Positions 1 through 64,000 of a stretch of DNA of 64,000 nt are shown here, one piece after another (within the stretch, counting starts at the first letter, position 1; each line of letters begins with the position of its first letter). The stretch spans positions 2,356,001 through 2,420,000 of the forward strand of contig NZ_JMMA01000002.1 in the NCBI RefSeq assembly GCF_000686125.1. The letters are read 5' to 3'. The translations under genes were made by a program, and so were the position numbers. This stretch comes from Ruminococcus sp. NK3A76 (GTDB lineage: Bacteria; Bacillota; Clostridia; Oscillospirales; Ruminococcaceae). A model generated the notes under the pieces. That model made no database searches and had not been told where the DNA came from. It saw only the letters and a list, made by a program, of their open reading frames with translations.

Positions 1-1
1 T

Positions 2-1150
2 TTCAAAAGCTTTAATAATACAGTTCCTGAAAACGGGATAAAGCTCGCGGCGGACGTATCTTCACCTCAAAGCAAAACCGCAGATAATGGCAGTCGATCG
101 GATCATACAAGCATTGCCGGACTACCCCCGATCAGTACCAATGCGTATGTCAAGGATCCGAATAAGATAAAGCACAACAGCGAGTCTGAAAAGCGTATAG
201 CATCCGGTAACACACTTGATATTATAAAGGCACTTACAGGAAAGATTATAAAGTCTGTAAAAGATGACACAGACCGGATCAGTGATGTATATAAAGATGC
301 GGCTGAGCAAAAGCTATCCCGTTCAATAAGAAAATCTATCAGAGCTGACCATGCTCATACTCAAAAAGAGATAACGGCATATAAAAACGCTCTCAGGCAG
401 CTGGAACAGCGGCTTGCTGAATTTAAAGGACAGAATACTTTATTTTCGCAGAACTTAGATAAGCTTTGGAACAAGCTTGATGAGCTTATGGCTTCATATG
501 ACAGCAAGGTCAATGATCTGCTTGAATACTCCAAGCGCGGTTCATTAGGCAGCAGCGAAAGCGCTTACGGAATGCAGTTTGTGAGCGAATGGAAAACTGA
601 TATAGATTCGATCATCAGCCAAATAAGGCTATCAGAGATCAAAATGGCAGATATGCTGCTCAGCTGCGATTATGATACTACTCTGTTTCTTAAATCACTG
701 AAAAACACAAACGCAGCTGAGTTAAAAAAGTATCAAAAGAGCGTAATAAAGAGTTATAATTCATCAAGATTCAACGCAGCAAATATAAAGTGTATGCTTT
801 TGGTAATAGCAGGTTTGGTGTTATCCTATTATTTCTTTAAAACAATAAAAAGAGATACAAGCATAGAAGTGCATATTATAGGCAGTATATTACTGGGCAG
901 CTGGGCACTTGGTTTTTATCATATCTATCATTTTGAAAGTTTTAACGATTCAATAAATTTTTCTCTTTCCTTAATCAAAGAAACTTGGTATTTTATAATC
1001 TTTCCGCCAATTTGGGGAATAATGTGCTTTGGAGGTTTATTTTCAGTAATGTGCTGTACTATTTTCGGATTTTTCACAGGACCTATATATATGGTGCTTG
1101 ACCCTATCCGTTTTCTTTTAGGAAAGCAATGCATCAGTCAGGATCAATAA
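2..1150 (+). CDS. Membrane protein of unknown function, 5' end outside the window
   Basis: The frame that contains an ATG at 488 is open without a stop back to base 2, so the gene begins before the window and the visible part is about 382 residues. The first part is polar and charged, followed by a likely coiled-coil stretch (codons around positions 330-490, rich in K, E, Q and L). The C-terminal third holds about three hydrophobic segments (around 790-845, 870-930 and 985-1110), which suggests an anchored protein with a large soluble N-terminal part. I recognise no family. The lipoprotein gene follows 50 bp downstream on the same strand. If the skin-like element ends at 7475, this gene is element cargo. 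Confidence 0.6.
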   Translation, partial: FKSFNNTVPENGIKLAADVSSPQSKTADNGSRSDHTSIAGLPPISTNAYVKDPNKIKHNSESEKRIASGNTLDIIKALTGKIIKSVKDDTDRISDVYKDAAEQKLSRSIRKSIRADHAHTQKEITAYKNALRQLEQRLAEFKGQNTLFSQNLDKLWNKLDELMASYDSKVNDLLEYSKRGSLGSSESAYGMQFVSEWKTDIDSIISQIRLSEIKMADMLLSCDYDTTLFLKSLKNTNAAELKKYQKSVIKSYNSSRFNAANIKCMLLVIAGLVLSYYFFKTIKRDTSIEVHIIGSILLGSWALGFYHIYHFESFNDSINFSLSLIKETWYFIIFPPIWGIMCFGGLFSVMCCTIFGFFTGPIYMVLDPIRFLLGKQCISQDQ

Positions 1151-1200
1151 AAACATCGTTATTTATGCCAAAAGGCTAAAATATTAAAACAAAGGAGCAA

Positions 1201-2058
1201 ATGAAAATGAAAAACACAAAAATATTAACAGCAGCGCTTGCAACTATGCTTATTCTTGCAGGCTGCGGTGACGCCTCGGACAAGGAGAAAACGGTTGAAA
1301 GCGGATCGTCTGTGACAACTACCACTACAGCATCAGATACCGAGAGCGAGATCACAACACAAATAGTTGATGAAAGCTCTGAAGAGGATACTACAGAGGA
1401 CTTCCAAATAGACAAGATACCCGTCACCATATCCGACTCTGAATACAGCGAACACAACTATACCTGCAATCTGGGGCTCGTTTCAGAAGGCGGAGGAGGA
1501 GGAAAAGGGTTTTCTTACGATATAGAGGCTCCCGGTTTTTATGACCTGCCGCTCTCAAACCTACTGAGCGGTAATCAGTTTGAATTGACAGACGTAGAAA
1601 AGATGTCGTATAACGATCCTTCAAACGGTTTCATATTTAACGGAACTCCTTATATAACTTTTAAGTACAAAGATGAAAAGAACGGTGATCTTACGCCTGT
1701 TCCCAGTGACAAAGCTACAGCGGTCTATGTTGAAACTGCTGTTAATGAAGAGGGAGAGGAGATCGTTACAGGCTATGCTTACAGCATTGAGCACGCTTAT
1801 CTGAAACACCCCGTAAAATTTGCAAATATAAGAGACAAAGAGGGTGATCACCAAATACAGTCCTTTATTCTCGGGGACAGCAAGGAAAAAGTCGAAGAAC
1901 TCATCGGCAAGGGGTATGAATACAAAAGCTTTGCCTTTTACAGCACCGAAGAGGGTGAAGGCGAGAATATGATGAAAACATATACCATTATCGAATACGG
2001 CGAAGATGATACTGTACAAAAAGTAATTATCCTTGCAAGAGATCTTATGGATCGATAA
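1201..2058 (+). CDS. Putative lipoprotein, function unknown
   Basis: The product is a 285-residue exported protein with a charged start, a hydrophobic stretch and a lipobox LILAGC, so Cys 22 is probably lipid-modified and the protein is held on the outer face of the membrane. A Ser/Thr/Glu-rich linker (about residues 30-75, with a run of TTTTT) precedes a soluble domain that I do not recognise. A GGAG at 1194-1197 lies only 3 bp before the first ATG but 9 bp before a second in-frame ATG at 1207, which may be the true start. It follows the membrane protein gene on the same strand and could be co-transcribed with it. Confidence 0.65.
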   Translation: MKMKNTKILTAALATMLILAGCGDASDKEKTVESGSSVTTTTTASDTESEITTQIVDESSEEDTTEDFQIDKIPVTISDSEYSEHNYTCNLGLVSEGGGGGKGFSYDIEAPGFYDLPLSNLLSGNQFELTDVEKMSYNDPSNGFIFNGTPYITFKYKDEKNGDLTPVPSDKATAVYVETAVNEEGEEIVTGYAYSIEHAYLKHPVKFANIRDKEGDHQIQSFILGDSKEKVEELIGKGYEYKSFAFYSTEEGEGENMMKTYTIIEYGEDDTVQKVIILARDLMDR

Positions 2059-2080
2059 AAAAAACTCCTACCGAGACTAA

Positions 2081-2176
2081 GACTGGATCTTTGGAGGAAA
2101 TGTGGTGAGATACGAACACTACAACGGCGACGAGCTCGACGCCTATGAAACATACGAATACACCTATTGGAACTGA
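2081..2176 (+). pseudogene. Short open stretch, possible C-terminal gene remnant or very small ORF
   Basis: After a stop at 2078-2080 the frame is open to a TGA at 2174-2176. A GTG at 2105 is preceded by GGAGG at 2093-2097 and would give a 23-residue acidic, Tyr-rich peptide (MRYEHYNGDELDAYETYEY, then TYWN). The composition resembles the tail of a secreted or surface protein more than a random frame. It may be the 3' scrap of a lost paralogue of the upstream lipoprotein, or a real microprotein. The sequence alone does not decide. Confidence 0.25.
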
Positions 2177-2223
2177 TTTATGCGGCTATACACCTGATAT
2201 ACCAATCAAAAGGAGATATAACT

Positions 2224-2889
2224 ATGAACATTGAAATCAAAAACAAAATTGCAAATCTTAGTGTACCGGAGTTTGTGAACAATTACTTTTACTTTGAGAA
2301 TCTTGCTTATAACGGTATGCTGTATGCGGGAGTTCTTGAGGAATATAACGGCTATAAGAGCGTTATAAAAAACGTTGATGACGCCGTAATGTTCCTCGAA
2401 AACAACACCTGTGCGAATTTCGATATGACAACGTTTGAATTCAACGGCGGAAAGACCGTTGCCGAATACGAAAAGGCAAAGGAGATGTACTCTGCTCTTA
2501 CCTGTGACGGCAACAGGGAGTTCAGAGAATTCCTTGACGCAGAGGCTATGCCCGATATGCAGGCAATTGATATAGGCAATAATAAAACCCTCTATCTGCC
2601 CGATTATGAGAGTGACAGAGAACTAATGCAGACTATTATAGAGGGTAAGGGCAACGAGTATCTGCTTGCTGTACGCAACGAGGATACACTCCCCTCTCTT
2701 GATAATTATTCTATGAAAGATATTCTCAAAGCGGCGGATGAGGCAAAGGAGATCATGATAAACCTTGAAGTTAAAAACCCGAGAATGCCTGTTATCGGCT
2801 TTCTTCCCAATGAGAAGATATATATTATCGAACAGAAAGAGATAGATGAGGTAGAAAAGAGAATAATCAAGGAGCAGGAATCCATATAA
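2224..2889 (+). CDS. Cytosolic protein of unknown function
   Basis: I place the start at ATG 2224 because AAAGGAGATATAACT lies just before it; an upstream in-frame ATG at 2167 has no ribosome site. The 221-residue product has no signal peptide or membrane segment, and is acidic with a charged helical tail (residues about 190-221, rich in E, K and I). I recognise no domain. It lies between the lipoprotein and another unknown cytosolic gene on the same strand. Such strings of small unrelated soluble proteins often occur as cargo or immunity genes, but nothing here proves that role. Confidence 0.55.
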   Translation: MNIEIKNKIANLSVPEFVNNYFYFENLAYNGMLYAGVLEEYNGYKSVIKNVDDAVMFLENNTCANFDMTTFEFNGGKTVAEYEKAKEMYSALTCDGNREFREFLDAEAMPDMQAIDIGNNKTLYLPDYESDRELMQTIIEGKGNEYLLAVRNEDTLPSLDNYSMKDILKAADEAKEIMINLEVKNPRMPVIGFLPNEKIYIIEQKEIDEVEKRIIKEQESI

Positions 2890-2967
2890 GAAAAGGATCA
2901 CCGATAAAAGCTAAGAAATAGAGTAAAGGTTATAAAAGCGATCAAATAACCGAAAGGCAGTGATAAT

Positions 2968-3861
2968 ATGAGTTTATTCAGAAGAAAGCCCAAAGAGACA
3001 AAACCGACGTATGATGAACTCATCAAGACTTCGATTATGCCACCCTATGAATATGTTCCGGAAGACCATCTGTGGGCATTTCTTGAAACATATAATATTG
3101 AACTGACCAGAGTAAAGAACGGTGAATACACCGTTACTCTTGCTGACGGTCAGTCTGTTGAGGTATCTAATACAACTGAAATGGTACAGGCTATGAAACC
3201 TGTTATTGATGAAAAAGTGTTGAAAATGATAAATATGTACTCAAACAAAGATGTCACATTGGAAAAGTGTCTTATAGACAGAATGGCTCTTTACGGCAGA
3301 AGTGCATTGTTCCATAGTGAGGAAGACGCTAAGTTATATGATGCTATATATGACAAAGGCTTACATTTCTACGAGTTTGCAGACCTGTTCGTAAACAAAG
3401 CAAATGGCATCAATCTTGATGAATTCTATCAGAGCAAATACGAAGTTCCTTCTTTGTTTGAGGAACTAAATGTTCTTGAAAACGATGAGGTCTTCTGCCT
3501 GTACAATTTCAACAGCAATCCCGATGAGATGGTCGAGTTCTACGCTCATAAGGGCGAGGACTTAGAGGGTAAGCCAGTTACCGAGTATTCACTCTCCCTT
3601 AATCATACATATCACAGATTTCCAGAGGATAAGTGGAGATTTTGTATGGTGGGGAGTATCGACGGTGTAAGCATTGAGAATGTTGAAGCCGAACTGGAAC
3701 ACTTAAAGGACGACCAGACGTTTGTGAAAAACCCTTATTACAAAGTGGATTTCAACGGCAGGTATCCTATTTCGGAACTCAAGGAATGGATAAAGACCTG
3801 CAACTATGAGAAGGCTATGAAAGAAACAGCCAAAAAGATGATAAAGGGATTTGGCAAATAA
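2968..3861 (+). CDS. Cytosolic protein of unknown function
   Basis: The product is a 297-residue soluble protein starting MSLFRRKPKETK, with a basic N-terminus and then a mixed alpha/beta composition. The ribosome site is GAAAGGCAG about 10 bp before the ATG. There is no signal peptide or transmembrane stretch. The family is not recognised. The gene is the last of the rightward accessory genes before a convergent minus-strand group beginning at 4459. Base composition is lower in G+C than that of the arginine or ATP synthase genes, which fits an acquired segment. Confidence 0.55.
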   Translation: MSLFRRKPKETKPTYDELIKTSIMPPYEYVPEDHLWAFLETYNIELTRVKNGEYTVTLADGQSVEVSNTTEMVQAMKPVIDEKVLKMINMYSNKDVTLEKCLIDRMALYGRSALFHSEEDAKLYDAIYDKGLHFYEFADLFVNKANGINLDEFYQSKYEVPSLFEELNVLENDEVFCLYNFNSNPDEMVEFYAHKGEDLEGKPVTEYSLSLNHTYHRFPEDKWRFCMVGSIDGVSIENVEAELEHLKDDQTFVKNPYYKVDFNGRYPISELKEWIKTCNYEKAMKETAKKMIKGFGK

Positions 3862-4004
3862 AAAGTCCTTGCAGTGGGGGGAGTTTCAGAATATTCGCCG
3901 TTGTCACCAAGCTTATACAGAACCGTTCTTTCCTTTGCAACCGGAAGTGTAGAAAGAAGGTTTTTTGGATTTCCGTCATATTTAAGGTTGCTTTTTGTAT
4001 GCAT
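3858..4004 (-). pseudogene. Possible truncated gene after the GNAT acetyltransferase
   Basis: Its ATG (4002-4004) overlaps the TAA stop of the acetyltransferase gene in the form TAATG, a common arrangement for coupled genes. The first 45 or so residues (containing KYDGNPKNLLSTLPVAKERT) read like real protein. The frame then runs into the tail of the convergent gene that ends at 3861, so the 3' part appears lost. I do not recognise the family. Confidence 0.25.
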
Positions 4005-4459
4005 TATCCAAATGTCTTTCTCTTTGAATAATATACAAAACCCCTGTCCCGTTTTATTTCCGTATATCCCAGTTTTGTATAAAAGGAATTTGTTCTTATA
4101 TTCCAGTCGGGTGTGTCCAGGGTGATCTCTTTTAACCCGGTAAACATTGATTCTATTTGCTGCATCAAAAAAGATCCGTAACCCTTACGGAAATGCTCCG
4201 GCGCAACAAAGATCCTGCCGATGTTCAGTACGTTTCCCTGCAAAAACAGGATCGCTCCGCCGACGATCAGTCCTTCTTCTGTCAGTTTATACAGATGTCC
4301 TTGTCTTGCCATCTGCGTATGAAATGAGACCGACATATACCCGGGCGGACCTTCTGCCGTCGCTCCGCCTACGAAAACATCACTGTCAAATGCACGCTTG
4401 GAAATACCGGTCAGTGTCAATGCATCTGATGTATCTGCTTTTAATAACTGCAAACTCAT
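4004..4459 (-). CDS. GNAT-family N-acetyltransferase
   Basis: The product (about 151 residues) should transfer an acetyl group from acetyl-CoA to an amine; the substrate is unknown. The acetyl-CoA loop is seen as the motif VAPEHFRKGYGSFLMQ (R-K-G-Y-G fits the Q/R-x-x-G-x-G/A signature), and the C-terminal DTPDWNIRTNSFYTKLGY is typical of the family's last strand and helix. I take ATG 4459 as the start because GAGGTG lies 6 bp upstream; a GTG at 4468 is less likely. The gene lies just downstream of the broken hydrolase and its TetR regulator, all on the minus strand, so it may once have been in that operon. Confidence 0.8.
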   Translation of the reverse strand: MSLQLLKADTSDALTLTGISKRAFDSDVFVGGATAEGPPGYMSVSFHTQMARQGHLYKLTEEGLIVGGAILFLQGNVLNIGRIFVAPEHFRKGYGSFLMQQIESMFTGLKEITLDTPDWNIRTNSFYTKLGYTEIKRDRGFVYYSKRKTFG

Positions 4460-4473
4460 AAACCGCACCTCAC

Positions 4474-4938
4474 TTATACACTATATAATCTGTATTCCAT
4501 CTGGACGTCAAACGGTTCCTCTGCCGCCAGTTCCTCATTGATCTCCTCCGCAGGCGTACAGCCAAGTGTCCGGTATGCCGGATGATCTGCATATTCTCTT
4601 CCAAAGCCCAGTCGATAGCCTGATTGATTCGATCAATGATCTTTCTGTAATTCTTAGGCAACACCGCACGACCCCTGTGCATCAGTATGCGCAACCTCAA
4701 CTGGCGTTGAGGCACAGATTTTCGTCAGATTGCCTGAATTCGACGCAGGCTTGCAAGCGAAGTTCACTTCGCTTTACGCAACGTCAAGGAGAATTTGGGT
4801 AATATGACTGATAAGCAGGTCGTCAAGCAGGCTTGACACGGCAGATGATGTGCAGAGGCGTTAGCCGCGGGTCGTGCGGTGTTGCCCTTAGTTATGTCAT
4901 TTTGAATGTCAATGACGACGAGTGCTTTATTATTCATT
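4474..4938 (-). pseudogene. Isochorismatase-like cysteine hydrolase, interrupted by a MITE
   Basis: The gene starts at ATG 4938, overlapping the stop of the tetR gene (AATGAATAA). The N-terminus MNNKALVVIDIQNDITK is the first strand and catalytic Asp of the isochorismatase/nicotinamidase family. The frame is then cut by the 230-bp element at 4657-4886. Removing the element and one CTTA copy restores the frame as NDITKNYRKIIDRINQAIDW, as expected for the family. The coding part ends early: after about 40 residues no hydrolase sequence remains, and a second frame ending at 4474 (with TPAEEINEELAAEEPFDVQM) looks like the tail of another lost gene. The enzyme must be non-functional. Confidence 0.75.
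4657..4886. mobile_element. MITE-like element, copy 1 (230 bp), inserted in a gene
   Basis: Perfect terminal inverted repeats GGCAACACCGCACGACCC / GGGTCGTGCGGTGTTGCC are flanked by direct CTTA copies (4653-4656 and 4887-4890). The interior has sub-terminal inverted repeats around CGTCAGATT and AATATGAC as in copies 2-4. It has no coding capacity. It breaks the cysteine hydrolase gene, so it moved as a unit. Confidence 0.85.
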
Positions 4939-5532
4939 TCTATCACTCCCATAAGTTTTGATAAAATGCCGGCTGAACTCTTTGATTTGTGAAATAGCCT
5001 CAGCCGTTTTTTCAGGTTCACGGTCACATAAATGAATCAGATCAGAGATCGGCGCAGTATAGGCAAACGCAAGCATTTTTGGGTCATCGTTCCTCAGCAA
5101 GCCTTTGTTCATCATGCCGTCAAAAATATATGTGAACATCTCTGTCAACCCCGTCAGAAAGTGCTTTGTTGCAAGCTGTCTTGCACGTTCATCACGGTAC
5201 TGCTCAATAGACAGCAGCTTTCTTGTCATCACAACACGCTCATCATGCACGGTAAAATCCACCATTCGCATAGTCATCTCCACCAGCCCGTCAAGCGAAT
5301 CCGGCACGGGCGGCAGATTTTCCGCCGAGCCGAAACATCGGTTGTAATAAGCGATCATCTCGTCCAGCAGAGTATTCCAGATATCCTCCTTGCTCTTAAA
5401 ATGCTTGTACATCGACGATTTCACAAGCCCCAGCGAGGCAGTCAGCTCACGGATATTCGTACCGTCATATCCCTTCTGCGAAAACTGTCTGAGAGCTTCA
5501 TCAAGTATTCTTTCCTTTGTATCCTTTGCCAT
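4930..5532 (-). CDS. TetR/AcrR-family transcriptional regulator
   Basis: The 200-residue protein is a DNA-binding repressor of the TetR family. The N-terminal helix-turn-helix is clear (residues about 8-55, with ALRQFSQKGYDGTNIRELTA and then LVKSSMYKHFKSKED). The C-terminal ligand and dimer domain is divergent, as usual, so the ligand is unknown. Its stop overlaps the start of the broken hydrolase gene, which was probably its co-transcribed partner. The promoter at 5581-5609 is consensus and carries GTGAC/GTCAC repeats that could be its own operator, so autoregulation is likely. With the partner gene destroyed, it may now control only itself or distant targets. Confidence 0.9.
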   Translation of the reverse strand: MAKDTKERILDEALRQFSQKGYDGTNIRELTASLGLVKSSMYKHFKSKEDIWNTLLDEMIAYYNRCFGSAENLPPVPDSLDGLVEMTMRMVDFTVHDERVVMTRKLLSIEQYRDERARQLATKHFLTGLTEMFTYIFDGMMNKGLLRNDDPKMLAFAYTAPISDLIHLCDREPEKTAEAISQIKEFSRHFIKTYGSDRNE

Positions 5533-5552
5533 AATTTCCTCCGATTATAAAG

Positions 5553-5570
5553 AGTGACCTATCGTTCACT
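5553..5570. promoter_or_regulatory. Candidate TetR operator
   Basis: AGTGA and TCACT arms (5553-5557 and 5566-5570) enclose 8 bp just downstream of the tetR promoter. A related AGTGACTGACC lies in the promoter spacer. The position fits autorepression. Confidence 0.45.
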
Positions 5571-5580
5571 TGCTATCTAT

Positions 5581-5609
5581 ATTATAGCGAAAGGTCAGTC
5601 ACTTGTCAA
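5581..5609 (-). promoter_or_regulatory. Consensus promoter of the tetR gene
   Basis: On the minus strand TTGACA (5604-5609) and TATAAT (5581-5586) are separated by exactly 17 bp, a perfect vegetative sigma factor match. It lies 49 bp before the tetR start. Confidence 0.8.
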
Positions 5610-5642
5610 GAGCTGGTTTTACTTTGCTCAAAAGCCGATACC

Positions 5643-5696
5643 ACATCTGTTTTCCGAAATCATGCTATTGCCGTTTTGGAAAACAGATGTTTTTTA
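5643..5696 (+). terminator. Long hairpin with T tract
   Basis: ACATCTGTTTTCC (5643-5655) pairs with GGAAAACAGATGT (5678-5690) and is followed by a T run to 5695. No obvious plus-strand gene ends just before it, so it may insulate the recombinase gene or end a long upstream transcript. Confidence 0.55.
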
Positions 5697-5707
5697 TCCC
5701 TCCCCTA

Positions 5708-5737
5708 TTGACACCTCCCCTCACTGTATGATATAAT
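5708..5737 (+). promoter_or_regulatory. Promoter of the serine recombinase gene
   Basis: TTGACA (5708-5713) and TATAAT (5732-5737) with an 18-bp spacer lie 52 bp before the ATG. This is a vegetative-type promoter, whereas the Bacillus skin recombinase is known to be made under sporulation control. Confidence 0.65.
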
Positions 5738-5789
5738 ATCCATAACGATATATAACAATATAGATATATTCACAGAAAGGGCTGATAAA

Positions 5790-7475
5790 ATGGCTGACAC
5801 ACGCAAATTTGCTATCTATAGCCGTAAATCAAAGTTCACCGGCAAGGGCGAGAGCATCGAGAACCAGATAGAGATGTGTACCCGTGAGCTGAAAGCGACC
5901 TACCACATCACCGATGATGATATCGTGGTGTTTGAGGACGAGGGCTATTCGGGCGGCAACACAAACCGTCCGCAGTTTCAGGAAATGATAAAGCGCTGTC
6001 ACGAGGGCGAATTCAGGCTCGTCATATGCTACAGGCTTGACAGGATAAGCCGTAACACCGCCGACTTTGTAAAGACCTACGAAGAGCTTAAAGCAAACAA
6101 CGTCAGCTTTCGCTCGGTGAGCGACAATATCGACGATACCTCGCCTATGGGCAAGGCGATGATGATGATATCGTCGGTGTTTGCACAGCTTGAACGTGAT
6201 ATTATAACCGAGCGCATAACTGACAATATGCGTGAGCTTGCAAAAACAGGCCGCTGGCTCGGCGGCAATCCGCCTACGGGTTATGAAAGTGTCGGCACAG
6301 TCGGCAGCGTGACAGTTGACGGCAAGATACACAAAGCGCAGATGCTCAGACAAAAGCCTGAGGAGATAGAGATAGTAAAGACTATTTATGACAAGTTCCT
6401 TGAGCTGCGCTCTATCACAAAGGTAGAAACTTATCTTTTAAACAGCGGTGTAAAGACCAAGACGGGCATCAACTTCTCACGCTTTGCGATAAAGACGATA
6501 CTTCAAAACCCCGTGTATCTTATAAACGACAGCGATGCATATGCATATTTCAAAGAGAACGATATGCAGGTCTACGCCGACGAGAGCGACTTTGACGGCA
6601 AAAACGGCGTGCTTGCTTACAACAAGACCTTGCAGATAACAGGCAAGTCGATAAAGCAAAAAGACAGGTCGGAATGGATAATAGCTGTCGGCAAGCACAA
6701 GAGCGTTATTCCCGGCAGCAAGTGGGCAGAGGCGCAGCACTTACTGGGACTCAACAAAAGCAAATCCTACCGCAGGCAAAGAAGCAACGAGGCGCTGCTT
6801 TCGGGGCTGCTTTTCTGCGCTGACTGCGGCAGCTATATGCGCCCCAAGCTATCGAGCCGAGTAAACAAAAGAGGCGAGCGTGTTTATGACTACCTCTGCG
6901 AGATGAAGGAAAAAAGCCACGGCAAGCAGTGCAACATGAAGCGCATAAACGGCAACGACCTTGACGAGCAGGTGATTGATGAGATAAAAAAGCTGGGCGC
7001 TGACTCCTCCGAGCTTATGAAGCTGCTGTGCTCATCGAGAAAAGACCTGACCGAGAGCTTTACAGATTTTCAGAGCGAGATAGACAAGCGCCTTGCCCTT
7101 AAAAAGAAGACCGAGGGCGAGTGTGCGAACTTAGTCAACGCCCTGACCCTTGCAGGCGAGTCGGGTGCGGCTGATGATATCATCAAAAAGCTCAACTCAC
7201 TCCACGAGCAGATAGACAGGCTCGATATGGAGATAGCTGAATACTCCCGCCTGATAGACAACGGCAAGATAACCGACGAGAGCTTTCAGAGCCTTGCCGA
7301 AATGCTCACCAGCTTTGCTGACAACATCGACGGGCTGAATGTTATGCAAAAGCGTGACCTGATCCGCTGCTTTGTAAGCCGTGTCGAATGGGACGGCGAG
7401 AACGTACACATATACATTTTAAGCAGCGACAAAGCTCCCTTGACCAAAAAGCCGCTTAGCACGGGTAGCAAATGA
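5790..7475 (+). CDS. Large serine recombinase, skin/SpoIVCA-like
   Basis: This 561-residue protein is a site-specific DNA recombinase. The N-terminal resolvase domain (about 5-150) holds the nucleophile Ser11 in FAIYSRKS and the YRLDRISRN motif at 81-89. The recombinase domain follows (about 165-300, NPPTGYE at its start), then a zinc ribbon (about 343-385: CADCG, then CEMKEKSHGKQC) and a coiled coil (about 425-500). The stop codon TGA (7473-7475) lies inside an AATGA core at the junction with the truncated sigma-K gene. By analogy with B. subtilis SpoIVCA, I infer that it excises the DNA between the two sigK halves in the mother cell. Being cargo-side and co-directional with sigK supports this. 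Confidence 0.9.
   Translation: MADTRKFAIYSRKSKFTGKGESIENQIEMCTRELKATYHITDDDIVVFEDEGYSGGNTNRPQFQEMIKRCHEGEFRLVICYRLDRISRNTADFVKTYEELKANNVSFRSVSDNIDDTSPMGKAMMMISSVFAQLERDIITERITDNMRELAKTGRWLGGNPPTGYESVGTVGSVTVDGKIHKAQMLRQKPEEIEIVKTIYDKFLELRSITKVETYLLNSGVKTKTGINFSRFAIKTILQNPVYLINDSDAYAYFKENDMQVYADESDFDGKNGVLAYNKTLQITGKSIKQKDRSEWIIAVGKHKSVIPGSKWAEAQHLLGLNKSKSYRRQRSNEALLSGLLFCADCGSYMRPKLSSRVNKRGERVYDYLCEMKEKSHGKQCNMKRINGNDLDEQVIDEIKKLGADSSELMKLLCSSRKDLTESFTDFQSEIDKRLALKKKTEGECANLVNALTLAGESGAADDIIKKLNSLHEQIDRLDMEIAEYSRLIDNGKITDESFQSLAEMLTSFADNIDGLNVMQKRDLIRCFVSRVEWDGENVHIYILSSDKAPLTKKPLSTGSK
7471..7475. other. AATGA crossover core at the sigK/element junction
   Basis: AATGA at 7471-7475 is the same five bases that form the known crossover core of the B. 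subtilis skin element, and it falls at the same codons (Asn-Glu of NEILM). It is also the stop region of the recombinase gene. The partner site is expected before the window, at the end of the 5' half of sigK. Confidence 0.7.
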
Positions 7476-7482
7476 GATACTC

Positions 7483-7830
7483 ATGCACTTTCGCTCGGGC
7501 AGGAAAAGTGCGAACGACATACACTTTTCCGAGCCGATAGACTCTGACCGTGACGAGGGCGGCCTGACGCTTATGGACATGATAGCCGACGATGAGAACA
7601 TCATCGACACCGTAGAGCTGCGGCTGTCATCGCAAAGGCTTTATGAGTGCATCGAGAGCGCACTCTCAGGCAGGGAGAGGGAAATCATCATCCTGCGATA
7701 CGGGCTTGCAGGCAAGCCGCCGCTGACCCAGCGTGAGGTCGCCAAAAAGCTCGACATCTCACGCTCCTATGTCTCACGGATAGAGAAAAAAGCCCTCGGC
7801 CTGCTGAAGGAAGCCTTTGATGAAAAATAG
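7483..7830 (+). CDS. sigK: RNA polymerase sigma-K factor, C-terminal half only
   Basis: The frame encodes region 4 of a sporulation sigma factor. The helix-turn-helix LTQREVAKKLDISRSYVSRI and the preceding GREREIIILRYGLAG are hallmark sigma-E/K sequences. The N-terminal half (regions 2 and 3, including the core-binding and -10 recognition helices) is missing. The frame is open upstream of ATG 7483 to AAT at 7471, and reads NEILMHFRSGRK, exactly the segment where sigK is split by skin in B. subtilis (spoIIIC begins there). ATG 7483 is thus probably not a used start; the full gene forms only after excision. A terminator follows at 7838. Confidence 0.85.
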   Translation: MHFRSGRKSANDIHFSEPIDSDRDEGGLTLMDMIADDENIIDTVELRLSSQRLYECIESALSGREREIIILRYGLAGKPPLTQREVAKKLDISRSYVSRIEKKALGLLKEAFDEK

Positions 7831-7837
7831 CATAAAA

Positions 7838-7874
7838 AGGACACGCCACATAATTTGTGCCGTGTCCTGATTTT
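7838..7874. terminator. Bidirectional terminator between sigK and the CotH gene
   Basis: AGGACACG (7838-7845) pairs with CGTGTCCT (7861-7868); GATTTTTA follows on the plus strand and CTTTTTATG on the minus strand, so it can serve both convergent genes. Confidence 0.8.
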
Positions 7875-7878
7875 TATG

Positions 7879-10038
7879 CTATTTTACCTTGACTTTCTTG
7901 ACAGCCGAATATCCGCTGCAGAACTTGGTCTTGCCTACCGTCTTGTAAGTGCGCACCTTGACGTAATATGTCTTGCCCTTTGTGAGCTTAGATATAGTCT
8001 TTGATGTACCCTTGACATTCACGCTCTTTGTGGTCTTCTTGGTAAACTTAGAAGAAGTCGAGTAGGTCACCTGATAACCTGTAACATTTGCCACCTTGCT
8101 GTATGTGACTTTGAGCTGTCTGGTCTTGGGCGATTTGGCAGATTTTAGTGTCGTCTTCTGCGGGAATATCTTGAAGGTAGTCTTGACTGTGCCCGTGTAT
8201 GCGCCCTTGCCGGTTATCGTGACTGTTGCAGTACCTATAGCCTTGTTGTTCTTGTAAGAAACGGTGTAGTCAGTGCCGGCTATAAGGGTATTTGAGCCGA
8301 GCTTTACGACAGGCTTCTGAGTTATTGCCTTGCCGGTGTAATACTTGTTCTTAACGCTGCTTACCTTGGCTTTGGCTATGCTTGTGCGGACAAGCTTTTT
8401 GGTGTAGGTGTCCTTGTAGCTCTTGCCGCACTCGGAGCATTTGTGCAGGGTGTAGCCCTGGGCATTGTAGGTGGGCTTTACTACCTCGGCGGTGTACTTG
8501 TGCTCGCCTGTTGCAGGAATCTTTTCGGTGTACTTGATGCCGCATTTGCAGGTGTATGTCGTAACACCCTCTGCCGAGCAGGTGGGCTTCTTTGTCACCT
8601 TTGATGTATACTCGTGGGTGTGTTCGGAGAAAGCCTTGTCCATCCATTTAAGACGGTCATCGACCCACCTGAGAGTATTCTCGGCATTGTCTGTGCCGTA
8701 GGCCTGCGTTTTGTTTATATCTTCCTTGTACTGTGCCAAAACTGCTCTTTCCTCGGCAACTGCTGCCTTGACGTTAGCACTCTCAGCTATCCACTTTTTT
8801 GTACAAAGGCTGCGGAACCATTCCTGCTTTGCCAAAAGGATGAACCAGGGGTTTGAACGGTCGCCATACTGTTTTGCAAAGCTCTTTTCGCAGAATGCGC
8901 CTGCCCAGTAGCGTGATGTGCTGTCGTTGTATGCCCAGTTGAAGTCCCACGGAGAGGTGAATTGCAGCTTGGGAACTTTGCTGTCCTTTGAGAAATCAAC
9001 ACACATATAGAAGCTGCCCTCGCCGCAGTCGTAGTCGTGAACTATCTCATAAAGCAGATACATATCGACAACTGACTCTATATCGAGAACTGCACAGATA
9101 GCTTCCTCGGCGCTCTTGTAGTTTGAAGGCACAAGGTTATTGTCCTTGTCAAGCGCTAAGAACTCATTCTTCTCGGTCGCCCTGTAGATAAGCTCAAAAA
9201 CATTGTTTAAGTACTTATCTATGTAATCGACCTGGTCTATAGAATATATGTCGTTTTTGATGCTGTATTCAGCCGGCACGAACTGCCTCTCCGTTGCCCT
9301 AAGGTCGGTAACTGTAGCGCCCTCGTAATCCATGCAGATATAAGGGTCGCTGTCAGATGTTGCGTAGTTGTCAAGCTCAAGATAATAGCCTATGTCAGTG
9401 CCTGTATAGTCCTTTTCAGGCTCTGTAACATCGACTCTGTTTTTATCGACCTGCGACTGCTCGCACAGAAGGTATGTGCCCTGCAGCTTGTCGTTTACAT
9501 AAAGGTGAACATACTCGCAGTCGGACACGAATGCCGTATCATCGAATATCTCACCAGCCATTCTGAACGCAACGGAGTTTGCGCAGATATTCCAGTCGGT
9601 CTTCAGCAGCACCCAGCTTTTGCATTTTGCACCGTCGTTGAGTCCGAGCATATTCTGCTTCTTGTCAAACTTTATGCGGTAAGGAACAGGGTTTTTCTTT
9701 ATCTGCTCAACATTGCCGTAATAAGCCGAGGAGTTTCCTCTTACCTTTATCCCGGCGGAAACTTCGTTAAGATCGTATTTCTCATCAGCCCCGAACACAT
9801 CGACAACGCAGTCGGTGTATTCTTCTTTGGAGAGTATCATTTCGCTGTTGTTTTTGGTGGTTATGCTGACTACAGGCAGCTGTGTCTTTGCGTCAACGTC
9901 CTTCTCAAACGCCGTCTTTGCAGAAGCATCGACCCCGAGCGACTCGTAGTCATGTGCAGACACATCGGCGATGCTCAGCATACTCACCGACAAAGCCGCC
10001 GCACAGGCTGCTGCACTTATTCTATTAAATAGCTTCAT
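7879..10038 (-). CDS. Secreted CotH-domain protein with Ig-like and FN3-like C-terminus
   Basis: The 719-residue protein starts with a signal peptide (about 1-28, AACAAALSVSMLSIADVSA). Residues about 45-480 form a CotH domain, the fold of spore-coat protein kinases: IKVRGNSSAYY, then PYRIKFDKKQNMLG and W-LLKTDWN, and later the metal-binding SPWDFNWAYND. A Cys-rich repeat (PTCSAEGVTTYTCKCG) follows, then an Ig-like domain (YTGKAITQKP to ITGKGAYTGT) and a very Lys/Thr-rich fibronectin-like domain at the C-terminus. No LPXTG or dockerin is visible. In B. subtilis CotH acts in the coat, but signal peptide and tail here suggest a cell-surface protein. RBS is AAAGGAGG. It is convergent with sigK. 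Confidence 0.85.
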   Translation of the reverse strand: MKLFNRISAAACAAALSVSMLSIADVSAHDYESLGVDASAKTAFEKDVDAKTQLPVVSITTKNNSEMILSKEEYTDCVVDVFGADEKYDLNEVSAGIKVRGNSSAYYGNVEQIKKNPVPYRIKFDKKQNMLGLNDGAKCKSWVLLKTDWNICANSVAFRMAGEIFDDTAFVSDCEYVHLYVNDKLQGTYLLCEQSQVDKNRVDVTEPEKDYTGTDIGYYLELDNYATSDSDPYICMDYEGATVTDLRATERQFVPAEYSIKNDIYSIDQVDYIDKYLNNVFELIYRATEKNEFLALDKDNNLVPSNYKSAEEAICAVLDIESVVDMYLLYEIVHDYDCGEGSFYMCVDFSKDSKVPKLQFTSPWDFNWAYNDSTSRYWAGAFCEKSFAKQYGDRSNPWFILLAKQEWFRSLCTKKWIAESANVKAAVAEERAVLAQYKEDINKTQAYGTDNAENTLRWVDDRLKWMDKAFSEHTHEYTSKVTKKPTCSAEGVTTYTCKCGIKYTEKIPATGEHKYTAEVVKPTYNAQGYTLHKCSECGKSYKDTYTKKLVRTSIAKAKVSSVKNKYYTGKAITQKPVVKLGSNTLIAGTDYTVSYKNNKAIGTATVTITGKGAYTGTVKTTFKIFPQKTTLKSAKSPKTRQLKVTYSKVANVTGYQVTYSTSSKFTKKTTKSVNVKGTSKTISKLTKGKTYYVKVRTYKTVGKTKFCSGYSAVKKVKVK

Positions 10039-10072
10039 AGGTTTCCTCCTTTTATATTATAATTGTGTGTTC

Positions 10073-10101
10073 ATTATAACACATTTTTGATACTTCCGCA
10101 A
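10073..10101 (-). promoter_or_regulatory. Promoter of the CotH gene
   Basis: TTGCGG (10096-10101 on minus) and TATAAT (10073-10078) with 17 bp between. The LRR gene at 13465 has the same unusual TTGCGG -35 box and a similar spacer. Confidence 0.65.
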
Positions 10102-10167
10102 GACAGATAATTGTCCAAATAATGATATGGCGTATTGTAGAAAACAGACAAATACCAAAGCGCCCGA

Positions 10168-10403
10168 CTAAGAGCGCTCCGGCCTGTGTATAGCTTTTCC
10201 GTCCTTGTCGGTGATGTCCTCATCTATCACCATATGTCAACGCCGCTTATTTGCTTTGCAAGCTCGGCAGGATAATACGAGTGAACAAGCCCTATCACCA
10301 CATCGCAGCCCTTTTCTCTTAGCTCGGCGGCTGCCTTGTTTGCGTATGCGGCAGGATTGCAAGTATCACCGCAGAAATGCCTGATATGAGCGGTTTGTAT
10401 GCT
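10168..10403 (-). pseudogene. Remnant of a metallophosphatase/5'-nucleotidase gene
   Basis: A minus-strand stretch reads with ELREKGCDVVIGLVHSYYPA and ELAKQISGVDIW, the segment of calcineurin-like 5'-nucleotidases just before the metal-binding GHSH motif. Two stop codons follow at once and the frame shifts to a short tail (VIDEDITDKDGKAIHRPERS) ending at 10168. The 5' side is cut off by the MITE copy at 10408. Only about 75 codons remain, so the gene is dead. Confidence 0.55.
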
Positions 10404-10407
10404 TTAA

Positions 10408-10579
10408 GGCAACACCGCACGAAGATTGTGCGCAAATTGCACAGTCAGCTTTTTCGTCAGATCGCACAGGTTTTCCGAAGGAATACTACCGTATTTCAAG
10501 GAAAAAATGTGTAATATGACGGAAAAGATGCAAGTAAGTTGCGTACAAAGCCTTCAGGCGGTCTTTGTGCGGTGTTGCC
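10408..10579. mobile_element. MITE-like element, copy 2 (172 bp)
   Basis: Termini GGCAACACCGCACGAAGA and GCGGTGTTGCC; direct TTAA copies at 10404-10407 and 10580-10583. The interior carries the CGTCAGATC ... AATATGACGG dyad shared with the other copies. Confidence 0.85.
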
Positions 10580-10607
10580 TTAACATATATGCGAAGACTT
10601 TACCTTC

Positions 10608-11459
10608 TCACTCCACATCGAGCGCCACTTCTCTGTCGGGTGCAGGAAACTCCTTATCAAGCATTGTCAGCTCATCTTCGGTGAGCTGGATATCTGCTGC
10701 CTGAGCGTTTTCTGTGGTGTGCTGTTGCGATGAGCTTTTTGGGATAGCGATAGTGTTTCCGTCACGGACAGCCCACGCAAGCATTATCTGCTGCACTGTG
10801 GCGCTGTGAGCTGATGCTATCTGCCGAAGCACCGCATTATCAGTGATGCCACGCCTTAAGCTGCCGTTTATCGCAAGGGGGCAGTAGGCCATGAAAGCTA
10901 TCCCCCGGCCTTTGAGATACGGCTTAAGGCTGTATTCCGTGCCTCGTGAGCCGATGTGGTAGAGATCCTGAACGGCGGTGCAGTTATTGCCGGAGCTGAG
11001 CGCTTCAAGCTCCTGCATATCGGCCGTGTTGAAATTCGACACGCCCCACTCACGGATAAGGCCGCTTATCTTTAGCTCCTGCAAGCACTCCACCGTCTCA
11101 CGCAGAGGTATCCCCCCTCGCCAGTGGTAGAGATAGAGGTCTAAATAGTCTGTCTTCAGGCGCTTCAAGCTCTCCTCGCATGAGCGGCGCATATTCCTGC
11201 GGCCGGCGTTTTGCGGCAGGACTTTCGACACGATAAACAGCCCTTCACGGCCGTAGGGGGTTATCGCTTCGCCCACCGCCGACTCGCTCCTGCCGTCGCC
11301 GTACATCTCCGCCGTGTCGATAAGCGTCATGCCGTGCTCGATGCCTGTTCTGAGGGCTTGTATCTCCTGCTCTCTTTTGTCAGCACGGTCGCCTATCTTC
11401 CACGTTCCCTGCCCTATCGCAGGCACGCTGATGCCGCTTTTGAGTTTGACTTTTTTCAT
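10608..11459 (-). CDS. Aldo/keto reductase
   Basis: A cytosolic NADPH-dependent oxidoreductase of the AKR family, 283 residues from ATG 11459, predicted as a TIM barrel. The catalytic tetrad is present: Asp48 and Tyr53 in LIDTAEMYGDG, Lys79 in VSKVLPQNA and His112 in YLYHWRGG. The C-terminal AIPKSSSQQHTTENAQA segment binds the cofactor phosphate in the family. Its ATG overlaps the TGA stop of the upstream LRR gene (TGATG), so translation is probably coupled to that surface protein, an odd pairing that may be only transcriptional read-through. The substrate is unknown. Confidence 0.9.
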   Translation of the reverse strand: MKKVKLKSGISVPAIGQGTWKIGDRADKREQEIQALRTGIEHGMTLIDTAEMYGDGRSESAVGEAITPYGREGLFIVSKVLPQNAGRRNMRRSCEESLKRLKTDYLDLYLYHWRGGIPLRETVECLQELKISGLIREWGVSNFNTADMQELEALSSGNNCTAVQDLYHIGSRGTEYSLKPYLKGRGIAFMAYCPLAINGSLRRGITDNAVLRQIASAHSATVQQIMLAWAVRDGNTIAIPKSSSQQHTTENAQAADIQLTEDELTMLDKEFPAPDREVALDVE

Positions 11460-13465
11460 CACTTTACCTTGACTTTCTTGACTGCCGAATAGCCGCTGTA
11501 GAACTTTGTCTTGCCGACTGTCTTATAGCTGCGGACTTTGACGTAGTAGGTCTTGCCCTTTGTCAGCTTAGATATCGTCTTGGAAGTGCCCTTGACGTTT
11601 ACAGACTTTGTTGCTGCCTTTGTAAACTTAGCACTTGTCGAGTATGTCACCTGATAGCCTGTCACGCCTGCGACCTTGCTGTAGGTGACTTTGAGCTGCT
11701 TTGTCTTAGGCGACTTGGCGGTTTTAAGGGTGGTCTTTTTCGGGAGAATCTTGAATGTCTTGCTGACTGTGCCCTTATATGCGCCCTTGCCGGTTATGGA
11801 GACAGTCGCAGTACCTACGGCCTTGTTGTTCTTGTAGGTTACGGTGTAGTCTGTGCCGGCTTTAAGGGTCTTGCCGCCGGCTTTAACGACAGGCTTCTGA
11901 GTTATGGCCTTGCCGGTGTAGGTCTTGTTGGAAAGACCGGAGACTGTGGCTTTTGCTATGCTTGTGCGTGTCAGCTTTGCGGTGTAGGTGTCCTTGTAGC
12001 TGTCACCGCAGGAGCAGGTGTGGAGGGTGTAGCCCTGGGCGTCGTAGGTGGGCTTTATGACCTTTTTGGTATAGGAGTGGGTGTGGGCGGGCTTGACTAA
12101 AAGCTCATATTTGATGTTTTTTTCTTTGGCGTATTTTTCGGCAGCAGTGCCGCTGTTGCATTTTATGGTAACTACATCGCAGCCATTGAATGCATCATCG
12201 CCGATGCTTGTGACGCTGTTTGGTATGGTTACACTTTTAAGTCCTGGGCAACCCAAAAACGCAGAACCACCGATACTTTTAACGCCGTCAGGCAGTACAA
12301 CGCTTGTGATGCTTCCGCACATAAATGCATGATGCCAGATACTTGTAACACCGCTCGGAATCGTTATACTCGATTTTCCAATCGGACAGAAAATCAATAC
12401 AGTTTTATTCTTATTATACAATACATCATCGACGGAGGAATATGCCGTATTATCAGCATCAACACTTATTCTTTTAAGATTTTTGCAGTTGGAAAAAGCA
12501 TCTTCTCCGATACTTGTCAAGCTTTTAGGGATCGATATTTCCATAATATTGTCACAGCTATGAAACGCTCCACATCCAATGCTTTTAACGCTGTCAGGCA
12601 AAGCTATCGCTTTAAGGCTTGTACAAGCATGGAATGCCAACTCTCCAATGCTTGTAATACTGTCCGGCAATGTAACAGATGTCATTTTTTTGCAATAGTA
12701 AAAAGCATTATCACCAATGCTTGTTACGCCGTTTGGTATATTCAATCTTTGCTTTGCGCCCGGGCAAGTGATCAATTCGGTTTTATTCTTATTAAATAAT
12801 ACTCCGTCATATGATGAAAAAGCTTTGTTGTTTTCATCAACAGTTATACTCCTAAGGTTTTGGCAGATAAATGCACACACACCAATACTTGTAACGCTGT
12901 TGGGAATGGTTATGCTTGTAAGGCTATCACAGCCATAAAACGCAAGATTTCCAATGCTTATAACGCTGTTGGGAATGGTTATACTTGTAAGGCTTTCGCA
13001 GTAAGAAAATGCACCCTTACCAATGCTTGTAACGCTGTTGGGAATGGTTATGCTTGTAAGGCTTTTGCAGCCACAAAACGCATAATCACCAATGCTTGTA
13101 ACGCTGTTGGGAATGGTTATGCTTGTAAGGCTTTCGCAGAGATAAAACGCATCTTCGCCAATATTTGTAACGCTGTTGGGAATGGTTATGCTTTTAAGGC
13201 TTTCGCAGACATAAAACGCAAAATCGCCAATGCTTGTGACCTTTTTGCCGTCAATAGTTGAAGGAATAGTTACTTCAGCATCACTGCCTTTATACTCGCT
13301 TATCTCTACCGTACCGTCATCAAGCACAGTATACTCATAATCTCCATAGGTAACAGCACTCGCCAAAATATCCGAGCCAAGCGACACCGCCCCCTCCGGC
13401 AATACCGCCGCAGTACCGAAAACCATGCACAGTGCAAGGACTGATGATAATATCTTCTTAAGCAT
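11459..13465 (-). CDS. BspA-type leucine-rich-repeat surface protein
   Basis: A 668-residue secreted protein. The start is ATG 13465, 8 bp after AAAGGAG; a GTG at 13474 is in frame but badly spaced. Signal peptide MLKKILSSVLALCMVFGTAA is nearly identical to those of the genes at 13946 and 20475. Residues about 70-450 are tandem 23-residue LRR_5 repeats (ITIPNSVTSIGDYAFCGC type). Then follow a short Cys/His segment, an Ig-like domain (YTGKAITQKPVVKAGG) and a Lys-rich FN3-like domain, as in the CotH protein. Such repeats bind host or microbial surfaces in other species; here the ligand is unknown. The repeat DNA is almost identical from unit to unit. Confidence 0.9.
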   Translation of the reverse strand: MLKKILSSVLALCMVFGTAAVLPEGAVSLGSDILASAVTYGDYEYTVLDDGTVEISEYKGSDAEVTIPSTIDGKKVTSIGDFAFYVCESLKSITIPNSVTNIGEDAFYLCESLTSITIPNSVTSIGDYAFCGCKSLTSITIPNSVTSIGKGAFSYCESLTSITIPNSVISIGNLAFYGCDSLTSITIPNSVTSIGVCAFICQNLRSITVDENNKAFSSYDGVLFNKNKTELITCPGAKQRLNIPNGVTSIGDNAFYYCKKMTSVTLPDSITSIGELAFHACTSLKAIALPDSVKSIGCGAFHSCDNIMEISIPKSLTSIGEDAFSNCKNLKRISVDADNTAYSSVDDVLYNKNKTVLIFCPIGKSSITIPSGVTSIWHHAFMCGSITSVVLPDGVKSIGGSAFLGCPGLKSVTIPNSVTSIGDDAFNGCDVVTIKCNSGTAAEKYAKEKNIKYELLVKPAHTHSYTKKVIKPTYDAQGYTLHTCSCGDSYKDTYTAKLTRTSIAKATVSGLSNKTYTGKAITQKPVVKAGGKTLKAGTDYTVTYKNNKAVGTATVSITGKGAYKGTVSKTFKILPKKTTLKTAKSPKTKQLKVTYSKVAGVTGYQVTYSTSAKFTKAATKSVNVKGTSKTISKLTKGKTYYVKVRSYKTVGKTKFYSGYSAVKKVKVK
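12882..13226. repeat. Five near-identical 69-bp tandem units inside the LRR gene
   Basis: The phrase AACGCTGTTGGGAATGGTTA recurs with a period of 69 bp (units from 12882, 12951, 13020, 13089 and 13158). Each unit encodes one 23-residue LRR. The DNA is conserved beyond what the protein needs, so the copy number can change by slippage or recombination. Confidence 0.85.
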
Positions 13466-13500
13466 ACAAAACACTCCTTTGATACAATAAATCTGTTTAT

Positions 13501-13529
13501 ATTATAACATATTTACAATATTTCCGCAA
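13501..13529 (-). promoter_or_regulatory. Promoter of the LRR gene at 13465
   Basis: TTGCGG (13524-13529 on minus) and TATAAT (13501-13506), 17 bp apart; same -35 box as the CotH gene promoter. Confidence 0.65.
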
Positions 13530-13665
13530 GCTCGAATATCTACAAATTGACAGAAAAATGATTGTATAATTCCCACAACCCCCCATTCTCCCCCTCCTCT
13601 TTGTCTGTTATCTACAATTTTGCCAGGGGATTTTTGGATAAATGAGCCTTGCAGCTTGCTGTTAA

Positions 13666-13909
13666 ATATGGTATAATGAATGCAAAGCATTCATTATAAT
13701 TTATCTTTATGCCCTTGCAGATACGCAGATCAAAGATCTGCTCCCTGCAAATCGGGCAATTATACCATATGCGCTTTGCTTATATGGTATAATGAATGCG
13801 ATGCATTCATTATATTCTATCTTTATGCCCTTGCAGATACGCAGATCAAAGATCTGCTCCCTGCAAATCGGGCAATTATACCATATGCGCTTTGCTTATA
13901 TGGTATAAT
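13666..13909 (+). repeat. 116-bp tandem duplication carrying extended -10 promoters
   Basis: Two full units and the start of a third, at a strict 116-bp period (GGTATAAT at 13670, 13786 and 13902). Each unit has an extended -10 (TGGTATAAT), a hairpin AATGAATGC/GCATTCATT, a hairpin GCAGATC/GATCTGC, and an inverted repeat ATTATACCATAT/ATATGGTATAAT that overlaps the next -10. The last -10 (13904-13909) is 37 bp before the gene at 13946. Confidence 0.9.
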
Positions 13910-13945
13910 AAAATTGTATTATTTAATAAAAAAGGAAGTGTTATC

Positions 13946-15910
13946 ATGCTTAAGAAAATTCTCTCGTCTGCCCTTGCGCTGTGTATGGTCTTCGGCACGG
14001 CGGCGGCTCTGCCCGAGGGGAGCGTGTCTGTCGGCTCGCTGATATCGGCAAATGCGAAGACATATAATGAGTACGAATACCAGGTGCTCGCTGACGGCAC
14101 TGTCGAGATAACAAAATACAACGGCAGCCAGTCGCAGGTACAGATACCTTCAAAGATAGACGGCAAAAAGGTCACATCGCTCGGTGAAAATGCGTTTATA
14201 CATGATTTTTATTCAATGGACGCAGTTGACCTGACTAAGGTCATCATTCCCGAGGGTGTGAAAAAGATAGGAAGATACTGCTTTTGGTCGCAGTGGTATC
14301 TGAGCGATATCTCTATCCCCTCAACTGTCGAGCAGATAGATGCTTTTGCATTCAGCTCTACAGCATGGATGTCCAATAAGACATCAGCGTCTTCTGACCC
14401 TGTGATAGTAAACAATATCCTTATCGAAGCTATGAACTGCTCCGGCACGCTGGATATACCATACGGTGTCAAAGCCATTGCAGCCTGTGCATTATCGTCT
14501 GAGGATTCTGCCATTACAAAGGTAAACATTCCAAGCACTGTTACCTATATCCACGATAAGGGTCTGGTAGGCACATCGTCGCTCAGAGCGATAACCGTTG
14601 ACAGGAACAACCCTTCGTATGAGAGCGTAGACGGTGTGCTTTACACAAAGGGCGCTAAAAAACTCATCGCCTGCCCTGCGGCTGTCACCGAGCTGACTGT
14701 TCCCGATACTGTAACAAGTATAGGCTCGCGGGCTTTCACAGACTGCCGTGGCATAACGCTCCACTGCAAGAGCGGTTCTGCCGCTGTGCAGTACGCAAAG
14801 AGCAACGGCATCAGCTATGACCTCTATGACCTCAGAGATGTCTCGGCACTTGATATCAAGCTCAGCCAGACATCGTATACATACGACGGCAAGGCAAAGA
14901 CCCCCACGCTGACTATCAAAAACGGCAGCATGGCACTTAAGTCCGGCACCGACTACACCGCTGTGTACAAGAACAACACCAACGAAGGCACGGCATCTGT
15001 GACAGTTACCGGCAAGGGCAAATACTCCGGCACGGCAACAAAGAGCTTTAAGATAAGCAGGATAAGCCTTTCCAAGGCCGCTGTGACAGGCATCAAAAAC
15101 AAATCCTACACCGGCAAGGCTATCAAGCAGTCACCTGTTGTCAAACTTAACGGCAAGACCTTAAAGAGCGGCACAGACTACACTGTGACCTACAAAAACA
15201 ACAAGGCCGTAGGCACTGCAACTCTCACGATAACCGGCAAGGGCAGCTACAAGGGCAGCATAAAAAAGACATTCAAGATATCCAAGGCATCTGTTGCAAA
15301 AGCCAAGGTAACAGGCATCAGCAAGAGATACAAATACACCGGCAAGGCAATAAAGCCTGCTGTAAAAAAAGTCACTGTAGGCGGTGTGACGCTCAAAAAG
15401 GGCAGAGACTACACAGTGACCTATAAGAACAACAAAAAGACAGGCACAGCCACAGTCATCATAACCGGCAAGGGCAACTACAAAGGCACGATAAAGAAGA
15501 CCTTCAAGATACTCTCGGCGCAGGACTACAAGATGTGGCAATACACCAAGCAGGTGGTCACGCTCGTAAACAAGGAGCGCACATCACGAGGTCTTAAGGC
15601 GCTCAAGCTCAACGAAACGCTGTACAGCAAGGCCATGATACGCTCAAAGGAGATAGTACAGCTGTTCTCACACGCACGCCCGAACGGAACGATGTGCTTT
15701 ACAGTGCTTGACGATATAGCTTACTACACCTGTGGTGAAAACATCGCAGGCGGCCAGCGCACACCAAAGGAAGTAGTGTCTGCCTGGATGAACTCCACCG
15801 GCCACAGAGAAAACATTCTCAATCCGAGCTATACTGACATCGGCGTAGGGCTCGTTTACAAAGCAAACTCGACATACGGCTATTACTGGACGCAGATATT
15901 CATGGGATAG
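13946..15910 (+). CDS. Secreted LRR / Ig-like / CAP-domain protein
   Basis: A 654-residue secreted protein with the same signal peptide as the neighbouring LRR proteins. Start ATG 13946 follows AAAGGAAG. After the signal come degenerate LRR_5 repeats (about 45-295), three Ig-like repeats (about 300-370, 375-445 and 447-520; each with TDYT-YKNN and ITGKG-Y-G) and a C-terminal CAP/SCP domain (about 530-654). The CAP domain keeps FSHARPNG, GENIAGGQRT and AWMNSTGHRENILNPSY with the family's His and Glu residues. CAP proteins of the YkwD type are found at bacterial surfaces, with unclear activity. Expression is probably driven by the duplicated promoters upstream. Confidence 0.9.
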   Translation: MLKKILSSALALCMVFGTAAALPEGSVSVGSLISANAKTYNEYEYQVLADGTVEITKYNGSQSQVQIPSKIDGKKVTSLGENAFIHDFYSMDAVDLTKVIIPEGVKKIGRYCFWSQWYLSDISIPSTVEQIDAFAFSSTAWMSNKTSASSDPVIVNNILIEAMNCSGTLDIPYGVKAIAACALSSEDSAITKVNIPSTVTYIHDKGLVGTSSLRAITVDRNNPSYESVDGVLYTKGAKKLIACPAAVTELTVPDTVTSIGSRAFTDCRGITLHCKSGSAAVQYAKSNGISYDLYDLRDVSALDIKLSQTSYTYDGKAKTPTLTIKNGSMALKSGTDYTAVYKNNTNEGTASVTVTGKGKYSGTATKSFKISRISLSKAAVTGIKNKSYTGKAIKQSPVVKLNGKTLKSGTDYTVTYKNNKAVGTATLTITGKGSYKGSIKKTFKISKASVAKAKVTGISKRYKYTGKAIKPAVKKVTVGGVTLKKGRDYTVTYKNNKKTGTATVIITGKGNYKGTIKKTFKILSAQDYKMWQYTKQVVTLVNKERTSRGLKALKLNETLYSKAMIRSKEIVQLFSHARPNGTMCFTVLDDIAYYTCGENIAGGQRTPKEVVSAWMNSTGHRENILNPSYTDIGVGLVYKANSTYGYYWTQIFMG

Positions 15911-15947
15911 ACCGTAGTCGTCAAAGGCAACCGGATATAATAATATC

Positions 15948-15984
15948 GCCCGGAAGTTTTCTTAAAACGCTTCCGGGCATTTTA
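15948..15984 (+). terminator. Intrinsic terminator of the LRR-CAP gene, with a MITE in its T tract
   Basis: GCCCGGAAG (15948-15956) pairs with CTTCCGGGC (15970-15978), then ATTTTA. MITE copy 3 starts right after this at 15985, and TTTA is its target duplication. Confidence 0.8.
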
Positions 15985-16175
15985 GGCAACACCGCTGGGC
16001 CATTGTACGTCAGACACGCAGTCAAATTTTTCGTCAGATTGGCTAAATTTGCCGCAGGAATACTAACGTATATTCCGTATACTAAAGTATGCGGAGGTGA
16101 ATTTGGGTAATATGACGGAAAATTTGCAAGTGGATGGCGTGCAAAGGTATCCGCCGGTGGCCCGGCGGTGTTGCC
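15985..16175. mobile_element. MITE-like element, copy 3 (191 bp)
   Basis: Termini GGCAACACCGC / GCGGTGTTGCC and TTTA duplications at 15981-15984 and 16176-16179. Nearly identical to copy 4 in the opposite orientation, except for about 20 bp at the centre (around 16075). Confidence 0.9.
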
Positions 16176-16288
16176 TTTATTGTTTTTAGCTGAATAATAC
16201 TCCCCACACCGGGCATAATAATATCAAGATGCAGGCGGCTTATGACATTCTCCGCCTATGCATTTCCTCCTCATATATTTTATTACAG

Positions 16289-16327
16289 AAAAAGGGGCTG
16301 TACAAATTAATGTACAGCCTCCTTTTT
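16289..16327. terminator. Bidirectional terminator
   Basis: AAAAAGGGGCTGTACA pairs with TGTACAGCCTCCTTTTT across AATTAA. It ends the minus-strand murT-gatD operon at 16333. The stretch 16180-16288 holds no gene that I can see. Confidence 0.75.
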
Positions 16328-16332
16328 CGTGT

Positions 16333-16629
16333 TCAGTAGAATATCGTCCTGTGGGTCTTTGCAAATTCCTTTGCTTCGGCGTTTAAGTCGGCAAGCAGCT
16401 GCTCGTAGCCCTCGGGCGAGAACTCGTGGTGGAGCACCTTTTCATACTCCTCCTCGGTCACGTTGTCGATGCTCTTTTTGCCGAACCATATTATCGTGTA
16501 GAGCTCGGGCGGCTCGTCTTTTTTCTTCGGGTATATCTTGTAGTTGAACTCTCTGTAGATGCTGCCCGTCCATATGTTGCCGAAGTCGAAATACGCAAAT
16601 GTCGGCATATCGAAAAGTCCGTGCATCAT
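16333..16629 (-). CDS. Small protein of unknown function, third gene of the murT-gatD operon
   Basis: A 98-residue soluble protein with many aromatic residues (FAYFDFGNIWTGSIYREFNY) and a charged helical C-terminus. It has no signal peptide and no family that I recognise. The ribosome site AAGGAGG lies 10 bp before ATG 16629. It begins 15 bp after the gatD stop and ends at a terminator, so it is almost surely co-transcribed with murT and gatD. A role near peptidoglycan amidation is a guess by position only. Confidence 0.6.
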   Translation of the reverse strand: MMHGLFDMPTFAYFDFGNIWTGSIYREFNYKIYPKKKDEPPELYTIIWFGKKSIDNVTEEEYEKVLHHEFSPEGYEQLLADLNAEAKEFAKTHRTIFY

Positions 16630-16644
16630 AAGGCTTTTTCCTCC

Positions 16645-17370
16645 TTAACCGTAAAGTGCGAGTGCGTTTTTAAGGGCGGCGTTCTCTATGCTGTCATCAA
16701 GCTCGCTTAAGTCATTAACACCGTGAGCCTTAAGCGCTGTTAGCAGAATGCTGTCGCAGAAGACCGGGTTTTTCGGCAGAAGCGGCCCGTGACCGTATGT
16801 CGCAAATACATTTTTGTAGCGTGCGCCCTCGCCGCCGTCCTCACCGTTGTTGCCAAAGCCCTTTATCACCCTGCCAAGCGGCTCTACTCCCTTGCCGAGG
16901 TAGGTCTTGCCGCTGTGGTTCTCAAATGCTGCAACAGGCGATGCGCCGTTGAGCTCAGTAGAATAAACGATGTTTCCTATCATTCGTGGGCTCGATGCCT
17001 TGGTGTAGAAATCGACTGCGCCCAAAAACTTTATATTCTCGCCCTTGTCGGTAATGTAGTAGTTGCCGAGCATCTGATATCCGCCGCAGATAGCGAGCAC
17101 AGTCGTGTCATTCTCTATCTGCTCGGTAAGCCAGCCGGCCTTGTACTTGAATAAGTCCTCTGTGAGTATGCCCTGCTCAAAATCCTGGCCGCCGCCTATG
17201 AAGATGATGTCGTATTTCACGTTTCTGTCAAATTCGCCGAATGAAAGGTCGGTAACATCTACTTCAAAGCCACGCCATTCGAGCCTCTTTCTCATCGAGA
17301 CAACGTTGCCCGTGTCGCCGTAGAGATTGAGCACATCGTGATAAAGGTGGCATATTTTTATTCTATCCAT
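16645..17370 (-). CDS. gatD: Lipid II isoglutaminyl synthase, glutamine amidotransferase subunit GatD
   Basis: GatD hydrolyses glutamine and passes ammonia to MurT, which amidates the alpha-carboxyl of D-glutamate in lipid II. The 241-residue protein is a class I glutamine amidotransferase-like domain with Cys95 in LAICGGYQML and His194 in TYGHGPLLPKNP. The third member is non-canonical, as in known GatD proteins. It lies 21 bp downstream of murT on the same strand. This amidation lets the stem peptides be cross-linked and is typical of Gram-positive cell walls. Confidence 0.92.
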   Translation of the reverse strand: MDRIKICHLYHDVLNLYGDTGNVVSMRKRLEWRGFEVDVTDLSFGEFDRNVKYDIIFIGGGQDFEQGILTEDLFKYKAGWLTEQIENDTTVLAICGGYQMLGNYYITDKGENIKFLGAVDFYTKASSPRMIGNIVYSTELNGASPVAAFENHSGKTYLGKGVEPLGRVIKGFGNNGEDGGEGARYKNVFATYGHGPLLPKNPVFCDSILLTALKAHGVNDLSELDDSIENAALKNALALYG

Positions 17371-17391
17371 TTTTTTGCCCTCTTTTATTTG

Positions 17392-18786
17392 CTATCTTGC
17401 GTACTTCTTAAGCTCTACTACCTCGCCGAGCTTGTCCCTGAATGCGAGCATGACTGTGTACGAGAGCACCATGTAGGTGTGCCTGCCGGTGCCTTTCAGC
17501 GTCTGGATAAGCGTTCTGTAATCCTTGTCGAGCTGGAATTTCGAGGTGTCGAAGCCTGCGTATTTGAGCCTTACCTCAAGGTCCTCGCCACGCTTGCCGG
17601 TGAAGTAATATGTCTGTTTTTCTGTACTTATTTCCTTTATGCGTTCGCTGAGCTTTTCAAACTCAACGTCCCATATCCACGAAACGTCAGTGCCGTCAGC
17701 CGAGTTGTCGTTAAGGCCGAAAAGTATATCGTCCTCCCCCGTACAGTGTGCTGTCAGGAAGGATATGACTTCGTTGAAGCCGGCAGGGTTTTTGACAAGT
17801 ATCATCTCAACGCCCTTGTCAGTGAGCGGTATATGCTCCATTCTGCCGAAAGGTGTCGTGAGCTTGCTCATAGATGAGATAACCGTCTTGTCATCGAGCC
17901 CTATCGTTTTGCCTATCGCTGCCGCTGCAAGGCCGTTATATAGATTATACGCCCCGGGGAGGGTAATTTTTGCATCATAGCTGCTGCCGTCTATCGACAT
18001 GACCACTTCAGCCGATGCTGCCTTGAATTCCTTTACTTGCTCTATAGCAACAAATGGCTTTTCCCTGTGGTAGCCGCAGTTCTCGCAGTAGAAATCGCCG
18101 AGGTGGCCGAAGGTGTGGCTGCGGTATTTATACTTGGTCTTGCACTTTATGCAGTAAACGGCATCTGAGATATCTGTCGAGCTTGTGTTGTCAAAGCTCG
18201 TGTTGACACCAAAGAATGTCACGTCCTTGTGCTCTGTCGTCTCGGCAAGAGAAGATGTCAGCGAGCAGTCGGCATTGAGCACGAGCGAGGTCTGAGGAAC
18301 ATTCGCAAGCCCCTGCTTGATAAGGTCAAGGGTCGTGAGCACCTCGCCGTAGCGGTCGAGCTGGTCACGGAAGACATTCGTCACCACGACTGTGACATCG
18401 AGCTTACCGAAGCTCCTTGTTATATGGCGAAGGCTCGCCTCATCGCATTCGAGCACGGCATAGTCACGCTTCACCTTACCAGTGAGCGACGCAGCATTCA
18501 TAAAGCAGCTGACAACACCATTTAACATATTAGCGCCGGCCTCGTTTGAAAGGCAGGTATAGCCGTTTGCCGTGAGTATATCGGTTATGGCATGGCAGGT
18601 GGTCGTCTTGCCGTTTGTGCCGGTAACGCATATCACCTTGATATCCTTAGCAAGTGCGCCGAGGACGTTCGGGCAGAGCTTAAGTGTCACCACCCCGGGG
18701 AGAGACGTGCCGCCTCTGCCCATTATATGAAGCATTTTAGCGGTGAACTTTCCGCACATCACCGCAAACGCCGAGCGTATTCCCAT
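17392..18786 (-). CDS. murT: Lipid II isoglutaminyl synthase, Mur-ligase-like subunit MurT
   Basis: MurT activates the lipid II glutamate with ATP and accepts ammonia from GatD. The P-loop GTNGKTTT is at about 56-63. A four-Cys zinc ribbon, specific to MurT among Mur ligases, is seen at C212, C215, C234 and C237 (CIKC ... CENC). The C-terminal part is the DUF1727 region. Length is 464 residues, normal for the family. I prefer ATG 18786 over 18792 because GGAGGG then sits 7 bp upstream. The operon order murT-gatD and the short gap match other Firmicutes. Confidence 0.92.
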   Translation of the reverse strand: MGIRSAFAVMCGKFTAKMLHIMGRGGTSLPGVVTLKLCPNVLGALAKDIKVICVTGTNGKTTTCHAITDILTANGYTCLSNEAGANMLNGVVSCFMNAASLTGKVKRDYAVLECDEASLRHITRSFGKLDVTVVVTNVFRDQLDRYGEVLTTLDLIKQGLANVPQTSLVLNADCSLTSSLAETTEHKDVTFFGVNTSFDNTSSTDISDAVYCIKCKTKYKYRSHTFGHLGDFYCENCGYHREKPFVAIEQVKEFKAASAEVVMSIDGSSYDAKITLPGAYNLYNGLAAAAIGKTIGLDDKTVISSMSKLTTPFGRMEHIPLTDKGVEMILVKNPAGFNEVISFLTAHCTGEDDILFGLNDNSADGTDVSWIWDVEFEKLSERIKEISTEKQTYYFTGKRGEDLEVRLKYAGFDTSKFQLDKDYRTLIQTLKGTGRHTYMVLSYTVMLAFRDKLGEVVELKKYAR

Positions 18787-18804
18787 TATCATTCCCTCCG
18801 CTTA

Positions 18805-19022
18805 TTTAGTTAACAGTTTACAGTTAACAGTTAATAGTTAAGGTGTCCGCCTTCGGCGGACGATATGTCCATTCAGACTCTTGCCCGAACGTTTTGATTT
18901 TATATTAGCGATATTGCCGCCCCGACAAGCCCGAATGAGCATCTATCGCCCGAATGAGCATCTATCGCCCGAATGGCGATAACACAACTGTTAACAGTTA
19001 ACTATTCACTGTTAACTGTACT
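18805..19022. repeat. Heptad/hairpin repeat island A
   Basis: Tandem AACAGTT-type heptads at both ends in inverted orientation. Inside are hairpin GTCCGCC/GGCGGAC followed by ATATGTCCATTCAGAC, and a tandem 19-bp unit starting CCCGAATGAGCATC (two and a half copies, about 18930-18978). It lies before murT and shows no open frame. Confidence 0.8.
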
Positions 19023-19180
19023 CTAACTAATAAATTATACCACACTTGCCGCCTGTTTGCAAGATGTTTTGTGAAAATAAAAAAGCCGAGGGGGTTTATT
19101 GAAATGCTCCCCTTTTGTTAGACAATGTGGTATAATAGAAACATACCAATTAGGAATCTAACGAAAGGGGGGGCATTTTT

Positions 19181-19531
19181 ATGCCTAAAGGAATACCCAA
19201 TAAGAGATACACACCCGAATTTAAGATCAAAGTGGTTGAAACAATGCAGAACGAGAAATTAAGTTATATGGAAACTGCAAGACAATTTGACATTCCACAA
19301 GGAGATAAGACAGTTGCGAAGTGGGAGCGCATCTATCTTGAAGAAGGCAAAGAAGGATTTTATGTTGAACGTCGTGGGCGCAAATCAACAGGTCGTCCTC
19401 CAAAACTGAAAAAAGAAGTCGAAGAAGACCTCATAGCCGAGGTTCAGCGTCTTCGTGCGGAGAATGCATACTTAAAAAAATTGAATGCCTTGGTTTCCGA
19501 AAGGGTACGGCAAGAGAAAAAGCACAAGTGA
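19181..19531 (+). CDS. IS3-family transposase OrfA
   Basis: A 116-residue DNA-binding protein with an N-terminal helix-turn-helix (RYTPEFKIKVVETMQNEKLS, then ETARQFDI and VAKWERIY) and a C-terminal leucine-zipper-like stretch (DLIAEVQRLRAENAYLKKLN). It recognises the IS ends and regulates transposition. An A-AAA-AAA slippery heptamer lies at 19474-19480 in the right phase. A -1 shift there continues open (ECLGFRKGTAREKAQ) into OrfB to give the OrfAB transposase. TATAAT upstream at about 19131 may be its promoter. Confidence 0.92.
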   Translation: MPKGIPNKRYTPEFKIKVVETMQNEKLSYMETARQFDIPQGDKTVAKWERIYLEEGKEGFYVERRGRKSTGRPPKLKKEVEEDLIAEVQRLRAENAYLKKLNALVSERVRQEKKHK

Positions 19532-20364
19532 TCTGGGAACTGAGGCATGAATTCAAGATAGGTCTGCTCATTGATGTTGCCGGTATCCCTCGCAGCACCT
19601 ATTACTATTACAGCAAGCAACTCAATGATCCAAAACCGGATAAATATGCAGCGATCAAGGAAGAGATCCGCAGGATATATGATGAAAGCAAAGGACGCTA
19701 TGGCTATCGTAGGATAACGAAAGAACTGAGAAAAACGCATAGGATAAACCACAAGACAATTCAGCGATTAATGCGTAAAATGGGTATATTCTGCCGCGTT
19801 CGCATGAAGAAATACAACTCATTCAGGGGTGAAGTCGGCAGAATAGCACCAAATCTTCTGGAACGTGATTTTAAAGCGGATAAGCCAAATCAGAAATGGG
19901 TCACAGATGTGACAGAGTTTGCTCTGTTTGGTGTCAAGCTGTATCTGTCGCCCATCATCGATCTTTTCAACGGAGAGGTTGTGTCCTACAACCTGAGTTA
20001 CCACCCTAATTTGAATCAAGTGACCGATATGTTGAATAAAGCATTTGCAAAGATACCGGAAAACACCGGACTCATTTTGCATTCAGATCAGGGCTGGCAG
20101 TATCAGCACAAGCAGTACCAGAAAATGCTCAAAGATAAAGGCATAAGACAAAGTATGTCACGAAAGGGAAACTGTCTTGATAACGCCTGCGCAGAAAACT
20201 TCTTTGGATTGCTGAAAACAGAACTTCTCTACTTACAGGAATTCTCATCTGTTGAGCACTTCATTTCAGAACTACATTCATACATCGTTTGGTACAACAC
20301 AAAGCGCATCAAGCTTAAGCTTGATGGAATGTCACCTGTTGAATACAGGCTCAACGCTGCATGA
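19528..20364 (+). CDS. IS3-family transposase OrfB (DDE integrase domain)
   Basis: The catalytic part of the transposase, 278 residues from GTG 19528, which overlaps the OrfA stop (GTGA). It has the HTH_21 segment (IYDESKGRYGYRRITKEL) and an rve integrase core. The DDE triad is seen in WVTDVTEF, ILHSDQGWQY and DNACAENFFGLLKTE. It is normally made as a -1 frameshift fusion with OrfA. No stop or frameshift mutation is visible. Confidence 0.93.
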   Translation: MIWELRHEFKIGLLIDVAGIPRSTYYYYSKQLNDPKPDKYAAIKEEIRRIYDESKGRYGYRRITKELRKTHRINHKTIQRLMRKMGIFCRVRMKKYNSFRGEVGRIAPNLLERDFKADKPNQKWVTDVTEFALFGVKLYLSPIIDLFNGEVVSYNLSYHPNLNQVTDMLNKAFAKIPENTGLILHSDQGWQYQHKQYQKMLKDKGIRQSMSRKGNCLDNACAENFFGLLKTELLYLQEFSSVEHFISELHSYIVWYNTKRIKLKLDGMSPVEYRLNAA

Positions 20365-20474
20365 CAAAAGCGACCAAGATCTCTCTTAGTCGCTTTGCAC
20401 AAGTTTTCTTTGAAAAGTTTGTCTAACTTTTTGGGGTCAGTTCAGTTTATTCCCTCGGCTTATAGATCATATTA

Positions 20475-22355
20475 TTACTTGATCTTGACTGCCTTTACAG
20501 CGCTGTAGCCGCTGTAGTACTTTGTGCCGCTGACAGTTCTGTATGTACGAACCTTTACATAGTATGTCTTGCCCTTTGTAAGACCAGATATAGTCTTTGT
20601 GAGCTTAGCGGAATTCTTGGAAGCCTTTGTCTTGAAGTTCTTGTCTGTAGAGTATGTGATCTGATAGCCTGTAACGTCAGCGACCTTTGTGTATGTTACC
20701 TTGAGCTGCTTTGTCTTGGGGCTTGTAGCAGTCTTGAGAGTAGTCTTCTTAGGAAGGATCTTGAATGTAGCCTTTGCTGTGCCTGTGTAAGCGCCCTTGC
20801 CTGTTATTTTGACTGTTGCTGTACCTACTGCCTTGTTGCTGCTGAAGGATACAGTGTAGTCTGTGCCGGACTTAAGGGTCTTGCTGCCGAGCTTGACATC
20901 AGGAGTCTGTGTGATAGCCTTGCCTGTGTAGTACTTGCTCTTAAGGCCTGTTATAGAAGCCTTTGCGATGCTTGTGCGGACAAGCTTTGCTGTGTATGTG
21001 TCCTTATAGCTCTTGCCGCATACCGAGCAGGTGTGCAGTGTGTAGCCCTGTGCATCGTATGTAGGCTTTACTACCTTTGCAGTGTACTTGTGATCACCTG
21101 TAGCCTTTATAGCTTCTGTGTATGTGCTGCCGCAGGTCGAGCAGGTAAATGTCTTTACGCCGTCCTTGCCGCAGGTAGCTGTCTTAGTTACCTTAGATGT
21201 GTACTTGTGGCCTGTAGCCTTTATCGGCTCGGTGTAGCTGCTGTTGCATACAGAGCAGGTATATGTCTTAACGCCTTCCTTGACGCAGGTAGCAGCCTTT
21301 GTGACCTTAGATGTGTACTTGTGGCCTGTCTTCTTTATCACTTCTGTGTACTTATCGCCGCAGGAGCAGGTATATGTCTTTTCGCCGTCCTCTGTGCAGG
21401 TAGCTCTCTTTGTGATCTCAGATGTGTAGGAATGCTTGTGGAGCTTATCAGTAAAGCTGTCCTTATAGCTGTTGCCGCATACAGAGCAGGTGTGAAGTGT
21501 GTAGCCCTCAGACTCATATGTGGGCTTAACTACCTTCGGGCTGTACTTGTGGCCGGGTGCCTTTATTGTTTCGGTATATGTGTTGCCGCATGAGCAGGTG
21601 TAGGTTCTGATACCGTCCTCTGCGCAGGTAGCAGCCTTTGTTATCTTTGAGGTGTATGAATGATTATGTACAGGCTTGGTAAGAAGCTGGCACTTGATCT
21701 CGTTCTTGTTAGCATACTTCTCAGCTGTCGAACCGCTGTAGCACTTTATTGTGAGGTTATTGCAGTTCTTGAATGCATCGTAGCCGATGTCTGTAACACT
21801 GTCCGGGATAGTTATGCTTGTAAAGCTCTCGCAGCTAATAAATGCGCTTGCACCGATGCTTGTAACACTGTCCGGAACAGTTACGCTCTTAAGGCCTTTA
21901 CAGAAATAGAAAGCAGACTCATCAATAGTTGTGAGGTTGCTTGAGAAGGTCACAGTTGTAAGGCTCGAGCAGGTCCTGAATGCATTTTTACCTATCTTTG
22001 TAACAGTGTTGGGCATTGTTACGCTTGTAAGGTTCGAGCATTCTCTGAATGCCCAGTCGCCTATGTTTGTAACGCCATTGCTGATGACTACCTTCTTGAC
22101 GTTCTCATATTCCCAGTACCACGGAGCTTCAGTATTGCTTGCATAGCTGTAATCATCCATTGCTCCGCTTCCGCTGATAGTGAGAGTGCCGCTGGCATCA
22201 AGCGACCATTTTACATTTTTACCGCAAGTTCCTGAGTTTGCAGCCTGTGCTGCGATAATGCTTCCTGTTTCTGAAACTACTGCCTCCGGCAGAACAGCTG
22301 CCGTGCCGAACACCATGCTCAGCGCAAGGGCAGATGACAGAATTTTCTTCAACAT
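20475..22355 (-). CDS. LRR surface protein with tandem Cys-rich repeats
   Basis: A 626-residue secreted protein. The start at 22355 is set by AAGGAG and the common signal peptide MLKKILSSALALSMVFGTAA. An N-terminal strand-rich segment (CGKNVKWSLDASGTLTISG) leads to about six LRR_5 repeats (85-215). Then come about six Cys-rich units of roughly 35 residues (225-455), each with a single Cys and a later YTCSCG or YTCSVCG, resembling zinc or disulfide knuckles. The Ig-like (470-540) and Lys-rich FN3-like (545-626) domains close the protein. The unit array is longer than in the CotH protein. The downstream terminator is split by the IS. Confidence 0.9.
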   Translation of the reverse strand: MLKKILSSALALSMVFGTAAVLPEAVVSETGSIIAAQAANSGTCGKNVKWSLDASGTLTISGSGAMDDYSYASNTEAPWYWEYENVKKVVISNGVTNIGDWAFRECSNLTSVTMPNTVTKIGKNAFRTCSSLTTVTFSSNLTTIDESAFYFCKGLKSVTVPDSVTSIGASAFISCESFTSITIPDSVTDIGYDAFKNCNNLTIKCYSGSTAEKYANKNEIKCQLLTKPVHNHSYTSKITKAATCAEDGIRTYTCSCGNTYTETIKAPGHKYSPKVVKPTYESEGYTLHTCSVCGNSYKDSFTDKLHKHSYTSEITKRATCTEDGEKTYTCSCGDKYTEVIKKTGHKYTSKVTKAATCVKEGVKTYTCSVCNSSYTEPIKATGHKYTSKVTKTATCGKDGVKTFTCSTCGSTYTEAIKATGDHKYTAKVVKPTYDAQGYTLHTCSVCGKSYKDTYTAKLVRTSIAKASITGLKSKYYTGKAITQTPDVKLGSKTLKSGTDYTVSFSSNKAVGTATVKITGKGAYTGTAKATFKILPKKTTLKTATSPKTKQLKVTYTKVADVTGYQITYSTDKNFKTKASKNSAKLTKTISGLTKGKTYYVKVRTYRTVSGTKYYSGYSAVKAVKIK

Positions 22356-22416
22356 AATATCACTCCTTAAAAATTATTAAATGTTATTTATATGTTCATT
22401 TATTATGCCATTTTAT

Positions 22417-22445
22417 AGTATAACACATTCCAAAGCTCATGTCAA
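22417..22445 (-). promoter_or_regulatory. Promoter of the LRR gene at 22355
   Basis: TTGACA (22440-22445 on minus) and TATACT (22417-22422), spaced by 17 bp. Confidence 0.75.
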
Positions 22446-22468
22446 TTATTATTATTAATAAATATTTA

Positions 22469-22497
22469 TTGAAAAATCTCCTGCTTTATGTTATAAT
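22469..22497 (+). promoter_or_regulatory. Promoter of pyrB
   Basis: TTGAAA (22469-22474) and TATAAT (22492-22497), 17-bp spacer, 34 bp before the pyrB ATG. No attenuator or PyrR site was seen in the short leader. Confidence 0.7.
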
Positions 22498-22531
22498 AGT
22501 ATTGACCTTAAGATAAAGGACGGATATATGT

Positions 22532-23623
22532 ATGGATATCACAAACAAATACCTAAACCTCATAGACCTTAACGACTACCCTGTTGACTGGTGGCTCTCG
22601 CTGCTGGAGCGGGCTCACGGTATCATTTCAGAACCTGAAAAGTACATGGAAAGCTGCAAGGGCAAGATAATGGGCACGCTTTTCTACGAGCCGTCAACAA
22701 GAACGCAGATGTCTTTCCAGACGGCGATGCTCAGACTCGGCGGCACGATAATCGGCTTTGACAACCCTGCCACATCGTCTGTTGCCAAGGGCGAGAACCT
22801 TAAGGACACGACAAAGATAGTCTCGGGCTATGCCGATATAATGGTAATGCGCCACCCTCTCGCAGGCTCGGTAAAGGCGGCGGCTCTCACGGCGGAATGC
22901 CCTGTGATAAACGCAGGCGACGGCGGCCACCTCCACCCGACACAGACGCTCACCGACCTGCTGACCTTAAAAGAAGAAAAGGGCACTCTCGAAGGGCTGA
23001 CGATAGGCCTTTGCGGCGACCTTAAAAACGGCCGTACCGTTCACTCGCTCATAAAGGCTATGAGCTGCTTTAAAAACAACCGCTTTATACTCATCTCCAC
23101 CAAGGAGCTCTCGCTGCCTGTATATATAAAGGATATCCTTTCGGCATCGGGGCTCGACTTCAAGGAGGTGCAGAGCCTTGACGATGCTATGCCAGAGCTC
23201 GATGTGCTCTATATGACCCGTATCCAGCAGGAGCGCTTCGCTTCAAAGGAGGATTACTTAGCACAGAAGGGCTTCTATATCCTCGACCGCAAAAAGTTAG
23301 AAGCTGCAAAGCATGACCTTGTAGTGCTGCACCCGCTGCCGAGAGTTGACGAGATAGCTATGGAGGTAGATGACGACGAGAGAGCGCTCTACTTCAAGCA
23401 GGCAAAGTACGGAATGTATGTCAGAATGGCGCTTATCCTCACAATGCTCGAATCAAAGGACAAGGGCAGGAGCCTGCCGCTCGTTATAGGCAGAAAGCAT
23501 AAGGGCATATCCTGCTCAAACCCCGGCTGCATCACAAACCACGAGCTTTATCTCCCCCGCTATTTCAAGGGCAACGAAAGCCTGCTCGTCTGCGAATACT
23601 GCGACGAGAGAAGACTGGTGTAA
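22532..23623 (+). CDS. pyrB: Aspartate carbamoyltransferase with fused zinc-binding tail
   Basis: The enzyme joins carbamoyl phosphate and aspartate, the first committed step of pyrimidine synthesis. The carbamoyl-phosphate loop is EPSTRTQMSF (about 53-62); GGHLHPTQTLTDLL and HPLPRVDE are also typical. The 363-residue length exceeds the usual 305-310. The extra C-terminus has four Cys (328, 333, 354 and 357) in C-x4-C and C-x2-C pairs, the layout of the zinc domain of the regulatory chain PyrI. The nucleotide-binding domain of PyrI is absent. A transcarbamylase with only the zinc tail fused is unusual. No other pyr gene is nearby. Confidence 0.88.
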   Translation: MDITNKYLNLIDLNDYPVDWWLSLLERAHGIISEPEKYMESCKGKIMGTLFYEPSTRTQMSFQTAMLRLGGTIIGFDNPATSSVAKGENLKDTTKIVSGYADIMVMRHPLAGSVKAAALTAECPVINAGDGGHLHPTQTLTDLLTLKEEKGTLEGLTIGLCGDLKNGRTVHSLIKAMSCFKNNRFILISTKELSLPVYIKDILSASGLDFKEVQSLDDAMPELDVLYMTRIQQERFASKEDYLAQKGFYILDRKKLEAAKHDLVVLHPLPRVDEIAMEVDDDERALYFKQAKYGMYVRMALILTMLESKDKGRSLPLVIGRKHKGISCSNPGCITNHELYLPRYFKGNESLLVCEYCDERRLV

Positions 23624-23644
23624 CAGCGCAAACAGGAGGACAAA

Positions 23645-23998
23645 ATGAATATAGTTGATATAGGCACTAAGCAACTGGTCATCAACGGCAGAATAAAGAA
23701 TTTCAAAAACACCGTTCATCAGGTATGTATGACTGATTCGTTCGTTATAGTATTGTACTTTGACCCTCAGGAAGATACAGAGCTGAATAATATATGTGCT
23801 TATGACTATAACGGAGAGTTCTTATGGAGGATTGAAGACCAGAAGCCGTTTCTTCCTCCCAAAGCTACCGAACAGCCGTATGTAGGAATGCACAGCAGAA
23901 CCGATGACCGGATACTTGTAAATGACTGGCTGGGACGTTCTTATTTTGTCGATGTCCTTACAGGCAAGATAATATACAGAGGAGAGACATACAAGTAA
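23645..23998 (+). CDS. Small protein of unknown function downstream of pyrB
   Basis: A 117-residue soluble protein starting 21 bp after pyrB with a strong site (AGGAGGACAAAATG), so they are probably co-transcribed. The sequence alternates short strands (FVIVLYFD, AYDYNGEFLWRI, TGKIIYRG) like blades of a beta-propeller, but there are too few for a complete propeller. I recognise no family. A terminator follows at 24033. Confidence 0.6.
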   Translation: MNIVDIGTKQLVINGRIKNFKNTVHQVCMTDSFVIVLYFDPQEDTELNNICAYDYNGEFLWRIEDQKPFLPPKATEQPYVGMHSRTDDRILVNDWLGRSYFVDVLTGKIIYRGETYK

Positions 23999-24032
23999 TA
24001 ATATCCCACACTATTCCAAAACATAAAACAAC

Positions 24033-24064
24033 GCCCCCGAGACTTTCGCAAAGTCCGGGGGCTT
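24033..24064 (+). terminator. Intrinsic terminator after pyrB and its partner gene
   Basis: GCCCCCGAGACTTT pairs with AAAGTCCGGGGGC (one bulge), followed by TT. The T tract is short, so efficiency is uncertain. Confidence 0.6.
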
Positions 24065-24090
24065 AACTATTATAAATATAAATATAATAT

Positions 24091-24184
24091 CCGTGCGGCG
24101 CAAGCCAAGTTATGCGAAGCAAAACTTGCGTCCTTTAAGGCAACACCTCACCTGTTACCTGTGACCTGTTACCTGTTACCTGAA
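24091..24184. repeat. Repeat island B
   Basis: Module AAGTTATGCGAAGCAAAACTT (24109-24129; arms AAGTT/AACTT) and then ACCTGTT heptads (24149-24182). It includes one MITE-like end, GGCAACACC at 24139, without a second end, perhaps a decayed copy. Confidence 0.7.
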
Positions 24185-24188
24185 TAAG

Positions 24189-25253
24189 CTACCCTACCGT
24201 TCCGTCGTCAGCAGCCTGTGCGTCGTCCTCGGGCGGAATGGCTTCGGCGGCTGTCGTCGTGGTAATGTCCTCACGCTTTAGGTTCTTGTCCTCGGCGTTC
24301 GGGTCTATCGCATCGGCGAATACCGTGTCGCCGTTCTCGGTGTGGTAGGTGTCTGTCTCAGGGTCCCACTGCGGCTTGGTCGAGAGATACTGCCCCTCGT
24401 GGAGCCTGCTGCCGTCCTCAGCAACTATGCCGAGCTCCTTTGCTGTCTTGATCACAGCATCTGCTATGCCCTCGGCGTATGCGTCAAAGTTCTTGTCAAG
24501 CAGCTCATTGTCCTTGTCGTTGGTTATAAAGCCCAGCTCTACAAGACAGCTTGGCATATGCGTCTGGCGGTTGACCTGATAGTTGCTCTGCGGCTCGCCT
24601 ATAAAGCCGTAGTTTACGTTTCTGTTCTCGTTAATACCCACACGGTCGAGCGCTGTGAGTATGTTCGACGCAAGCAGCGTGTCAGCCTCGGGCTCGTGGT
24701 TGTTTACCCATATCTCAACGCCCTTGAACCGCTTCTCAGCGCTGTTTCTGTGAATGGACACGAAAAGGTCAGCCTTGGAGTTGTTGGCATTTACGCATAT
24801 CTCCTCAAGCGAGAGCAGAACGTCGGTGTCTCTTGTCATGGCTACCGTAACGCCCTTTGCTTCGAGGTATTCCTTGACCTTGTTACACATATTGAATGTG
24901 TCGTCCTTCTCCCAGCGCTTGCCGGTCGAGTCAGTTGCTCCGCCGTCCTCGCCGCCGTGGCCGGGGTCAAGGCAGACTATGAACTGGTATTGCTGCGGTT
25001 CTTTGACCTCCGGCTCTGCTTGCGACAAGTCGTCTTCCTCGGCTGCGGCTGCCGCTTCCGTCACGGAAGAACTGTCGTCCGAGCCCTTTATAGCGCCTGC
25101 TATGGCCATAATGCCCTTAACTATGCCGAATATGAGAAGTATCAGCAGCACAAGAGCTATCGCTATCCTGTCCCAGTAGACCTTTACCTGGGTGTGCTGC
25201 CCCGGCTTTACAGGGTCACGCCCGTATTTTTCTCTGAATTCTTCGTCTGTCAT
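24189..25253 (-). CDS. Membrane-anchored N-acetylmuramoyl-L-alanine amidase (Amidase_3)
   Basis: The enzyme cuts the bond between MurNAc and L-alanine in peptidoglycan. A cytosolic N-terminus is followed by one membrane segment (about 29-54), an acidic Ala/Glu/Ser linker (58-88) and the catalytic domain outside the cell (about 89-275). Zinc ligands and catalytic Glu are in place: His99 (DPGHGG), Glu115, His168 (SIHRNS) and Glu239 (VELGF). The last 75 residues are a low-complexity acidic tail of unknown role. It is a single gene, with MITE copy 4 only 30 bp before its start, which may have displaced its original promoter. Confidence 0.88.
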   Translation of the reverse strand: MTDEEFREKYGRDPVKPGQHTQVKVYWDRIAIALVLLILLIFGIVKGIMAIAGAIKGSDDSSSVTEAAAAAEEDDLSQAEPEVKEPQQYQFIVCLDPGHGGEDGGATDSTGKRWEKDDTFNMCNKVKEYLEAKGVTVAMTRDTDVLLSLEEICVNANNSKADLFVSIHRNSAEKRFKGVEIWVNNHEPEADTLLASNILTALDRVGINENRNVNYGFIGEPQSNYQVNRQTHMPSCLVELGFITNDKDNELLDKNFDAYAEGIADAVIKTAKELGIVAEDGSRLHEGQYLSTKPQWDPETDTYHTENGDTVFADAIDPNAEDKNLKREDITTTTAAEAIPPEDDAQAADDGTVG

Positions 25254-25282
25254 CTTTTTTCCTCACTACTAACTACTATATA

Positions 25283-25454
25283 GGCAACACCGCCGGGCCA
25301 CCGGCGTATACCTTTGCACGCCATCCACTTGCAAATTTTCCGTCATATTACCCAAATTTACCTTGAAATACGTTAGTATTCCTGCGGTAAATTTAGCCAA
25401 TCTGACGAAAAATTTGACTGCGTGTCTGACGTACAATGGCCCAGCGGTGTTGCC
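25283..25454. mobile_element. MITE-like element, copy 4 (172 bp)
   Basis: Termini GGCAACACCGC / GCGGTGTTGCC; TATA duplications at 25279-25282 and 25455-25458. Near-identical to copy 3 read on the other strand. Confidence 0.9.
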
Positions 25455-25704
25455 TATATAAAACGTCGTTTCTTTTGTTCATACATATTATTATATCACA
25501 CTTTTTCGCCTGTTGCAATAAGCTAATTCTTAAAATTGACCCCGGCTTATATGATAATATTGTGTATTCAGCGCATAACACAGCCACATATTCCCTTGAC
25601 AGCGGCACTCAAAGCTGATATAATAAGTAAAGAAAGTAAACGTTATTCACCGTTTATCAGTAAATCAACTAACCAAATATCTGACAGACCACAAGGAGCG
25701 TATT

Positions 25705-27459
25705 ATGGCTGATTCAAAGATAATCTCACGGTTGTTTTTCAGGCTGCTGCCCGTGCAGATAATTCTCGTGGCTATAGGCAGCATAAATTCTATAATCGAC
25801 GGCATGATAGCAGGCAAGCTCATAGGCCCCCTCGCCCTCAGCGTCATAGGGCTTTATATGCCTGTGATAAAGCTGATAGACACGGTAAATGCCGTGCTTG
25901 TAGGCGGCTCGCAGATCTTGTGCGGCCAGTTTCTCGGCAAGGGCGAGCTTGACAAGACGAGCAAGGTCTTCTCGCTCGATATGCTCGTTACGGTGGTGTT
26001 CTCGCTGATAGCTTCGCTTCTGATGTTCACCATTCCCGGCACTATAGGCATGGGCATAGGCGCTGACAGCGAGACGATAGACGGGCTTGTTTCATACCTG
26101 CGTGCGATGTCCTTCGGCATAACCGGGCAGATACTGGCATCGCAGTTCTCGGTATTTCTACAGCTCGAACAGCAGGAAAAGCGCACCTACGCCGGCATAG
26201 CAGCAATGGCTGTATCAAACGTCACACTCAACGTCCTCTTTGTTCAGGTGTTTGATATGGGGCTTTTCGGGCTCGGCCTTTCGACCACGGTGAGCAGCTG
26301 GCTTTTCTGCATAATACAGGCGACATACTACTTCACCGGCAAGGCGGCTATACGCTTCAGCCTAAAAGACCTTGAGCCTGCATATCTCAAAGACATGATA
26401 CGCATAGGCATACCCGGGGCGATAGTTCAGTTCTGCCTGACGATAAGAGGCCTTGCACTCAACAAGATAATCCTCGGCTATGCAGGAAACGAGGCTCTCT
26501 CGGCATTCTCGGCGGTGGGCACATTCGGCTGCGCATACTACGCTGCGACCGCAGGCGTGGCATCGGCGACAAGGCTTCTCGTCAGCGTCTACTACGGCGA
26601 GGAGGACAGAGCAGGCCTGCTGCTGATAATGAAGACAGCTCTCTGCAAGGGCGTGGCTCTCGTTTCTGCCGTGGCGGCTGTGTCTATAGCACTTGCAGTG
26701 CCTTTCACAAACATCTTCTGCGCCGACCATTCAAGCGAGGTCTACAGGCTCACGCTGCAATATTTCAGGATATTCCCCCTGTCGATGCCATTCTCGGCGT
26801 TCTGCGTGATATTCAACAACTACTACCAATGCTCGGACAGAATGAAGATAGTACACGTCCTATCTATAATAGACGGCATGATAGGCGTAGTGCTCAGTTC
26901 TCTTATACTTGCGCCGCCGCTCGGGGCTATGGGCATATGGCTCTCGCAGGTGATGAACGGCGTTTACACGCTCATTGCTATATACGCATACACCATGATA
27001 GTGAACAGGCGCTTCCCGACATCTGTCGAGGATATGCTGATACTTCGTGATGACTTCGGCGTGTCTGAGGACGACAGGCTGGATATCAGCATAAAGAGCA
27101 GCGAGGAGGTCATAAACACCTCGCAGCAGGTAGTGGATTTCTGCACGCAGCACGGCATATCCGGCAGGCACTCATTCTACAGCGGCCTGTGCATCGAGGA
27201 AATGGCCGGCAATATAGTTCAGCACGGATTTGTCAAGGGCAGGAAAAACAGCATCGACATAAGAGTCGTTTACAAGGACGGCGGCGTGCTGATACGTTTT
27301 AAAGACACCTGCCGCCCCTTTGACCCGAAGGAGATGTCAAGTATTTTCTCGCCCGAGGATATCACAAAGAACATAGGCATAAGAATGGTCAGCCGCATAA
27401 GCAGCAGAATGGATTACAGCTATGTTTTAGGGCTCAATGTGCTGACAATAAAGATATAA
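25705..27459 (+). CDS. MATE-family transporter fused to an RsbW-like ATPase domain
   Basis: Residues 1 to about 445 are a polytopic MATE/MOP-family exporter with about 12 membrane segments (for example IILVAIGSINSIIDGMIAGK and GIPGAIVQFCLTIRGLALNK). After about 460 the chain turns soluble and carries a GHKL ATPase fold of the RsbW/SpoIIAB type: an N-box-like LCIEEMAGNIVQHGF (about 496-510), a G1-like FKDTCRPFDP, and the end KNIGIRMVSRISSRMDYSYV. Length is 584 residues against about 450 for plain MATE proteins. The fusion suggests a pump gated by, or signalling to, a switch protein on the inside. Export substrate unknown. RBS is AAGGAGCG. No anti-anti-sigma or sigma partner is adjacent. Confidence 0.88.
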   Translation: MADSKIISRLFFRLLPVQIILVAIGSINSIIDGMIAGKLIGPLALSVIGLYMPVIKLIDTVNAVLVGGSQILCGQFLGKGELDKTSKVFSLDMLVTVVFSLIASLLMFTIPGTIGMGIGADSETIDGLVSYLRAMSFGITGQILASQFSVFLQLEQQEKRTYAGIAAMAVSNVTLNVLFVQVFDMGLFGLGLSTTVSSWLFCIIQATYYFTGKAAIRFSLKDLEPAYLKDMIRIGIPGAIVQFCLTIRGLALNKIILGYAGNEALSAFSAVGTFGCAYYAATAGVASATRLLVSVYYGEEDRAGLLLIMKTALCKGVALVSAVAAVSIALAVPFTNIFCADHSSEVYRLTLQYFRIFPLSMPFSAFCVIFNNYYQCSDRMKIVHVLSIIDGMIGVVLSSLILAPPLGAMGIWLSQVMNGVYTLIAIYAYTMIVNRRFPTSVEDMLILRDDFGVSEDDRLDISIKSSEEVINTSQQVVDFCTQHGISGRHSFYSGLCIEEMAGNIVQHGFVKGRKNSIDIRVVYKDGGVLIRFKDTCRPFDPKEMSSIFSPEDITKNIGIRMVSRISSRMDYSYVLGLNVLTIKI

Positions 27460-27468
27460 GAATACACA

Positions 27469-27502
27469 GCAGACATCTCAGTGCGGGGTGTCTGCTCTTT
27501 TT
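27469..27502 (+). terminator. Terminator of the MATE fusion gene
   Basis: GCAGACA (27469-27475) pairs with TGTCTGC (27489-27495), followed by TCTTTTTAT. A lone MITE-like end GGCAACACA starts at 27506, with no matching right end. Confidence 0.75.
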
Positions 27503-27536
27503 ATAGGCAACACACTCAATTTCAGCCCGAAAACGC

Positions 27537-27565
27537 TTGCATTCTGTGAGAAAATGTGTTATAAT
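27537..27565 (+). promoter_or_regulatory. Upstream promoter P1 of argG
   Basis: TTGCAT (27537-27542), 17 bp, TATAAT (27560-27565). It would give a leader of about 215 bases before argG that contains the ArgR-like sites. Confidence 0.5.
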
Positions 27566-27611
27566 TGTTGTATCATAACAGCTTTTGCTGAGAATGCTTA
27601 TGCGTTTATTC

Positions 27612-27713
27612 ATTGATTATGCATAAAAAGTGTATATTTTTAGGAATATACATCGCAATATGCATTTTATGCACTAAAAATGTGTATAAATCTTAAAATA
27701 TACGCCAAAGTGC
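27612..27713. promoter_or_regulatory. Candidate ArgR operator cluster before argG
   Basis: Three AT-rich dyads resemble ARG boxes: TTATGCATAAAAAGTGTATA (around 27618), TGCATTTTATGCA (27661-27673, perfect arms TGCAT/ATGCA) and TGTGTATAAATCTTAAAATA (around 27681). They lie between the two argG promoters. No argR gene is in the window. Confidence 0.45.
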
Positions 27714-27741
27714 TTGACAAAGCTGTGTAATCGTGTATAAT
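27714..27741 (+). promoter_or_regulatory. Promoter P2 of argG
   Basis: TTGACA (27714-27719) and TATAAT (27736-27741) with 16 bp between, 45 bp before ATG 27787. Confidence 0.75.
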
Positions 27742-27786
27742 GTTATTATACTAAATGATTTAATTACAATTTCGGAGGTAATCAAA

Positions 27787-29016
27787 ATGGATCAGAGCAT
27801 CAAAAAGGTAGTTTTGGCATATTCGGGCGGTCTTGATACATCTATCATAATCCCGTGGCTGAAGGAAAACTATAACAACTGCGAGGTCATCGCTGTTTCA
27901 GGTGACGTTGGTCAGGGCACTGAGCTCGACGGCCTGGAGGAAAAGGCAATAAAGACCGGCGCTTCCAAGCTCTATATCGAGCACCTTACTGAGGAGTTCA
28001 TCAGAGACTATGTATTCCCGACAGTTCAGGCAGGCGCTATCTATGAGAACAGATATATGCTTGGCACATCCTTTGCTCGTCCTATCATAGCTAAGAGAAT
28101 AGCTGAGATCGCACTCAAAGAGGGCGCTGACGCTATCTGCCACGGCTGCACAGGCAAGGGCAACGATCAGGTAAGATTTGAGCTTGCTATAAAGGCTTTC
28201 GCTCCTGATATGAAGATAATTGCTCCCTGGAGAATATGGGATATCAAGTCAAGAGACGAGGAGATAGACTACGCTGAGGCGCACAATATCCCCTTAAAGA
28301 TAAACAGAGAAACAAACTATTCTAAGGATAAGAATATATGGCATCTTTCGCACGAGGGCTTAGATCTTGAAGATCCTGCTAACGAGCCCCAGTACGAGAA
28401 GCCCGGCTTCCTTGAAATGGGCGTATCTCCTATAAACGCTCCCGACAAGCCCACATATGTGACCATCCACTTCGAGAAGGGCGTTCCTACAGCTATCGAC
28501 GGCAAGGAAATGGGTCCTGTTGAGATAGTTTCCACACTCAATAAGCTCGGCGGCGAGAACGGCATAGGCCTTGCAGACCTCGTTGAGAACCGTCTTGTAG
28601 GTATGAAGTCAAGAGGCGTTTACGAGACCCCCGGCGGTGCTATCCTTTACCACGCACACGAAGTTCTCGAAACTATCACTATAGATAAGGAAACTGCAAG
28701 AGTTAAGCAGTATCTCTCAATAAAGTTCGCTGATATAGTTTACAACGGTCAGTGGTTCACTCCTCTGCGTGAGGCTATGAGCGCATTCGTTACCGAGACT
28801 CAGAAGACAGTTACAGGTGACGTAAAGCTCAAGCTCTACAAGGGCAACATCATCAATGCAGGCGTTACTTCCCCCTATACTCTCTATGATGAGGAAGTTG
28901 CTACATTCGATGAGGACAATGTTTATAACCAGGCTGATTCTGCCGGCTTCATAAACCTCTTCGGTCTCCCGATCAAGGTAAGAGCCAAGCTCGAGCAGAA
29001 GAGAGAGCAGAAGTAA
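27787..29016 (+). CDS. argG: Argininosuccinate synthase
   Basis: ArgG condenses citrulline and aspartate with ATP, the seventh step of arginine synthesis, in the cytosol. The PP-motif [16 protein letters not shown] is at the N-terminus, and FARPIIAKR and [15 protein letters not shown] are also diagnostic. I set the start at ATG 27787 because CGGAGG lies just before it; the frame extends upstream only through the promoter. The 409-residue length is normal. It heads the arginine region, and the operator-like dyads upstream suggest control by arginine. Confidence 0.96.
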
Positions 29017-29052
29017 GCTCCAGGCCGATAAACTATTGCAGGAGGAATCATT

Positions 29053-29493
29053 ATGAGTGAGAAAATAAACGACTTGCTTGAGCCTGCGATCGACAAAAAG
29101 GTAGAGATAACCTATGACAGCCTTCCCGGTTCAAGCTTTGAAGATGTAAACCTCGGCGGCGCTACATTCAACAATGTAAGCCTTAAAAAAGCCGACTTCA
29201 ACGATGTTAATATGGACGGCACAAAATTCAACGACATATCTATGAAGGGCTCGGAGTTCACCGATATGTATATGGTAAATTCCAAGTTTCTGGGTGTCAA
29301 TCTGTCAAGCAGCAAGTTCGGCTGCTCGATAATGAACAATGTCGAATTCAAGAACCCCGATCTTAAGAACTCGCTGTTTCTGCACTGCGACCTCTCAAAT
29401 GTTGAGATAAACGAGTGCATTATCGACGGGCTGAAGATAAACGGTATCGACATACAGAAACTCATTGAGCGCTACGAGGAAGAGAAGTCGTAA
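29053..29493 (+). CDS. Pentapeptide-repeat protein
   Basis: A 146-residue soluble protein of about 20 consecutive pentapeptide repeats (A/S-x-F-x-D/N-V type: ADFNDVNMDGTKFNDISMKG), which should fold as a right-handed beta-helix, capped by a C-terminal charged helix (IQKLIERYEEEKS). Proteins of this fold include DNA mimics that protect gyrase, but the role here is unknown. RBS is GGAGGA. The gap to argG is 36 bp, so it is likely read with argG, and a terminator follows. Confidence 0.85.
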   Translation: MSEKINDLLEPAIDKKVEITYDSLPGSSFEDVNLGGATFNNVSLKKADFNDVNMDGTKFNDISMKGSEFTDMYMVNSKFLGVNLSSSKFGCSIMNNVEFKNPDLKNSLFLHCDLSNVEINECIIDGLKINGIDIQKLIERYEEEKS

Positions 29494-29507
29494 CCTTAAC
29501 TTTCAGG

Positions 29508-29560
29508 GCAAGAAGCAGGATCCTTAACAAAGTGTTCTGTTTCTTGCTTTCACTTTTTAT
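29508..29560 (+). terminator. Terminator after argG and the pentapeptide gene
   Basis: GCAAGAAGCAGGA (29508-29520) pairs imperfectly with TTCTGTTTCTTGC (29535-29547), then TTTCACTTTTTATT. Confidence 0.6.
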
Positions 29561-29578
29561 TATACGGGAGAATATATT

Positions 29579-30151
29579 ATGAACGACAGCTCTAAAAAGA
29601 TGATAAACCTTGTTTTCAGGCTTCTCATTTTCGCCTGCTTCGCAATGGCTATAGTAATGGTAGTCAATATCGTGAAGTTTGCACTTATCATGGACAAGAA
29701 CGACTCAGCTAAAGTTGATGAATTTGCAGATTCTATAAGAACATTCGCAACGCTCTATAACGGCATATTCTTTGCAACGATAGCAGGTGTGATCTTAAGC
29801 ATACTCGCAAAATACAAATGCAAAACAGTCTCTCAGGTCGCAAGAACACTCTTCCTTGCAGTCACGGCTGCGGCAATGGGGCTCGCATTCAGGGTGACGA
29901 GCGCATTTATCGAGGTGTGCGATGTTTTAGACGAGCTCGATACTACCGACTTCAACAGCATAACGGATTCAAAGCTGATAGATGTTGGTATCTCAGCAGA
30001 GCGTGCAGATGAGATAGCCGAGCTTATGAGCAAAGACAGCACACCCGTGTTCCTTGCAGCAGGAATGTGCGTATGCGTGCTCGTGTATCTTATACTCACA
30101 TTCACATCGCTGCATAACCTCTTGAAGAAAGACAAGTCCGCCGGGCAGTAA
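29579..30151 (+). CDS. Small membrane protein of unknown function, paralogue of the next gene
   Basis: A 190-residue protein starting MNDSSKKMINLVFRLLIF with about four hydrophobic segments (10-33, 58-76, 85-108 and 152-175). Between segments 3 and 4 is an acidic stretch with a sequence SAERADEIAELMSKD. It shares layout and motifs (N-terminal MNDS-KK, ...AERADEIAEL against DEDRAKELSEAF, C-terminal TSLHNLLKKD) with the gene at 30185, so the two are tandem duplicates. No family name is known to me. It lies between argG and argH. Confidence 0.65.
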   Translation: MNDSSKKMINLVFRLLIFACFAMAIVMVVNIVKFALIMDKNDSAKVDEFADSIRTFATLYNGIFFATIAGVILSILAKYKCKTVSQVARTLFLAVTAAAMGLAFRVTSAFIEVCDVLDELDTTDFNSITDSKLIDVGISAERADEIAELMSKDSTPVFLAAGMCVCVLVYLILTFTSLHNLLKKDKSAGQ

Positions 30152-30184
30152 TGACACCCGGCCGGCCCGTATAGGAGCTATACT

Positions 30185-31141
30185 ATGAACGACAGCATAA
30201 AAAAAGCATTCAACGTCCTGTTCAGAACAGTTATATTCTGCCTGTTTGTGGCATCAGTGATGATGGTAGCCCGCTTCTTCGGCGTTTTTGAAGATGCGAT
30301 CGAGGAAGAGAGCGAAAGGCTCACCGTAAACAAAGAACTCTTTGAAAATCTCGGTTCCTACGCTTCGGTTTACAAGGGCGTGTTCATCGCAGGCATAGCA
30401 GCAGCGGTGCTGAGTATCCTCAGCGGAAGATACAAGGCCTCGGGCGCTGCGGTGTTTTTCAGAACTATTATCATCGGCTCGCTCGTGCTGTCAATGTCGG
30501 GCGGTGTGCAGGTCTGTGACGCTATAGTTGAGATATGCTCCGTAGTCGATGACATAGACACAAGCAAGTATGAAGACATTGAAGACCTCAGCGATATGGA
30601 CATTGAGATACTTGTCGATGCAGGCATAGACGAAGACCGTGCAAAGGAGTTATCAGAAGCGTTTGATAACGAGGACGCTGTGATACCGTTTGTTTTAGCA
30701 CCGTTCTCGACGAGCTTTTTCTACTTCATACTCACCTGCACATCGCTTCACAATCTGCTCAAGAAAAATCCCCAGGGCGCTGACTGCGGCGGCTGTGAAG
30801 ATGCAAGGAGAGTTGAGATGTACGACCCGGCTATGCTAAACGGCGGCGGACACTACGCACAGCCGCAGCCTATGCAGCAGCCTGTAATGAACAGAATGAA
30901 CGCTGTTCCCCAGACGGCGCATGACCCGTACATACAAAACATTATAAACGCTGCAAATGCAGCACACCCGGCGCACGACCACCACGACAGCGCCGAGATA
31001 CACGACCTTGAAGCCGACGGCGAATTCCACAACTACGCACAGGCCGAGGCTGATATGCGTGATGACAGCAGCGATTACATCTCGCAGCTGCAAAGGGAAG
31101 AAAACAGAGGTCACCGCATAACGGACGAGGACTTTATGTGA
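30185..31141 (+). CDS. Membrane protein of unknown function with long cytosolic tail
   Basis: A 318-residue paralogue of the preceding protein, starting 33 bp after it with GGAGCTATACTATG. The first about 200 residues repeat the four-segment layout and end in TSLHNLLKKNPQG. The extra tail (about 200-318) is hydrophilic, rich in His, Ala, Gln and Met (PQPMQQPVMNRMN, AAHPAHDHHDS) and may bind metal or partners, but this is inference. A repeat island separates it from argH. Confidence 0.65.
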   Translation: MNDSIKKAFNVLFRTVIFCLFVASVMMVARFFGVFEDAIEEESERLTVNKELFENLGSYASVYKGVFIAGIAAAVLSILSGRYKASGAAVFFRTIIIGSLVLSMSGGVQVCDAIVEICSVVDDIDTSKYEDIEDLSDMDIEILVDAGIDEDRAKELSEAFDNEDAVIPFVLAPFSTSFFYFILTCTSLHNLLKKNPQGADCGGCEDARRVEMYDPAMLNGGGHYAQPQPMQQPVMNRMNAVPQTAHDPYIQNIINAANAAHPAHDHHDSAEIHDLEADGEFHNYAQAEADMRDDSSDYISQLQREENRGHRITDEDFM

Positions 31142-31149
31142 CTGTGGAA

Positions 31150-31226
31150 CGGTCACAATGCAAAATGCAAAATGCATAATTAAGGTATCGCCTTCGGCGA
31201 TGTATTGAAATAATGCTTTGCAGCAA
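31150..31226. repeat. Repeat island C, small
   Basis: ATGCAAA/ATGCATA heptads (31158-31182), the hairpin TCGCCTTCGGCGA (31188-31200) and then AT-rich DNA. Lies just before argH. Confidence 0.65.
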
Positions 31227-31259
31227 GCGATCACATATTGATATTAAGGAGACAAAACA

Positions 31260-32648
31260 ATGGCAGGAAAAATGTGGGCAGGACGTTTCACCAAGGAAAC
31301 GGACGAGCGTGTAAATGACTTCAACTCATCTATCAAATTCGACGCAAGAATGTACAGGCAGGATATCGAGGGCTCTATCGCTCACGCTGCCATGCTCGGT
31401 GAGTGCGGCATCATTGCAGCTGACGACAGCAAGAAGATAATCGAGGGCTTACAGGGCATCCTCGCTGATATCGAAAGCGGCGCTTTGCAGTTTGACCCGA
31501 CTGCTGAGGACATCCATATGTTCAACGAAGCAGAGCTTACCAAGCGCATAGGCGACGCAGGCAAGAGACTTCACACCGCACGTTCAAGAAACGACCAGGT
31601 GGCTCTTGACATAAGAATGAACTTAAAAGTCGAGATAAGAGAGATACAGGCTCTCACAAAGGAGCTTGTTGAAACGCTTTGCAAGATAGCCGAGAACAAC
31701 CTCACAACAGTAATGCCCGGCTACACACACCTGCAAAGAGCACAGCCGATAACGCTTGCACATCACATGATGGCTTACGCACAGATGCTGCTGCGTGACC
31801 TCGGCAGACTTGAAGACACATACAAGAGAACAAACATCATGCCCCTGGGTTCGGGAGCACTTGCTGCTACCACCTACCCTATCAACAGGCAGCGTGTATG
31901 CGACCTGTTAGGCTTTGATGAGATAACACAGAATTCACTTGACGGCGTATCTGACAGAGATTTTTGCATAGAGCTCGCATCGGCTATATCAATACTCATG
32001 ATGCACCTTTCCAGATTCTCCGAGGAGATAATACTCTGGTGCTCGTGGGAGTTCAAGTTCATCGAGCTTGACGATGCTTATGCCACAGGCTCGTCTATCA
32101 TGCCGCAGAAGAAAAACCCCGACGTAACAGAGCTTATCAGGGGCAAGACCGGCAGAGTATACGGCGACCTCAACACTCTCCTCGTTATGATGAAGGGTAT
32201 TTCCCTTGCATACGACAAGGATATGCAGGAGGACAAGGAAGCTATATTCGATGCGATAGACACGGTAAAGCTCTGCCTTACAACATTCATACCCATGCTC
32301 GACACCATGAAGGTGCTGCCTGAGAACATGAGAAATGCTGCCGCAAAGGGCTTTATAAACGCCACCGACTGCGCAGACTATCTCGTTAAGAAGGGTCTGC
32401 CCTTCAGAGATGCTTACAAGATAACAGGCACTCTCGTTCACACCTGCATCGAGAAGGGGCTGACACTTGAAACTCTCCCGCTTGAAGATTATAAGGCGCT
32501 GTGCGAGACATTTGATACGGACGTTTACGACGCTATAAGCCTTGACACCTGCGTTATGCAGAGAAAGGCTGCCGGCGGCCCTGCCCCCGAAAGCGTCAAG
32601 TCACAGATAGAATACACAAGGAATGCTCTGAACGCCTATGATAAATGA
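31260..32648 (+). CDS. argH: Argininosuccinate lyase
   Basis: ArgH splits argininosuccinate into arginine and fumarate, the last step of the pathway. The superfamily signature GSSIMPQKKNPD is present (about residue 280), as are TARSRNDQVALD and MPGYTHLQRAQP. The protein is 462 residues, normal length. RBS is AAGGAG. Its end overlaps the next gene by 11 bp, so the following membrane protein and argC are probably translated from the same message. argG and argH are separated by about 2.2 kb of other genes, which is unusual because they are often adjacent. Confidence 0.96.
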   Translation: MAGKMWAGRFTKETDERVNDFNSSIKFDARMYRQDIEGSIAHAAMLGECGIIAADDSKKIIEGLQGILADIESGALQFDPTAEDIHMFNEAELTKRIGDAGKRLHTARSRNDQVALDIRMNLKVEIREIQALTKELVETLCKIAENNLTTVMPGYTHLQRAQPITLAHHMMAYAQMLLRDLGRLEDTYKRTNIMPLGSGALAATTYPINRQRVCDLLGFDEITQNSLDGVSDRDFCIELASAISILMMHLSRFSEEIILWCSWEFKFIELDDAYATGSSIMPQKKNPDVTELIRGKTGRVYGDLNTLLVMMKGISLAYDKDMQEDKEAIFDAIDTVKLCLTTFIPMLDTMKVLPENMRNAAAKGFINATDCADYLVKKGLPFRDAYKITGTLVHTCIEKGLTLETLPLEDYKALCETFDTDVYDAISLDTCVMQRKAAGGPAPESVKSQIEYTRNALNAYDK

Positions 32649-33084
32649 GCGTTTTGAGCTGCCGGTAAAGGCCGGGCTGATAATACTCTGGGCGGCGGCT
32701 GTCGTGGGTATGTATTACCTCTCGGAGGGCGTTTCCGAGCCGCTGGTCGCAAGGTTTTACGGCTTTATGATAGCTGACCCCCTGCTGCTCATGGCAGGCA
32801 GCTTCATGGCGGCAAAGATATTCGGCTCACGCTGGGTATACAAGGCGGCAATAATTGTCGTTTCGGCGGTGCTGTATTTTGCATCACCTCTCGGCGGCGT
32901 CGTGCCGAACCTTATGATAGTAACAGCTATCAGCGTGATATTCGGCAGCGGCATAGGTGCTGTCTTCTCTGACAGGAGCGGCAGCGATGATGAAAAGGCC
33001 GCCAAGGAGCACTACACACCTATCCTCGGCGATGAGAACACCCCTGCAAAAAAGAATAGAAAAAAGAAGGCTAAAAGAAAATGA
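32638..33084 (+). CDS. Small membrane protein of unknown function between argH and argC
   Basis: A 148-residue protein with four hydrophobic segments (about 12-28, 40-58, 66-83 and 89-107) and a basic C-terminus ending in PAKKNRKKKAKRK. It overlaps argH by 11 bp and argC by 4 bp (ATGA), which ties its translation to the arginine genes. I recognise no family. A transport or anchoring role is possible but unproven. Confidence 0.7.
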   Translation: MINERFELPVKAGLIILWAAAVVGMYYLSEGVSEPLVARFYGFMIADPLLLMAGSFMAAKIFGSRWVYKAAIIVVSAVLYFASPLGGVVPNLMIVTAISVIFGSGIGAVFSDRSGSDDEKAAKEHYTPILGDENTPAKKNRKKKAKRK

Positions 33085-34028
33085 AAACTAAGATATTTAT
33101 AGACGGAAAAGAAGGCACGACCGGCTTGCAGATATTCGAGCGCTTTGAAAAAAGAAATGACCTCGATATACTGCTCATTGATGACGACAAGAGAAAAGAC
33201 GTGACTGAGCGTGCAAGGCTTATAAATGAGAGCGACATCACATTCCTCTGCCTGCCTGATGCGGCAGCGATAGAGGCTGTGAGCTTAGTCACAAACGACA
33301 AGGTAAGGATAATCGATGCATCAACTGCCCACAGAACAAACCCTGCGTGGGATTACGGCTTCCCGGAGCTTTCGGCAAAACACAGAGAGGCTATCGCAAA
33401 CTCAAAGAGAGTTGCAAACCCCGGCTGCTATGCAAGCGGCTTTATAAGCCTTGTATATCCGCTCGTGCAGGCAGGCATCTTAGGCGAGGAGTATCCGCTG
33501 ACAGCACACGCAGTTTCCGGCTACAGCGGCGGCGGCAAGAAGATGATAGCCGCTATCGAGGGTGCAGACAAGACAAAGGAAATGGCTTCCCCGAGACAGT
33601 ACGCACTCACTCAGGCGCACAAGCACCTGCCCGAGATGCAGACAGTCTGCGGCCTTAAGTACAAGCCGATGTTCAACCCCATAGTTGACGACTACTACGC
33701 AGGCATGGTGGTTTCTGTGCCGCTCGTGACAAGAGCGCTTGCAAAAAAGGTAACTCCGGGGGACGTTCACGAGATACTTTCCGCCCACTACGAGGGTCAG
33801 AGGTTTGTGAAGGTAATGGAGCTCGGCGGCAAGGAGACTTTACCGGACGGCTTCTTAGCAGCAAACACACTTGAAGGAACGAACAATATGCAGCTGTTCG
33901 TATTCGGCAACGATGAGCAGATACTCGTCGCTTCCCGCCTTGATAACTTAGGCAAGGGTGCAAGCGGTGCTGCTGTACAGAACATGAACATAATGCTTGG
34001 AATAGATGAGGGAACAGGACTTGAATAA
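33081..34028 (+). CDS. argC: N-acetyl-gamma-glutamyl-phosphate reductase, type 2
   Basis: ArgC reduces N-acetylglutamyl phosphate to the semialdehyde with NADPH, the third step of the pathway. At 315 residues it belongs to the shorter type-2 subfamily. FIDGKEGTTGLQIFER is the nucleotide-binding start, and the catalytic Cys is in VANPGCYASG (about residue 115). SGYSGGGKKM is also typical. The start overlaps the membrane protein gene by ATGA. The end overlaps the GH3 gene start. Confidence 0.94.
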   Translation: MKTKIFIDGKEGTTGLQIFERFEKRNDLDILLIDDDKRKDVTERARLINESDITFLCLPDAAAIEAVSLVTNDKVRIIDASTAHRTNPAWDYGFPELSAKHREAIANSKRVANPGCYASGFISLVYPLVQAGILGEEYPLTAHAVSGYSGGGKKMIAAIEGADKTKEMASPRQYALTQAHKHLPEMQTVCGLKYKPMFNPIVDDYYAGMVVSVPLVTRALAKKVTPGDVHEILSAHYEGQRFVKVMELGGKETLPDGFLAANTLEGTNNMQLFVFGNDEQILVASRLDNLGKGASGAAVQNMNIMLGIDEGTGLE

Positions 34029-35376
34029 TAAAAAGACAAAGATCATATCAGCATCGCTTATCGCAGCGCTCATTCTCACGCTCGGCTCGTGCGGTCAGCA
34101 GGTAGACAAATTAAAGCCCAAAATGAGCACAAGAGCTGAGAGCTCGTCTGTGGCAGACGTTATCGACGAGAGCTCGTCAGGCGACAGCAAGGGCAGCGAT
34201 GAGAGCAGCAAGGCTGATAAAAAAGACCAGAAGGACAAGACAGACAAAACAGACTCAGTCGCAGACAGCAAGACTGACACTGCCGACAAGACCGACAAAA
34301 CTGACAAGGACATCACCGACCAGAACGCTGAAAAAAGCAAAGCCGAGCAGGTGTTTGAGCAGATGTCGCTCAATGAGAAGATAGGCCAGCTCTTTATAGT
34401 AAACCCTGAGCAGATAGACGGCTATGACGAGACAGTCACGGTATACGACGACACGATGAAGGATATCATCAAAAAATACCCCGTCGGCGGTATAATACAG
34501 ATGACCTCGAACGTCGAAGACCCCGAGCAGATAACAAAGCTCAACAAAAAGCTCCAGAAGATAAGCAAATACGGACTGTTCATCGCAGTTGACGAGGAGG
34601 GCGGCTCGGTAGCGAGGATAGCGCTCGATTACGACTTTGATGTGACACGCTACAGCTCGATGTATGACATCGGCAGCACAGGCGACACAGAGCAGGCAAA
34701 GGAGGTCGGCGTGACTATCGGCAAGTATCTTAAGAACTACGGCTTCAATGTTGACTTTGCACCCGATGCAGATGTCTACACCAACCCTGAGAACACAGTG
34801 ATAGGCAGCAGAGCATTCTCCTCTGACCCGCAGACGGCGTCTGACATGGTCTCTGCCTGCATCGACGGCTTCCACAAGAGCAATACGATATGCGCTATCA
34901 AGCACTTCCCCGGGCATGGCGACACGGCTGAGGACACGCACGAGGGCGGCGCAGTTGTAGAAAAGAACTGGGAGGAGCTCAAGGACTGCGAGCTTATCCC
35001 CTTCATAAACAGCCTTGACAAGACAGATATGGTAATGGTATCGCACATCTCGCTCCCGAATGTAACAGAGGACGACCTGCCGGCATCGCTTTCAAGGCAG
35101 CTCGTGACAGATATGCTAAAGGGCGAACTCGGTTATCAGGGCATCGTCATCACAGACTCGCTCTCAATGGGTGCGATAAGCGACAGCTACGACCCGGCGC
35201 AGGCAGCAGTCAAGGCATTTGAAGCAGGCGCAGACATTCTTCTGATGCCCGGCAACTTAGGCGAGGCATTTGACGGCATAAAGGAAGCGCTCAGCACAGG
35301 CCTTATATCCGAAGACAGGCTCAACGAGAGCGTTATGAAGATACTCACACTCAAAGAAAAATACGGAATCATATAA
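34021..35376 (+). CDS. GH3-family lipoprotein, beta-N-acetylhexosaminidase (NagZ-like)
   Basis: An exported glycosidase likely to release GlcNAc from cell-wall fragments or chitin-type sugars. TTG 34021 follows GAGGGAAC and gives a lipoprotein signal with lipobox LTLGSC; an in-frame ATG at 34006 is the alternative. A long Ser/Asp/Lys/Thr-rich linker (about 25-105) leads to the GH3 barrel (about 110-450). Motifs: IAVDEEGGSVARI, the NagZ His-loop CAIKHFPGHGDT and the nucleophile Asp in VITDSLSMGA. The overlap with argC and the tight spacing to argJ place a cell-wall enzyme inside the arginine operon, with no obvious functional link. Confidence 0.88.
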   Translation: MNNKKTKIISASLIAALILTLGSCGQQVDKLKPKMSTRAESSSVADVIDESSSGDSKGSDESSKADKKDQKDKTDKTDSVADSKTDTADKTDKTDKDITDQNAEKSKAEQVFEQMSLNEKIGQLFIVNPEQIDGYDETVTVYDDTMKDIIKKYPVGGIIQMTSNVEDPEQITKLNKKLQKISKYGLFIAVDEEGGSVARIALDYDFDVTRYSSMYDIGSTGDTEQAKEVGVTIGKYLKNYGFNVDFAPDADVYTNPENTVIGSRAFSSDPQTASDMVSACIDGFHKSNTICAIKHFPGHGDTAEDTHEGGAVVEKNWEELKDCELIPFINSLDKTDMVMVSHISLPNVTEDDLPASLSRQLVTDMLKGELGYQGIVITDSLSMGAISDSYDPAQAAVKAFEAGADILLMPGNLGEAFDGIKEALSTGLISEDRLNESVMKILTLKEKYGII

Positions 35377-35389
35377 AGGAAGATGAGAT

Positions 35390-36676
35390 ATGAAAGAGAT
35401 AACACTTGTGCCCTTTGAGGGGTACAAATACATCGAAGGCGGCGTGTGTGCAGCCAAGGGCTTCAAGGCAAGCGGCACATACTGCGGCATCAAAAAATCG
35501 GCTGTTCCCGACGGAAATGAGAGCCCGATATCACAGACCAAGAACGATATAGGCATGGTAGTTTCCGACACAGTGTGTGATGCAGCAGCAGTTTACACAC
35601 AGAACAAGGTAAAGGGCGCACCGATAACAGTCACAAAGGCAAACCTCGCTAAATCAGGCGGCAAGGCAAAGGCTATAATCGTTAACTCAAAGAACGCTAA
35701 CACCTGCAACGCTGACGGCGAGCAGAAGGCAAACAAAATGTGCGAGCTCACAGCCTCGGCACTCGGCATAAAGGCAGAGGAAGTAATCGTTGCTTCCACA
35801 GGCGTTATAGGGCAGATACTCCCGATAGAGCCTATAGAGCAGGCAGTTCCCGTGCTTGTCAAAGAGCTTGACTACAACGGCAACGAGCAGGCTGCAACAG
35901 CTATCATGACAACCGACACAGTCAAGAAAGAGATAGCAGTTGAGTTTGAGATAGGCGGCAAGGTATGCCGCTTAGGCGGCATGGGCAAGGGCAGCGGCAT
36001 GATACACCCGAACATGGCGACCACCCTCAACTTCTACACCACCGACTGCAAAATATCAGCCGCACTCTTACAGAAGGCGCTTGACGAGACAGTTAAAATA
36101 ACCTACAACTGCTTATCCGTTGACGGCGACCAGTCAACAAATGACATGGTGTGCGTTTTAGCAAACGGCATGGCAGGCAATGATGATATCACAGACGGCT
36201 CTGCTGAGTTTGAGGTGTTCAAGAAGGCTCTTTACATCGCTATGATGAGCATTACAAAGATGCTCGCAAAGGACGGCGAGGGCGCTACAAAGCTGCTTGA
36301 AGTAACAGTAAACGGCGCTGACACTCTTGACACAGCTATCACAGTCGCAAAGAGCGTTGTCGGCTCTAACCTCTTAAAGTGCGCTATCTTCGGCGCTGAT
36401 GCAAACTGGGGTCGTGTGCTCTGCGCTATAGGCTATGCAGATGCTGAGTTTGACATAAACAAGGTAGATGTAAAGATGTCGTCAAAGGCCGGCGAGATAC
36501 ACGTCTGCGAAAACGGCGCAGGGATAGAATTCTCAGAGGAGACTGCAAAGACAGTTCTTTTGGAGGACGAGATAACTATCACGATAGACCTTGGCATGGG
36601 TCAAGCTCACGCAACATCGTGGGGCTGCGACCTGACATATGACTATGTAAAGATAAACGGCGATTACCGCAGCTAA
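35390..36676 (+). CDS. argJ: Bifunctional glutamate N-acetyltransferase / ornithine acetyltransferase
   Basis: ArgJ moves the acetyl group from N-acetylornithine to glutamate and so recycles it in the cyclic pathway. The self-cleavage site is the Thr pair in AIMTTDTVKKE (about residue 177), after which the 428-residue precursor forms alpha and beta chains. GGMGKGSGMIHPNMAT is highly typical. RBS is AAGGAAGATG. No argA-type enzyme is seen, consistent with ArgJ making acetylglutamate as well. Confidence 0.96.
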   Translation: MKEITLVPFEGYKYIEGGVCAAKGFKASGTYCGIKKSAVPDGNESPISQTKNDIGMVVSDTVCDAAAVYTQNKVKGAPITVTKANLAKSGGKAKAIIVNSKNANTCNADGEQKANKMCELTASALGIKAEEVIVASTGVIGQILPIEPIEQAVPVLVKELDYNGNEQAATAIMTTDTVKKEIAVEFEIGGKVCRLGGMGKGSGMIHPNMATTLNFYTTDCKISAALLQKALDETVKITYNCLSVDGDQSTNDMVCVLANGMAGNDDITDGSAEFEVFKKALYIAMMSITKMLAKDGEGATKLLEVTVNGADTLDTAITVAKSVVGSNLLKCAIFGADANWGRVLCAIGYADAEFDINKVDVKMSSKAGEIHVCENGAGIEFSEETAKTVLLEDEITITIDLGMGQAHATSWGCDLTYDYVKINGDYRS

Positions 36677-36679
36677 TGA

Positions 36680-36760
36680 TAATGCATAATTCATAATGCA
36701 TAATGCATAATGATTGTATCGCCCTTGCGGGCGATGTGATGCCCATTCGGGCTTTTTATC
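36680..36760. repeat. Repeat island D
   Basis: ATGCATA heptads (36684-36712), hairpin TCGCCCTTGCGGGCGA (36718-36733) and hairpin GCCCATTCGGGC (36741-36752) with TTTTTAT after it. The second hairpin plus T run could act as a terminator between argJ and argB. Confidence 0.8.
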
Positions 36761-36802
36761 CGCAAATCACTAAAAAGTGAAAAAACAAGTCCAAAGGAAG
36801 AG

Positions 36803-37666
36803 ATGAAAATGCAGATAGAAAACAGTATAAGAAGCCAGATACTTATTGATGCACTCCCCTACATACAGAAGTATCATGACAAGATAGTAGTCATCAAGTA
36901 CGGCGGCAATGCCATGACAAACGATGAGCTGAAGGAAGCGGTCATGAGCGACATCGTGCTGCTTTCAGAGGTAGGCATAAAGGTCGTGCTCGTTCACGGC
37001 GGCGGCCCTGAGATAAACGCTATGCTCAAAAGAGTCGGCGTTGAGTCAAGATTTATAAACGGCCTGAGATACACCGATGCTGAGACTATGGATATCGTTA
37101 AAATGGTGCTCGGCGGCAAGGTGAACAAGGAGCTCGTTTCAGCACTCCAGCTGCACGGCGGCAAGGCTCTGGGTCTTTGTGGCTGCGACGGCGGCATGAT
37201 ACAGGCAAACAAGCTCCAGGGCGATGTTGATCTTGGTTATGTAGGCGAGATAAAGAAGATAACCACAAAGCCGATACTTGATGCTTTAAACAACGGCTAC
37301 GTTCCGATAATCGCAACTGTCGGCACGAGCGAGACAGGCCAGGCATACAACATAAATGCCGACACGGCAGCCGCAAGGATAGCAAGCTGCTTAAGAGCCG
37401 AGAAGCTCATTCTCATGACCGACATCAAGGGTCTTTTAAAAGACAAGGACGATGACAGCACGCTGATACCCTTTGTAAATGTTTCAGAGGTGTCCTACCT
37501 TAAGAGCACAGGCATCATCAGCGGCGGCATGATACCTAAGATAGACTGCTGCGTCGAGGCTATAAGACGAGGGGTAAAGAGAACATCTATCATAGACGGC
37601 AGAGTGCCCCACTCGATACTTATCGAGCTTTTAACAAACGAAGGCATCGGCACACAGTTTGACTAA
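36803..37666 (+). CDS. argB: Acetylglutamate kinase
   Basis: ArgB phosphorylates N-acetylglutamate, the second step of arginine synthesis. The 287-residue amino-acid-kinase fold shows VVIKYGGNAMTN, LVHGGGPEINAMLKRVG and the later NINADTAAARIA. RBS is AAAGGAAGAG directly before ATG 36803. An N-terminal helix (IRSQILIDALPYIQKYHDK) is of the type linked with arginine feedback and hexamer formation, so allosteric inhibition by arginine is plausible. A repeat island separates it from argJ. Confidence 0.96.
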   Translation: MKMQIENSIRSQILIDALPYIQKYHDKIVVIKYGGNAMTNDELKEAVMSDIVLLSEVGIKVVLVHGGGPEINAMLKRVGVESRFINGLRYTDAETMDIVKMVLGGKVNKELVSALQLHGGKALGLCGCDGGMIQANKLQGDVDLGYVGEIKKITTKPILDALNNGYVPIIATVGTSETGQAYNINADTAAARIASCLRAEKLILMTDIKGLLKDKDDDSTLIPFVNVSEVSYLKSTGIISGGMIPKIDCCVEAIRRGVKRTSIIDGRVPHSILIELLTNEGIGTQFD

Positions 37667-37678
37667 GGGCAGTGACTT

Positions 37679-38233
37679 ATGAACGAACAGCTTTTCCTCG
37701 GTATGTCCTATAAATTCAGCGATATGAAAAGCCTTGTCACGGCTATCTCGCAGACCTACTACAAAAGAATGAAGACAGTGCCGATAGCAGGTGTGTTCTT
37801 CTTTGCTTTGGGCTTTGCGGCATACTTTACAAGCGATACCTTCACTTGGCGTGAGCTTGTCATAACGAGCCTGATAGCAGCGCTCACATTCATTGCTCCT
37901 GCTTTGCTTGCGGCAATAATGGCGCTTGCGGTCAAGGGTGCGGCGATAGACAACTACAGCACGCTCTCGGTTTTTGAGACATTCTACACCGAAGCAAGCT
38001 CTGCAGGCACCCAGCAGGCAAACTTTTTCGAGATAGACTGGATAAAGATAACCGACACCGCCGTGATAATCTACGCCGGCAGAGTGTTCACGATCATACC
38101 GACAGAGGCGTTTGCACAGAACAATGTAAGGATAGCGGATATCCTCGGCTATATGCAGAGCAAGGGCGCAAATATCCCCTTCTCGCTGTTAGAAAAAGCC
38201 GACAGGATACAGAACAACACATCAAACAAATGA
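37679..38233 (+). CDS. YcxB-like membrane protein, first of a pair
   Basis: A 184-residue protein with two hydrophobic segments (about 40-58 and 63-92) and a C-terminal soluble part (FFEIDWIKITDTAVIIYAGR, VFTIIPTEAF) that matches the pattern of YcxB-like domains. It starts 12 bp after argB and overlaps the next gene by ATGA. The function of the family is not known. The paired arrangement suggests a two-chain membrane complex. Confidence 0.65.
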   Translation: MNEQLFLGMSYKFSDMKSLVTAISQTYYKRMKTVPIAGVFFFALGFAAYFTSDTFTWRELVITSLIAALTFIAPALLAAIMALAVKGAAIDNYSTLSVFETFYTEASSAGTQQANFFEIDWIKITDTAVIIYAGRVFTIIPTEAFAQNNVRIADILGYMQSKGANIPFSLLEKADRIQNNTSNK

Positions 38234-38805
38234 AACAGGAAACAGAAGTTTTTAAGCTCAGCTACAAATTTGACAGCGGGATAAAATACATAGCCTCAGC
38301 AGGAAGTGTGTATATTGTACGCAACAAGGTGGTCATAATCACACTGTTCCTGCTGCTTGCATACTGCATAACATCGCTTTTCCTGCCAATACCCAAGCCT
38401 GCGCTCAATTTACAGCCTATTTTAGTACTTTTGGCGTTTCTCTGCACAGAATCATTTTTAATATCATACATTTATGCTGTGATACAGCTGCGACGAAACA
38501 GGCAGCAGATAATAGACGTTCCCTGCACGCTGACGATGTATGAGAGCTTTCTTTGTGAGGAGAGCCCCGTTTCAAAGGCGGAGATAGAGTACAAAAGCAT
38601 CAGGCAGGTAATAGTCACATTTGAAGCGGTAGCGATAGTTACATCAGAAATGGCAGTGTTTATCCCGATGAACTGCTTTTTTGATAAAGACCTCTGCGGG
38701 ATACTTACGTTTATGCTAAGCAAGGGCGCAGACGTAAGCGGAGGAACAATGAGATTTGCAAAAATTCTCGACACAATAAAAAACATCTCAGACGATGAAG
38801 AATAA
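38230..38805 (+). CDS. YcxB-like membrane protein, second of a pair
   Basis: A 191-residue paralogue of the previous protein: starts with FKLSYKFDSGIKYIASA, has two membrane segments (about 32-52 and 57-80) and a C-terminal domain with EIEYKSIRQVIVTFEAVAIV and MAVFIPMNCF. Its start overlaps the upstream gene by 4 bp, and it ends 19 bp before argD, so it is part of the arginine transcript. Function unknown. Confidence 0.65.
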   Translation: MKQETEVFKLSYKFDSGIKYIASAGSVYIVRNKVVIITLFLLLAYCITSLFLPIPKPALNLQPILVLLAFLCTESFLISYIYAVIQLRRNRQQIIDVPCTLTMYESFLCEESPVSKAEIEYKSIRQVIVTFEAVAIVTSEMAVFIPMNCFFDKDLCGILTFMLSKGADVSGGTMRFAKILDTIKNISDDEE

Positions 38806-38824
38806 AACGAGAGGAATGATAACA

Positions 38825-40012
38825 ATGAACACAATAGAAAAATTCAACTCACACGTTATGCCCAGCTACGGCAGGTTCGACCTTGTTGTCGAGTCGGGCG
38901 AAGACCGCACAGCAACTGATGAGAACGGCAAGACCTACATAGATTTCGGCTCAGGGATCGGTACAAACTCCCTCGGCTACTGCAACGACAAGTGGGTAGA
39001 GGCTATATGCTCTCAGGCACATAAGATACAGCACACATCTAACTACTACTACACAAAGGTGCAGGCAGACTTTGCAAGCAAGCTGTGCGAGGCAACAGGC
39101 TACAGCAAGATGTTTTTCGGCAACTCGGGCGCTGAGGCTAACGAGTGCGCTATCAAGATAGCAAGGAAATACAGCTTTGACAAGTACGGCAAGGAAGCAG
39201 AGCGTAACATCATCATTACACTTGTAAACTCCTTCCACGGGCGTACTGTTACCACACTTTCCGCAACAGGGCAGGACGTTTTCCACAACTACTTCTTCCC
39301 CTTCACACCCGGCTTTGTAAATGTCAAGGCAAACGACATAGAAGACCTCAAAGAAAAACTCAATGAGAACAAAGGCAAGGTCTGTGCTGTGATGTTCGAG
39401 CTCATTCAGGGCGAGGGCGGCGTGTGTGCGCTTGAAAAGGAATTTGTTGATGCTATATTTGCCGAGTGCGAAAAGGAAGATATCCTCACCATCTGCGACG
39501 AGGTTCAGACAGGTGTCGGCAGGACAGGTACGTTCCTTGCATCCGAGCAGTTTGGTGTAAAGCCTGACATAACCACCCTTGCAAAGGGTCTTGCAGGCGG
39601 CATCCCGATAGGCGTATGCCTTGCAAATGAAAAGTGCTGCGACGTGCTCACAAAGGGCACACACGGCTCGACCTTCGGCGGCAACCCTATCTGCTGCGCA
39701 GGCGGCAATGCAGTGCTTGACACTGTGCTTTCCGAGGGCTTCCTTGATGAGGTGACACAGAAGGGCTACTACATCTGGCAAAAGCTCATCGACCACCCCG
39801 AGGTCGCAGGCATCAGCGGTCTTGGCATGATGATAGGCATATCCTTAAAGACAAAGAAGGCCGCAGACGTATGCAAGGCTTGTCTTGACAACGGCCTTTT
39901 GGTACTCACGGCAAAGGAGAAATTAAGGTTCCTCCCTCCCCTCACGATAACCTATGAGGAGATAGACAAGGGACTTGAAATACTGACAAAAATTCTTGAT
40001 GAAAAGGAGTAA
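38825..40012 (+). CDS. argD: Acetylornithine aminotransferase
   Basis: ArgD transfers an amino group from glutamate to N-acetylglutamate semialdehyde using pyridoxal phosphate. ATG 38825 follows GAGAGGAATGATAAC. The 395-residue class III aminotransferase shows FGNSGAEANECAIKIAR, SFHGRTVTTLSATGQ, and the cofactor Lys in TTLAKGLAGGIPIG (about residue 255). It may also act in lysine synthesis, as some homologues do. It lies 6 bp before argF. Confidence 0.95.
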   Translation: MNTIEKFNSHVMPSYGRFDLVVESGEDRTATDENGKTYIDFGSGIGTNSLGYCNDKWVEAICSQAHKIQHTSNYYYTKVQADFASKLCEATGYSKMFFGNSGAEANECAIKIARKYSFDKYGKEAERNIIITLVNSFHGRTVTTLSATGQDVFHNYFFPFTPGFVNVKANDIEDLKEKLNENKGKVCAVMFELIQGEGGVCALEKEFVDAIFAECEKEDILTICDEVQTGVGRTGTFLASEQFGVKPDITTLAKGLAGGIPIGVCLANEKCCDVLTKGTHGSTFGGNPICCAGGNAVLDTVLSEGFLDEVTQKGYYIWQKLIDHPEVAGISGLGMMIGISLKTKKAADVCKACLDNGLLVLTAKEKLRFLPPLTITYEEIDKGLEILTKILDEKE

Positions 40013-40018
40013 TACAAA

Positions 40019-40951
40019 ATGAATCATCTTCTTAAGCTACTCGACCTCTCAAAGGAGGAGATAATCGAGATACTCAATCTCGCCGACCAGCTCAAATATG
40101 AGAACAAGAACGGCATAAAGCACCACCTTTTAAAGGGCAAGACTTTAGGCATGATATTCCAGAAGTCCTCGACACGTACAAGGGTGTCATTCGAGACTGG
40201 TATGTACCAGCTCGGCGGTCAGGCACTCTTTCTCTCAAACCGTGACCTTCAGATAGGCCGTGGCGAGCCTGTTCAGGACACAGCCCGTGTGCTCTCACGC
40301 TATCTTGACGGCATTATGATCCGTACCTTCGAGCAGAAGGAAGTCGAGGATCTTGCAAACTTCGGCTCTATACCGATAATCAACGGCCTTACAGACTTCT
40401 GCCACCCCTGCCAGGTGCTTGCTGACCTTATGACTATCAGGGAGTTCAAGGGTCGCTTTGAAGGCCTTAAGATGTGCTACATCGGCGACGGCAACAACAT
40501 GGCAAACTCACTTATCGTAGGCGGCCTTAAGGTAGGCATGAGCGTTTCTATCGCCTGCCCCGATGATTACCAGCCCGACCCCGAGGTGCTCGAATTTGCA
40601 AAGCAGTACGGCGATATGTTCTCGATGACAAATGTGCCATTAGAGGCTGCAAAGGACGCAGACGTGCTCTTTACTGATGTATGGACATCTATGGGCGAGG
40701 AAGCTGAAACAGAAAAGCGCAAGATAGCATTTGCAGGCTATCAGATAAACGACGAGATAATGGCTGCTGCAAAGCCTGACGCAATGGTTCAGCACTGCCT
40801 GCCTGCTCACCGTGAGGAGGAGATAACCGAGAAGGTATTCGAGGCTCACGCTGACGAGATATTTGAGGAAGCAGAGAACCGTCTGCACGCTCAGAAGGCA
40901 GTTATGGTAAAGGTAATGGGCGGCAAGCCGAAGTACAGCGACGACGTTTGA
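40019..40951 (+). CDS. argF: Ornithine carbamoyltransferase
   Basis: ArgF makes citrulline from ornithine and carbamoyl phosphate. The 310-residue protein has the phosphate loop KSSTRTRVSFETGMYQLGG, the ornithine-binding FCHPCQVLADLMT and the terminal MVQHCLPAHREEE, which separate it from aspartate carbamoyltransferase. It starts 6 bp after argD with AAGGAG. It is the last arginine gene of the cluster. Carbamoyl phosphate synthase genes are not in the window. Confidence 0.96.
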   Translation: MNHLLKLLDLSKEEIIEILNLADQLKYENKNGIKHHLLKGKTLGMIFQKSSTRTRVSFETGMYQLGGQALFLSNRDLQIGRGEPVQDTARVLSRYLDGIMIRTFEQKEVEDLANFGSIPIINGLTDFCHPCQVLADLMTIREFKGRFEGLKMCYIGDGNNMANSLIVGGLKVGMSVSIACPDDYQPDPEVLEFAKQYGDMFSMTNVPLEAAKDADVLFTDVWTSMGEEAETEKRKIAFAGYQINDEIMAAAKPDAMVQHCLPAHREEEITEKVFEAHADEIFEEAENRLHAQKAVMVKVMGGKPKYSDDV

Positions 40952-40990
40952 TCGCTGACACCGACAAAAACATATACAGGGGGAGAAAAT

Positions 40991-41968
40991 ATGGAATTGC
41001 TTCAGCAGCGCTGTGAGCTGTTTATCACAAACAAAAACATCATCAAAAAGACCTTCAAGCTCGAGTCTGAGGAGATCTACGCAGCCTGTGCTGCCATATA
41101 TACCTCCCGTGGTATAGAGGCTGACAGCGGCGATTTGAAGAAATGCAAAAAGCTCATTGACGAGAGCAAGGGCATTTTCTCGTCATTCAGGGGCAATATG
41201 CAGCTTGCAAGTGCAGCACTCTTAGCTGTTAGCAGCAAGCCCAAGGAGCTTTTGAAAGAAGTCTCCGACATATACGAGCTGCTAAAGAAATACTTCACAG
41301 GCAGCGAGTATCTTGTGCAGTCAGCATTTATCCTCGCAGAGCAAGCCTACCACGGCGACCTTGACGATATCTGCAAGCGTGCAAAGGGTATTTACAAGAA
41401 GATGAAGCGGGAGCACCCCTTCCTCACAGGCAGTGAGGACAGCGTTTTCGCTATCACCCTTGCCATGAGCGAGCGTGACGATAAAGAGCTTGTCAAGGAT
41501 ATGGAGAGCTGCTATGATGCCCTGAAATCCGGCTTCGGCAACAACGCCGTGCAGACGGTGTCGCATATTCTCGCACTTACCGACGGCTCATCTGAAAATA
41601 AGGCTTCCAAGTTCCGTGGGCTGTATGACGGGCTTGCAAAATCCGGCAGGAAGTTCGGCAAGACCTATGACCTCCCCGTGCTGGCAGGTCTTTCGGCAAC
41701 AGGCGTGTCTAACGACAGGATAGTTTCCGATGTGCTCTATGCCGACAGCTTCCTTGATGACCAGAAGGGCTACGGCGGCTTGTTCGGCACTTCCAAGTCA
41801 ACAAGGCTCATGCACGCCGCACTTATAGTTTCGGGCGTTTACGGCGCTCGGGGCTCGCAGATAGCCGCTATCGCCTCAGCCGCTGCTATAATCGCAGCCG
41901 AGCAGGCTATGATGGCAGCCATAATTGCCTCCACAGCCGCTGCGACCGCTGCAAATACAAGCAATTAA
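40991..41968 (+). CDS. DUF4003-family protein
   Basis: A 325-residue all-helical cytosolic protein beginning MELLQQRCELFITNKNIIKK. The repeated helix pattern and KAKGIYKKMKREHPFLTG-like segment match the DUF4003 family, which has no known function. The last 40 residues are an extreme Ala/Ile-rich helix (AAIASAAAIIAAEQAMMAAI) that may insert in a membrane or pack as a coil. RBS is AGGGGGAG. It is the last gene before a terminator and probably shares the arginine transcript. Confidence 0.75.
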   Translation: MELLQQRCELFITNKNIIKKTFKLESEEIYAACAAIYTSRGIEADSGDLKKCKKLIDESKGIFSSFRGNMQLASAALLAVSSKPKELLKEVSDIYELLKKYFTGSEYLVQSAFILAEQAYHGDLDDICKRAKGIYKKMKREHPFLTGSEDSVFAITLAMSERDDKELVKDMESCYDALKSGFGNNAVQTVSHILALTDGSSENKASKFRGLYDGLAKSGRKFGKTYDLPVLAGLSATGVSNDRIVSDVLYADSFLDDQKGYGGLFGTSKSTRLMHAALIVSGVYGARGSQIAAIASAAAIIAAEQAMMAAIIASTAAATAANTSN

Positions 41969-41975
41969 AAGTATA

Positions 41976-42006
41976 AGAGCCTGCGATTAAGTGCAGGCTC
42001 TTTTAT
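41976..42006 (+). terminator. Terminator at the end of the arginine cluster
   Basis: AGAGCCTGC pairs with GCAGGCTCT across 8 bp, then TTTTATT. Confidence 0.85.
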
Positions 42007-42019
42007 TCTGTCAAAAAAC

Positions 42020-42172
42020 TGAGGTATAAGTCCGAAGGCTAAGCAAAAGCGAAGGGGCATGGGGGCGCAAAGCCCGAATGGGCATATGCGGCGTAAGCCG
42101 CACCTCAACTGTTACCTGTTACCTGTTAACTGTTAACTGTTCCCGTTGCCTGTTACCTGTTAACTGAAATAT
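42020..42172. repeat. Repeat island E, overlapping the 3' end of cwlD
   Basis: Hairpins GCCCGAATGGGC (about 42072-42083) and GCGGCGTAAGCCGC (about 42088-42101), then ACCTGTT/AACTGTT heptads (42108-42166). The heptads run into the cwlD frame and supply its last residues (SVNR) and stop. Confidence 0.8.
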
Positions 42173-42872
42173 AGTCATTCACCCCAAACAGCAGCGTCAG
42201 CGCCATGTGCTTCTGATAGACCGGCGACTCTAAGCGCTGCGCCTCGCCCTCGTTTGATAAAAAGCCGCACTCGGCCATTACCATCGGGCACTTCGCATTG
42301 TCAAGCAGGAAAAGCTCGTCGCCGACCGGCTTTGTCTCACGCTCATTCTCGGGCTGTAGGGTGCTCACCACCCTGCTCTTTATCGCCTCGGCAAGTGCGT
42401 GCGACTGCTCGTTCTTTTTTGAGTAAAACATCTGAGCGCCGCTGTACTTTTGGTCGGTGAACTGGTTCTGGTGAATGGATACCGCCACGGCGTTGTCGTA
42501 GCCGTTGATTATCGCAAGGCGGTTGTCCATGTCAGACTTTTTCTGCTTCGAGAGCCCTGTCACCCCCTCGTCGTGGATCGACACATCGCTCTCCCTCGTG
42601 CAGATGACGTCATAGCCCATGAGTGCTGCCGTGTCTCGCATAGTCTGTGCGATGCTCAGGTTTATCCCCTTTTCCGGCGTGCCGTCAACGCTCACGCAGC
42701 CGCCGTCAGCACCGCCGTGGCCTGCATCAAGTATAAGCACCGGCCGCTCAAACGCAGTCGATACCACCCCTGCCGACACAGGGCTTGCAGGCTGCTCGTC
42801 TGAGAACACCGCCGCTGCGCATATGCACACTATCGCCCCGAAAAGCATGAAAAGCTGTCCTTTTTTCTTCAA
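42153..42872 (-). CDS. cwlD: N-acetylmuramoyl-L-alanine amidase, CwlD-like (spore cortex)
   Basis: CwlD removes stem peptides so that muramic lactam can form in the spore cortex. A 239-residue Amidase_3 protein with an N-terminal signal or anchor (about 5-24). Zinc ligands and catalytic Glu are His52 (DAGHGGADGG), Glu67 (EKGINL), His134 (SIHQNQF) and Glu201 (AECGFLSN). EKGINL and the short single-domain layout are typical of CwlD rather than of cell-separation amidases. Together with sigK this points to a spore former. The 3' end runs into a heptad array. No GerD or PdaA gene is near. Confidence 0.8.
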   Translation of the reverse strand: MKKKGQLFMLFGAIVCICAAAVFSDEQPASPVSAGVVSTAFERPVLILDAGHGGADGGCVSVDGTPEKGINLSIAQTMRDTAALMGYDVICTRESDVSIHDEGVTGLSKQKKSDMDNRLAIINGYDNAVAVSIHQNQFTDQKYSGAQMFYSKKNEQSHALAEAIKSRVVSTLQPENERETKPVGDELFLLDNAKCPMVMAECGFLSNEGEAQRLESPVYQKHMALTLLFGVNDYISVNR

Positions 42873-42944
42873 GATATATCACTCTCCCGGTATGGTTTGT
42901 ACATCTTATGCGAGGATATGCGTGAATATTACTGCGATATATCA

Positions 42945-42973
42945 TTGACCTGCGCCTTTGCTGCTGTTATAAT
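42945..42973 (+). promoter_or_regulatory. Promoter of the oxidoreductase gene
   Basis: TTGACC (42945-42950), 17 bp, TATAAT (42968-42973), 25 bp before ATG 42999. Confidence 0.7.
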
Positions 42974-42998
42974 AGTTATAACAAGAGGAGGCGGTCAT

Positions 42999-43985
42999 AT
43001 GAAAATAGTAAACTGGGCGATAATCGGCACAGGGCGCATTGCCCACACCTTTGCAGAGTCTCTGCACGGCACCGAGGGGGCAAGGCTTTACGCTGTCGGC
43101 TCACGCACGCTTTCAAAGGCGCAGGCTTTTGCCGATGAGTTCGGCTTTGAAAAGGCCTACGGCAGCTACGACGAGCTTGTCAGAGACAGCAGGATAGATG
43201 TCGTGTATATCGCAACACCCATGTCAAGCCACTATAAAGACACGATGCTCTGCCTTGATAACGGGCTGAATGTCCTTTGCGAAAAGTCCGCCGCACTGAG
43301 CTTGTCCGAGCTTGACGAGATGCTTGCAAAGGCCGCAGACAAGGGGCTTTTCTTTATGGAGGCCATGTGGATGAAGTGCCGCCCCGTCTACCTCAAAGCG
43401 CTTGACTGGGTAAGGACAGGCAGGATAGGCACGCCGCAGTTTTTAAAGGCCGACTTCAACAACCTCGTAAAGTACGACCGCAGCGACAGGCTGTTCGCTC
43501 CCGAATGCGGCGGCGGTGCGCTGCTTGACCTGTCGGTTTATCCGCTGACCTTTGCGCTTGACTTCTTAGGTGCGCAGCCTGAGAATATAACGACCTACGC
43601 CCACATCGGCAAGGACGGCGTTGACCTTTCTAACACCATCCTATTAAAATATGAAACCGCCTATGCCGATATCAGCGCCGGCTTCGAGGTGCCTGCTATC
43701 AACCGTGCGGTCATCTCTGGCGACAAGGGCAGCATAGTTTTTGCCGACTGGTTCTTCTGCTGCTGCGAGGTGAGCCTTTACGATAGTGAAACAAACCTCG
43801 TCGAAAAAAGCGAGATACCAAACGAAGTAAACGGCTATGAGTACGAGATAAGAGAAGTCCACCGCTGCCTGGAGCACGGGCTTATCGAGAGCAGCCTTGT
43901 GCCGCACTCATCGACAAGGGCTGTCATGAAGATAATGGACGAATGCCGCACACGCTGGGGCATGAAGTTCCCGGGGGAAAACTAA
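42999..43985 (+). CDS. Gfo/Idh/MocA-family oxidoreductase
   Basis: A 328-residue NAD(P)-dependent dehydrogenase. The Rossmann start VNWAIIGTGRIAHTFAE and the EKSAALSLSELDEM segment (EK-P/S-A pattern with the catalytic Lys) are typical, and FMEAMWMKCRPVY is characteristic of the dihydrodiol dehydrogenase-like branch. I chose ATG 42999 since AGAGGAGGCGG lies just before it; the frame continues upstream through the promoter. The substrate is probably a sugar or cyclic alcohol, not deducible here. Single gene with its own promoter and terminator. Confidence 0.88.
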   Translation: MKIVNWAIIGTGRIAHTFAESLHGTEGARLYAVGSRTLSKAQAFADEFGFEKAYGSYDELVRDSRIDVVYIATPMSSHYKDTMLCLDNGLNVLCEKSAALSLSELDEMLAKAADKGLFFMEAMWMKCRPVYLKALDWVRTGRIGTPQFLKADFNNLVKYDRSDRLFAPECGGGALLDLSVYPLTFALDFLGAQPENITTYAHIGKDGVDLSNTILLKYETAYADISAGFEVPAINRAVISGDKGSIVFADWFFCCCEVSLYDSETNLVEKSEIPNEVNGYEYEIREVHRCLEHGLIESSLVPHSSTRAVMKIMDECRTRWGMKFPGEN

Positions 43986-44056
43986 GAAAAGCGCCGGCTT
44001 TGTAAATCTAAGGTTTACTGAACCGGCTAAAAGAATATAGAATAAATAATAAAGTT

Positions 44057-44098
44057 ATTGTGTCTTATCAGAGAAAGCCGATAAGACACAATGTTTTT
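44057..44098 (+). terminator. Terminator of the oxidoreductase gene
   Basis: A 13-bp stem, ATTGTGTCTTATC with GATAAGACACAAT, then GTTTTTTG. Confidence 0.85.
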
Positions 44099-44103
44099 TG
44101 AAG

Positions 44104-44165
44104 ATCATCGCCAAAGGCGATACCTTTATTATTCATTACTCTTTATTCTTTATTATTTCTTATTT
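44104..44165. repeat. Repeat island F
   Basis: Hairpin ATCGCCAAAGGCGAT followed by degenerate ATTCTTT/ATTATTT heptads. Sits between the two convergent transcripts. Confidence 0.55.
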
Positions 44166-44169
44166 TAGA

Positions 44170-44202
44170 ATTGGCGGCAATGACAAAGTCATTACCGCCA
44201 AT
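44170..44202 (-). terminator. Strong hairpin at the end of the ATP synthase operon
   Basis: ATTGGCGGCAATGAC pairs with GTCATTACCGCCAAT (one mismatch, 3-base loop), 8 bp after the atpC stop. On the minus strand the following tract is TTCTAAAATAAG, poor in T, so it may be a processing or pausing hairpin as much as a terminator. Confidence 0.6.
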
Positions 44203-44209
44203 GCGCACT

Positions 44210-44617
44210 TTATTTTCCGCCCGAAACGGTGAGTCTGTTGAGCGCACGTTTGAGCTTCTGCTCGGCACGCTCGAACTCCTTCTGGCTTTTTTGCTCTCTG
44301 ATGCGCCTTTCAGCGTCCTCTTTTGAGCGTTTTGCCCTTTCAACGTCTATCTCATCAGCCCACTCGACAGCCGATGCCACAACGACGCATTCGCTGTTGC
44401 GCACCTTTATCATGCCTGCCGAAATAGCCGCCACACGGAAAGTCCCGTCCTCCTGCATGACCTTCAAAGGCGAAGCCACAAGGTTTGCAGCGTAGGGTGT
44501 GTGCCCTGCAAGTATGCCGACATTTCCTGCCGGTGTCTTGGCTATGAGCTGCTGTGTCTCGCCCTCGAAGAAGGTCTTTTCGGGCGTTATAATCTTTAGC
44601 TTAAAAGGTTTCATCAC
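44210..44617 (-). CDS. atpC: ATP synthase F1 subunit epsilon
   Basis: The epsilon subunit sits in the central stalk and can hold the enzyme in an inactive state. The 135-residue protein has the N-terminal beta-sandwich (FKLKIITPEKTFFEGETQQL, GNVGILAGHTPYAANL) and a long C-terminal helical hairpin rich in Arg and Glu (VERAKRSKEDAERRIREQKS). Last gene of the operon, 11 bp after atpD. Confidence 0.93.
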   Translation of the reverse strand: MMKPFKLKIITPEKTFFEGETQQLIAKTPAGNVGILAGHTPYAANLVASPLKVMQEDGTFRVAAISAGMIKVRNSECVVVASAVEWADEIDVERAKRSKEDAERRIREQKSQKEFERAEQKLKRALNRLTVSGGK

Positions 44618-44628
44618 AGCTTCTCCCG

Positions 44629-46044
<1,416 letters not shown>

Positions 46045-46045
46045 T

Positions 46046-46234
46046 TATAATGCATAATGCTTAATGCATAATGCATAATTGTGGTATCGGCTTACGCCGA
46101 TATATGGCCATTCGGCCAACCGCCTAACGGCGGCATTTGTAAATTGATATTTTGCGGCGCAGCCGCTTTAAAATCCGTCCTGCGCAGCAGGACACCTTCA
46201 TTATGCATTATGCATTATGCATTATGCATTGATC
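46046..46234. repeat. Repeat island G, inside the ATP synthase operon
   Basis: ATGCATA heptads at 46049-46079 and their reverse complement at 46196-46231, so the island has inverted ends. Inside: hairpin CGGCTTACGCCG, hairpin GGCCATTCGGCC, hairpin CCGCCTAACGGCGG, GCGGCGCAGCCGC, and GTCCTGCGCAGCAGGAC. Located between atpG and atpD. Confidence 0.9.
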
Positions 46235-46236
46235 TA

Positions 46237-47103
46237 TCATTCTTCCCTCAGCGAGCCCGAAGCTATCTCCGTCAGCTCCTGAGTTATCTGACCCTGTCTT
46301 GCTCTGTTGTACATCAGCGAGAGGTTTGCTATCATCTCGTCGGCGTTGTCTGATGCAGACTCCATAGCAGTTCGCCTTGCCGCCTGCTCTGACGCAAACG
46401 AGTCAACAGTTGCCGCATAGATCATACCCGATATGTACTGGGGTATAAGCCCGTCGAATACCTCCTCGGGCGAGGGGTCGTATATCATAAGCGACTTCTT
46501 TTCTCCGCTGCCGCTTATCATCTGTTTTACAGGAAGTATCGGCATGAACACCGGCTCCTGAGTCAGCGCCGAAACGAAGGTCGTGTAAACAAGCTCCACC
46601 CTGTCAAACTCGCCCATACGGAAGCGCAGTATTATGTTTTCCGCAATGTCGAGCGAATCGTACACGTTAAGGCTCTCAGCTATGCCGGGGTATTCATCGA
46701 GCACCTCGAAGTCACGCTTCCTGAAATACTCGACCGCCTTCTTGCCAATAGTTATGACCTTGACTGTAAAGCCTTCATTCTTGTGCTCGTTAGCCTTTTC
46801 AAGTGCGAGCTTCAGGACGTTGTTGTTAAAGCCGCCTGCAAGCCCTCTGTCACCTGCGATAACTACCATAAGAATAGTTTTGAGCACTTCCTTTTTGGTG
46901 TATATCGAGCTGAAAACATGATCTCTCGAAACATCGGCCATTGTGTCATACACTGCCGCAAAGAAAGGCTGCGCAGCAAGCGCCCTTTCCTTGGCACGCC
47001 TCAGCTTTGACGAAGCCACCAGCTCCATAGCCTTGGTTATCTGCCTTGTACTCTCAACGCTTTTTATACGGCGCTTAACGTCCTTCATATTTGCCGTTGC
47101 CAT
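46237..47103 (-). CDS. atpG: ATP synthase F1 subunit gamma
   Basis: The central rotor shaft. The 288-residue protein starts MATANMKDVKRRIKSVESTR and QITKAMELVASSKLRRA, and ends NLMYNRARQGQITQELTEI-like (SLMYNRARQGQ), the conserved terminal helices that turn inside the alpha/beta ring. The end lies 3 bp from the repeat island. Order alpha-gamma-beta-epsilon is the standard one. Confidence 0.96.
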   Translation of the reverse strand: MATANMKDVKRRIKSVESTRQITKAMELVASSKLRRAKERALAAQPFFAAVYDTMADVSRDHVFSSIYTKKEVLKTILMVVIAGDRGLAGGFNNNVLKLALEKANEHKNEGFTVKVITIGKKAVEYFRKRDFEVLDEYPGIAESLNVYDSLDIAENIILRFRMGEFDRVELVYTTFVSALTQEPVFMPILPVKQMISGSGEKKSLMIYDPSPEEVFDGLIPQYISGMIYAATVDSFASEQAARRTAMESASDNADEMIANLSLMYNRARQGQITQELTEIASGSLREE

Positions 47104-47142
47104 ATAAACTTACTCCTTTTGAGTTAAAGGTTATTTATTGTA

Positions 47143-48657
47143 TTACTTGTTCTTAAGGAATTTCTTGATGCACTCGTCAAGTGCCTGCTTAAGCTCTGAC
47201 TCTGTCTCCTCGGAGAGCTCCTTGGTCTCTCTGATATTGCCGGTAACGCTCGGGTGAGCCGACTCTACATAATCAAACAGCTCTGCCTGGAACTCAGCGA
47301 TATCCTCAACTGCTATATCCTTAAGGTAGTTGTTTACCACCGCATAGATTATGAGCACCTGATGCTCTACCTTAAGCGGCGAATTTCTGCCCTGCTTCAG
47401 GACTTCCACGATGCGTTCGCCCTGTGCAAGTCTGTCCTTGGTGTCCTTGTCAAGGTCAGAGCCGAACTGCGAGAAGCTCTGGAGCTCTCGATACTGCGAA
47501 TAGAGCAGCTTAAGCGAGCCTGCGACCTTCTTCATAGCCTTTATCTGAGCCGAGCCGCCGACACGGGATACCGAGATACCCGGGTTTACCGCAGGTCTTA
47601 TACCCGAGAAGAAAAGCTCTGTTTCGAGGAATATCTGACCGTCGGTAATGGATATAACATTTGTCGGGATATATGCGGAAACGTCGCCTGCCTGTGTCTC
47701 GATGATAGGCAGAGCGGTTATCGAGCCGCCGCCGTAGTCCTTGTTGAGGTTGCAGGCACGCTCGAGCAGTCTTGAATGGAGATAGAATACATCGCCGGGG
47801 TAAGCCTCACGTCCTGTAGGACGCTTGAGCAGCAGCGACATGGTTCTGTAAGCCACAGCGTGCTTTGAGAGGTCGTCATAGACACACAGCACGTCCTTGC
47901 CCTGCAGCATGAAATACTCAGCCATAGCAACGCCTGCATAAGGTGCTATATACTGGAGCGGTGCAAGCTCGGAAGCCGTAGCCGATACGACGATAGTGTA
48001 ATCCATAGCGCCTGCCTTGTCGAGCGTTTCAACAACGTTCGCAACAGTCGAGCGCTTCTGGCCTATAGCGACATAAACGCAGATAACGTTCTGCCCCTTC
48101 TGGTTGATTATAGTATCAAGGGCGATAGTCGTCTTACCTGTCTGTCTGTCGCCGATGATAAGCTCACGCTGGCCTCTGCCTATCGGTATCATCGAGTCGA
48201 TAGCCTTGATACCTGTCTGCAGCGGACGGTTTACCGACTGTCTTGTTATGATACCGAAAGCCGGGCTCTCGATAGGTCTTTTTTCGTTTGTAAGTATAGC
48301 GCCCTTGCCGTCGATAGGCTGGCCGAGCGAGTTTACGACACGCCCTAAAAGCTCCTCACCAACGGGAACGGAAACTATATTACCTGTTCTCTTTACCTTG
48401 CTGCCTTCCTTGATGCCCTCGTCGTTACCGAGCAGAACAGTTCCGACAAAATCCTGCTCGAGGTTGAGAGCCATGCCGAAGATGCCTGTTTCAAATTCCA
48501 GCAGCTCACCCGACATACAGTTATCAAGTCCGTGTATCCTTGCTATACCGTCACCGACAGTTACAACAGTACCCGTGTCGGCAAGCTCGAGCTTAGAATG
48601 ATAATTCTTGATCTGTGACTTGATAATGCCGGTTATTTCATCAGGCCGTAAATTCAT
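47143..48657 (-). CDS. atpA: ATP synthase F1 subunit alpha
   Basis: The non-catalytic nucleotide-binding subunit, 504 residues. Typical motifs are [14 protein letters not shown] at the start, the P-loop [13 protein letters not shown], and the signature [17 protein letters not shown]. The gap to atpH is 41 bp. No unusual residues in the P-loop. Confidence 0.97.
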
Positions 48658-48698
48658 AATCTGATCAATGCCTTTCGTTATATTTTTTATGCAATAAA

Positions 48699-49241
48699 CT
48701 ATGCAATATATGAGTCAATGCTCTTTCTAAGATCATCGAGCCTCTTTCTCAGCGAGCCGTCGATCTCCGAGTCGGAATATCTGACTATGATACCGCCGAT
48801 TATCGACTTATCGACTTTCTTGTTTATAAGCACCGTCTTGCCCGACTGTGCTTCGAGCTTTGCTCTGAGCTTCTGTTCGAGCTTGTCGCTGATAGGCTCC
48901 GAGGTGACCACCTCGACCTCCATGATGCCCTTGCTGTCATTGTACAGCCCGTGGAAAACGTCGTATATCTTATCAAAATACCTGACTCTCCCGTGGTCTG
49001 CCAAAACATTTAAGAAGTTGAAGGTGTTTTCGCTCACCCTGCCCCCGAAAATGCTCTTTATGACATCGTGCTTGTCTCCCTCGCCCATAGACGGCGACGA
49101 GAGCAGCTGTATAAGCTCATCATTGTCATCAAAAATGACTTTGAGCGCCTTAAGCTCTTCAAAAGTATCCTCTAAGGTCTTCTGCTCGACACTCAGCTCA
49201 AACAGAGCATCAGCGTAGACCTTCTCTACCGACTGTGCCAT
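48699..49241 (-). CDS. atpH: ATP synthase F1 subunit delta
   Basis: Delta links the F1 head to the b-subunit stalk. The 180-residue protein starts with the family's helical bundle ([18 protein letters not shown]) and ends in the conserved [20 protein letters not shown]. It overlaps atpF by one base (49241), so the two are translationally coupled. Confidence 0.94.
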
Positions 49242-49756
49242 TACAGATCACCTACACTGTCAATAAAGTTCTCGATAAGTCTCTCGTTATCGGCAGAGCT
49301 TACCTCCTTCTCGACCACCTTAGCTGCTGCGCCGAGGGCAATATCAGTGATCTCGTCCTTTATCTGATTGACTGCGATCTTCTTTTCACGCTCTATCTGA
49401 TCGTGTGCATTGTCAACGATAGCCCTTGCCTCGTTCTTGGCATCTGCGATTATCTCATCAGAGCGCACCTGAGCTTTCTTGGTGGCTTCTCTTACTATCT
49501 CAGCGCTTTCTTCCTTAGCGCCTTCGAGCTTGTGAGAATACTCCTCTTCGAGTGCCTTTGCATTTTCCTTTGCCTCGTCAGCTTCCTTGTAGGTATTCTC
49601 GACCTCAGCCTTGCGTGAATCGAGCACCTTGTTGACAGGCTTGAACAAAAAGTGCTTAAGCACTAAAAACAGTATCAGCAGATTGAGCCAAGTAGGGATC
49701 AGCGTCGCAAGATCAATGCTCAGAAAATCAGTCACATTACCTGCTGCATAAAGCAT
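49241..49756 (-). CDS. atpF: ATP synthase F0 subunit b
   Basis: The peripheral stalk subunit. One N-terminal membrane segment (about 14-35, LATLIPTWLNLLILFLVLKH) and then a long charged helix with the typical KPVNKVLDSRKAEVENTYKE start. Length 171. It lies between atpE and atpH in the standard order. Confidence 0.95.
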   Translation of the reverse strand: MLYAAGNVTDFLSIDLATLIPTWLNLLILFLVLKHFLFKPVNKVLDSRKAEVENTYKEADEAKENAKALEEEYSHKLEGAKEESAEIVREATKKAQVRSDEIIADAKNEARAIVDNAHDQIEREKKIAVNQIKDEITDIALGAAAKVVEKEVSSADNERLIENFIDSVGDL

Positions 49757-49794
49757 TTATATCCCTCCGAACGTCAGTTTACTTTGTCTTTTTA

Positions 49795-50500
<706 letters not shown>

Positions 50501-50507
50501 CAGCGCT

Positions 50508-51230
50508 TCAATCTTTCCCTGCCGCTACGTTTACCATAGTCAGCATCGAGAAGATGTAGGCCTGTATAGTGCCTGAGAACAGGTCGAAGTATACAGACAG
50601 CACTGCCGGGATACCTACCTGGAACACGTTGAATGCCCACGAGCCGGCTGCGAACGAAAGGCCTATTGCCTGCGACAGCGAGCCCAGAGCTCCGTAGAGA
50701 AGGCCTGAGATGACCATACCGCCGGCGATGTTGCCGAACAGACGGAACGCCATAGATGCAGGCGTTGCTATCTCGCTTATGATATTAAGGGGCATCATAA
50801 AGCCTATCGGCGAGAAGAAGCCCTTTATGTAGCCGCCGAAGCCGTGATACTTTATCTTTGTGTAGGTTATCATTGCGAATGTGATGATAGCCATGCCGAG
50901 TGTCGTGTTAAAGTCAGCCGTTACCGAGCGCAGACCCACAAGGCTGATGAGCGAGCCCAGCAGAGCATACAGCAACAGAGCGCCTATGTACGGTGCATAG
51001 CCCATCATATCCTCTCCCATGTTGCTGCGCACCATGTTGTTGACAAACTTCACCATTTCCTCAGCTATGACCTGCCTTTTAGTGTCAGGCACCTTTTTGA
51101 GGCTGCTCGTGAGCACCTTGCACAGCACAAACACTATAGCAATGACCAGCCAGCCCATGACGACTGTCTCGGTGCAGTGCCAGCCGAATATCTCAAATAC
51201 GACCTTAGGACCCTGTCCTACTCCGTCCAT
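50508..51230 (-). CDS. atpB: ATP synthase F0 subunit a
   Basis: The stator channel subunit, 240 residues with about five to six membrane helices. The essential Arg is in SMAFRLFGNIAGG (about residue 165). The segment GFFSPIGFMMPLNIISEIATP is typical. RBS region is short and the gene begins 3 bp after the atpI-like gene. With the c subunit it forms the ion path; the a-subunit alone does not show ion choice. Confidence 0.95.
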   Translation of the reverse strand: MDGVGQGPKVVFEIFGWHCTETVVMGWLVIAIVFVLCKVLTSSLKKVPDTKRQVIAEEMVKFVNNMVRSNMGEDMMGYAPYIGALLLYALLGSLISLVGLRSVTADFNTTLGMAIITFAMITYTKIKYHGFGGYIKGFFSPIGFMMPLNIISEIATPASMAFRLFGNIAGGMVISGLLYGALGSLSQAIGLSFAAGSWAFNVFQVGIPAVLSVYFDLFSGTIQAYIFSMLTMVNVAAGKD

Positions 51231-51232
51231 AA

Positions 51233-51655
51233 CTAATCCTTCTTTCTTAAGAGCCCGTCAAGGCCCAGCAGTATTTTAGGAAAGAGCTGCGGCATGAGCA
51301 CGCCGACAAAGCTCATAGATCCAAACCATAAAGACACCGCCCCGAGCATGAACAGCCCGAAGAACCTGTAAAGATAGCAGCGCACCATCATAGCCTTGGC
51401 CTTTTTGATATCCTTACAGCCGGCGGCGTATCCGCAGGTGCGTGCAAGGTATATAAGGCAGGCGCAGGCATAGACATACCCCACGGCAAAGCCCGGGATC
51501 TCCCGCCAGTCCCTCGTGATAAGAAGGCTCAGGACAAGGCAGACGGCTGTCATAATGCCCATTTTAGGTATCAGCGAGAGAACTATCTCACCTATACCGC
51601 TTTTATCAAGTGCCGGTGTTCCGAGCAAGCGCTTAAGCATATTTTTCAAACCCAT
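51233..51655 (-). CDS. AtpI-like membrane protein, first gene of the ATP synthase operon
   Basis: A small membrane protein (about 140 residues from ATG 51655; upstream GTG and TTG starts are possible) with four hydrophobic segments (about 32-48, 56-72, 95-115 and 116-130). Position just before atpB and topology match AtpI, which helps assemble the c-ring. Sequence similarity to known AtpI is weak by eye, so the name is by context. Confidence 0.6.
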   Translation of the reverse strand: MGLKNMLKRLLGTPALDKSGIGEIVLSLIPKMGIMTAVCLVLSLLITRDWREIPGFAVGYVYACACLIYLARTCGYAAGCKDIKKAKAMMVRCYLYRFFGLFMLGAVSLWFGSMSFVGVLMPQLFPKILLGLDGLLRKKD

Positions 51656-51715
51656 CACGCCCAATCGGAAATTTGACTAATATCAAACAAGATACAGTCA
51701 TACAATCATAAATAG

Positions 51716-51724
51716 ATTATATCA
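51716..51724 (-). promoter_or_regulatory. Possible extended -10 promoter of the ATP synthase operon
   Basis: TGATATAAT on the minus strand (TATAAT = 51716-51721 plus TGN) lies about 60 bp before the first gene. No clear -35 box. Confidence 0.45.
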
Positions 51725-51888
51725 CATTTGGCGAAGATTTTAAAGTACAATTGAAGATTATATACATTTTATTTACATTTATTACACATCTTGGAAATGT
51801 TTATCATATGCATAAACTCAGCAAACAAGCAGATAATAAAATCGGTCATAACCAAACACCAAATTTCAAGAAAAGGAATGAGACTACG

Positions 51889-52146
51889 ATGAAGAAGCTA
51901 TTAGCATTCATTCTCAGTGCAGCGGCAATAGCTGCGATAACGACAGGCTGCTCGGCGACTGACGGTGACGTAGACGCAGGCAATGGTGCAGGTGCCGGCA
52001 CAACGACCACCACGACCACAAGAAGCAGGACAGACCGCAGCGACGGCCACGGCTCGTCAAGCGGCGAGATAAGCGACGACATCGCCGACGGCATCAACGA
52101 CGGTCTTGACAAGACCGAGAGCGTTGTTGACGACATCCTGAAGTAA
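51889..52146 (+). CDS. Small lipoprotein, function unknown
   Basis: An 85-residue exported protein with signal MKKLLAFILSAAAIAAITTGC (lipobox ITTGC) and a low-complexity chain of Gly/Ala, a run of seven Thr, then Ser, Asp and Gly. It ends in an acidic helix (ISDDIADGINDGLDKTESVV). RBS AAAGGA is at 51872-51877, 11 bp before the ATG. A terminator follows. Divergent from the ATP synthase operon. No function can be read from the sequence. Confidence 0.7.
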   Translation: MKKLLAFILSAAAIAAITTGCSATDGDVDAGNGAGAGTTTTTTTRSRTDRSDGHGSSSGEISDDIADGINDGLDKTESVVDDILK

Positions 52147-52150
52147 GAAA

Positions 52151-52179
52151 AAGAGCCTTGCCTTACGCAGGGCTCTTTT
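52151..52179 (+). terminator. Terminator of the small lipoprotein gene
   Basis: AAGAGCCTTGC pairs with GCAGGGCTCTT (bulged), then TTC. Confidence 0.75.
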
Positions 52180-52672
52180 CAGTTAACAGTTAACAGGTAA
52201 CAGGTAACAGTTGTGGTGTCGGCTTACGCCGACGAGATGCCCATTCGGGCAGAAACGCTGCGCTCAGTGAATAGTGAATAGTGAATAGTGAAGAATGAAT
52301 AATTGAAGGCAAGTCCGAAGGAGCTGTCTTCTTCGTCTTCGTCGTCCTTGTCGTAAATGTCGTGGCATACCGAAGGGGGTGAGCGGCAGCTTCGCTGACG
52401 CAGGGGGGCGACCGGAAAGCCCCCCTACCGTAGCGTGAGGATAGTGAGAGACTACCCTTTTAGCTAAATCGTGGGGTCGGTTTGCCTTCAAGGGAGCACT
52501 CTCGCTCCCAAGGGGTACACCGAGGGGCTTTCGAGCCGACCTTGTAGGCTCATGCGCCACCTCGACCCTTCGGTTCGCCGCCTTCGGCGGCTCTGCCCGA
52601 ATGGGCATAAGCGGCGTAAGCCGCACATCAACTGTTACCTGTTACCTGTTACCTGTTACCTGAATATGCGCC
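52180..52672. repeat. Repeat island I with a full CGACCGGAAAG module
   Basis: AACAGTT/AACAGGT heptads (52181-52212), hairpins TCGGCTTACGCCGA and GCCCATTCGGGC, GTGAATA heptads (52265-52293), the roughly 205-bp module (52369-52573), further hairpins (GCCGCCTTCGGCGGC, GCCCGAATGGGC and GCGGCGTAAGCCGC) and ACCTGTT heptads (52630-52663) as the inverted end. Confidence 0.9.
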
Positions 52673-52692
52673 TCTCCTTAATTGTGCATCAA

Positions 52693-52719
52693 AAAAGCAG
52701 CCTCCTCGGAGACTGCTTT
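52693..52719 (-). terminator. Terminator of the surface protein gene
   Basis: On the minus strand AAAGCAG pairs with CTGCTTT, followed by TTTG, 9 bp after the stop at 52728. Confidence 0.75.
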
Positions 52720-52727
52720 CTTATTTA

Positions 52728-53702
52728 TCAGTAGAACTTCGCTTTCAGCTTGACAAACAGTACCGCACCGCCTGCAAGGAGAAGTATCACTACGATCACG
52801 ATAACTACTACTACAACAGTGTTTGACTTGCTGCTGTCTTCCTTTTCGGTGGTCATCTGTGTGTCTTCAGCCTGCTTCTTCTGCTCCTGTACCTGGAGCT
52901 CCTCGACAGTCTCTTTCGGAGTGGCATTCTCGTTGTAGCCGTCAAGGTTCTTGATGTAGCCCTTGTCGTCAGGAAGTGTTATGTCGATGTTGTCTATCGT
53001 CATTATCTCGCCTGTGTAGGCCTTCTGTACGGGTATCTCGATAACTATCTTTGTGGAGTTCGCCTTCTTGGGAACTGTCACGAGCGCCTGACGGTACTGG
53101 TTGATGTTGTCGGAGATAGTCGTGTTCTTTGCAACTACCGAAACACCGCCTGCGCATGTGTTGTCCTCCTTGGCGGAGAACAGTGCAAACGACTTGCCGA
53201 CGAGCGCATCAACGCCCTTTTCGTCAAAGCTGTATGTAAGCACGAGCATCGAGCCGTCAAATGTCGATAAGCCGAAGCTCTTTGCGTTGAGCTCGATACC
53301 CATTGTGAGCAGACCCTCAGCGCCTTCCTCAACGTCAGGGAACATGGTCTTGTTGTTTTCGTCCTTGAACACCCATGCGACGTTTTGAATATCCTTTATC
53401 TCAGCGGTGTTCTTAGCCTTTACCTTAAGCGATGCGCCCTGGTAAGCCCTGTCAGTCTCCGACACGATGCTGAGCCCTGCCTTTTCAGACTCCTCTGTCA
53501 GCTTGACATAGTTTTTCCATTCGCTGTTATCGAAGGAGAGCGTATAGCCTATCTTATCCTTTTCTGAAACGGCCATTGACTCATCGTACTTGAATTTGAT
53601 AGCCTTTTCCTTTTTCTTGCTGTCATCAGCCATTACACAGGCCGCACAGCCGCAGGCGATAACAGCCGCAGCGCATAAGCTGACAAGCCTCTTAAGAAGC
53701 AT
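52728..53702 (-). CDS. Membrane-anchored extracellular protein of unknown function
   Basis: A 324-residue protein with an N-terminal signal (MLLKRLVSLCAAAVIACGC), a strand-rich outer domain (about 40-265), a Gln/Glu/Thr linker and a C-terminal membrane helix (VVVVVIVIVVILLLAGGAVL) ending in a few basic residues inside. The outer domain opening (YTLSFDNSEWKNYVKLTEES, then AYQGASLKVKA) resembles the jelly-roll start of carbohydrate-binding modules, but I cannot assign a family. Single gene with its own terminator. MITE copy 5 lies 25 bp before the start. Confidence 0.75.
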   Translation of the reverse strand: MLLKRLVSLCAAAVIACGCAACVMADDSKKKEKAIKFKYDESMAVSEKDKIGYTLSFDNSEWKNYVKLTEESEKAGLSIVSETDRAYQGASLKVKAKNTAEIKDIQNVAWVFKDENNKTMFPDVEEGAEGLLTMGIELNAKSFGLSTFDGSMLVLTYSFDEKGVDALVGKSFALFSAKEDNTCAGGVSVVAKNTTISDNINQYRQALVTVPKKANSTKIVIEIPVQKAYTGEIMTIDNIDITLPDDKGYIKNLDGYNENATPKETVEELQVQEQKKQAEDTQMTTEKEDSSKSNTVVVVVIVIVVILLLAGGAVLFVKLKAKFY

Positions 53703-53727
53703 ACAAACACCCTTTCATTCACGTTCA

Positions 53728-53804
53728 GGCAATACCGCACGACCATTGTATGTCAGTAGCAGATGGCATACAAAGGCGTTGGCCGGCGGCCCAGCGGTGT
53801 TGCC
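53728..53804. mobile_element. MITE-like element, copy 5, internally deleted (77 bp)
   Basis: Termini GGCAATACCGC and GCGGTGTTGCC. Only the outer parts remain (CATTGTATGTCAG ... CATACAAAGGCG); the CGTCAGATT core is lost. Flanks TTCA and TTTA differ by one base. Confidence 0.75.
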
Positions 53805-53954
53805 TTTATAATTCTATAGGTTCCATAAGTGTGAAAAAGAGGCACATAATGCACCTCTTAAATCCCTATAATATTTTACACTATTCTGCAATTTTTGTCA
53901 ATAGTTAAATCAAATGAAAATATTCCCCCTATCCGACAATGCAAAGTCACTATG

Positions 53955-54085
53955 CACAATGCTTTTTCAATGCAGAATGCATAATGCATAATGCATAATT
54001 GATGTGCGGCTTACGCCGCTTATGCCCATTCGGGCGGAAACGCTGCGCTTAGTGAATAGTGAATAGTGAAGAATGAATAGTGAAT
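53955..54085. repeat. Repeat island J, left part, cut by the IS element
   Basis: ATGCATA heptads (53967-53999), hairpins GCGGCTTACGCCGC and GCCCATTCGGGC, then GTGAATA heptads (54052-54085), where the IS is inserted. The island resumes at 55369. Confidence 0.85.
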
Positions 54086-54156
54086 TGAACCTGTATAATA
54101 AAACTACACATTTGAAGTTAATAATGATATAATATAAAAAAAGGAGTTGGCTTCAA

Positions 54157-54459
54157 ATGAGCACACATGGAGAAAACAGTCGGGAATTCAAATTTAAGAT
54201 CATGGAACTGCACTTCAAAGATAACATATCTGTGAAAGTGTTATCCGAAAAATTCGCAATACCGGAGCAAACGATCTACACATGGCGCAGAGAGTACAGA
54301 AAGTACGGCGAGGATGCATTTGTAGGCTGTGGGAAACAGCGTCCGCAGGATGCAGAACTTAGGCGATTGAAGAAAGAAAACGAAAAGCTCAGGATGCAGG
54401 TAGAGATCTTAAAAAAAGTTGCGGCATATCAGGCAGAGCAAGAGTCAAAGAAAAGATAG
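54157..54459 (+). CDS. IS3-family transposase OrfA
   Basis: A 100-residue helix-turn-helix protein (ISVKVLSEKFAIPEQTIYTW) with a leucine-zipper-like end (LRRLKKENEKLRMQVEILKK). An A-AAA-AAA slippery heptamer is at 54411-54417; a -1 shift there stays open (SCGISGRARVKEKIDDLRAR) and leads straight into OrfB. RBS is AAGGAG at about 54140. Confidence 0.92.
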   Translation: MSTHGENSREFKFKIMELHFKDNISVKVLSEKFAIPEQTIYTWRREYRKYGEDAFVGCGKQRPQDAELRRLKKENEKLRMQVEILKKVAAYQAEQESKKR

Positions 54460-54464
54460 ATGAC

Positions 54465-55319
54465 TTGCGGGCGAGAGGATTGGATAAATATCCGATCAAT
54501 CTGGTATGTCAGACTCTCGGGATAAGTACAAGATCATATTATGACCGAAAGGAAAACCCTCGCAGCAACAAAGAAAAAGAAGATCTGGAGCTTGTAGAGA
54601 TAATGCAGACGATCTTCGCTGAAAGCTATGAGGAGTATGGCAGAGTGCGTATGAAAAAAGCACTTGAAGAAGCCGGATACCCGATGAGTGAGGGGAAAGT
54701 CGGAAGGCTGATGCGTCAAGGAAATATGTACCCGAAAAAATGCAAAAAATATAGGGCAACGACCAACAGCAGGCACAAGTATCAAGTTGCAGAAAATCTT
54801 CTTGACCGCAATTTTAATGCTGATAAGCCAAACCGAAAGTGGTGCGGAGACAGCACTTACATATGGACAGACGAAGGCTGGCTGTACGCAGCAGGGATAA
54901 TAGACCTATGTGCACGTGATTGTGTCGGATTAAGCTTTAGCAGCAAACACACGCAGGAGCTGATGATCGATTCGCTTGATCAGGCATTCAAAAAATACAA
55001 GCCGGGCGAAGGACTGCTGTTCCATTCTGACCGAGGCGTGCAATATGCTTCCAATGCATACAAAAACAAGCTTCATAAGTACAATATGATCCAAAGCATG
55101 TCTCGAAGCGGTGTGCCATATGACAATGCACCTATGGAAAGCTTCTGGGCAACGGTCAAAAATGCCTGTGTACATGGCTGTAGGTTCAAAACGAGGAAGG
55201 AAGCCGAGCTAAAAATATTTGAATACGTCTTTGGCTTTTACAACACACATCGTTATCACAGCTCAAACGGCTTAAAAACGCCATATGAGCTCAGAAATGA
55301 AAAGCTTTCTATTGGCTGA
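54465..55319 (+). CDS. IS3-family transposase OrfB (DDE integrase domain)
   Basis: The catalytic part, 284 residues if counted from TTG 54465; in practice it is the continuation of the frameshift product. HTH_21 segment EEYGRVRMKKALEEAGYPMS and rve core with the triad in WCGDSTYIW, LLFHSDRGVQY and DNAPMESFWATVKNAC. End: YNTHRYHSSNGLKTPYEL, a typical IS3 C-terminus. Intact. Confidence 0.93.
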   Translation: MRARGLDKYPINLVCQTLGISTRSYYDRKENPRSNKEKEDLELVEIMQTIFAESYEEYGRVRMKKALEEAGYPMSEGKVGRLMRQGNMYPKKCKKYRATTNSRHKYQVAENLLDRNFNADKPNRKWCGDSTYIWTDEGWLYAAGIIDLCARDCVGLSFSSKHTQELMIDSLDQAFKKYKPGEGLLFHSDRGVQYASNAYKNKLHKYNMIQSMSRSGVPYDNAPMESFWATVKNACVHGCRFKTRKEAELKIFEYVFGFYNTHRYHSSNGLKTPYELRNEKLSIG

Positions 55320-55368
55320 TATCAATAGTTTTATTAACTTTATGTGTGCAGAAAACTTGACAGGTTCA

Positions 55369-55890
55369 AATAGTTAAGGTGTGCGCCGCAGGCGCATATC
55401 CGAAGGGTCGAGGTGGCGCATGAGCCGACAAGGTCGGCTCGAAAGCCCCGCTTTTTCAGTTAACAGTTAACAGGTAACAGGTAACAGTTATGGTGTCGCC
55501 TCACGGCGACGTATGCCCATTCGGGCGTATTGACCTGACGGTATTGTTAAAATCGTAGGCCAGCATTCCGAATGGTCGAGGGGCGACCGGAAAGCCCCTC
55601 AGTGTACCCTATGGGAGCGAGAGGGCTGCCTTGAAGGCAAGCTGACCCCACAATTAAGCGTAAGGGTAGTCTCTCACTATCCCTACGCTACAGGTAGGGG
55701 GGGCTTTCGAGCTGTCGCAGACAGCTCATGCGCCACCCCTGCGTCAGCGAAGCTGCCGCTCACCCCCTTCGGGTTGGCAAGCCCTACAGCTTAACCGAAA
55801 CCGTCCGACTGACAGGCCGAATGGCCATACGTCGGCGTAAGCCGACACCTCAACTGTTACCTGTTACCTGTTAACTGTTACCTGAATATA
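55369..55890. repeat. Repeat island K (continuation of island J) with CGACCGGAAAG modules
   Basis: Partial module at 55396-55450, AACAGTT/AACAGGT heptads (55457-55489), hairpins TCGCCTCACGGCGA and GCCCATTCGGGC, a complete module (55567-55775) in the opposite orientation to that at 52369, hairpins GGCCGAATGGCC and TCGGCGTAAGCCGA, and ACCTGTT heptads (55853-55885). Confidence 0.9.
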
Positions 55891-55907
55891 GCCTGTTACC
55901 TAACAAA

Positions 55908-55938
55908 AAGCCCCCGAGAAAACCTCGGGGGTCTTTGT
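55908..55938 (-). terminator. Terminator of the membrane protein gene at 55942
   Basis: CCCCCGAG and CTCGGGGG with a 5-base loop; on the minus strand GGCTTTTTGT follows. Confidence 0.8.
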
Positions 55939-55941
55939 GTC

Positions 55942-56790
55942 TTAGCTCATGCCAAGGAAGCCGAAGTATTGCTTCTTGGGCATTACTGAATCATCAACTA
56001 CGGAAACGTGCTCCTCGCCGCCGTCGGTCAGACGGTAGAAGATGTGCGTCTCGTCAAGCCAGCCGACATCGGGGACTATGCCTCTCTTGCCCTGGCTGGA
56101 TATCGTCTTCTTGATGCCCTTCTGCCTGAGCTTGAAGAACTTCAGATCCTTGTCCTGACCGTAGGGTACAACGTAGATGTTCACCGAGCCCTTGAAGCTG
56201 TTCTGAACGTCTGCTATGTAGAAGCGGTACTTGCCGTCGGGAGATACCGTGTTCTTGTAGTCGGTCATCATGTTTATCTTCTCAGCCGAGGACTTGTAGA
56301 GGTCGTAGACTTCTGTGCCGGGCTCTAAGTTTATGTCGATAAGAGTCTCTGTCGAGTTGCCTGTCATGAGCATATTCATAACAATATATGCAACTATGCC
56401 GAGAACGTAGAGCAGCAGGTAGATAGTGCCCATTATGACCTTTGCCGTATCCCCCACTCCGCAGACGAAGAAGCCCACGAGCGCCACGATAAACGGCGGT
56501 ATGATGAGCAGCCAGTTGCCCATATTGAACAGCAGCAGACAGAACACCACAGGCAGCAGTATCAGCGCCATCACGCTGGTGACCTTCTGCTCTCTTGAAT
56601 ATATCATCAGCAGCAGGAAAAGAGCGCTCGCTGCGATATAGATACCGTAGAAGGTACCCTCTGTGCCCTCGTTTATCTCAAGGGTATACAAGAATGTCGC
56701 ATATGTAAGCATAGTGATGATGCCCACATACATTATGTTAAAGACCGCAACGGTCCTTTTTACCCAGATATTGGATAAAAGATCCATCAT
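55942..56790 (-). CDS. Polytopic membrane protein with C-terminal soluble domain
   Basis: A 282-residue protein with five to six membrane helices in the first 145 residues (for example VAVFNIMYVGIITMLTYATF and VTSVMALILLPVVFCLLLFN) and then a soluble domain (about 150-282) with alternating strands and the phrase VSPDGKYRFYIADVQNS, which recalls WD40-like or PD40 strands (SPDG-Y). RBS is GGAGGAATCAG. Single gene. The family is not known to me. Confidence 0.65.
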   Translation of the reverse strand: MMDLLSNIWVKRTVAVFNIMYVGIITMLTYATFLYTLEINEGTEGTFYGIYIAASALFLLLMIYSREQKVTSVMALILLPVVFCLLLFNMGNWLLIIPPFIVALVGFFVCGVGDTAKVIMGTIYLLLYVLGIVAYIVMNMLMTGNSTETLIDINLEPGTEVYDLYKSSAEKINMMTDYKNTVSPDGKYRFYIADVQNSFKGSVNIYVVPYGQDKDLKFFKLRQKGIKKTISSQGKRGIVPDVGWLDETHIFYRLTDGGEEHVSVVDDSVMPKKQYFGFLGMS

Positions 56791-56937
56791 AACTGATTCC
56801 TCCGTATTTTTAATTGTCTCCGTCGGCTACAGCCTATCCGTCCGCACAGCGGAGCCGTGACTATATGCCAAATTATATTATATAACATATTTTTGAAAAA
56901 ATCAAGAGCTTTAGGGGAATTTTTTATAATGCCTTTT

Positions 56938-57425
56938 GCAATGCATAATGCATAATGCATAATGCATAATTGCGGTGTCATGTCCTTTTCGCCTTCAGCT
57001 CAAAGGACGCAAGTTTTGCTTCGCATAACTTGGCTTGCGCCGACGTATGGCCATTCGGCCGGTAACGCTGCGCTCAGTGAATAATGAATAGTGAAGAGTG
57101 AATAGTGAATAGTTGTGGTGCGGCAAAGCCGCTTATGCCCATTCGGGCTGTCTTCGTCCTCTACTCAGCGTGTTGGGATATCCCCGAAGGGGGTGGCGTA
57201 GGCGCAGCCGGAGCAGGGGGGCGACCGGAAAGCCCCCCTACCTGTAGCGTGAGATAAGCGAGAGACTACCCCTGAGCTGATACGTCCGGGTGCTTACCTT
57301 CAAGGGAGCTCTCTCGCTCTCCGAGGGTACACGAGGGGCTTTCCGGTCGCCCCTCGACCCTTCGGATATGCGCCTGCGGCGCACACCTTAACTATTCACT
57401 ATTCACTATTCACTATTCACTGAGC
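56938..57425. repeat. Repeat island L with a CGACCGGAAAG module
   Basis: ATGCATA heptads (56941-56970), AAGTTTTGCTTCGCATAACTT (57010-57030), hairpin GGCCATTCGGCC, GTGAATA heptads (57076-57112), hairpins and GCCCATTCGGGC, the module (57183-57365) and ACTATTC heptads as the inverted end (57391-57420). Confidence 0.9.
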
Positions 57426-57609
57426 GCAGCGTTTCCCTTCTCCTGTCATATTCTACAAATTGGCCGCCCCTCGCTTGTGAAAGGCTACAAACTTTTGCGG
57501 CAATGTTGTATTTTGGACTGTTTGATGTTAAAATATTTATAATGCAATAGTGAAAGATCATTGCCGGCGGCTTGATGTCAGCTGTCGGCTGTGTTAAAGA
57601 GGTCATATT

Positions 57610-58620
57610 ATGGATAATGTCAGAAGGATCCTTGCGCTGGTGCTTGCTGCCTGCCTTGCAGCACCCCTTGCTTGCTGCAAAAACAGTGACAGCAGCGCTG
57701 AGATAGAGATACCTATTTTGGAAACGAGCTCGCCTGTTTATAATACCGTCAAGGCCGAGGTGGGCGATATATCCGAGAAATATTACGGCGAAGCGTCCTA
57801 CGGAGTGGCGCATGAGATGGCGGCTATGTTCACACGCTCGGGGCAGATAAAGGAGATAAACGTCGAGATAAACCAGCAGGTCAAAAAGGGCGACGTGCTC
57901 TGCGTGCTGCGCTCGGAGGACATAGAAGCTCAGATAGAGGAAGCCCGGGTGTGGCTAAAACAGGCGGAGAGCACATACAATAAGCTCCTTGCCAAGGGCA
58001 ATGTCCCGGCAACAGAGCTTGAGTACGCACGCATCGACTACGAGCTGCAAAAGCTCAACCAGCAGAAGCTGGAGCGAGAGCTGCTGCAGTACACGGTGAC
58101 AGCCCCCTGCGACGGAACGATAGTCTGGATAAACAACCGCAACAAGGAACTCAATGTCAACACCAAGGTATACCCCGACTGGCTGTGCAAGATCAGCGAC
58201 AGCAGCCAGAACGCACTCAGCTGCAAGATGTTACAGCAGATAGACAGCATAGGCTACGGCACGAGGGTGATAATAACCTCCACCACAGGCGAATACGAGG
58301 GCTATGTGACGGGTATGTACCAGCAGGGCGACGATGCCACGGCGCAGTTCATCTACGAGATACGCTGCGACAGCAAGGAAGTCGAGGGCACAAACAAGTT
58401 CAAGGTGTGCTTTGACGTATACGACAAGAAGGACGTTGTACTTGTCCCTGCGAATGCTGTCAAGAGCATAGGCGAGAGGAAGTTTGTCAACGTGCTTGTC
58501 GGCGGTGTAAAGGTCGAGCAGGACGTTGAGACAGGCATTGAGGACGGCGACAAGGTCGAGATAACAAACGGCCTGACCGGCGGCGAGGAGATAATCATCA
58601 ACGGTGAAGCGGAAGACTGA
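57610..58620 (+). CDS. HlyD/RND-type membrane-fusion protein (efflux adaptor), orphan
   Basis: A 336-residue exported adaptor. The N-terminal signal (ALVLAACLAAPLACC) has possible lipobox Cys residues. The biotinyl-lipoyl-like domain is split by a helical hairpin (about 105-155, EDIEAQIEEARVWLKQAEST and ELQKLNQQKLERELLQYTV): first half SGQIKEINVEINQQVKKGDVL, second half TVTAPCDGTIVWINNRN. A beta-barrel and the DGDKVEITNGLTGGEEIIIN end follow. Such proteins work with ABC transporters of the MacB type in Gram-positives, but no transporter gene is adjacent; the gene is flanked by repeat islands. Confidence 0.85.
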   Translation: MDNVRRILALVLAACLAAPLACCKNSDSSAEIEIPILETSSPVYNTVKAEVGDISEKYYGEASYGVAHEMAAMFTRSGQIKEINVEINQQVKKGDVLCVLRSEDIEAQIEEARVWLKQAESTYNKLLAKGNVPATELEYARIDYELQKLNQQKLERELLQYTVTAPCDGTIVWINNRNKELNVNTKVYPDWLCKISDSSQNALSCKMLQQIDSIGYGTRVIITSTTGEYEGYVTGMYQQGDDATAQFIYEIRCDSKEVEGTNKFKVCFDVYDKKDVVLVPANAVKSIGERKFVNVLVGGVKVEQDVETGIEDGDKVEITNGLTGGEEIIINGEAED

Positions 58621-58645
58621 AAAAAGCGGCGCAAGCCGCTTTTTC
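58618..58645 (+). terminator. Terminator of the efflux adaptor gene
   Basis: AAAAAGCGGC and GCCGCTTTTT with a GCAA loop, overlapping the stop codon. Confidence 0.85.
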
Positions 58646-58646
58646 A

Positions 58647-59215
58647 GTTTAGAGTTAAGAGTTAACAGTTAACAGTTAATGTGCGGCTGCGCCGCTTATG
58701 CCCATTCGGGCGTATTGACCTGACGGTATTGTTAAAATCGTAGGGCAGCATTCCGAAGGGTCGAGGGGCGACCGGAAAGCCCCTCGTGTACCCCCTGAGA
58801 ACGAGAGCGTACCCTTGAAAGTAAGCAGCCCCCATACTCTTTGGGAGCAAACACTTTATACTGTATAAAACCTTTCCTCATAATTGTGTCTTTGGTTTTC
58901 AACACCTTTATCTGACCGCCGCTTAGGCGTGTCACGCAAAGTCTTTGATAACCGCAGCGTAATTGAGCTATCGAGAGGCAAAGAGAGATTCAGGAAAGGG
59001 GGAGTTTGAGGGGGGAAACCTAAAGGGGGAAAGTCCTCCGATAGCGGCGTAAGCCAAATATCCTGTCCTCCTTTGGGTTTCCCCCCTCATATCGTACCCT
59101 ATGGGAACGAGAGCGTTCCCTTGAAGGAAAGCAGCCCCCACAATTTAGCTAAAGGGTAGTCTCTCGCTATCCCTACGCTACAGGTAGGGGGGGCTTTCCG
59201 GTCTATCCCACCACG
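58647..59215. repeat. Repeat island M with partial CGACCGGAAAG modules
   Basis: AACAGTT heptads (58660-58679), hairpin GCGGCTGCGCCGC and GCCCATTCGGGC, module part 58751-58848, a stretch with runs GAGGGGGGAAACC (about 59009) and CCCCCCTC (about 59084), and module part 59093-59205. The stretch 58860-59000 has no frame that I would call a gene. Confidence 0.8.
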
Positions 59216-59231
59216 CTATGAACTCCCCTGT

Positions 59232-60287
59232 TTAAGCGGTTTCTATGTCGCTTGTGACAACATTCGTGTCAACAATAAGGCTGTTGAAATAATCATCGAT
59301 ACGCTTGTCAACGAGCTTGCGTTCGTCAGAGAATGTGTGCTGATATATCGTCTTTAAGACATCAGGCGTTGACCAGCCGCCGCGTTCCATAGCGTACTTG
59401 TCTGGTATGCCGAGCATAAGCATTATCGAGGCATTCAAGTGCCTTAAATCGTGAAATGTCATCTCAATTCCGTTTTCAAGCATAAGTGTTCTGAACTTGT
59501 TGTAAATAGCACTGTGCGTGTCCTTGATGATGAAATCATTCTCGGTTTCGTGCGGCACTTTCTCAATAAGCCTTGTGATGTATTCGGGTAACGAAATCGC
59601 TCTTGTTGAACAGCTTGTTTTGTTCACTTCCCGAATGTGGTCTGAACCGCCGAACCTGACATTTGCTCTGTTAACGAATAAAACGCCGTTTCTGACGTCA
59701 CTGAACTTTAACCCCCTGACTTCACTCATACGAAGTGAAAGCCACATAGCGAGCAGGCAGGGCAGTTCTATTGACGTGTTTCTGATTATGTTCAAGACTG
59801 TGCGAGCGTCTGGCAGCTCTTTAGTCTTGTTTCTCTTCGGCGGCAGCGTAACGTTAATATCGGGCTTTATGCCGTGTATCTTTAACGCTGCAAGCACTAA
59901 ACACTTTGCATCTTTTAATGACCTGTACCCGAGCCGCTTTGCATCTTCGTTTATTGCTCTTTGCAGGGTGAGCGTGTCAAGCTTTTCCGCTTTTATGTTC
60001 ATAACCGACTGTAGGCGCGTTCTGCGTGTTCTTTCATAGCCGTATATTGTTGACGGTGCAAGCACGTTCCTTTTCAGCTCGATGTAATCATCAATAGCCT
60101 TGCCGACAGTCAGCGACTTTGCCGAGATTTTTCCTTTTCCCCCTTTTTCAAATTCTCTTGCTAATTTTTCAGCTTTCCAGCGTTCGTCTGCGGTGAATGA
60201 TTTGAATATCTGTTTTCCGTTTACATCGCGTCCGAGAAAAACTCTCGCTCTCCAGTTTCCACTTTTAAGCTTTTGTATATTTGCCAT
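59232..60287 (-). CDS. Tyrosine recombinase/integrase, Tn916-like
   Basis: A 351-residue site-specific recombinase that should integrate and excise a mobile element. The N-terminal AP2-like DNA-binding segment (KLKSGNWRARVFLGRDVNGK) is followed by the SAM-like core-binding domain (about 65-160) and the catalytic domain (about 170-335). Catalytic residues: Arg in LSLRMSEVRGLKFSD, His-x-x-Arg in FHDLRHLNAS, Trp (in place of His) in ERGGWSTPDVL and Tyr in IYQHTFSDERK. RBS is GAAAGGAATGG. Nearby are a small ORF, repeats and a structured dyad but no transfer genes, so the element is a remnant or a minimal unit. Confidence 0.92.
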   Translation of the reverse strand: MANIQKLKSGNWRARVFLGRDVNGKQIFKSFTADERWKAEKLAREFEKGGKGKISAKSLTVGKAIDDYIELKRNVLAPSTIYGYERTRRTRLQSVMNIKAEKLDTLTLQRAINEDAKRLGYRSLKDAKCLVLAALKIHGIKPDINVTLPPKRNKTKELPDARTVLNIIRNTSIELPCLLAMWLSLRMSEVRGLKFSDVRNGVLFVNRANVRFGGSDHIREVNKTSCSTRAISLPEYITRLIEKVPHETENDFIIKDTHSAIYNKFRTLMLENGIEMTFHDLRHLNASIMLMLGIPDKYAMERGGWSTPDVLKTIYQHTFSDERKLVDKRIDDYFNSLIVDTNVVTSDIETA

Positions 60288-60311
60288 ACTACACCATTCC
60301 TTTCAATTTTG

Positions 60312-60335
60312 ACGGTGTGTAATATAGCTCTGTGT
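60312..60335. repeat. Integrase-region 24-bp repeat, copy 1
   Basis: GACGGTGTGTAATATAGCTC TGTG lies just before the integrase gene. Copy 2 (degenerate) is at about 61113-61136 in the same orientation. Copy 3 at 61258-61281 is inverted and matches at 23 of 24 positions. These could be recombinase or regulator binding sites. Confidence 0.7.
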
Positions 60336-60390
60336 TCAAATTTATTATATATTTGCTTTTTAGGTTTGTCAAGTCGGAAAAACGGGCTTT

Positions 60391-60405
60391 AAGCCGAGAC
60401 TATCA
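60391..60405. repeat. Direct repeat AAGCCGAGACTATCA, candidate attachment-site pair
   Basis: The same 15 bp recur at 61414-61428, each followed by CGGG or AGGG, and both copies follow a T-rich stretch and a related CGGAAAAACGGGC / TGTTTTCGGGAGC. The pair bounds about 1 kb of non-coding DNA next to the integrase gene. Confidence 0.45.
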
Positions 60406-60427
60406 CGGGTGAAACCTCTTTTTTTCA

Positions 60428-60574
60428 TCAAATTGCAGTTTCTATGTTCTGCACAATAGCGATAGATTTAAACTGTGGAATATGCACAGGTGTGAATTCT
60501 ATCTGATTGGCATAAAACTTTAACCATACGGCATAACATAACTTCTTAATGGTAAATTGTGGGCTATCAGCCAT
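60428..60574 (-). CDS. Small ORF (48 aa) beside the integrase gene
   Basis: Starts at ATG 60574 after AGAAAGGACTGATAACC, a good ribosome site, and ends at TGA 60428. The peptide (MADSPQFTIKKLCYAVWLKF ... SIAIVQNIETAI) is mixed, with a possible short helix. Position just upstream of the integrase on the same strand is where excisionase or small regulator genes often lie. No family recognised. Confidence 0.45.
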   Translation of the reverse strand: MADSPQFTIKKLCYAVWLKFYANQIEFTPVHIPQFKSIAIVQNIETAI

Positions 60575-60593
60575 AGGTTATCAGTCCTTTCTG

Positions 60594-60707
60594 TGTTGGT
60601 TGTGTCGGTTGCTGTTCACCGTAGCATCGCAACCGACACACGTAATTTTGCCGTAATTTCGGGACTTTAAGCCCATTTGTGTTGGTTGTGTTGGTTGTGT
60701 CGGTTAG
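60594..60707. repeat. GTTGGTTGTGTCGGTT iteron-like repeats with a hairpin
   Basis: TGTTGGTTGTGTCGGTT occurs at about 60595-60611 and about 60680-60705 (with an extra TGTTGGTTG unit). TGTCGGTTGC (60603-60612) also pairs with GCAACCGACA (60629-60638). The pattern looks like iterons or a regulator array. Confidence 0.55.
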
Positions 60708-60792
60708 TTTTTACGTTTGGTGGGGGTCTGGCAATTTGTACAATGTTTAGGTGCCTAATTTGTGAATATCGCACAGCAATATAATCCGAATA

Positions 60793-60816
60793 CTTTGGGG
60801 GAAGTTTCCCCCAAAA
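60793..60816. other. G/C-run hairpin
   Basis: TTTGGGGGAA pairs with TTTCCCCCAAA, with further C runs after it. The region 60720-60858 has no gene that I can support. Confidence 0.45.
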
Positions 60817-60858
60817 TCCCCCCTCAAATGCTTTTAGCTTTGTGTGCCTTTGTCACTC

Positions 60859-61040
60859 GGTATATCATCTTACGCCATATTATTCCACGGTCATATTGAC
60901 AACGAGCCTCTATGAATGTGTTTTTAAGGTCGCGCAGGGAGCACCCCCAAAAGGGTTGCGCCCTTGGCTCCTCAGCCTAACACATTCATACTCATTGTCA
61001 ATAAGCTTTCGCGGCATAAGATGTCGTAAGCTGATATACC
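60859..61040. other. Large imperfect dyad, candidate structured RNA or element origin
   Basis: Left arm 60859-60921 (GGTATATCATCTTACG ... TTGACAACGAG ... ATGAATGTGTT) and right arm 60979-61040 (AACACATTCAT ... CATTGTCAATAAG ... CGTAAGCTGATATACC) pair over about 60 bp with a few bulges. The centre is GC-rich (GGGAGCACCCCC, AAAAGGG, TTGGCTCC) and can fold again. No ORF covers it. The stretch 61041-61430 also shows no clear gene apart from a short frame at 61239-61357 (39 codons, no known family). Confidence 0.65.
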
Positions 61041-61429
61041 TCCTTTCGCAGTTACATTCTGTATCTATTCAAGATGAACTTACGCTCTTTGAGTTACAGT
61101 CTATGTTTTTCGGGCGGTCTGTAATATAACTCTGCGGAGTATTACAAGGGATTTGTATGCTATAACGAGCTGTGTTACTTAATAGAGCTTGTGCTTGCCC
61201 CCTGCGGTGGCAAAGCCACTCGCAAGGGGGGCGATATATGTTAGAAGAAAGGAGAACCACAGAGTTATATTACACACCGTCCGATTATATGAGCGTGTCA
61301 ACAATTAGTGTCAATTTTCGCGATAAGCTTACACTATCAAGGGTTGCTGACGTGTGAATTTTTGATTTTTACAAGTTTTTCAAGTCTTTGTTTTTGCCCT
61401 GTTTTCGGGAGCAAAGCCGAGACTATCAA

Positions 61430-61640
61430 GGGGTCGAGCCTTGCAAAGCTTTCGGGGCGGATAGTGGGTAAAGGCTTTCCGGTCGCCCCCCTGCTTCGGC
61501 TGCGCCTACGCCACCCCCTTCGGGTGCAAATATCTTACGATTTAGCTGAAACCGTCCGACAAACACGCCCGAATGGGCATACGTCCGCCAACGGCGGACA
61601 CCACAATTATGCATTATGCATTATGCATTGTGCATTGAGA
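61430..61640. repeat. Repeat island N
   Basis: Partial CGACCGGAAAG module (61434-61523), hairpin GCCCGAATGGGC, hairpin GTCCGCCAACGGCGGAC and ATTATGC heptads (61604-61633). Confidence 0.85.
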
Positions 61641-61645
61641 AAGCA

Positions 61646-61675
61646 TTGACAACCTTGCCGTGATTGTGCTATAAT
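61646..61675 (+). promoter_or_regulatory. Promoter of lepA
   Basis: TTGACA (61646-61651), 18 bp, TATAAT (61670-61675), 36 bp before the ATG. Confidence 0.75.
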
Positions 61676-61711
61676 ATAATTTGACGTATTTTACACTTAA
61701 AGGAGATAACT

Positions 61712-63523
61712 ATGAGCGAGTATAATCAGTCGAATATAAGAAATTTCTGTATAATAGCGCATATCGACCACGGTAAATCCACCCTTGCGGACAGGATACT
61801 GGAGCTGACATCAACTGTCGAGCTGCGTGAAATGGAAGACCAGCTGCTTGATAATATGGATATCGAGCGTGAGAGAGGTATAACTATCAAGGCAAGAGCC
61901 GTTCGCCTTAACTACAAGGCAGACGACGGACAGGACTATATCTTCAACCTCATAGACACCCCCGGACACGTTGACTTTAACTACGAGGTGTCACGTTCGC
62001 TTGCGGCGTGTGAGGGAGCAGTGCTCGTTGTGGACGCTTCGCAGGGAATAGAGGCTCAGACGCTCGGCAATACCTACCTTGCTATCGAGCATGACCTTGA
62101 AGTGCTGCCGGTGGTCAACAAGATAGACCTGCCCTCGGCAGAGCCTGAGAGAGTATGCGGAGAGATAGAGAATATCATAGGCATTCCCGCTATGGATGCT
62201 CCCCGTATCTCCGCAAAGACGGGGCTTAATATCAAGGACGTGCTCGAACGTGTCATCACGGATATACCTGCCCCCAGGGGAGATATCGACAAGCCCTTCA
62301 AGGCGCTTATCTTTGACAGCGTTTATGATATGTATAAGGGCGTTATCATATATGTGCGTGTTATGGACGGTTCTGTCAAGGCAGGACAGACGATAAAGCT
62401 CATGGCGACAGGGGCGGAGTTTCAGACAGTCGAGATAGGCTATATGGGTGCTAAGGACTTAGTGCCTGTAGGCGAGCTCAAAGCCGGCGAGGTGGGCTAT
62501 ATCACCGCATCTATCAAGTATATAGGCGACACCCGTGTGGGCGATACCGTGACAAGGGCTGATGCCCCCTGCGACGAGGCTCTGCCGGGCTATAAGAAGG
62601 TGCAGTCTATGGTCTTCTCGGGCGTTTACCCGGCTGACGGCGCTAAATACCCTGACCTCAGAGATGCTCTTGACAAATTAGCCCTCAACGACGCATCACT
62701 GACCTTCGAGCCGGAGACATCGGCTGCCCTGGGCTTTGGCTTCAGATGCGGCTTCTTAGGGCTTTTGCACATGGAGATAATACAGGAGAGGCTGGAGCGT
62801 GAATACAACCTCGACCTCATAACCACAGCACCGTCGGTCATCTACAAGGTAAATCTGACAAACGGCGAGACTGTGATGATAGACAACCCCTCAAACTACC
62901 CCGACCCGGCGCTCATAGCATCAGCCGAGGAGCCTATGGTGACGGCACACATATTCACTCCGCAGGAGTTTGTCGGCAACATCATGGAGCTCTGTCAGGA
63001 CAGGCGTGGAAACTACATCGACATGAAATACCTTGACGACACGAGAGTAGACCTGCACTACGAGCTGCCGTTAAACGAGATAGTATACGACTTCTTTGAT
63101 GCGCTCAAATCACGCACAAGGGGCTATGCATCATTCGACTACGAGATGAAGGGCTATGTACCGAGCAAGCTCGTCAAGCTCGACATACTCCTAAACGGCG
63201 AGGTGGTAGATGCGCTGTCGTTCATCGTACACGCTGACAAGGCTTATCAGAGAGGCCGCAAGATAACCGAAAGGCTCAAGGAGAACATTCCGAGACAGCT
63301 GTTTGAAGTGCCTGTACAGGCCTCTATCGGCGGCAAGATAATAGCCCGTGAGACTGTCAAGGCTATGCGCAAGGACGTTCTTGCCAAGTGCTACGGCGGT
63401 GACATAACAAGAAAGAAGAAGCTGCTCGAAAAGCAGAAGGAAGGCAAGAAGCGTATGCGTCAGCTCGGCACGGTAGAAGTACCGCAGGAGGCGTTTATGA
63501 GTGTGCTCAAGCTCGATGAGTAG
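61712..63523 (+). CDS. lepA: Elongation factor 4 (LepA), translational GTPase
   Basis: LepA is a ribosome-associated GTPase that acts in initiation or back-translocation under stress. The 603-residue protein has the G1 loop [15 protein letters not shown], switch region [16 protein letters not shown]3 [13 protein letters not shown] and G4 [10 protein letters not shown]. The LepA-specific C-terminal domain ends in [21 protein letters not shown] is AAAGGAG. Single gene with its own promoter; often next to hemN in other Firmicutes, which could follow after the window. Confidence 0.97.
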
Positions 63524-63527
63524 TTTT

Positions 63528-64000
63528 TAGGTAACAGGTTACAGGTAACAGGTAACAGTTATGGTGCGGCTTACGCCGCTTATGCCCATTCGGGCGTTCC
63601 TTTCCGACAGCATAGCGTAGGGTGACATTCCGAAGGGTCGAGGGGCGACCGGAAAGCCCCTCGGTGTACCCCCTGAGGACGAGAGCGCAGCCTTGAAGGT
63701 AAGTAACCCCCACAGAATAGCTTCAAGGGAACGGTCGGCTTATCCCTACGCTACAGGTAGGGGGGCTTTCCGGTCGCCCCCCTGCTTCGGCTTCGCCTGC
63801 GCCACCCCCTTCGGGTTCACCCCCACACGCTGAGTTGAGGACGAAGACGAAATGACGAAGAAGACAGCCCACTTTGGACTTGCCTTTCCTCAATTATTCA
63901 TTCTTCACTATTCACTATTCATTATTCACTGAGCGCAGCGTTACCGGCCGAATGGCCATAACGTCCTGCGTTAGCAGGACACCACAATTATGCATTATGC
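63528..64000. repeat. Repeat island O with a CGACCGGAAAG module, running to the window end
   Basis: AACAGGT heptads (63530-63559), hairpins GCGGCTTACGCCGC and GCCCATTCGGGC, module 63628-63816, ACTATTC heptads (63901-63932), hairpins GGCCGAATGGCC and GTCCTGCGTTAGCAGGAC, and ATTATGC heptads at the edge. Confidence 0.9.

Follow-up and report, generated by a model that had tools for sequence, protein, structure and literature searches.

The window analysed here, the whole 64,000-nucleotide stretch (G000:C2:2356001-2420000), lies on a 3.56-Mb contig of a genome that is 99.8% complete (G000). Toward its left end, a gene for a large serine recombinase (LSR) runs directly into the 3′ half of sigK, while the 5′ half lies far upstream on the same contig. 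The features of the locus are as follows.

1-7470, no strand assigned: right-hand ~7.5 kb of a 59.4-kb element between the sigK halves, both of which were located
5708-5737, plus strand: LSR promoter of sigma-A type, TTGACA-18-TATAAT with extended -10, 12 of 12 consensus positions
5790-7475, plus strand: LSR, 561 aa, with PF00239, PF07508, and PF13408
7450-7476, plus strand: attR, consisting of the element arm AGCCGCTTAGCACGGGTAGC (7450-7469) and then the core AAATG, with AA at 7471-7472
7471-7830, plus strand: 3′ half of sigK (regions 3-4, residues 111-229 of the rebuilt protein), recognized by SigK models, Sigma70_r4, and purifying selection
G000:C2:2303744-2304076, plus strand, upstream of the window: 5′ half of sigK, sigma region 2 without region 4, same contig
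G000:C2:2331250-2331423, inside the element and outside the window: small protein of 57 aa, MNIIIHLPETNEG...
attB, the rejoined site: GTGTGTGGAA-AATGAGATACTC

Positions 7471-7830 read AAT GAG ATA CTC ATG ... TAG (NEILMHFRSGRK...) and encode, in frame, NEILMHFRS... with region 4. The SigK models match this half from approximately residue 111 (NF004471, E 5e-38; TIGR02846, E 9e-35), and Sigma70_r4 is found within it (E 9e-15), in agreement with a preliminary description of this DNA that had placed the start of the C-terminal half of sigK at AAT-GAG. The same description had stated that the window codes for no sigma region 2. A whole-genome search of this strain with PF04542 bore this out, as none of the 36 matches falls within 2356001-2420000. 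The second-best match (G000:C2:2303900-2304091) has no partner region 4 and reveals the plus-strand 5′ half that the preliminary description had proposed to seek upstream. Its ORF reads MFEHIYRF...RFATYASRCVEN, where the sigma part ends at ...CVEN and is followed by unrelated residues. The two halves share contig and strand, with the 5′ half 59.4 kb upstream of the 3′ half (which starts at 2363471) and an interval of 59,397 bp between them. It had been argued that, given such a 5′ half, everything from the start of the window to the junction is element cargo; positions 1-7470 are indeed cargo, and the remainder of the element occupies G000:C2:2304076-2356000.

When fused at their common AA, the halves form one reading frame for a 229-aa SigK, which scores 283 bits against the SigK subfamily model NF004471 (cut-off 252) and 207 bits against SigE. 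The rebuilt protein falls below the cut-off of the stricter SigK equivalog TIGR02846 (274 versus 298.7 bits), as do the intact SigK proteins of two relatives, G001 and G002 (285 and 288 bits). A search of the G000 genome for a second or complete sigK, which the preliminary description had named as counterevidence, found none.

The LSR carries the Resolvase, Recombinase, and Zn-ribbon domains that make up the full LSR set, and its YSRKS motif and Zn-ribbon cysteines are invariant in nine relatives. The closest solved structures include the TP901-1 integrase and SprA (YokA). While the LSR shares the large serine integrase architecture of SPbeta SprA/SprB, TP901-1, and phiC31, its similarity to phage integrases is low (24-37%) and their attachment genes are different. 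As previously claimed, the recombinase gene ends on the junction: its TGA stop (7473-7475) overlaps AAT-GAG of sigK. The stop is formed by the Asn-Glu codons of sigK, and the recombinase gene thus ends in host sequence. Just upstream of the LSR gene, a TetR-type regulator gene (window 4930-5532, minus strand), absent from the sister species, has a perfect sigma-A promoter of its own (5609-5581, minus strand).

The left end of the element in G000 reads GAAAACGCT, and the left and right junctions are GTGTGTGGAAAACGCTATTC and CGGGTAGCAAATGAGATACTC, respectively. The bases common to both ends are AAA in G000 and AAATG in its relatives. The crossover core of B. subtilis skin is AATGA, and the preliminary description had expected this core here, with a 5′ half ending in AATGA. 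The left-end sequence rules it out, since the 5′ half has no such end, and the core of the G000 family is instead AA(ATG). Across the family, the right-end consensus is AGAGCCG-N5-GAGAGGATAGC-AAAT|GA, and the left-end consensus is its inverted form, AAx|GCTATCCTCTCA-N3-CGGCTCT. Across the 54 ends compared (24 left and 30 right), no bases other than the AA of the Asn codon are invariant. In six genomes, the left end has A as its third base, which the host Asn codon cannot supply, and therefore the crossover should lie at AA; we infer that AA 7471-7472 is the crossover dinucleotide. On average, the two att arms complement each other at 59% of positions versus 39% in shuffles, and 13 of 23 arm pairs performed better than at least 199 of 200 shuffles. 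The arm pair of G000 itself is not significantly palindromic (67 of 200 shuffles equally good). An exact 19-mer search of viral contigs for a free attP returned none.

Among the seven genomes of the genus set, sigK is intact in G001 and G002, with 85% identity to the rebuilt SigK, so that these two represent empty sites; no LSR of the same kind was seen in these two genomes, which are 72-76% complete. G003, G005, and G006 represent filled sites, with a sigK 5′ half cut at the same codon as in G000, and in G003 and G005 an LSR 79% identical to that of the window adjoins the 3′ half. Since the same LSR-to-3′-half junction recurs in other species, a chance junction is excluded. Most of the 248 genomes of the family set carry an intact sigK. 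Both halves appear as separate matches parting at or near residue 111 in at least 33 of the 248, including G000 and G005, a minimum count in which only genomes with weak best matches were re-examined, plus G000 and G005; four of the re-examined weak scorers have one half only. For 18 family genomes, a single contig carries both halves in the order expected, separated by ~3.4 kb at the least (G106) and 59.4 kb at the most (G000). Of the fetched loci, 24 have an LSR immediately ahead of the 3′ half, and in three it is inverted and adjoins the 5′ half; its identity to the LSR of the window is 38-79%.

A scan of 84,980 GTDB species genomes by LSR alignment gave 549 relatives, the best 80 of which were examined. 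At least 76 of these 80 adjoin a sigK half: 72 have the 3′ half no more than 400 bp downstream and four are inverted beside the 5′ half, the rest lying at or near contig ends. The carriers among the best 80 include Ruminococcus albus AR67, R. flavefaciens, and Acutalibacter, as well as records of Flavonifractor, Oscillibacter, Lacrimispora, and Defluviitaleaceae, and a split sigK with an LSR is found in records of Ruminococcaceae, Oscillospiraceae, Lachnospiraceae, and Defluviitaleaceae. Judged from these genomes, the split is not peculiar to G000 and is common in other gut Clostridia. One carrier (L163, contig NZ_PRLE01000002.1) is named Faecalibacterium prausnitzii APC923/61-1. This species is held to be non-sporing, and the name on that contig may be wrong.

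When ORFs were clustered over all elements, one family besides the LSR was found nearly everywhere, a protein of 52-66 aa that is present in about 24 elements in varying position and orientation. In G000, its gene lies 27 kb from the left end of the element. The regions upstream of the small gene share a recurring arrangement, ATAcc-GGACAxGC-...-CATAcA. Among 42 non-redundant upstreams, ATA-N16/17-CATA is present in 21 (1.8 in shuffles; sd 1.3, max 6) and ATA-G[GT]ACA-[CA]ATA in 18 (0.2 in shuffles), and the former occurs in only 3 of 23 LSR upstreams. ATA-N16-CATA also precedes the small gene in G000 itself. The motif resembles a sigma-E promoter with a SpoIIID box. Two minimal elements of 2.7 kb (L180 and L181) carry a single ORF besides the LSR and the small protein. 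Sequence searches of Pfam, NCBIfam, PHROGs, and PDB gave nothing above noise for the small protein, and a literature search found no description of it. AlphaFold predicts a confident two-helix fold (pLDDT 93), for which Foldseek and VIA-align found no convincing structural match. The conservation of this protein together with the LSR and its promoter motif make it a probable recombination directionality (excision) factor. Two proteins of a left-end HTH cluster were also considered for this role and set aside, as many elements lack them and hardly any lacks the small protein. The element of G005 carries two copies of the small protein, 84% and 46% identical to that of G000 (L103:11287-11457 and L104:5154-5324).

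Taken together, the locus very probably holds a skin-type element with its own LSR, whose excision, timed by sigma-E and SpoIIID through the small protein, rebuilds sigK. The halves, their order and orientation, the in-frame fusion, the empty and filled orthologues, the att sites, and the companion gene with its sigma-E-like promoter are read directly; from the sequence we infer excision itself, its timing in sporulation, and the directionality role of the small protein. According to this model, the 59,397 bp are mobile DNA that would have entered sigK at codon Asn-111 through the action of its own serine recombinase. During growth, the LSR would be made from its sigma-A promoter yet be capable only of integration or of keeping the element in place. 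Once the mother cell sporulates, sigma-E, together with SpoIIID, would turn on the 57-aa element protein, which would serve as directionality factor and allow attL and attR to recombine at the Asn-codon AA. The element would have to leave before spore completion; the excised circle would be lost with the dying mother cell, the rebuilt gene would yield SigK, and the forespore would retain the element. With less assurance, we lean toward a broader view, in which a mobile two-gene switch is spread across Clostridia, made of an LSR clade dedicated to this sigK codon and a family of 52-66-aa directionality factors under sigma-E/SpoIIID control; some hosts would have retained it as a timing device of a minimal 2.7-3.5 kb, whereas in others unrelated cargo would have enlarged it to as much as 59 kb.

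An ordinary integrative element that uses sigK as its att site, leaving at random or under stress in a manner untied to sporulation, would also have a vegetative LSR promoter and hop between hosts. LSRs that are 95-99% identical (in Anaeromassilibacillus, a "Faecalibacterium prausnitzii" record, Pseudoflavonifractor, and others) are found in sigK genes whose 3′ halves are 37-63% identical between those hosts, and therefore the element has been transferred recently and moves between hosts. Over 71 loci, LSR and sigK distances are weakly correlated (Mantel r 0.34, permutation maximum 0.16), so that strict co-divergence of LSR and host fails and is only partial because of recent transfers. In Ruminococcus itself, the two have diverged at a similar pace (79% identity for the LSR and 76-85% for sigK), as for long residence. 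Related LSRs also occur in viral contigs, some adjoining sigK, as would suit an ordinary element. Four IMG/VR contigs classed as viral (L206, L207, L209, and L210) have an LSR of the same type adjoining a sigK half, and L209 carries the small protein too, which suggests sigK-integrated prophages of the same lineage. However, an element untied to sporulation explains neither the sigma-E-like promoter before the companion gene in half of the upstreams tested nor the persistence of minimal 2.7-kb elements without transfer genes, and the fully constrained host sigK requires reliable rejoining in sporulation. We thus regard this alternative as improbable.

An old insertion that broke sigK in a non-sporulating lineage, with halves and LSR now decaying, appears slightly more improbable still, even though the genus Ruminococcus is mostly regarded as non-sporing and the 59-kb cargo resembles piled-up accessory DNA with an IS element. 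Neither the sigK halves nor the LSR contains internal stops. By the Nei-Gojobori method, where dS was not saturated, dN/dS is 0.02-0.06 for the 5′ half and 0.05-0.11 for the 3′ half (dS about 0.5 to 3), the same as in intact genes, and 0.12-0.20 for the LSR, the comparison against decay resting on values at dS of about 1 or more. These ratios point to strong purifying selection on both halves, which are not a relic, because a gene cut and never rejoined would not stay so constrained. In addition, G000 has intact copies of spoIIID, spoIVA, and the remaining sporulation sigma genes, and the same arrangement is retained by three species of the genus and across many genera. That the halves were parted by chromosomal rearrangement or an assembly error without any single mobile element, as the large 59-kb distance, the cargo not common to relatives, and one inside-out order elsewhere might hint, has a negligible probability given that both halves lie on one contig of a nearly complete genome and that the junction recurs with the same att sequences in independent assemblies. 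The inside-out case is G100 (L098 and L099; G100:C2:33000-50000 and 75000-90000), where the halves share a strand but the 3′ half comes first, 48 kb upstream, and the LSR lies beyond the 5′ half in inverted orientation; here recombination would restore sigK on the circle that is cut out. This order may reflect a rearrangement or an assembly fault.

In all features that sequence can test, the skin-type element of G000 resembles C. difficile skin. There, the LSR CD1231 is vegetatively expressed from a sigma-A promoter, and CD1234 (72 aa) is its directionality factor under sigma-E and SpoIIID (PMC5025042). Likewise, the LSR gene in G000 lies directly upstream of the sigK 3′ half and is sigma-A driven, and imperfect inverted repeats are found at attL and attR in both (PMC5025042). 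The small directionality gene under sigma-E/SpoIIID has its candidate counterpart here in the 52-66-aa protein, likened to the 72-aa CD1234 from its published description. The insertion point in sigK, however, is different, according to the B. subtilis comparison in PMC5025042. B. subtilis skin (spoIVCB/spoIIIC, SpoIVCA) interrupts the same Asn-Glu codons and is alike in size (48 kb, PMC3416734, versus 59.4 kb in G000), but its recombinase is mother-cell specific (PMC5025042), whereas the G000 LSR has a vegetative promoter and the switch is apparently the small protein. The gin element in gerE of Bacillus cereus ATCC10987 also interrupts a sporulation gene without evident phage genes and has an LSR with a directionality factor; it differs in its target gene, its three recombinases, and the sporulation-specific expression of its recombinase (PMC5595907). 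Our literature search found no description of skin elements in Ruminococcaceae, although PMC5595907 does place skin in Clostridia, stating in one passage, which cites other work, that skin elements occur across Bacilli and Clostridia.

Programmed DNA excision for sigma-K is known from few cultured species. Its arrangement in a sizeable minority of one gut and rumen family, including Ruminococcus, usually thought non-sporing, suggests hidden sporulation in supposed non-sporers, and with the gene in two parts it is understandable that annotation pipelines would report sigK as missing. The att site, the LSR, and the small protein, all conserved, make a compact set that lends itself to testing in a heterologous host. 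The 80 natural LSR/att pairs, together with the probable excision factor, would also be of use in genome engineering. Moreover, identical elements in very different sigK genes, together with a fully constrained host gene, bear on whether skin is a parasite or a timing device.

The cargo of the G000 element is not common to the sister species. The 15 cargo ORFs sampled include a T4SS coupling protein, an IS256/Mutator-type transposase, a Cas10-like palm domain, ABC transporters, and large surface proteins; no phage structural domains were found among them. Also within this element, five or six tandem genes (L043:5698-7728; G000:C2:2337698-2339728) encode proteins starting MTNEFNLEEYIKDLSPELQEKARQCKTKDEL...EALEGVAGG, which resemble Nif11-type leader peptides of ribosomally made natural products. 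In G061 (L078, G061:C114:4000-10500, 1331-5075), the 3.7 kb between the halves comprise pflB, pflA, and a small protein, Pfam having identified pyruvate formate-lyase and its activase and ruled out nrdDG, to which length had pointed. No recombinase is coded in this piece; G061 has a 40%-identical LSR at another locus (L286), beside purE/purC-like genes, and excision would therefore need to act in trans. Two other small elements carry what is unusual cargo for mobile DNA between their sigK halves, namely sufC and a sufBD-type gene of the SUF iron-sulphur system in G073 (L079:1534-3179) and an SNF-type symporter in G106 (L080:3446-4804).
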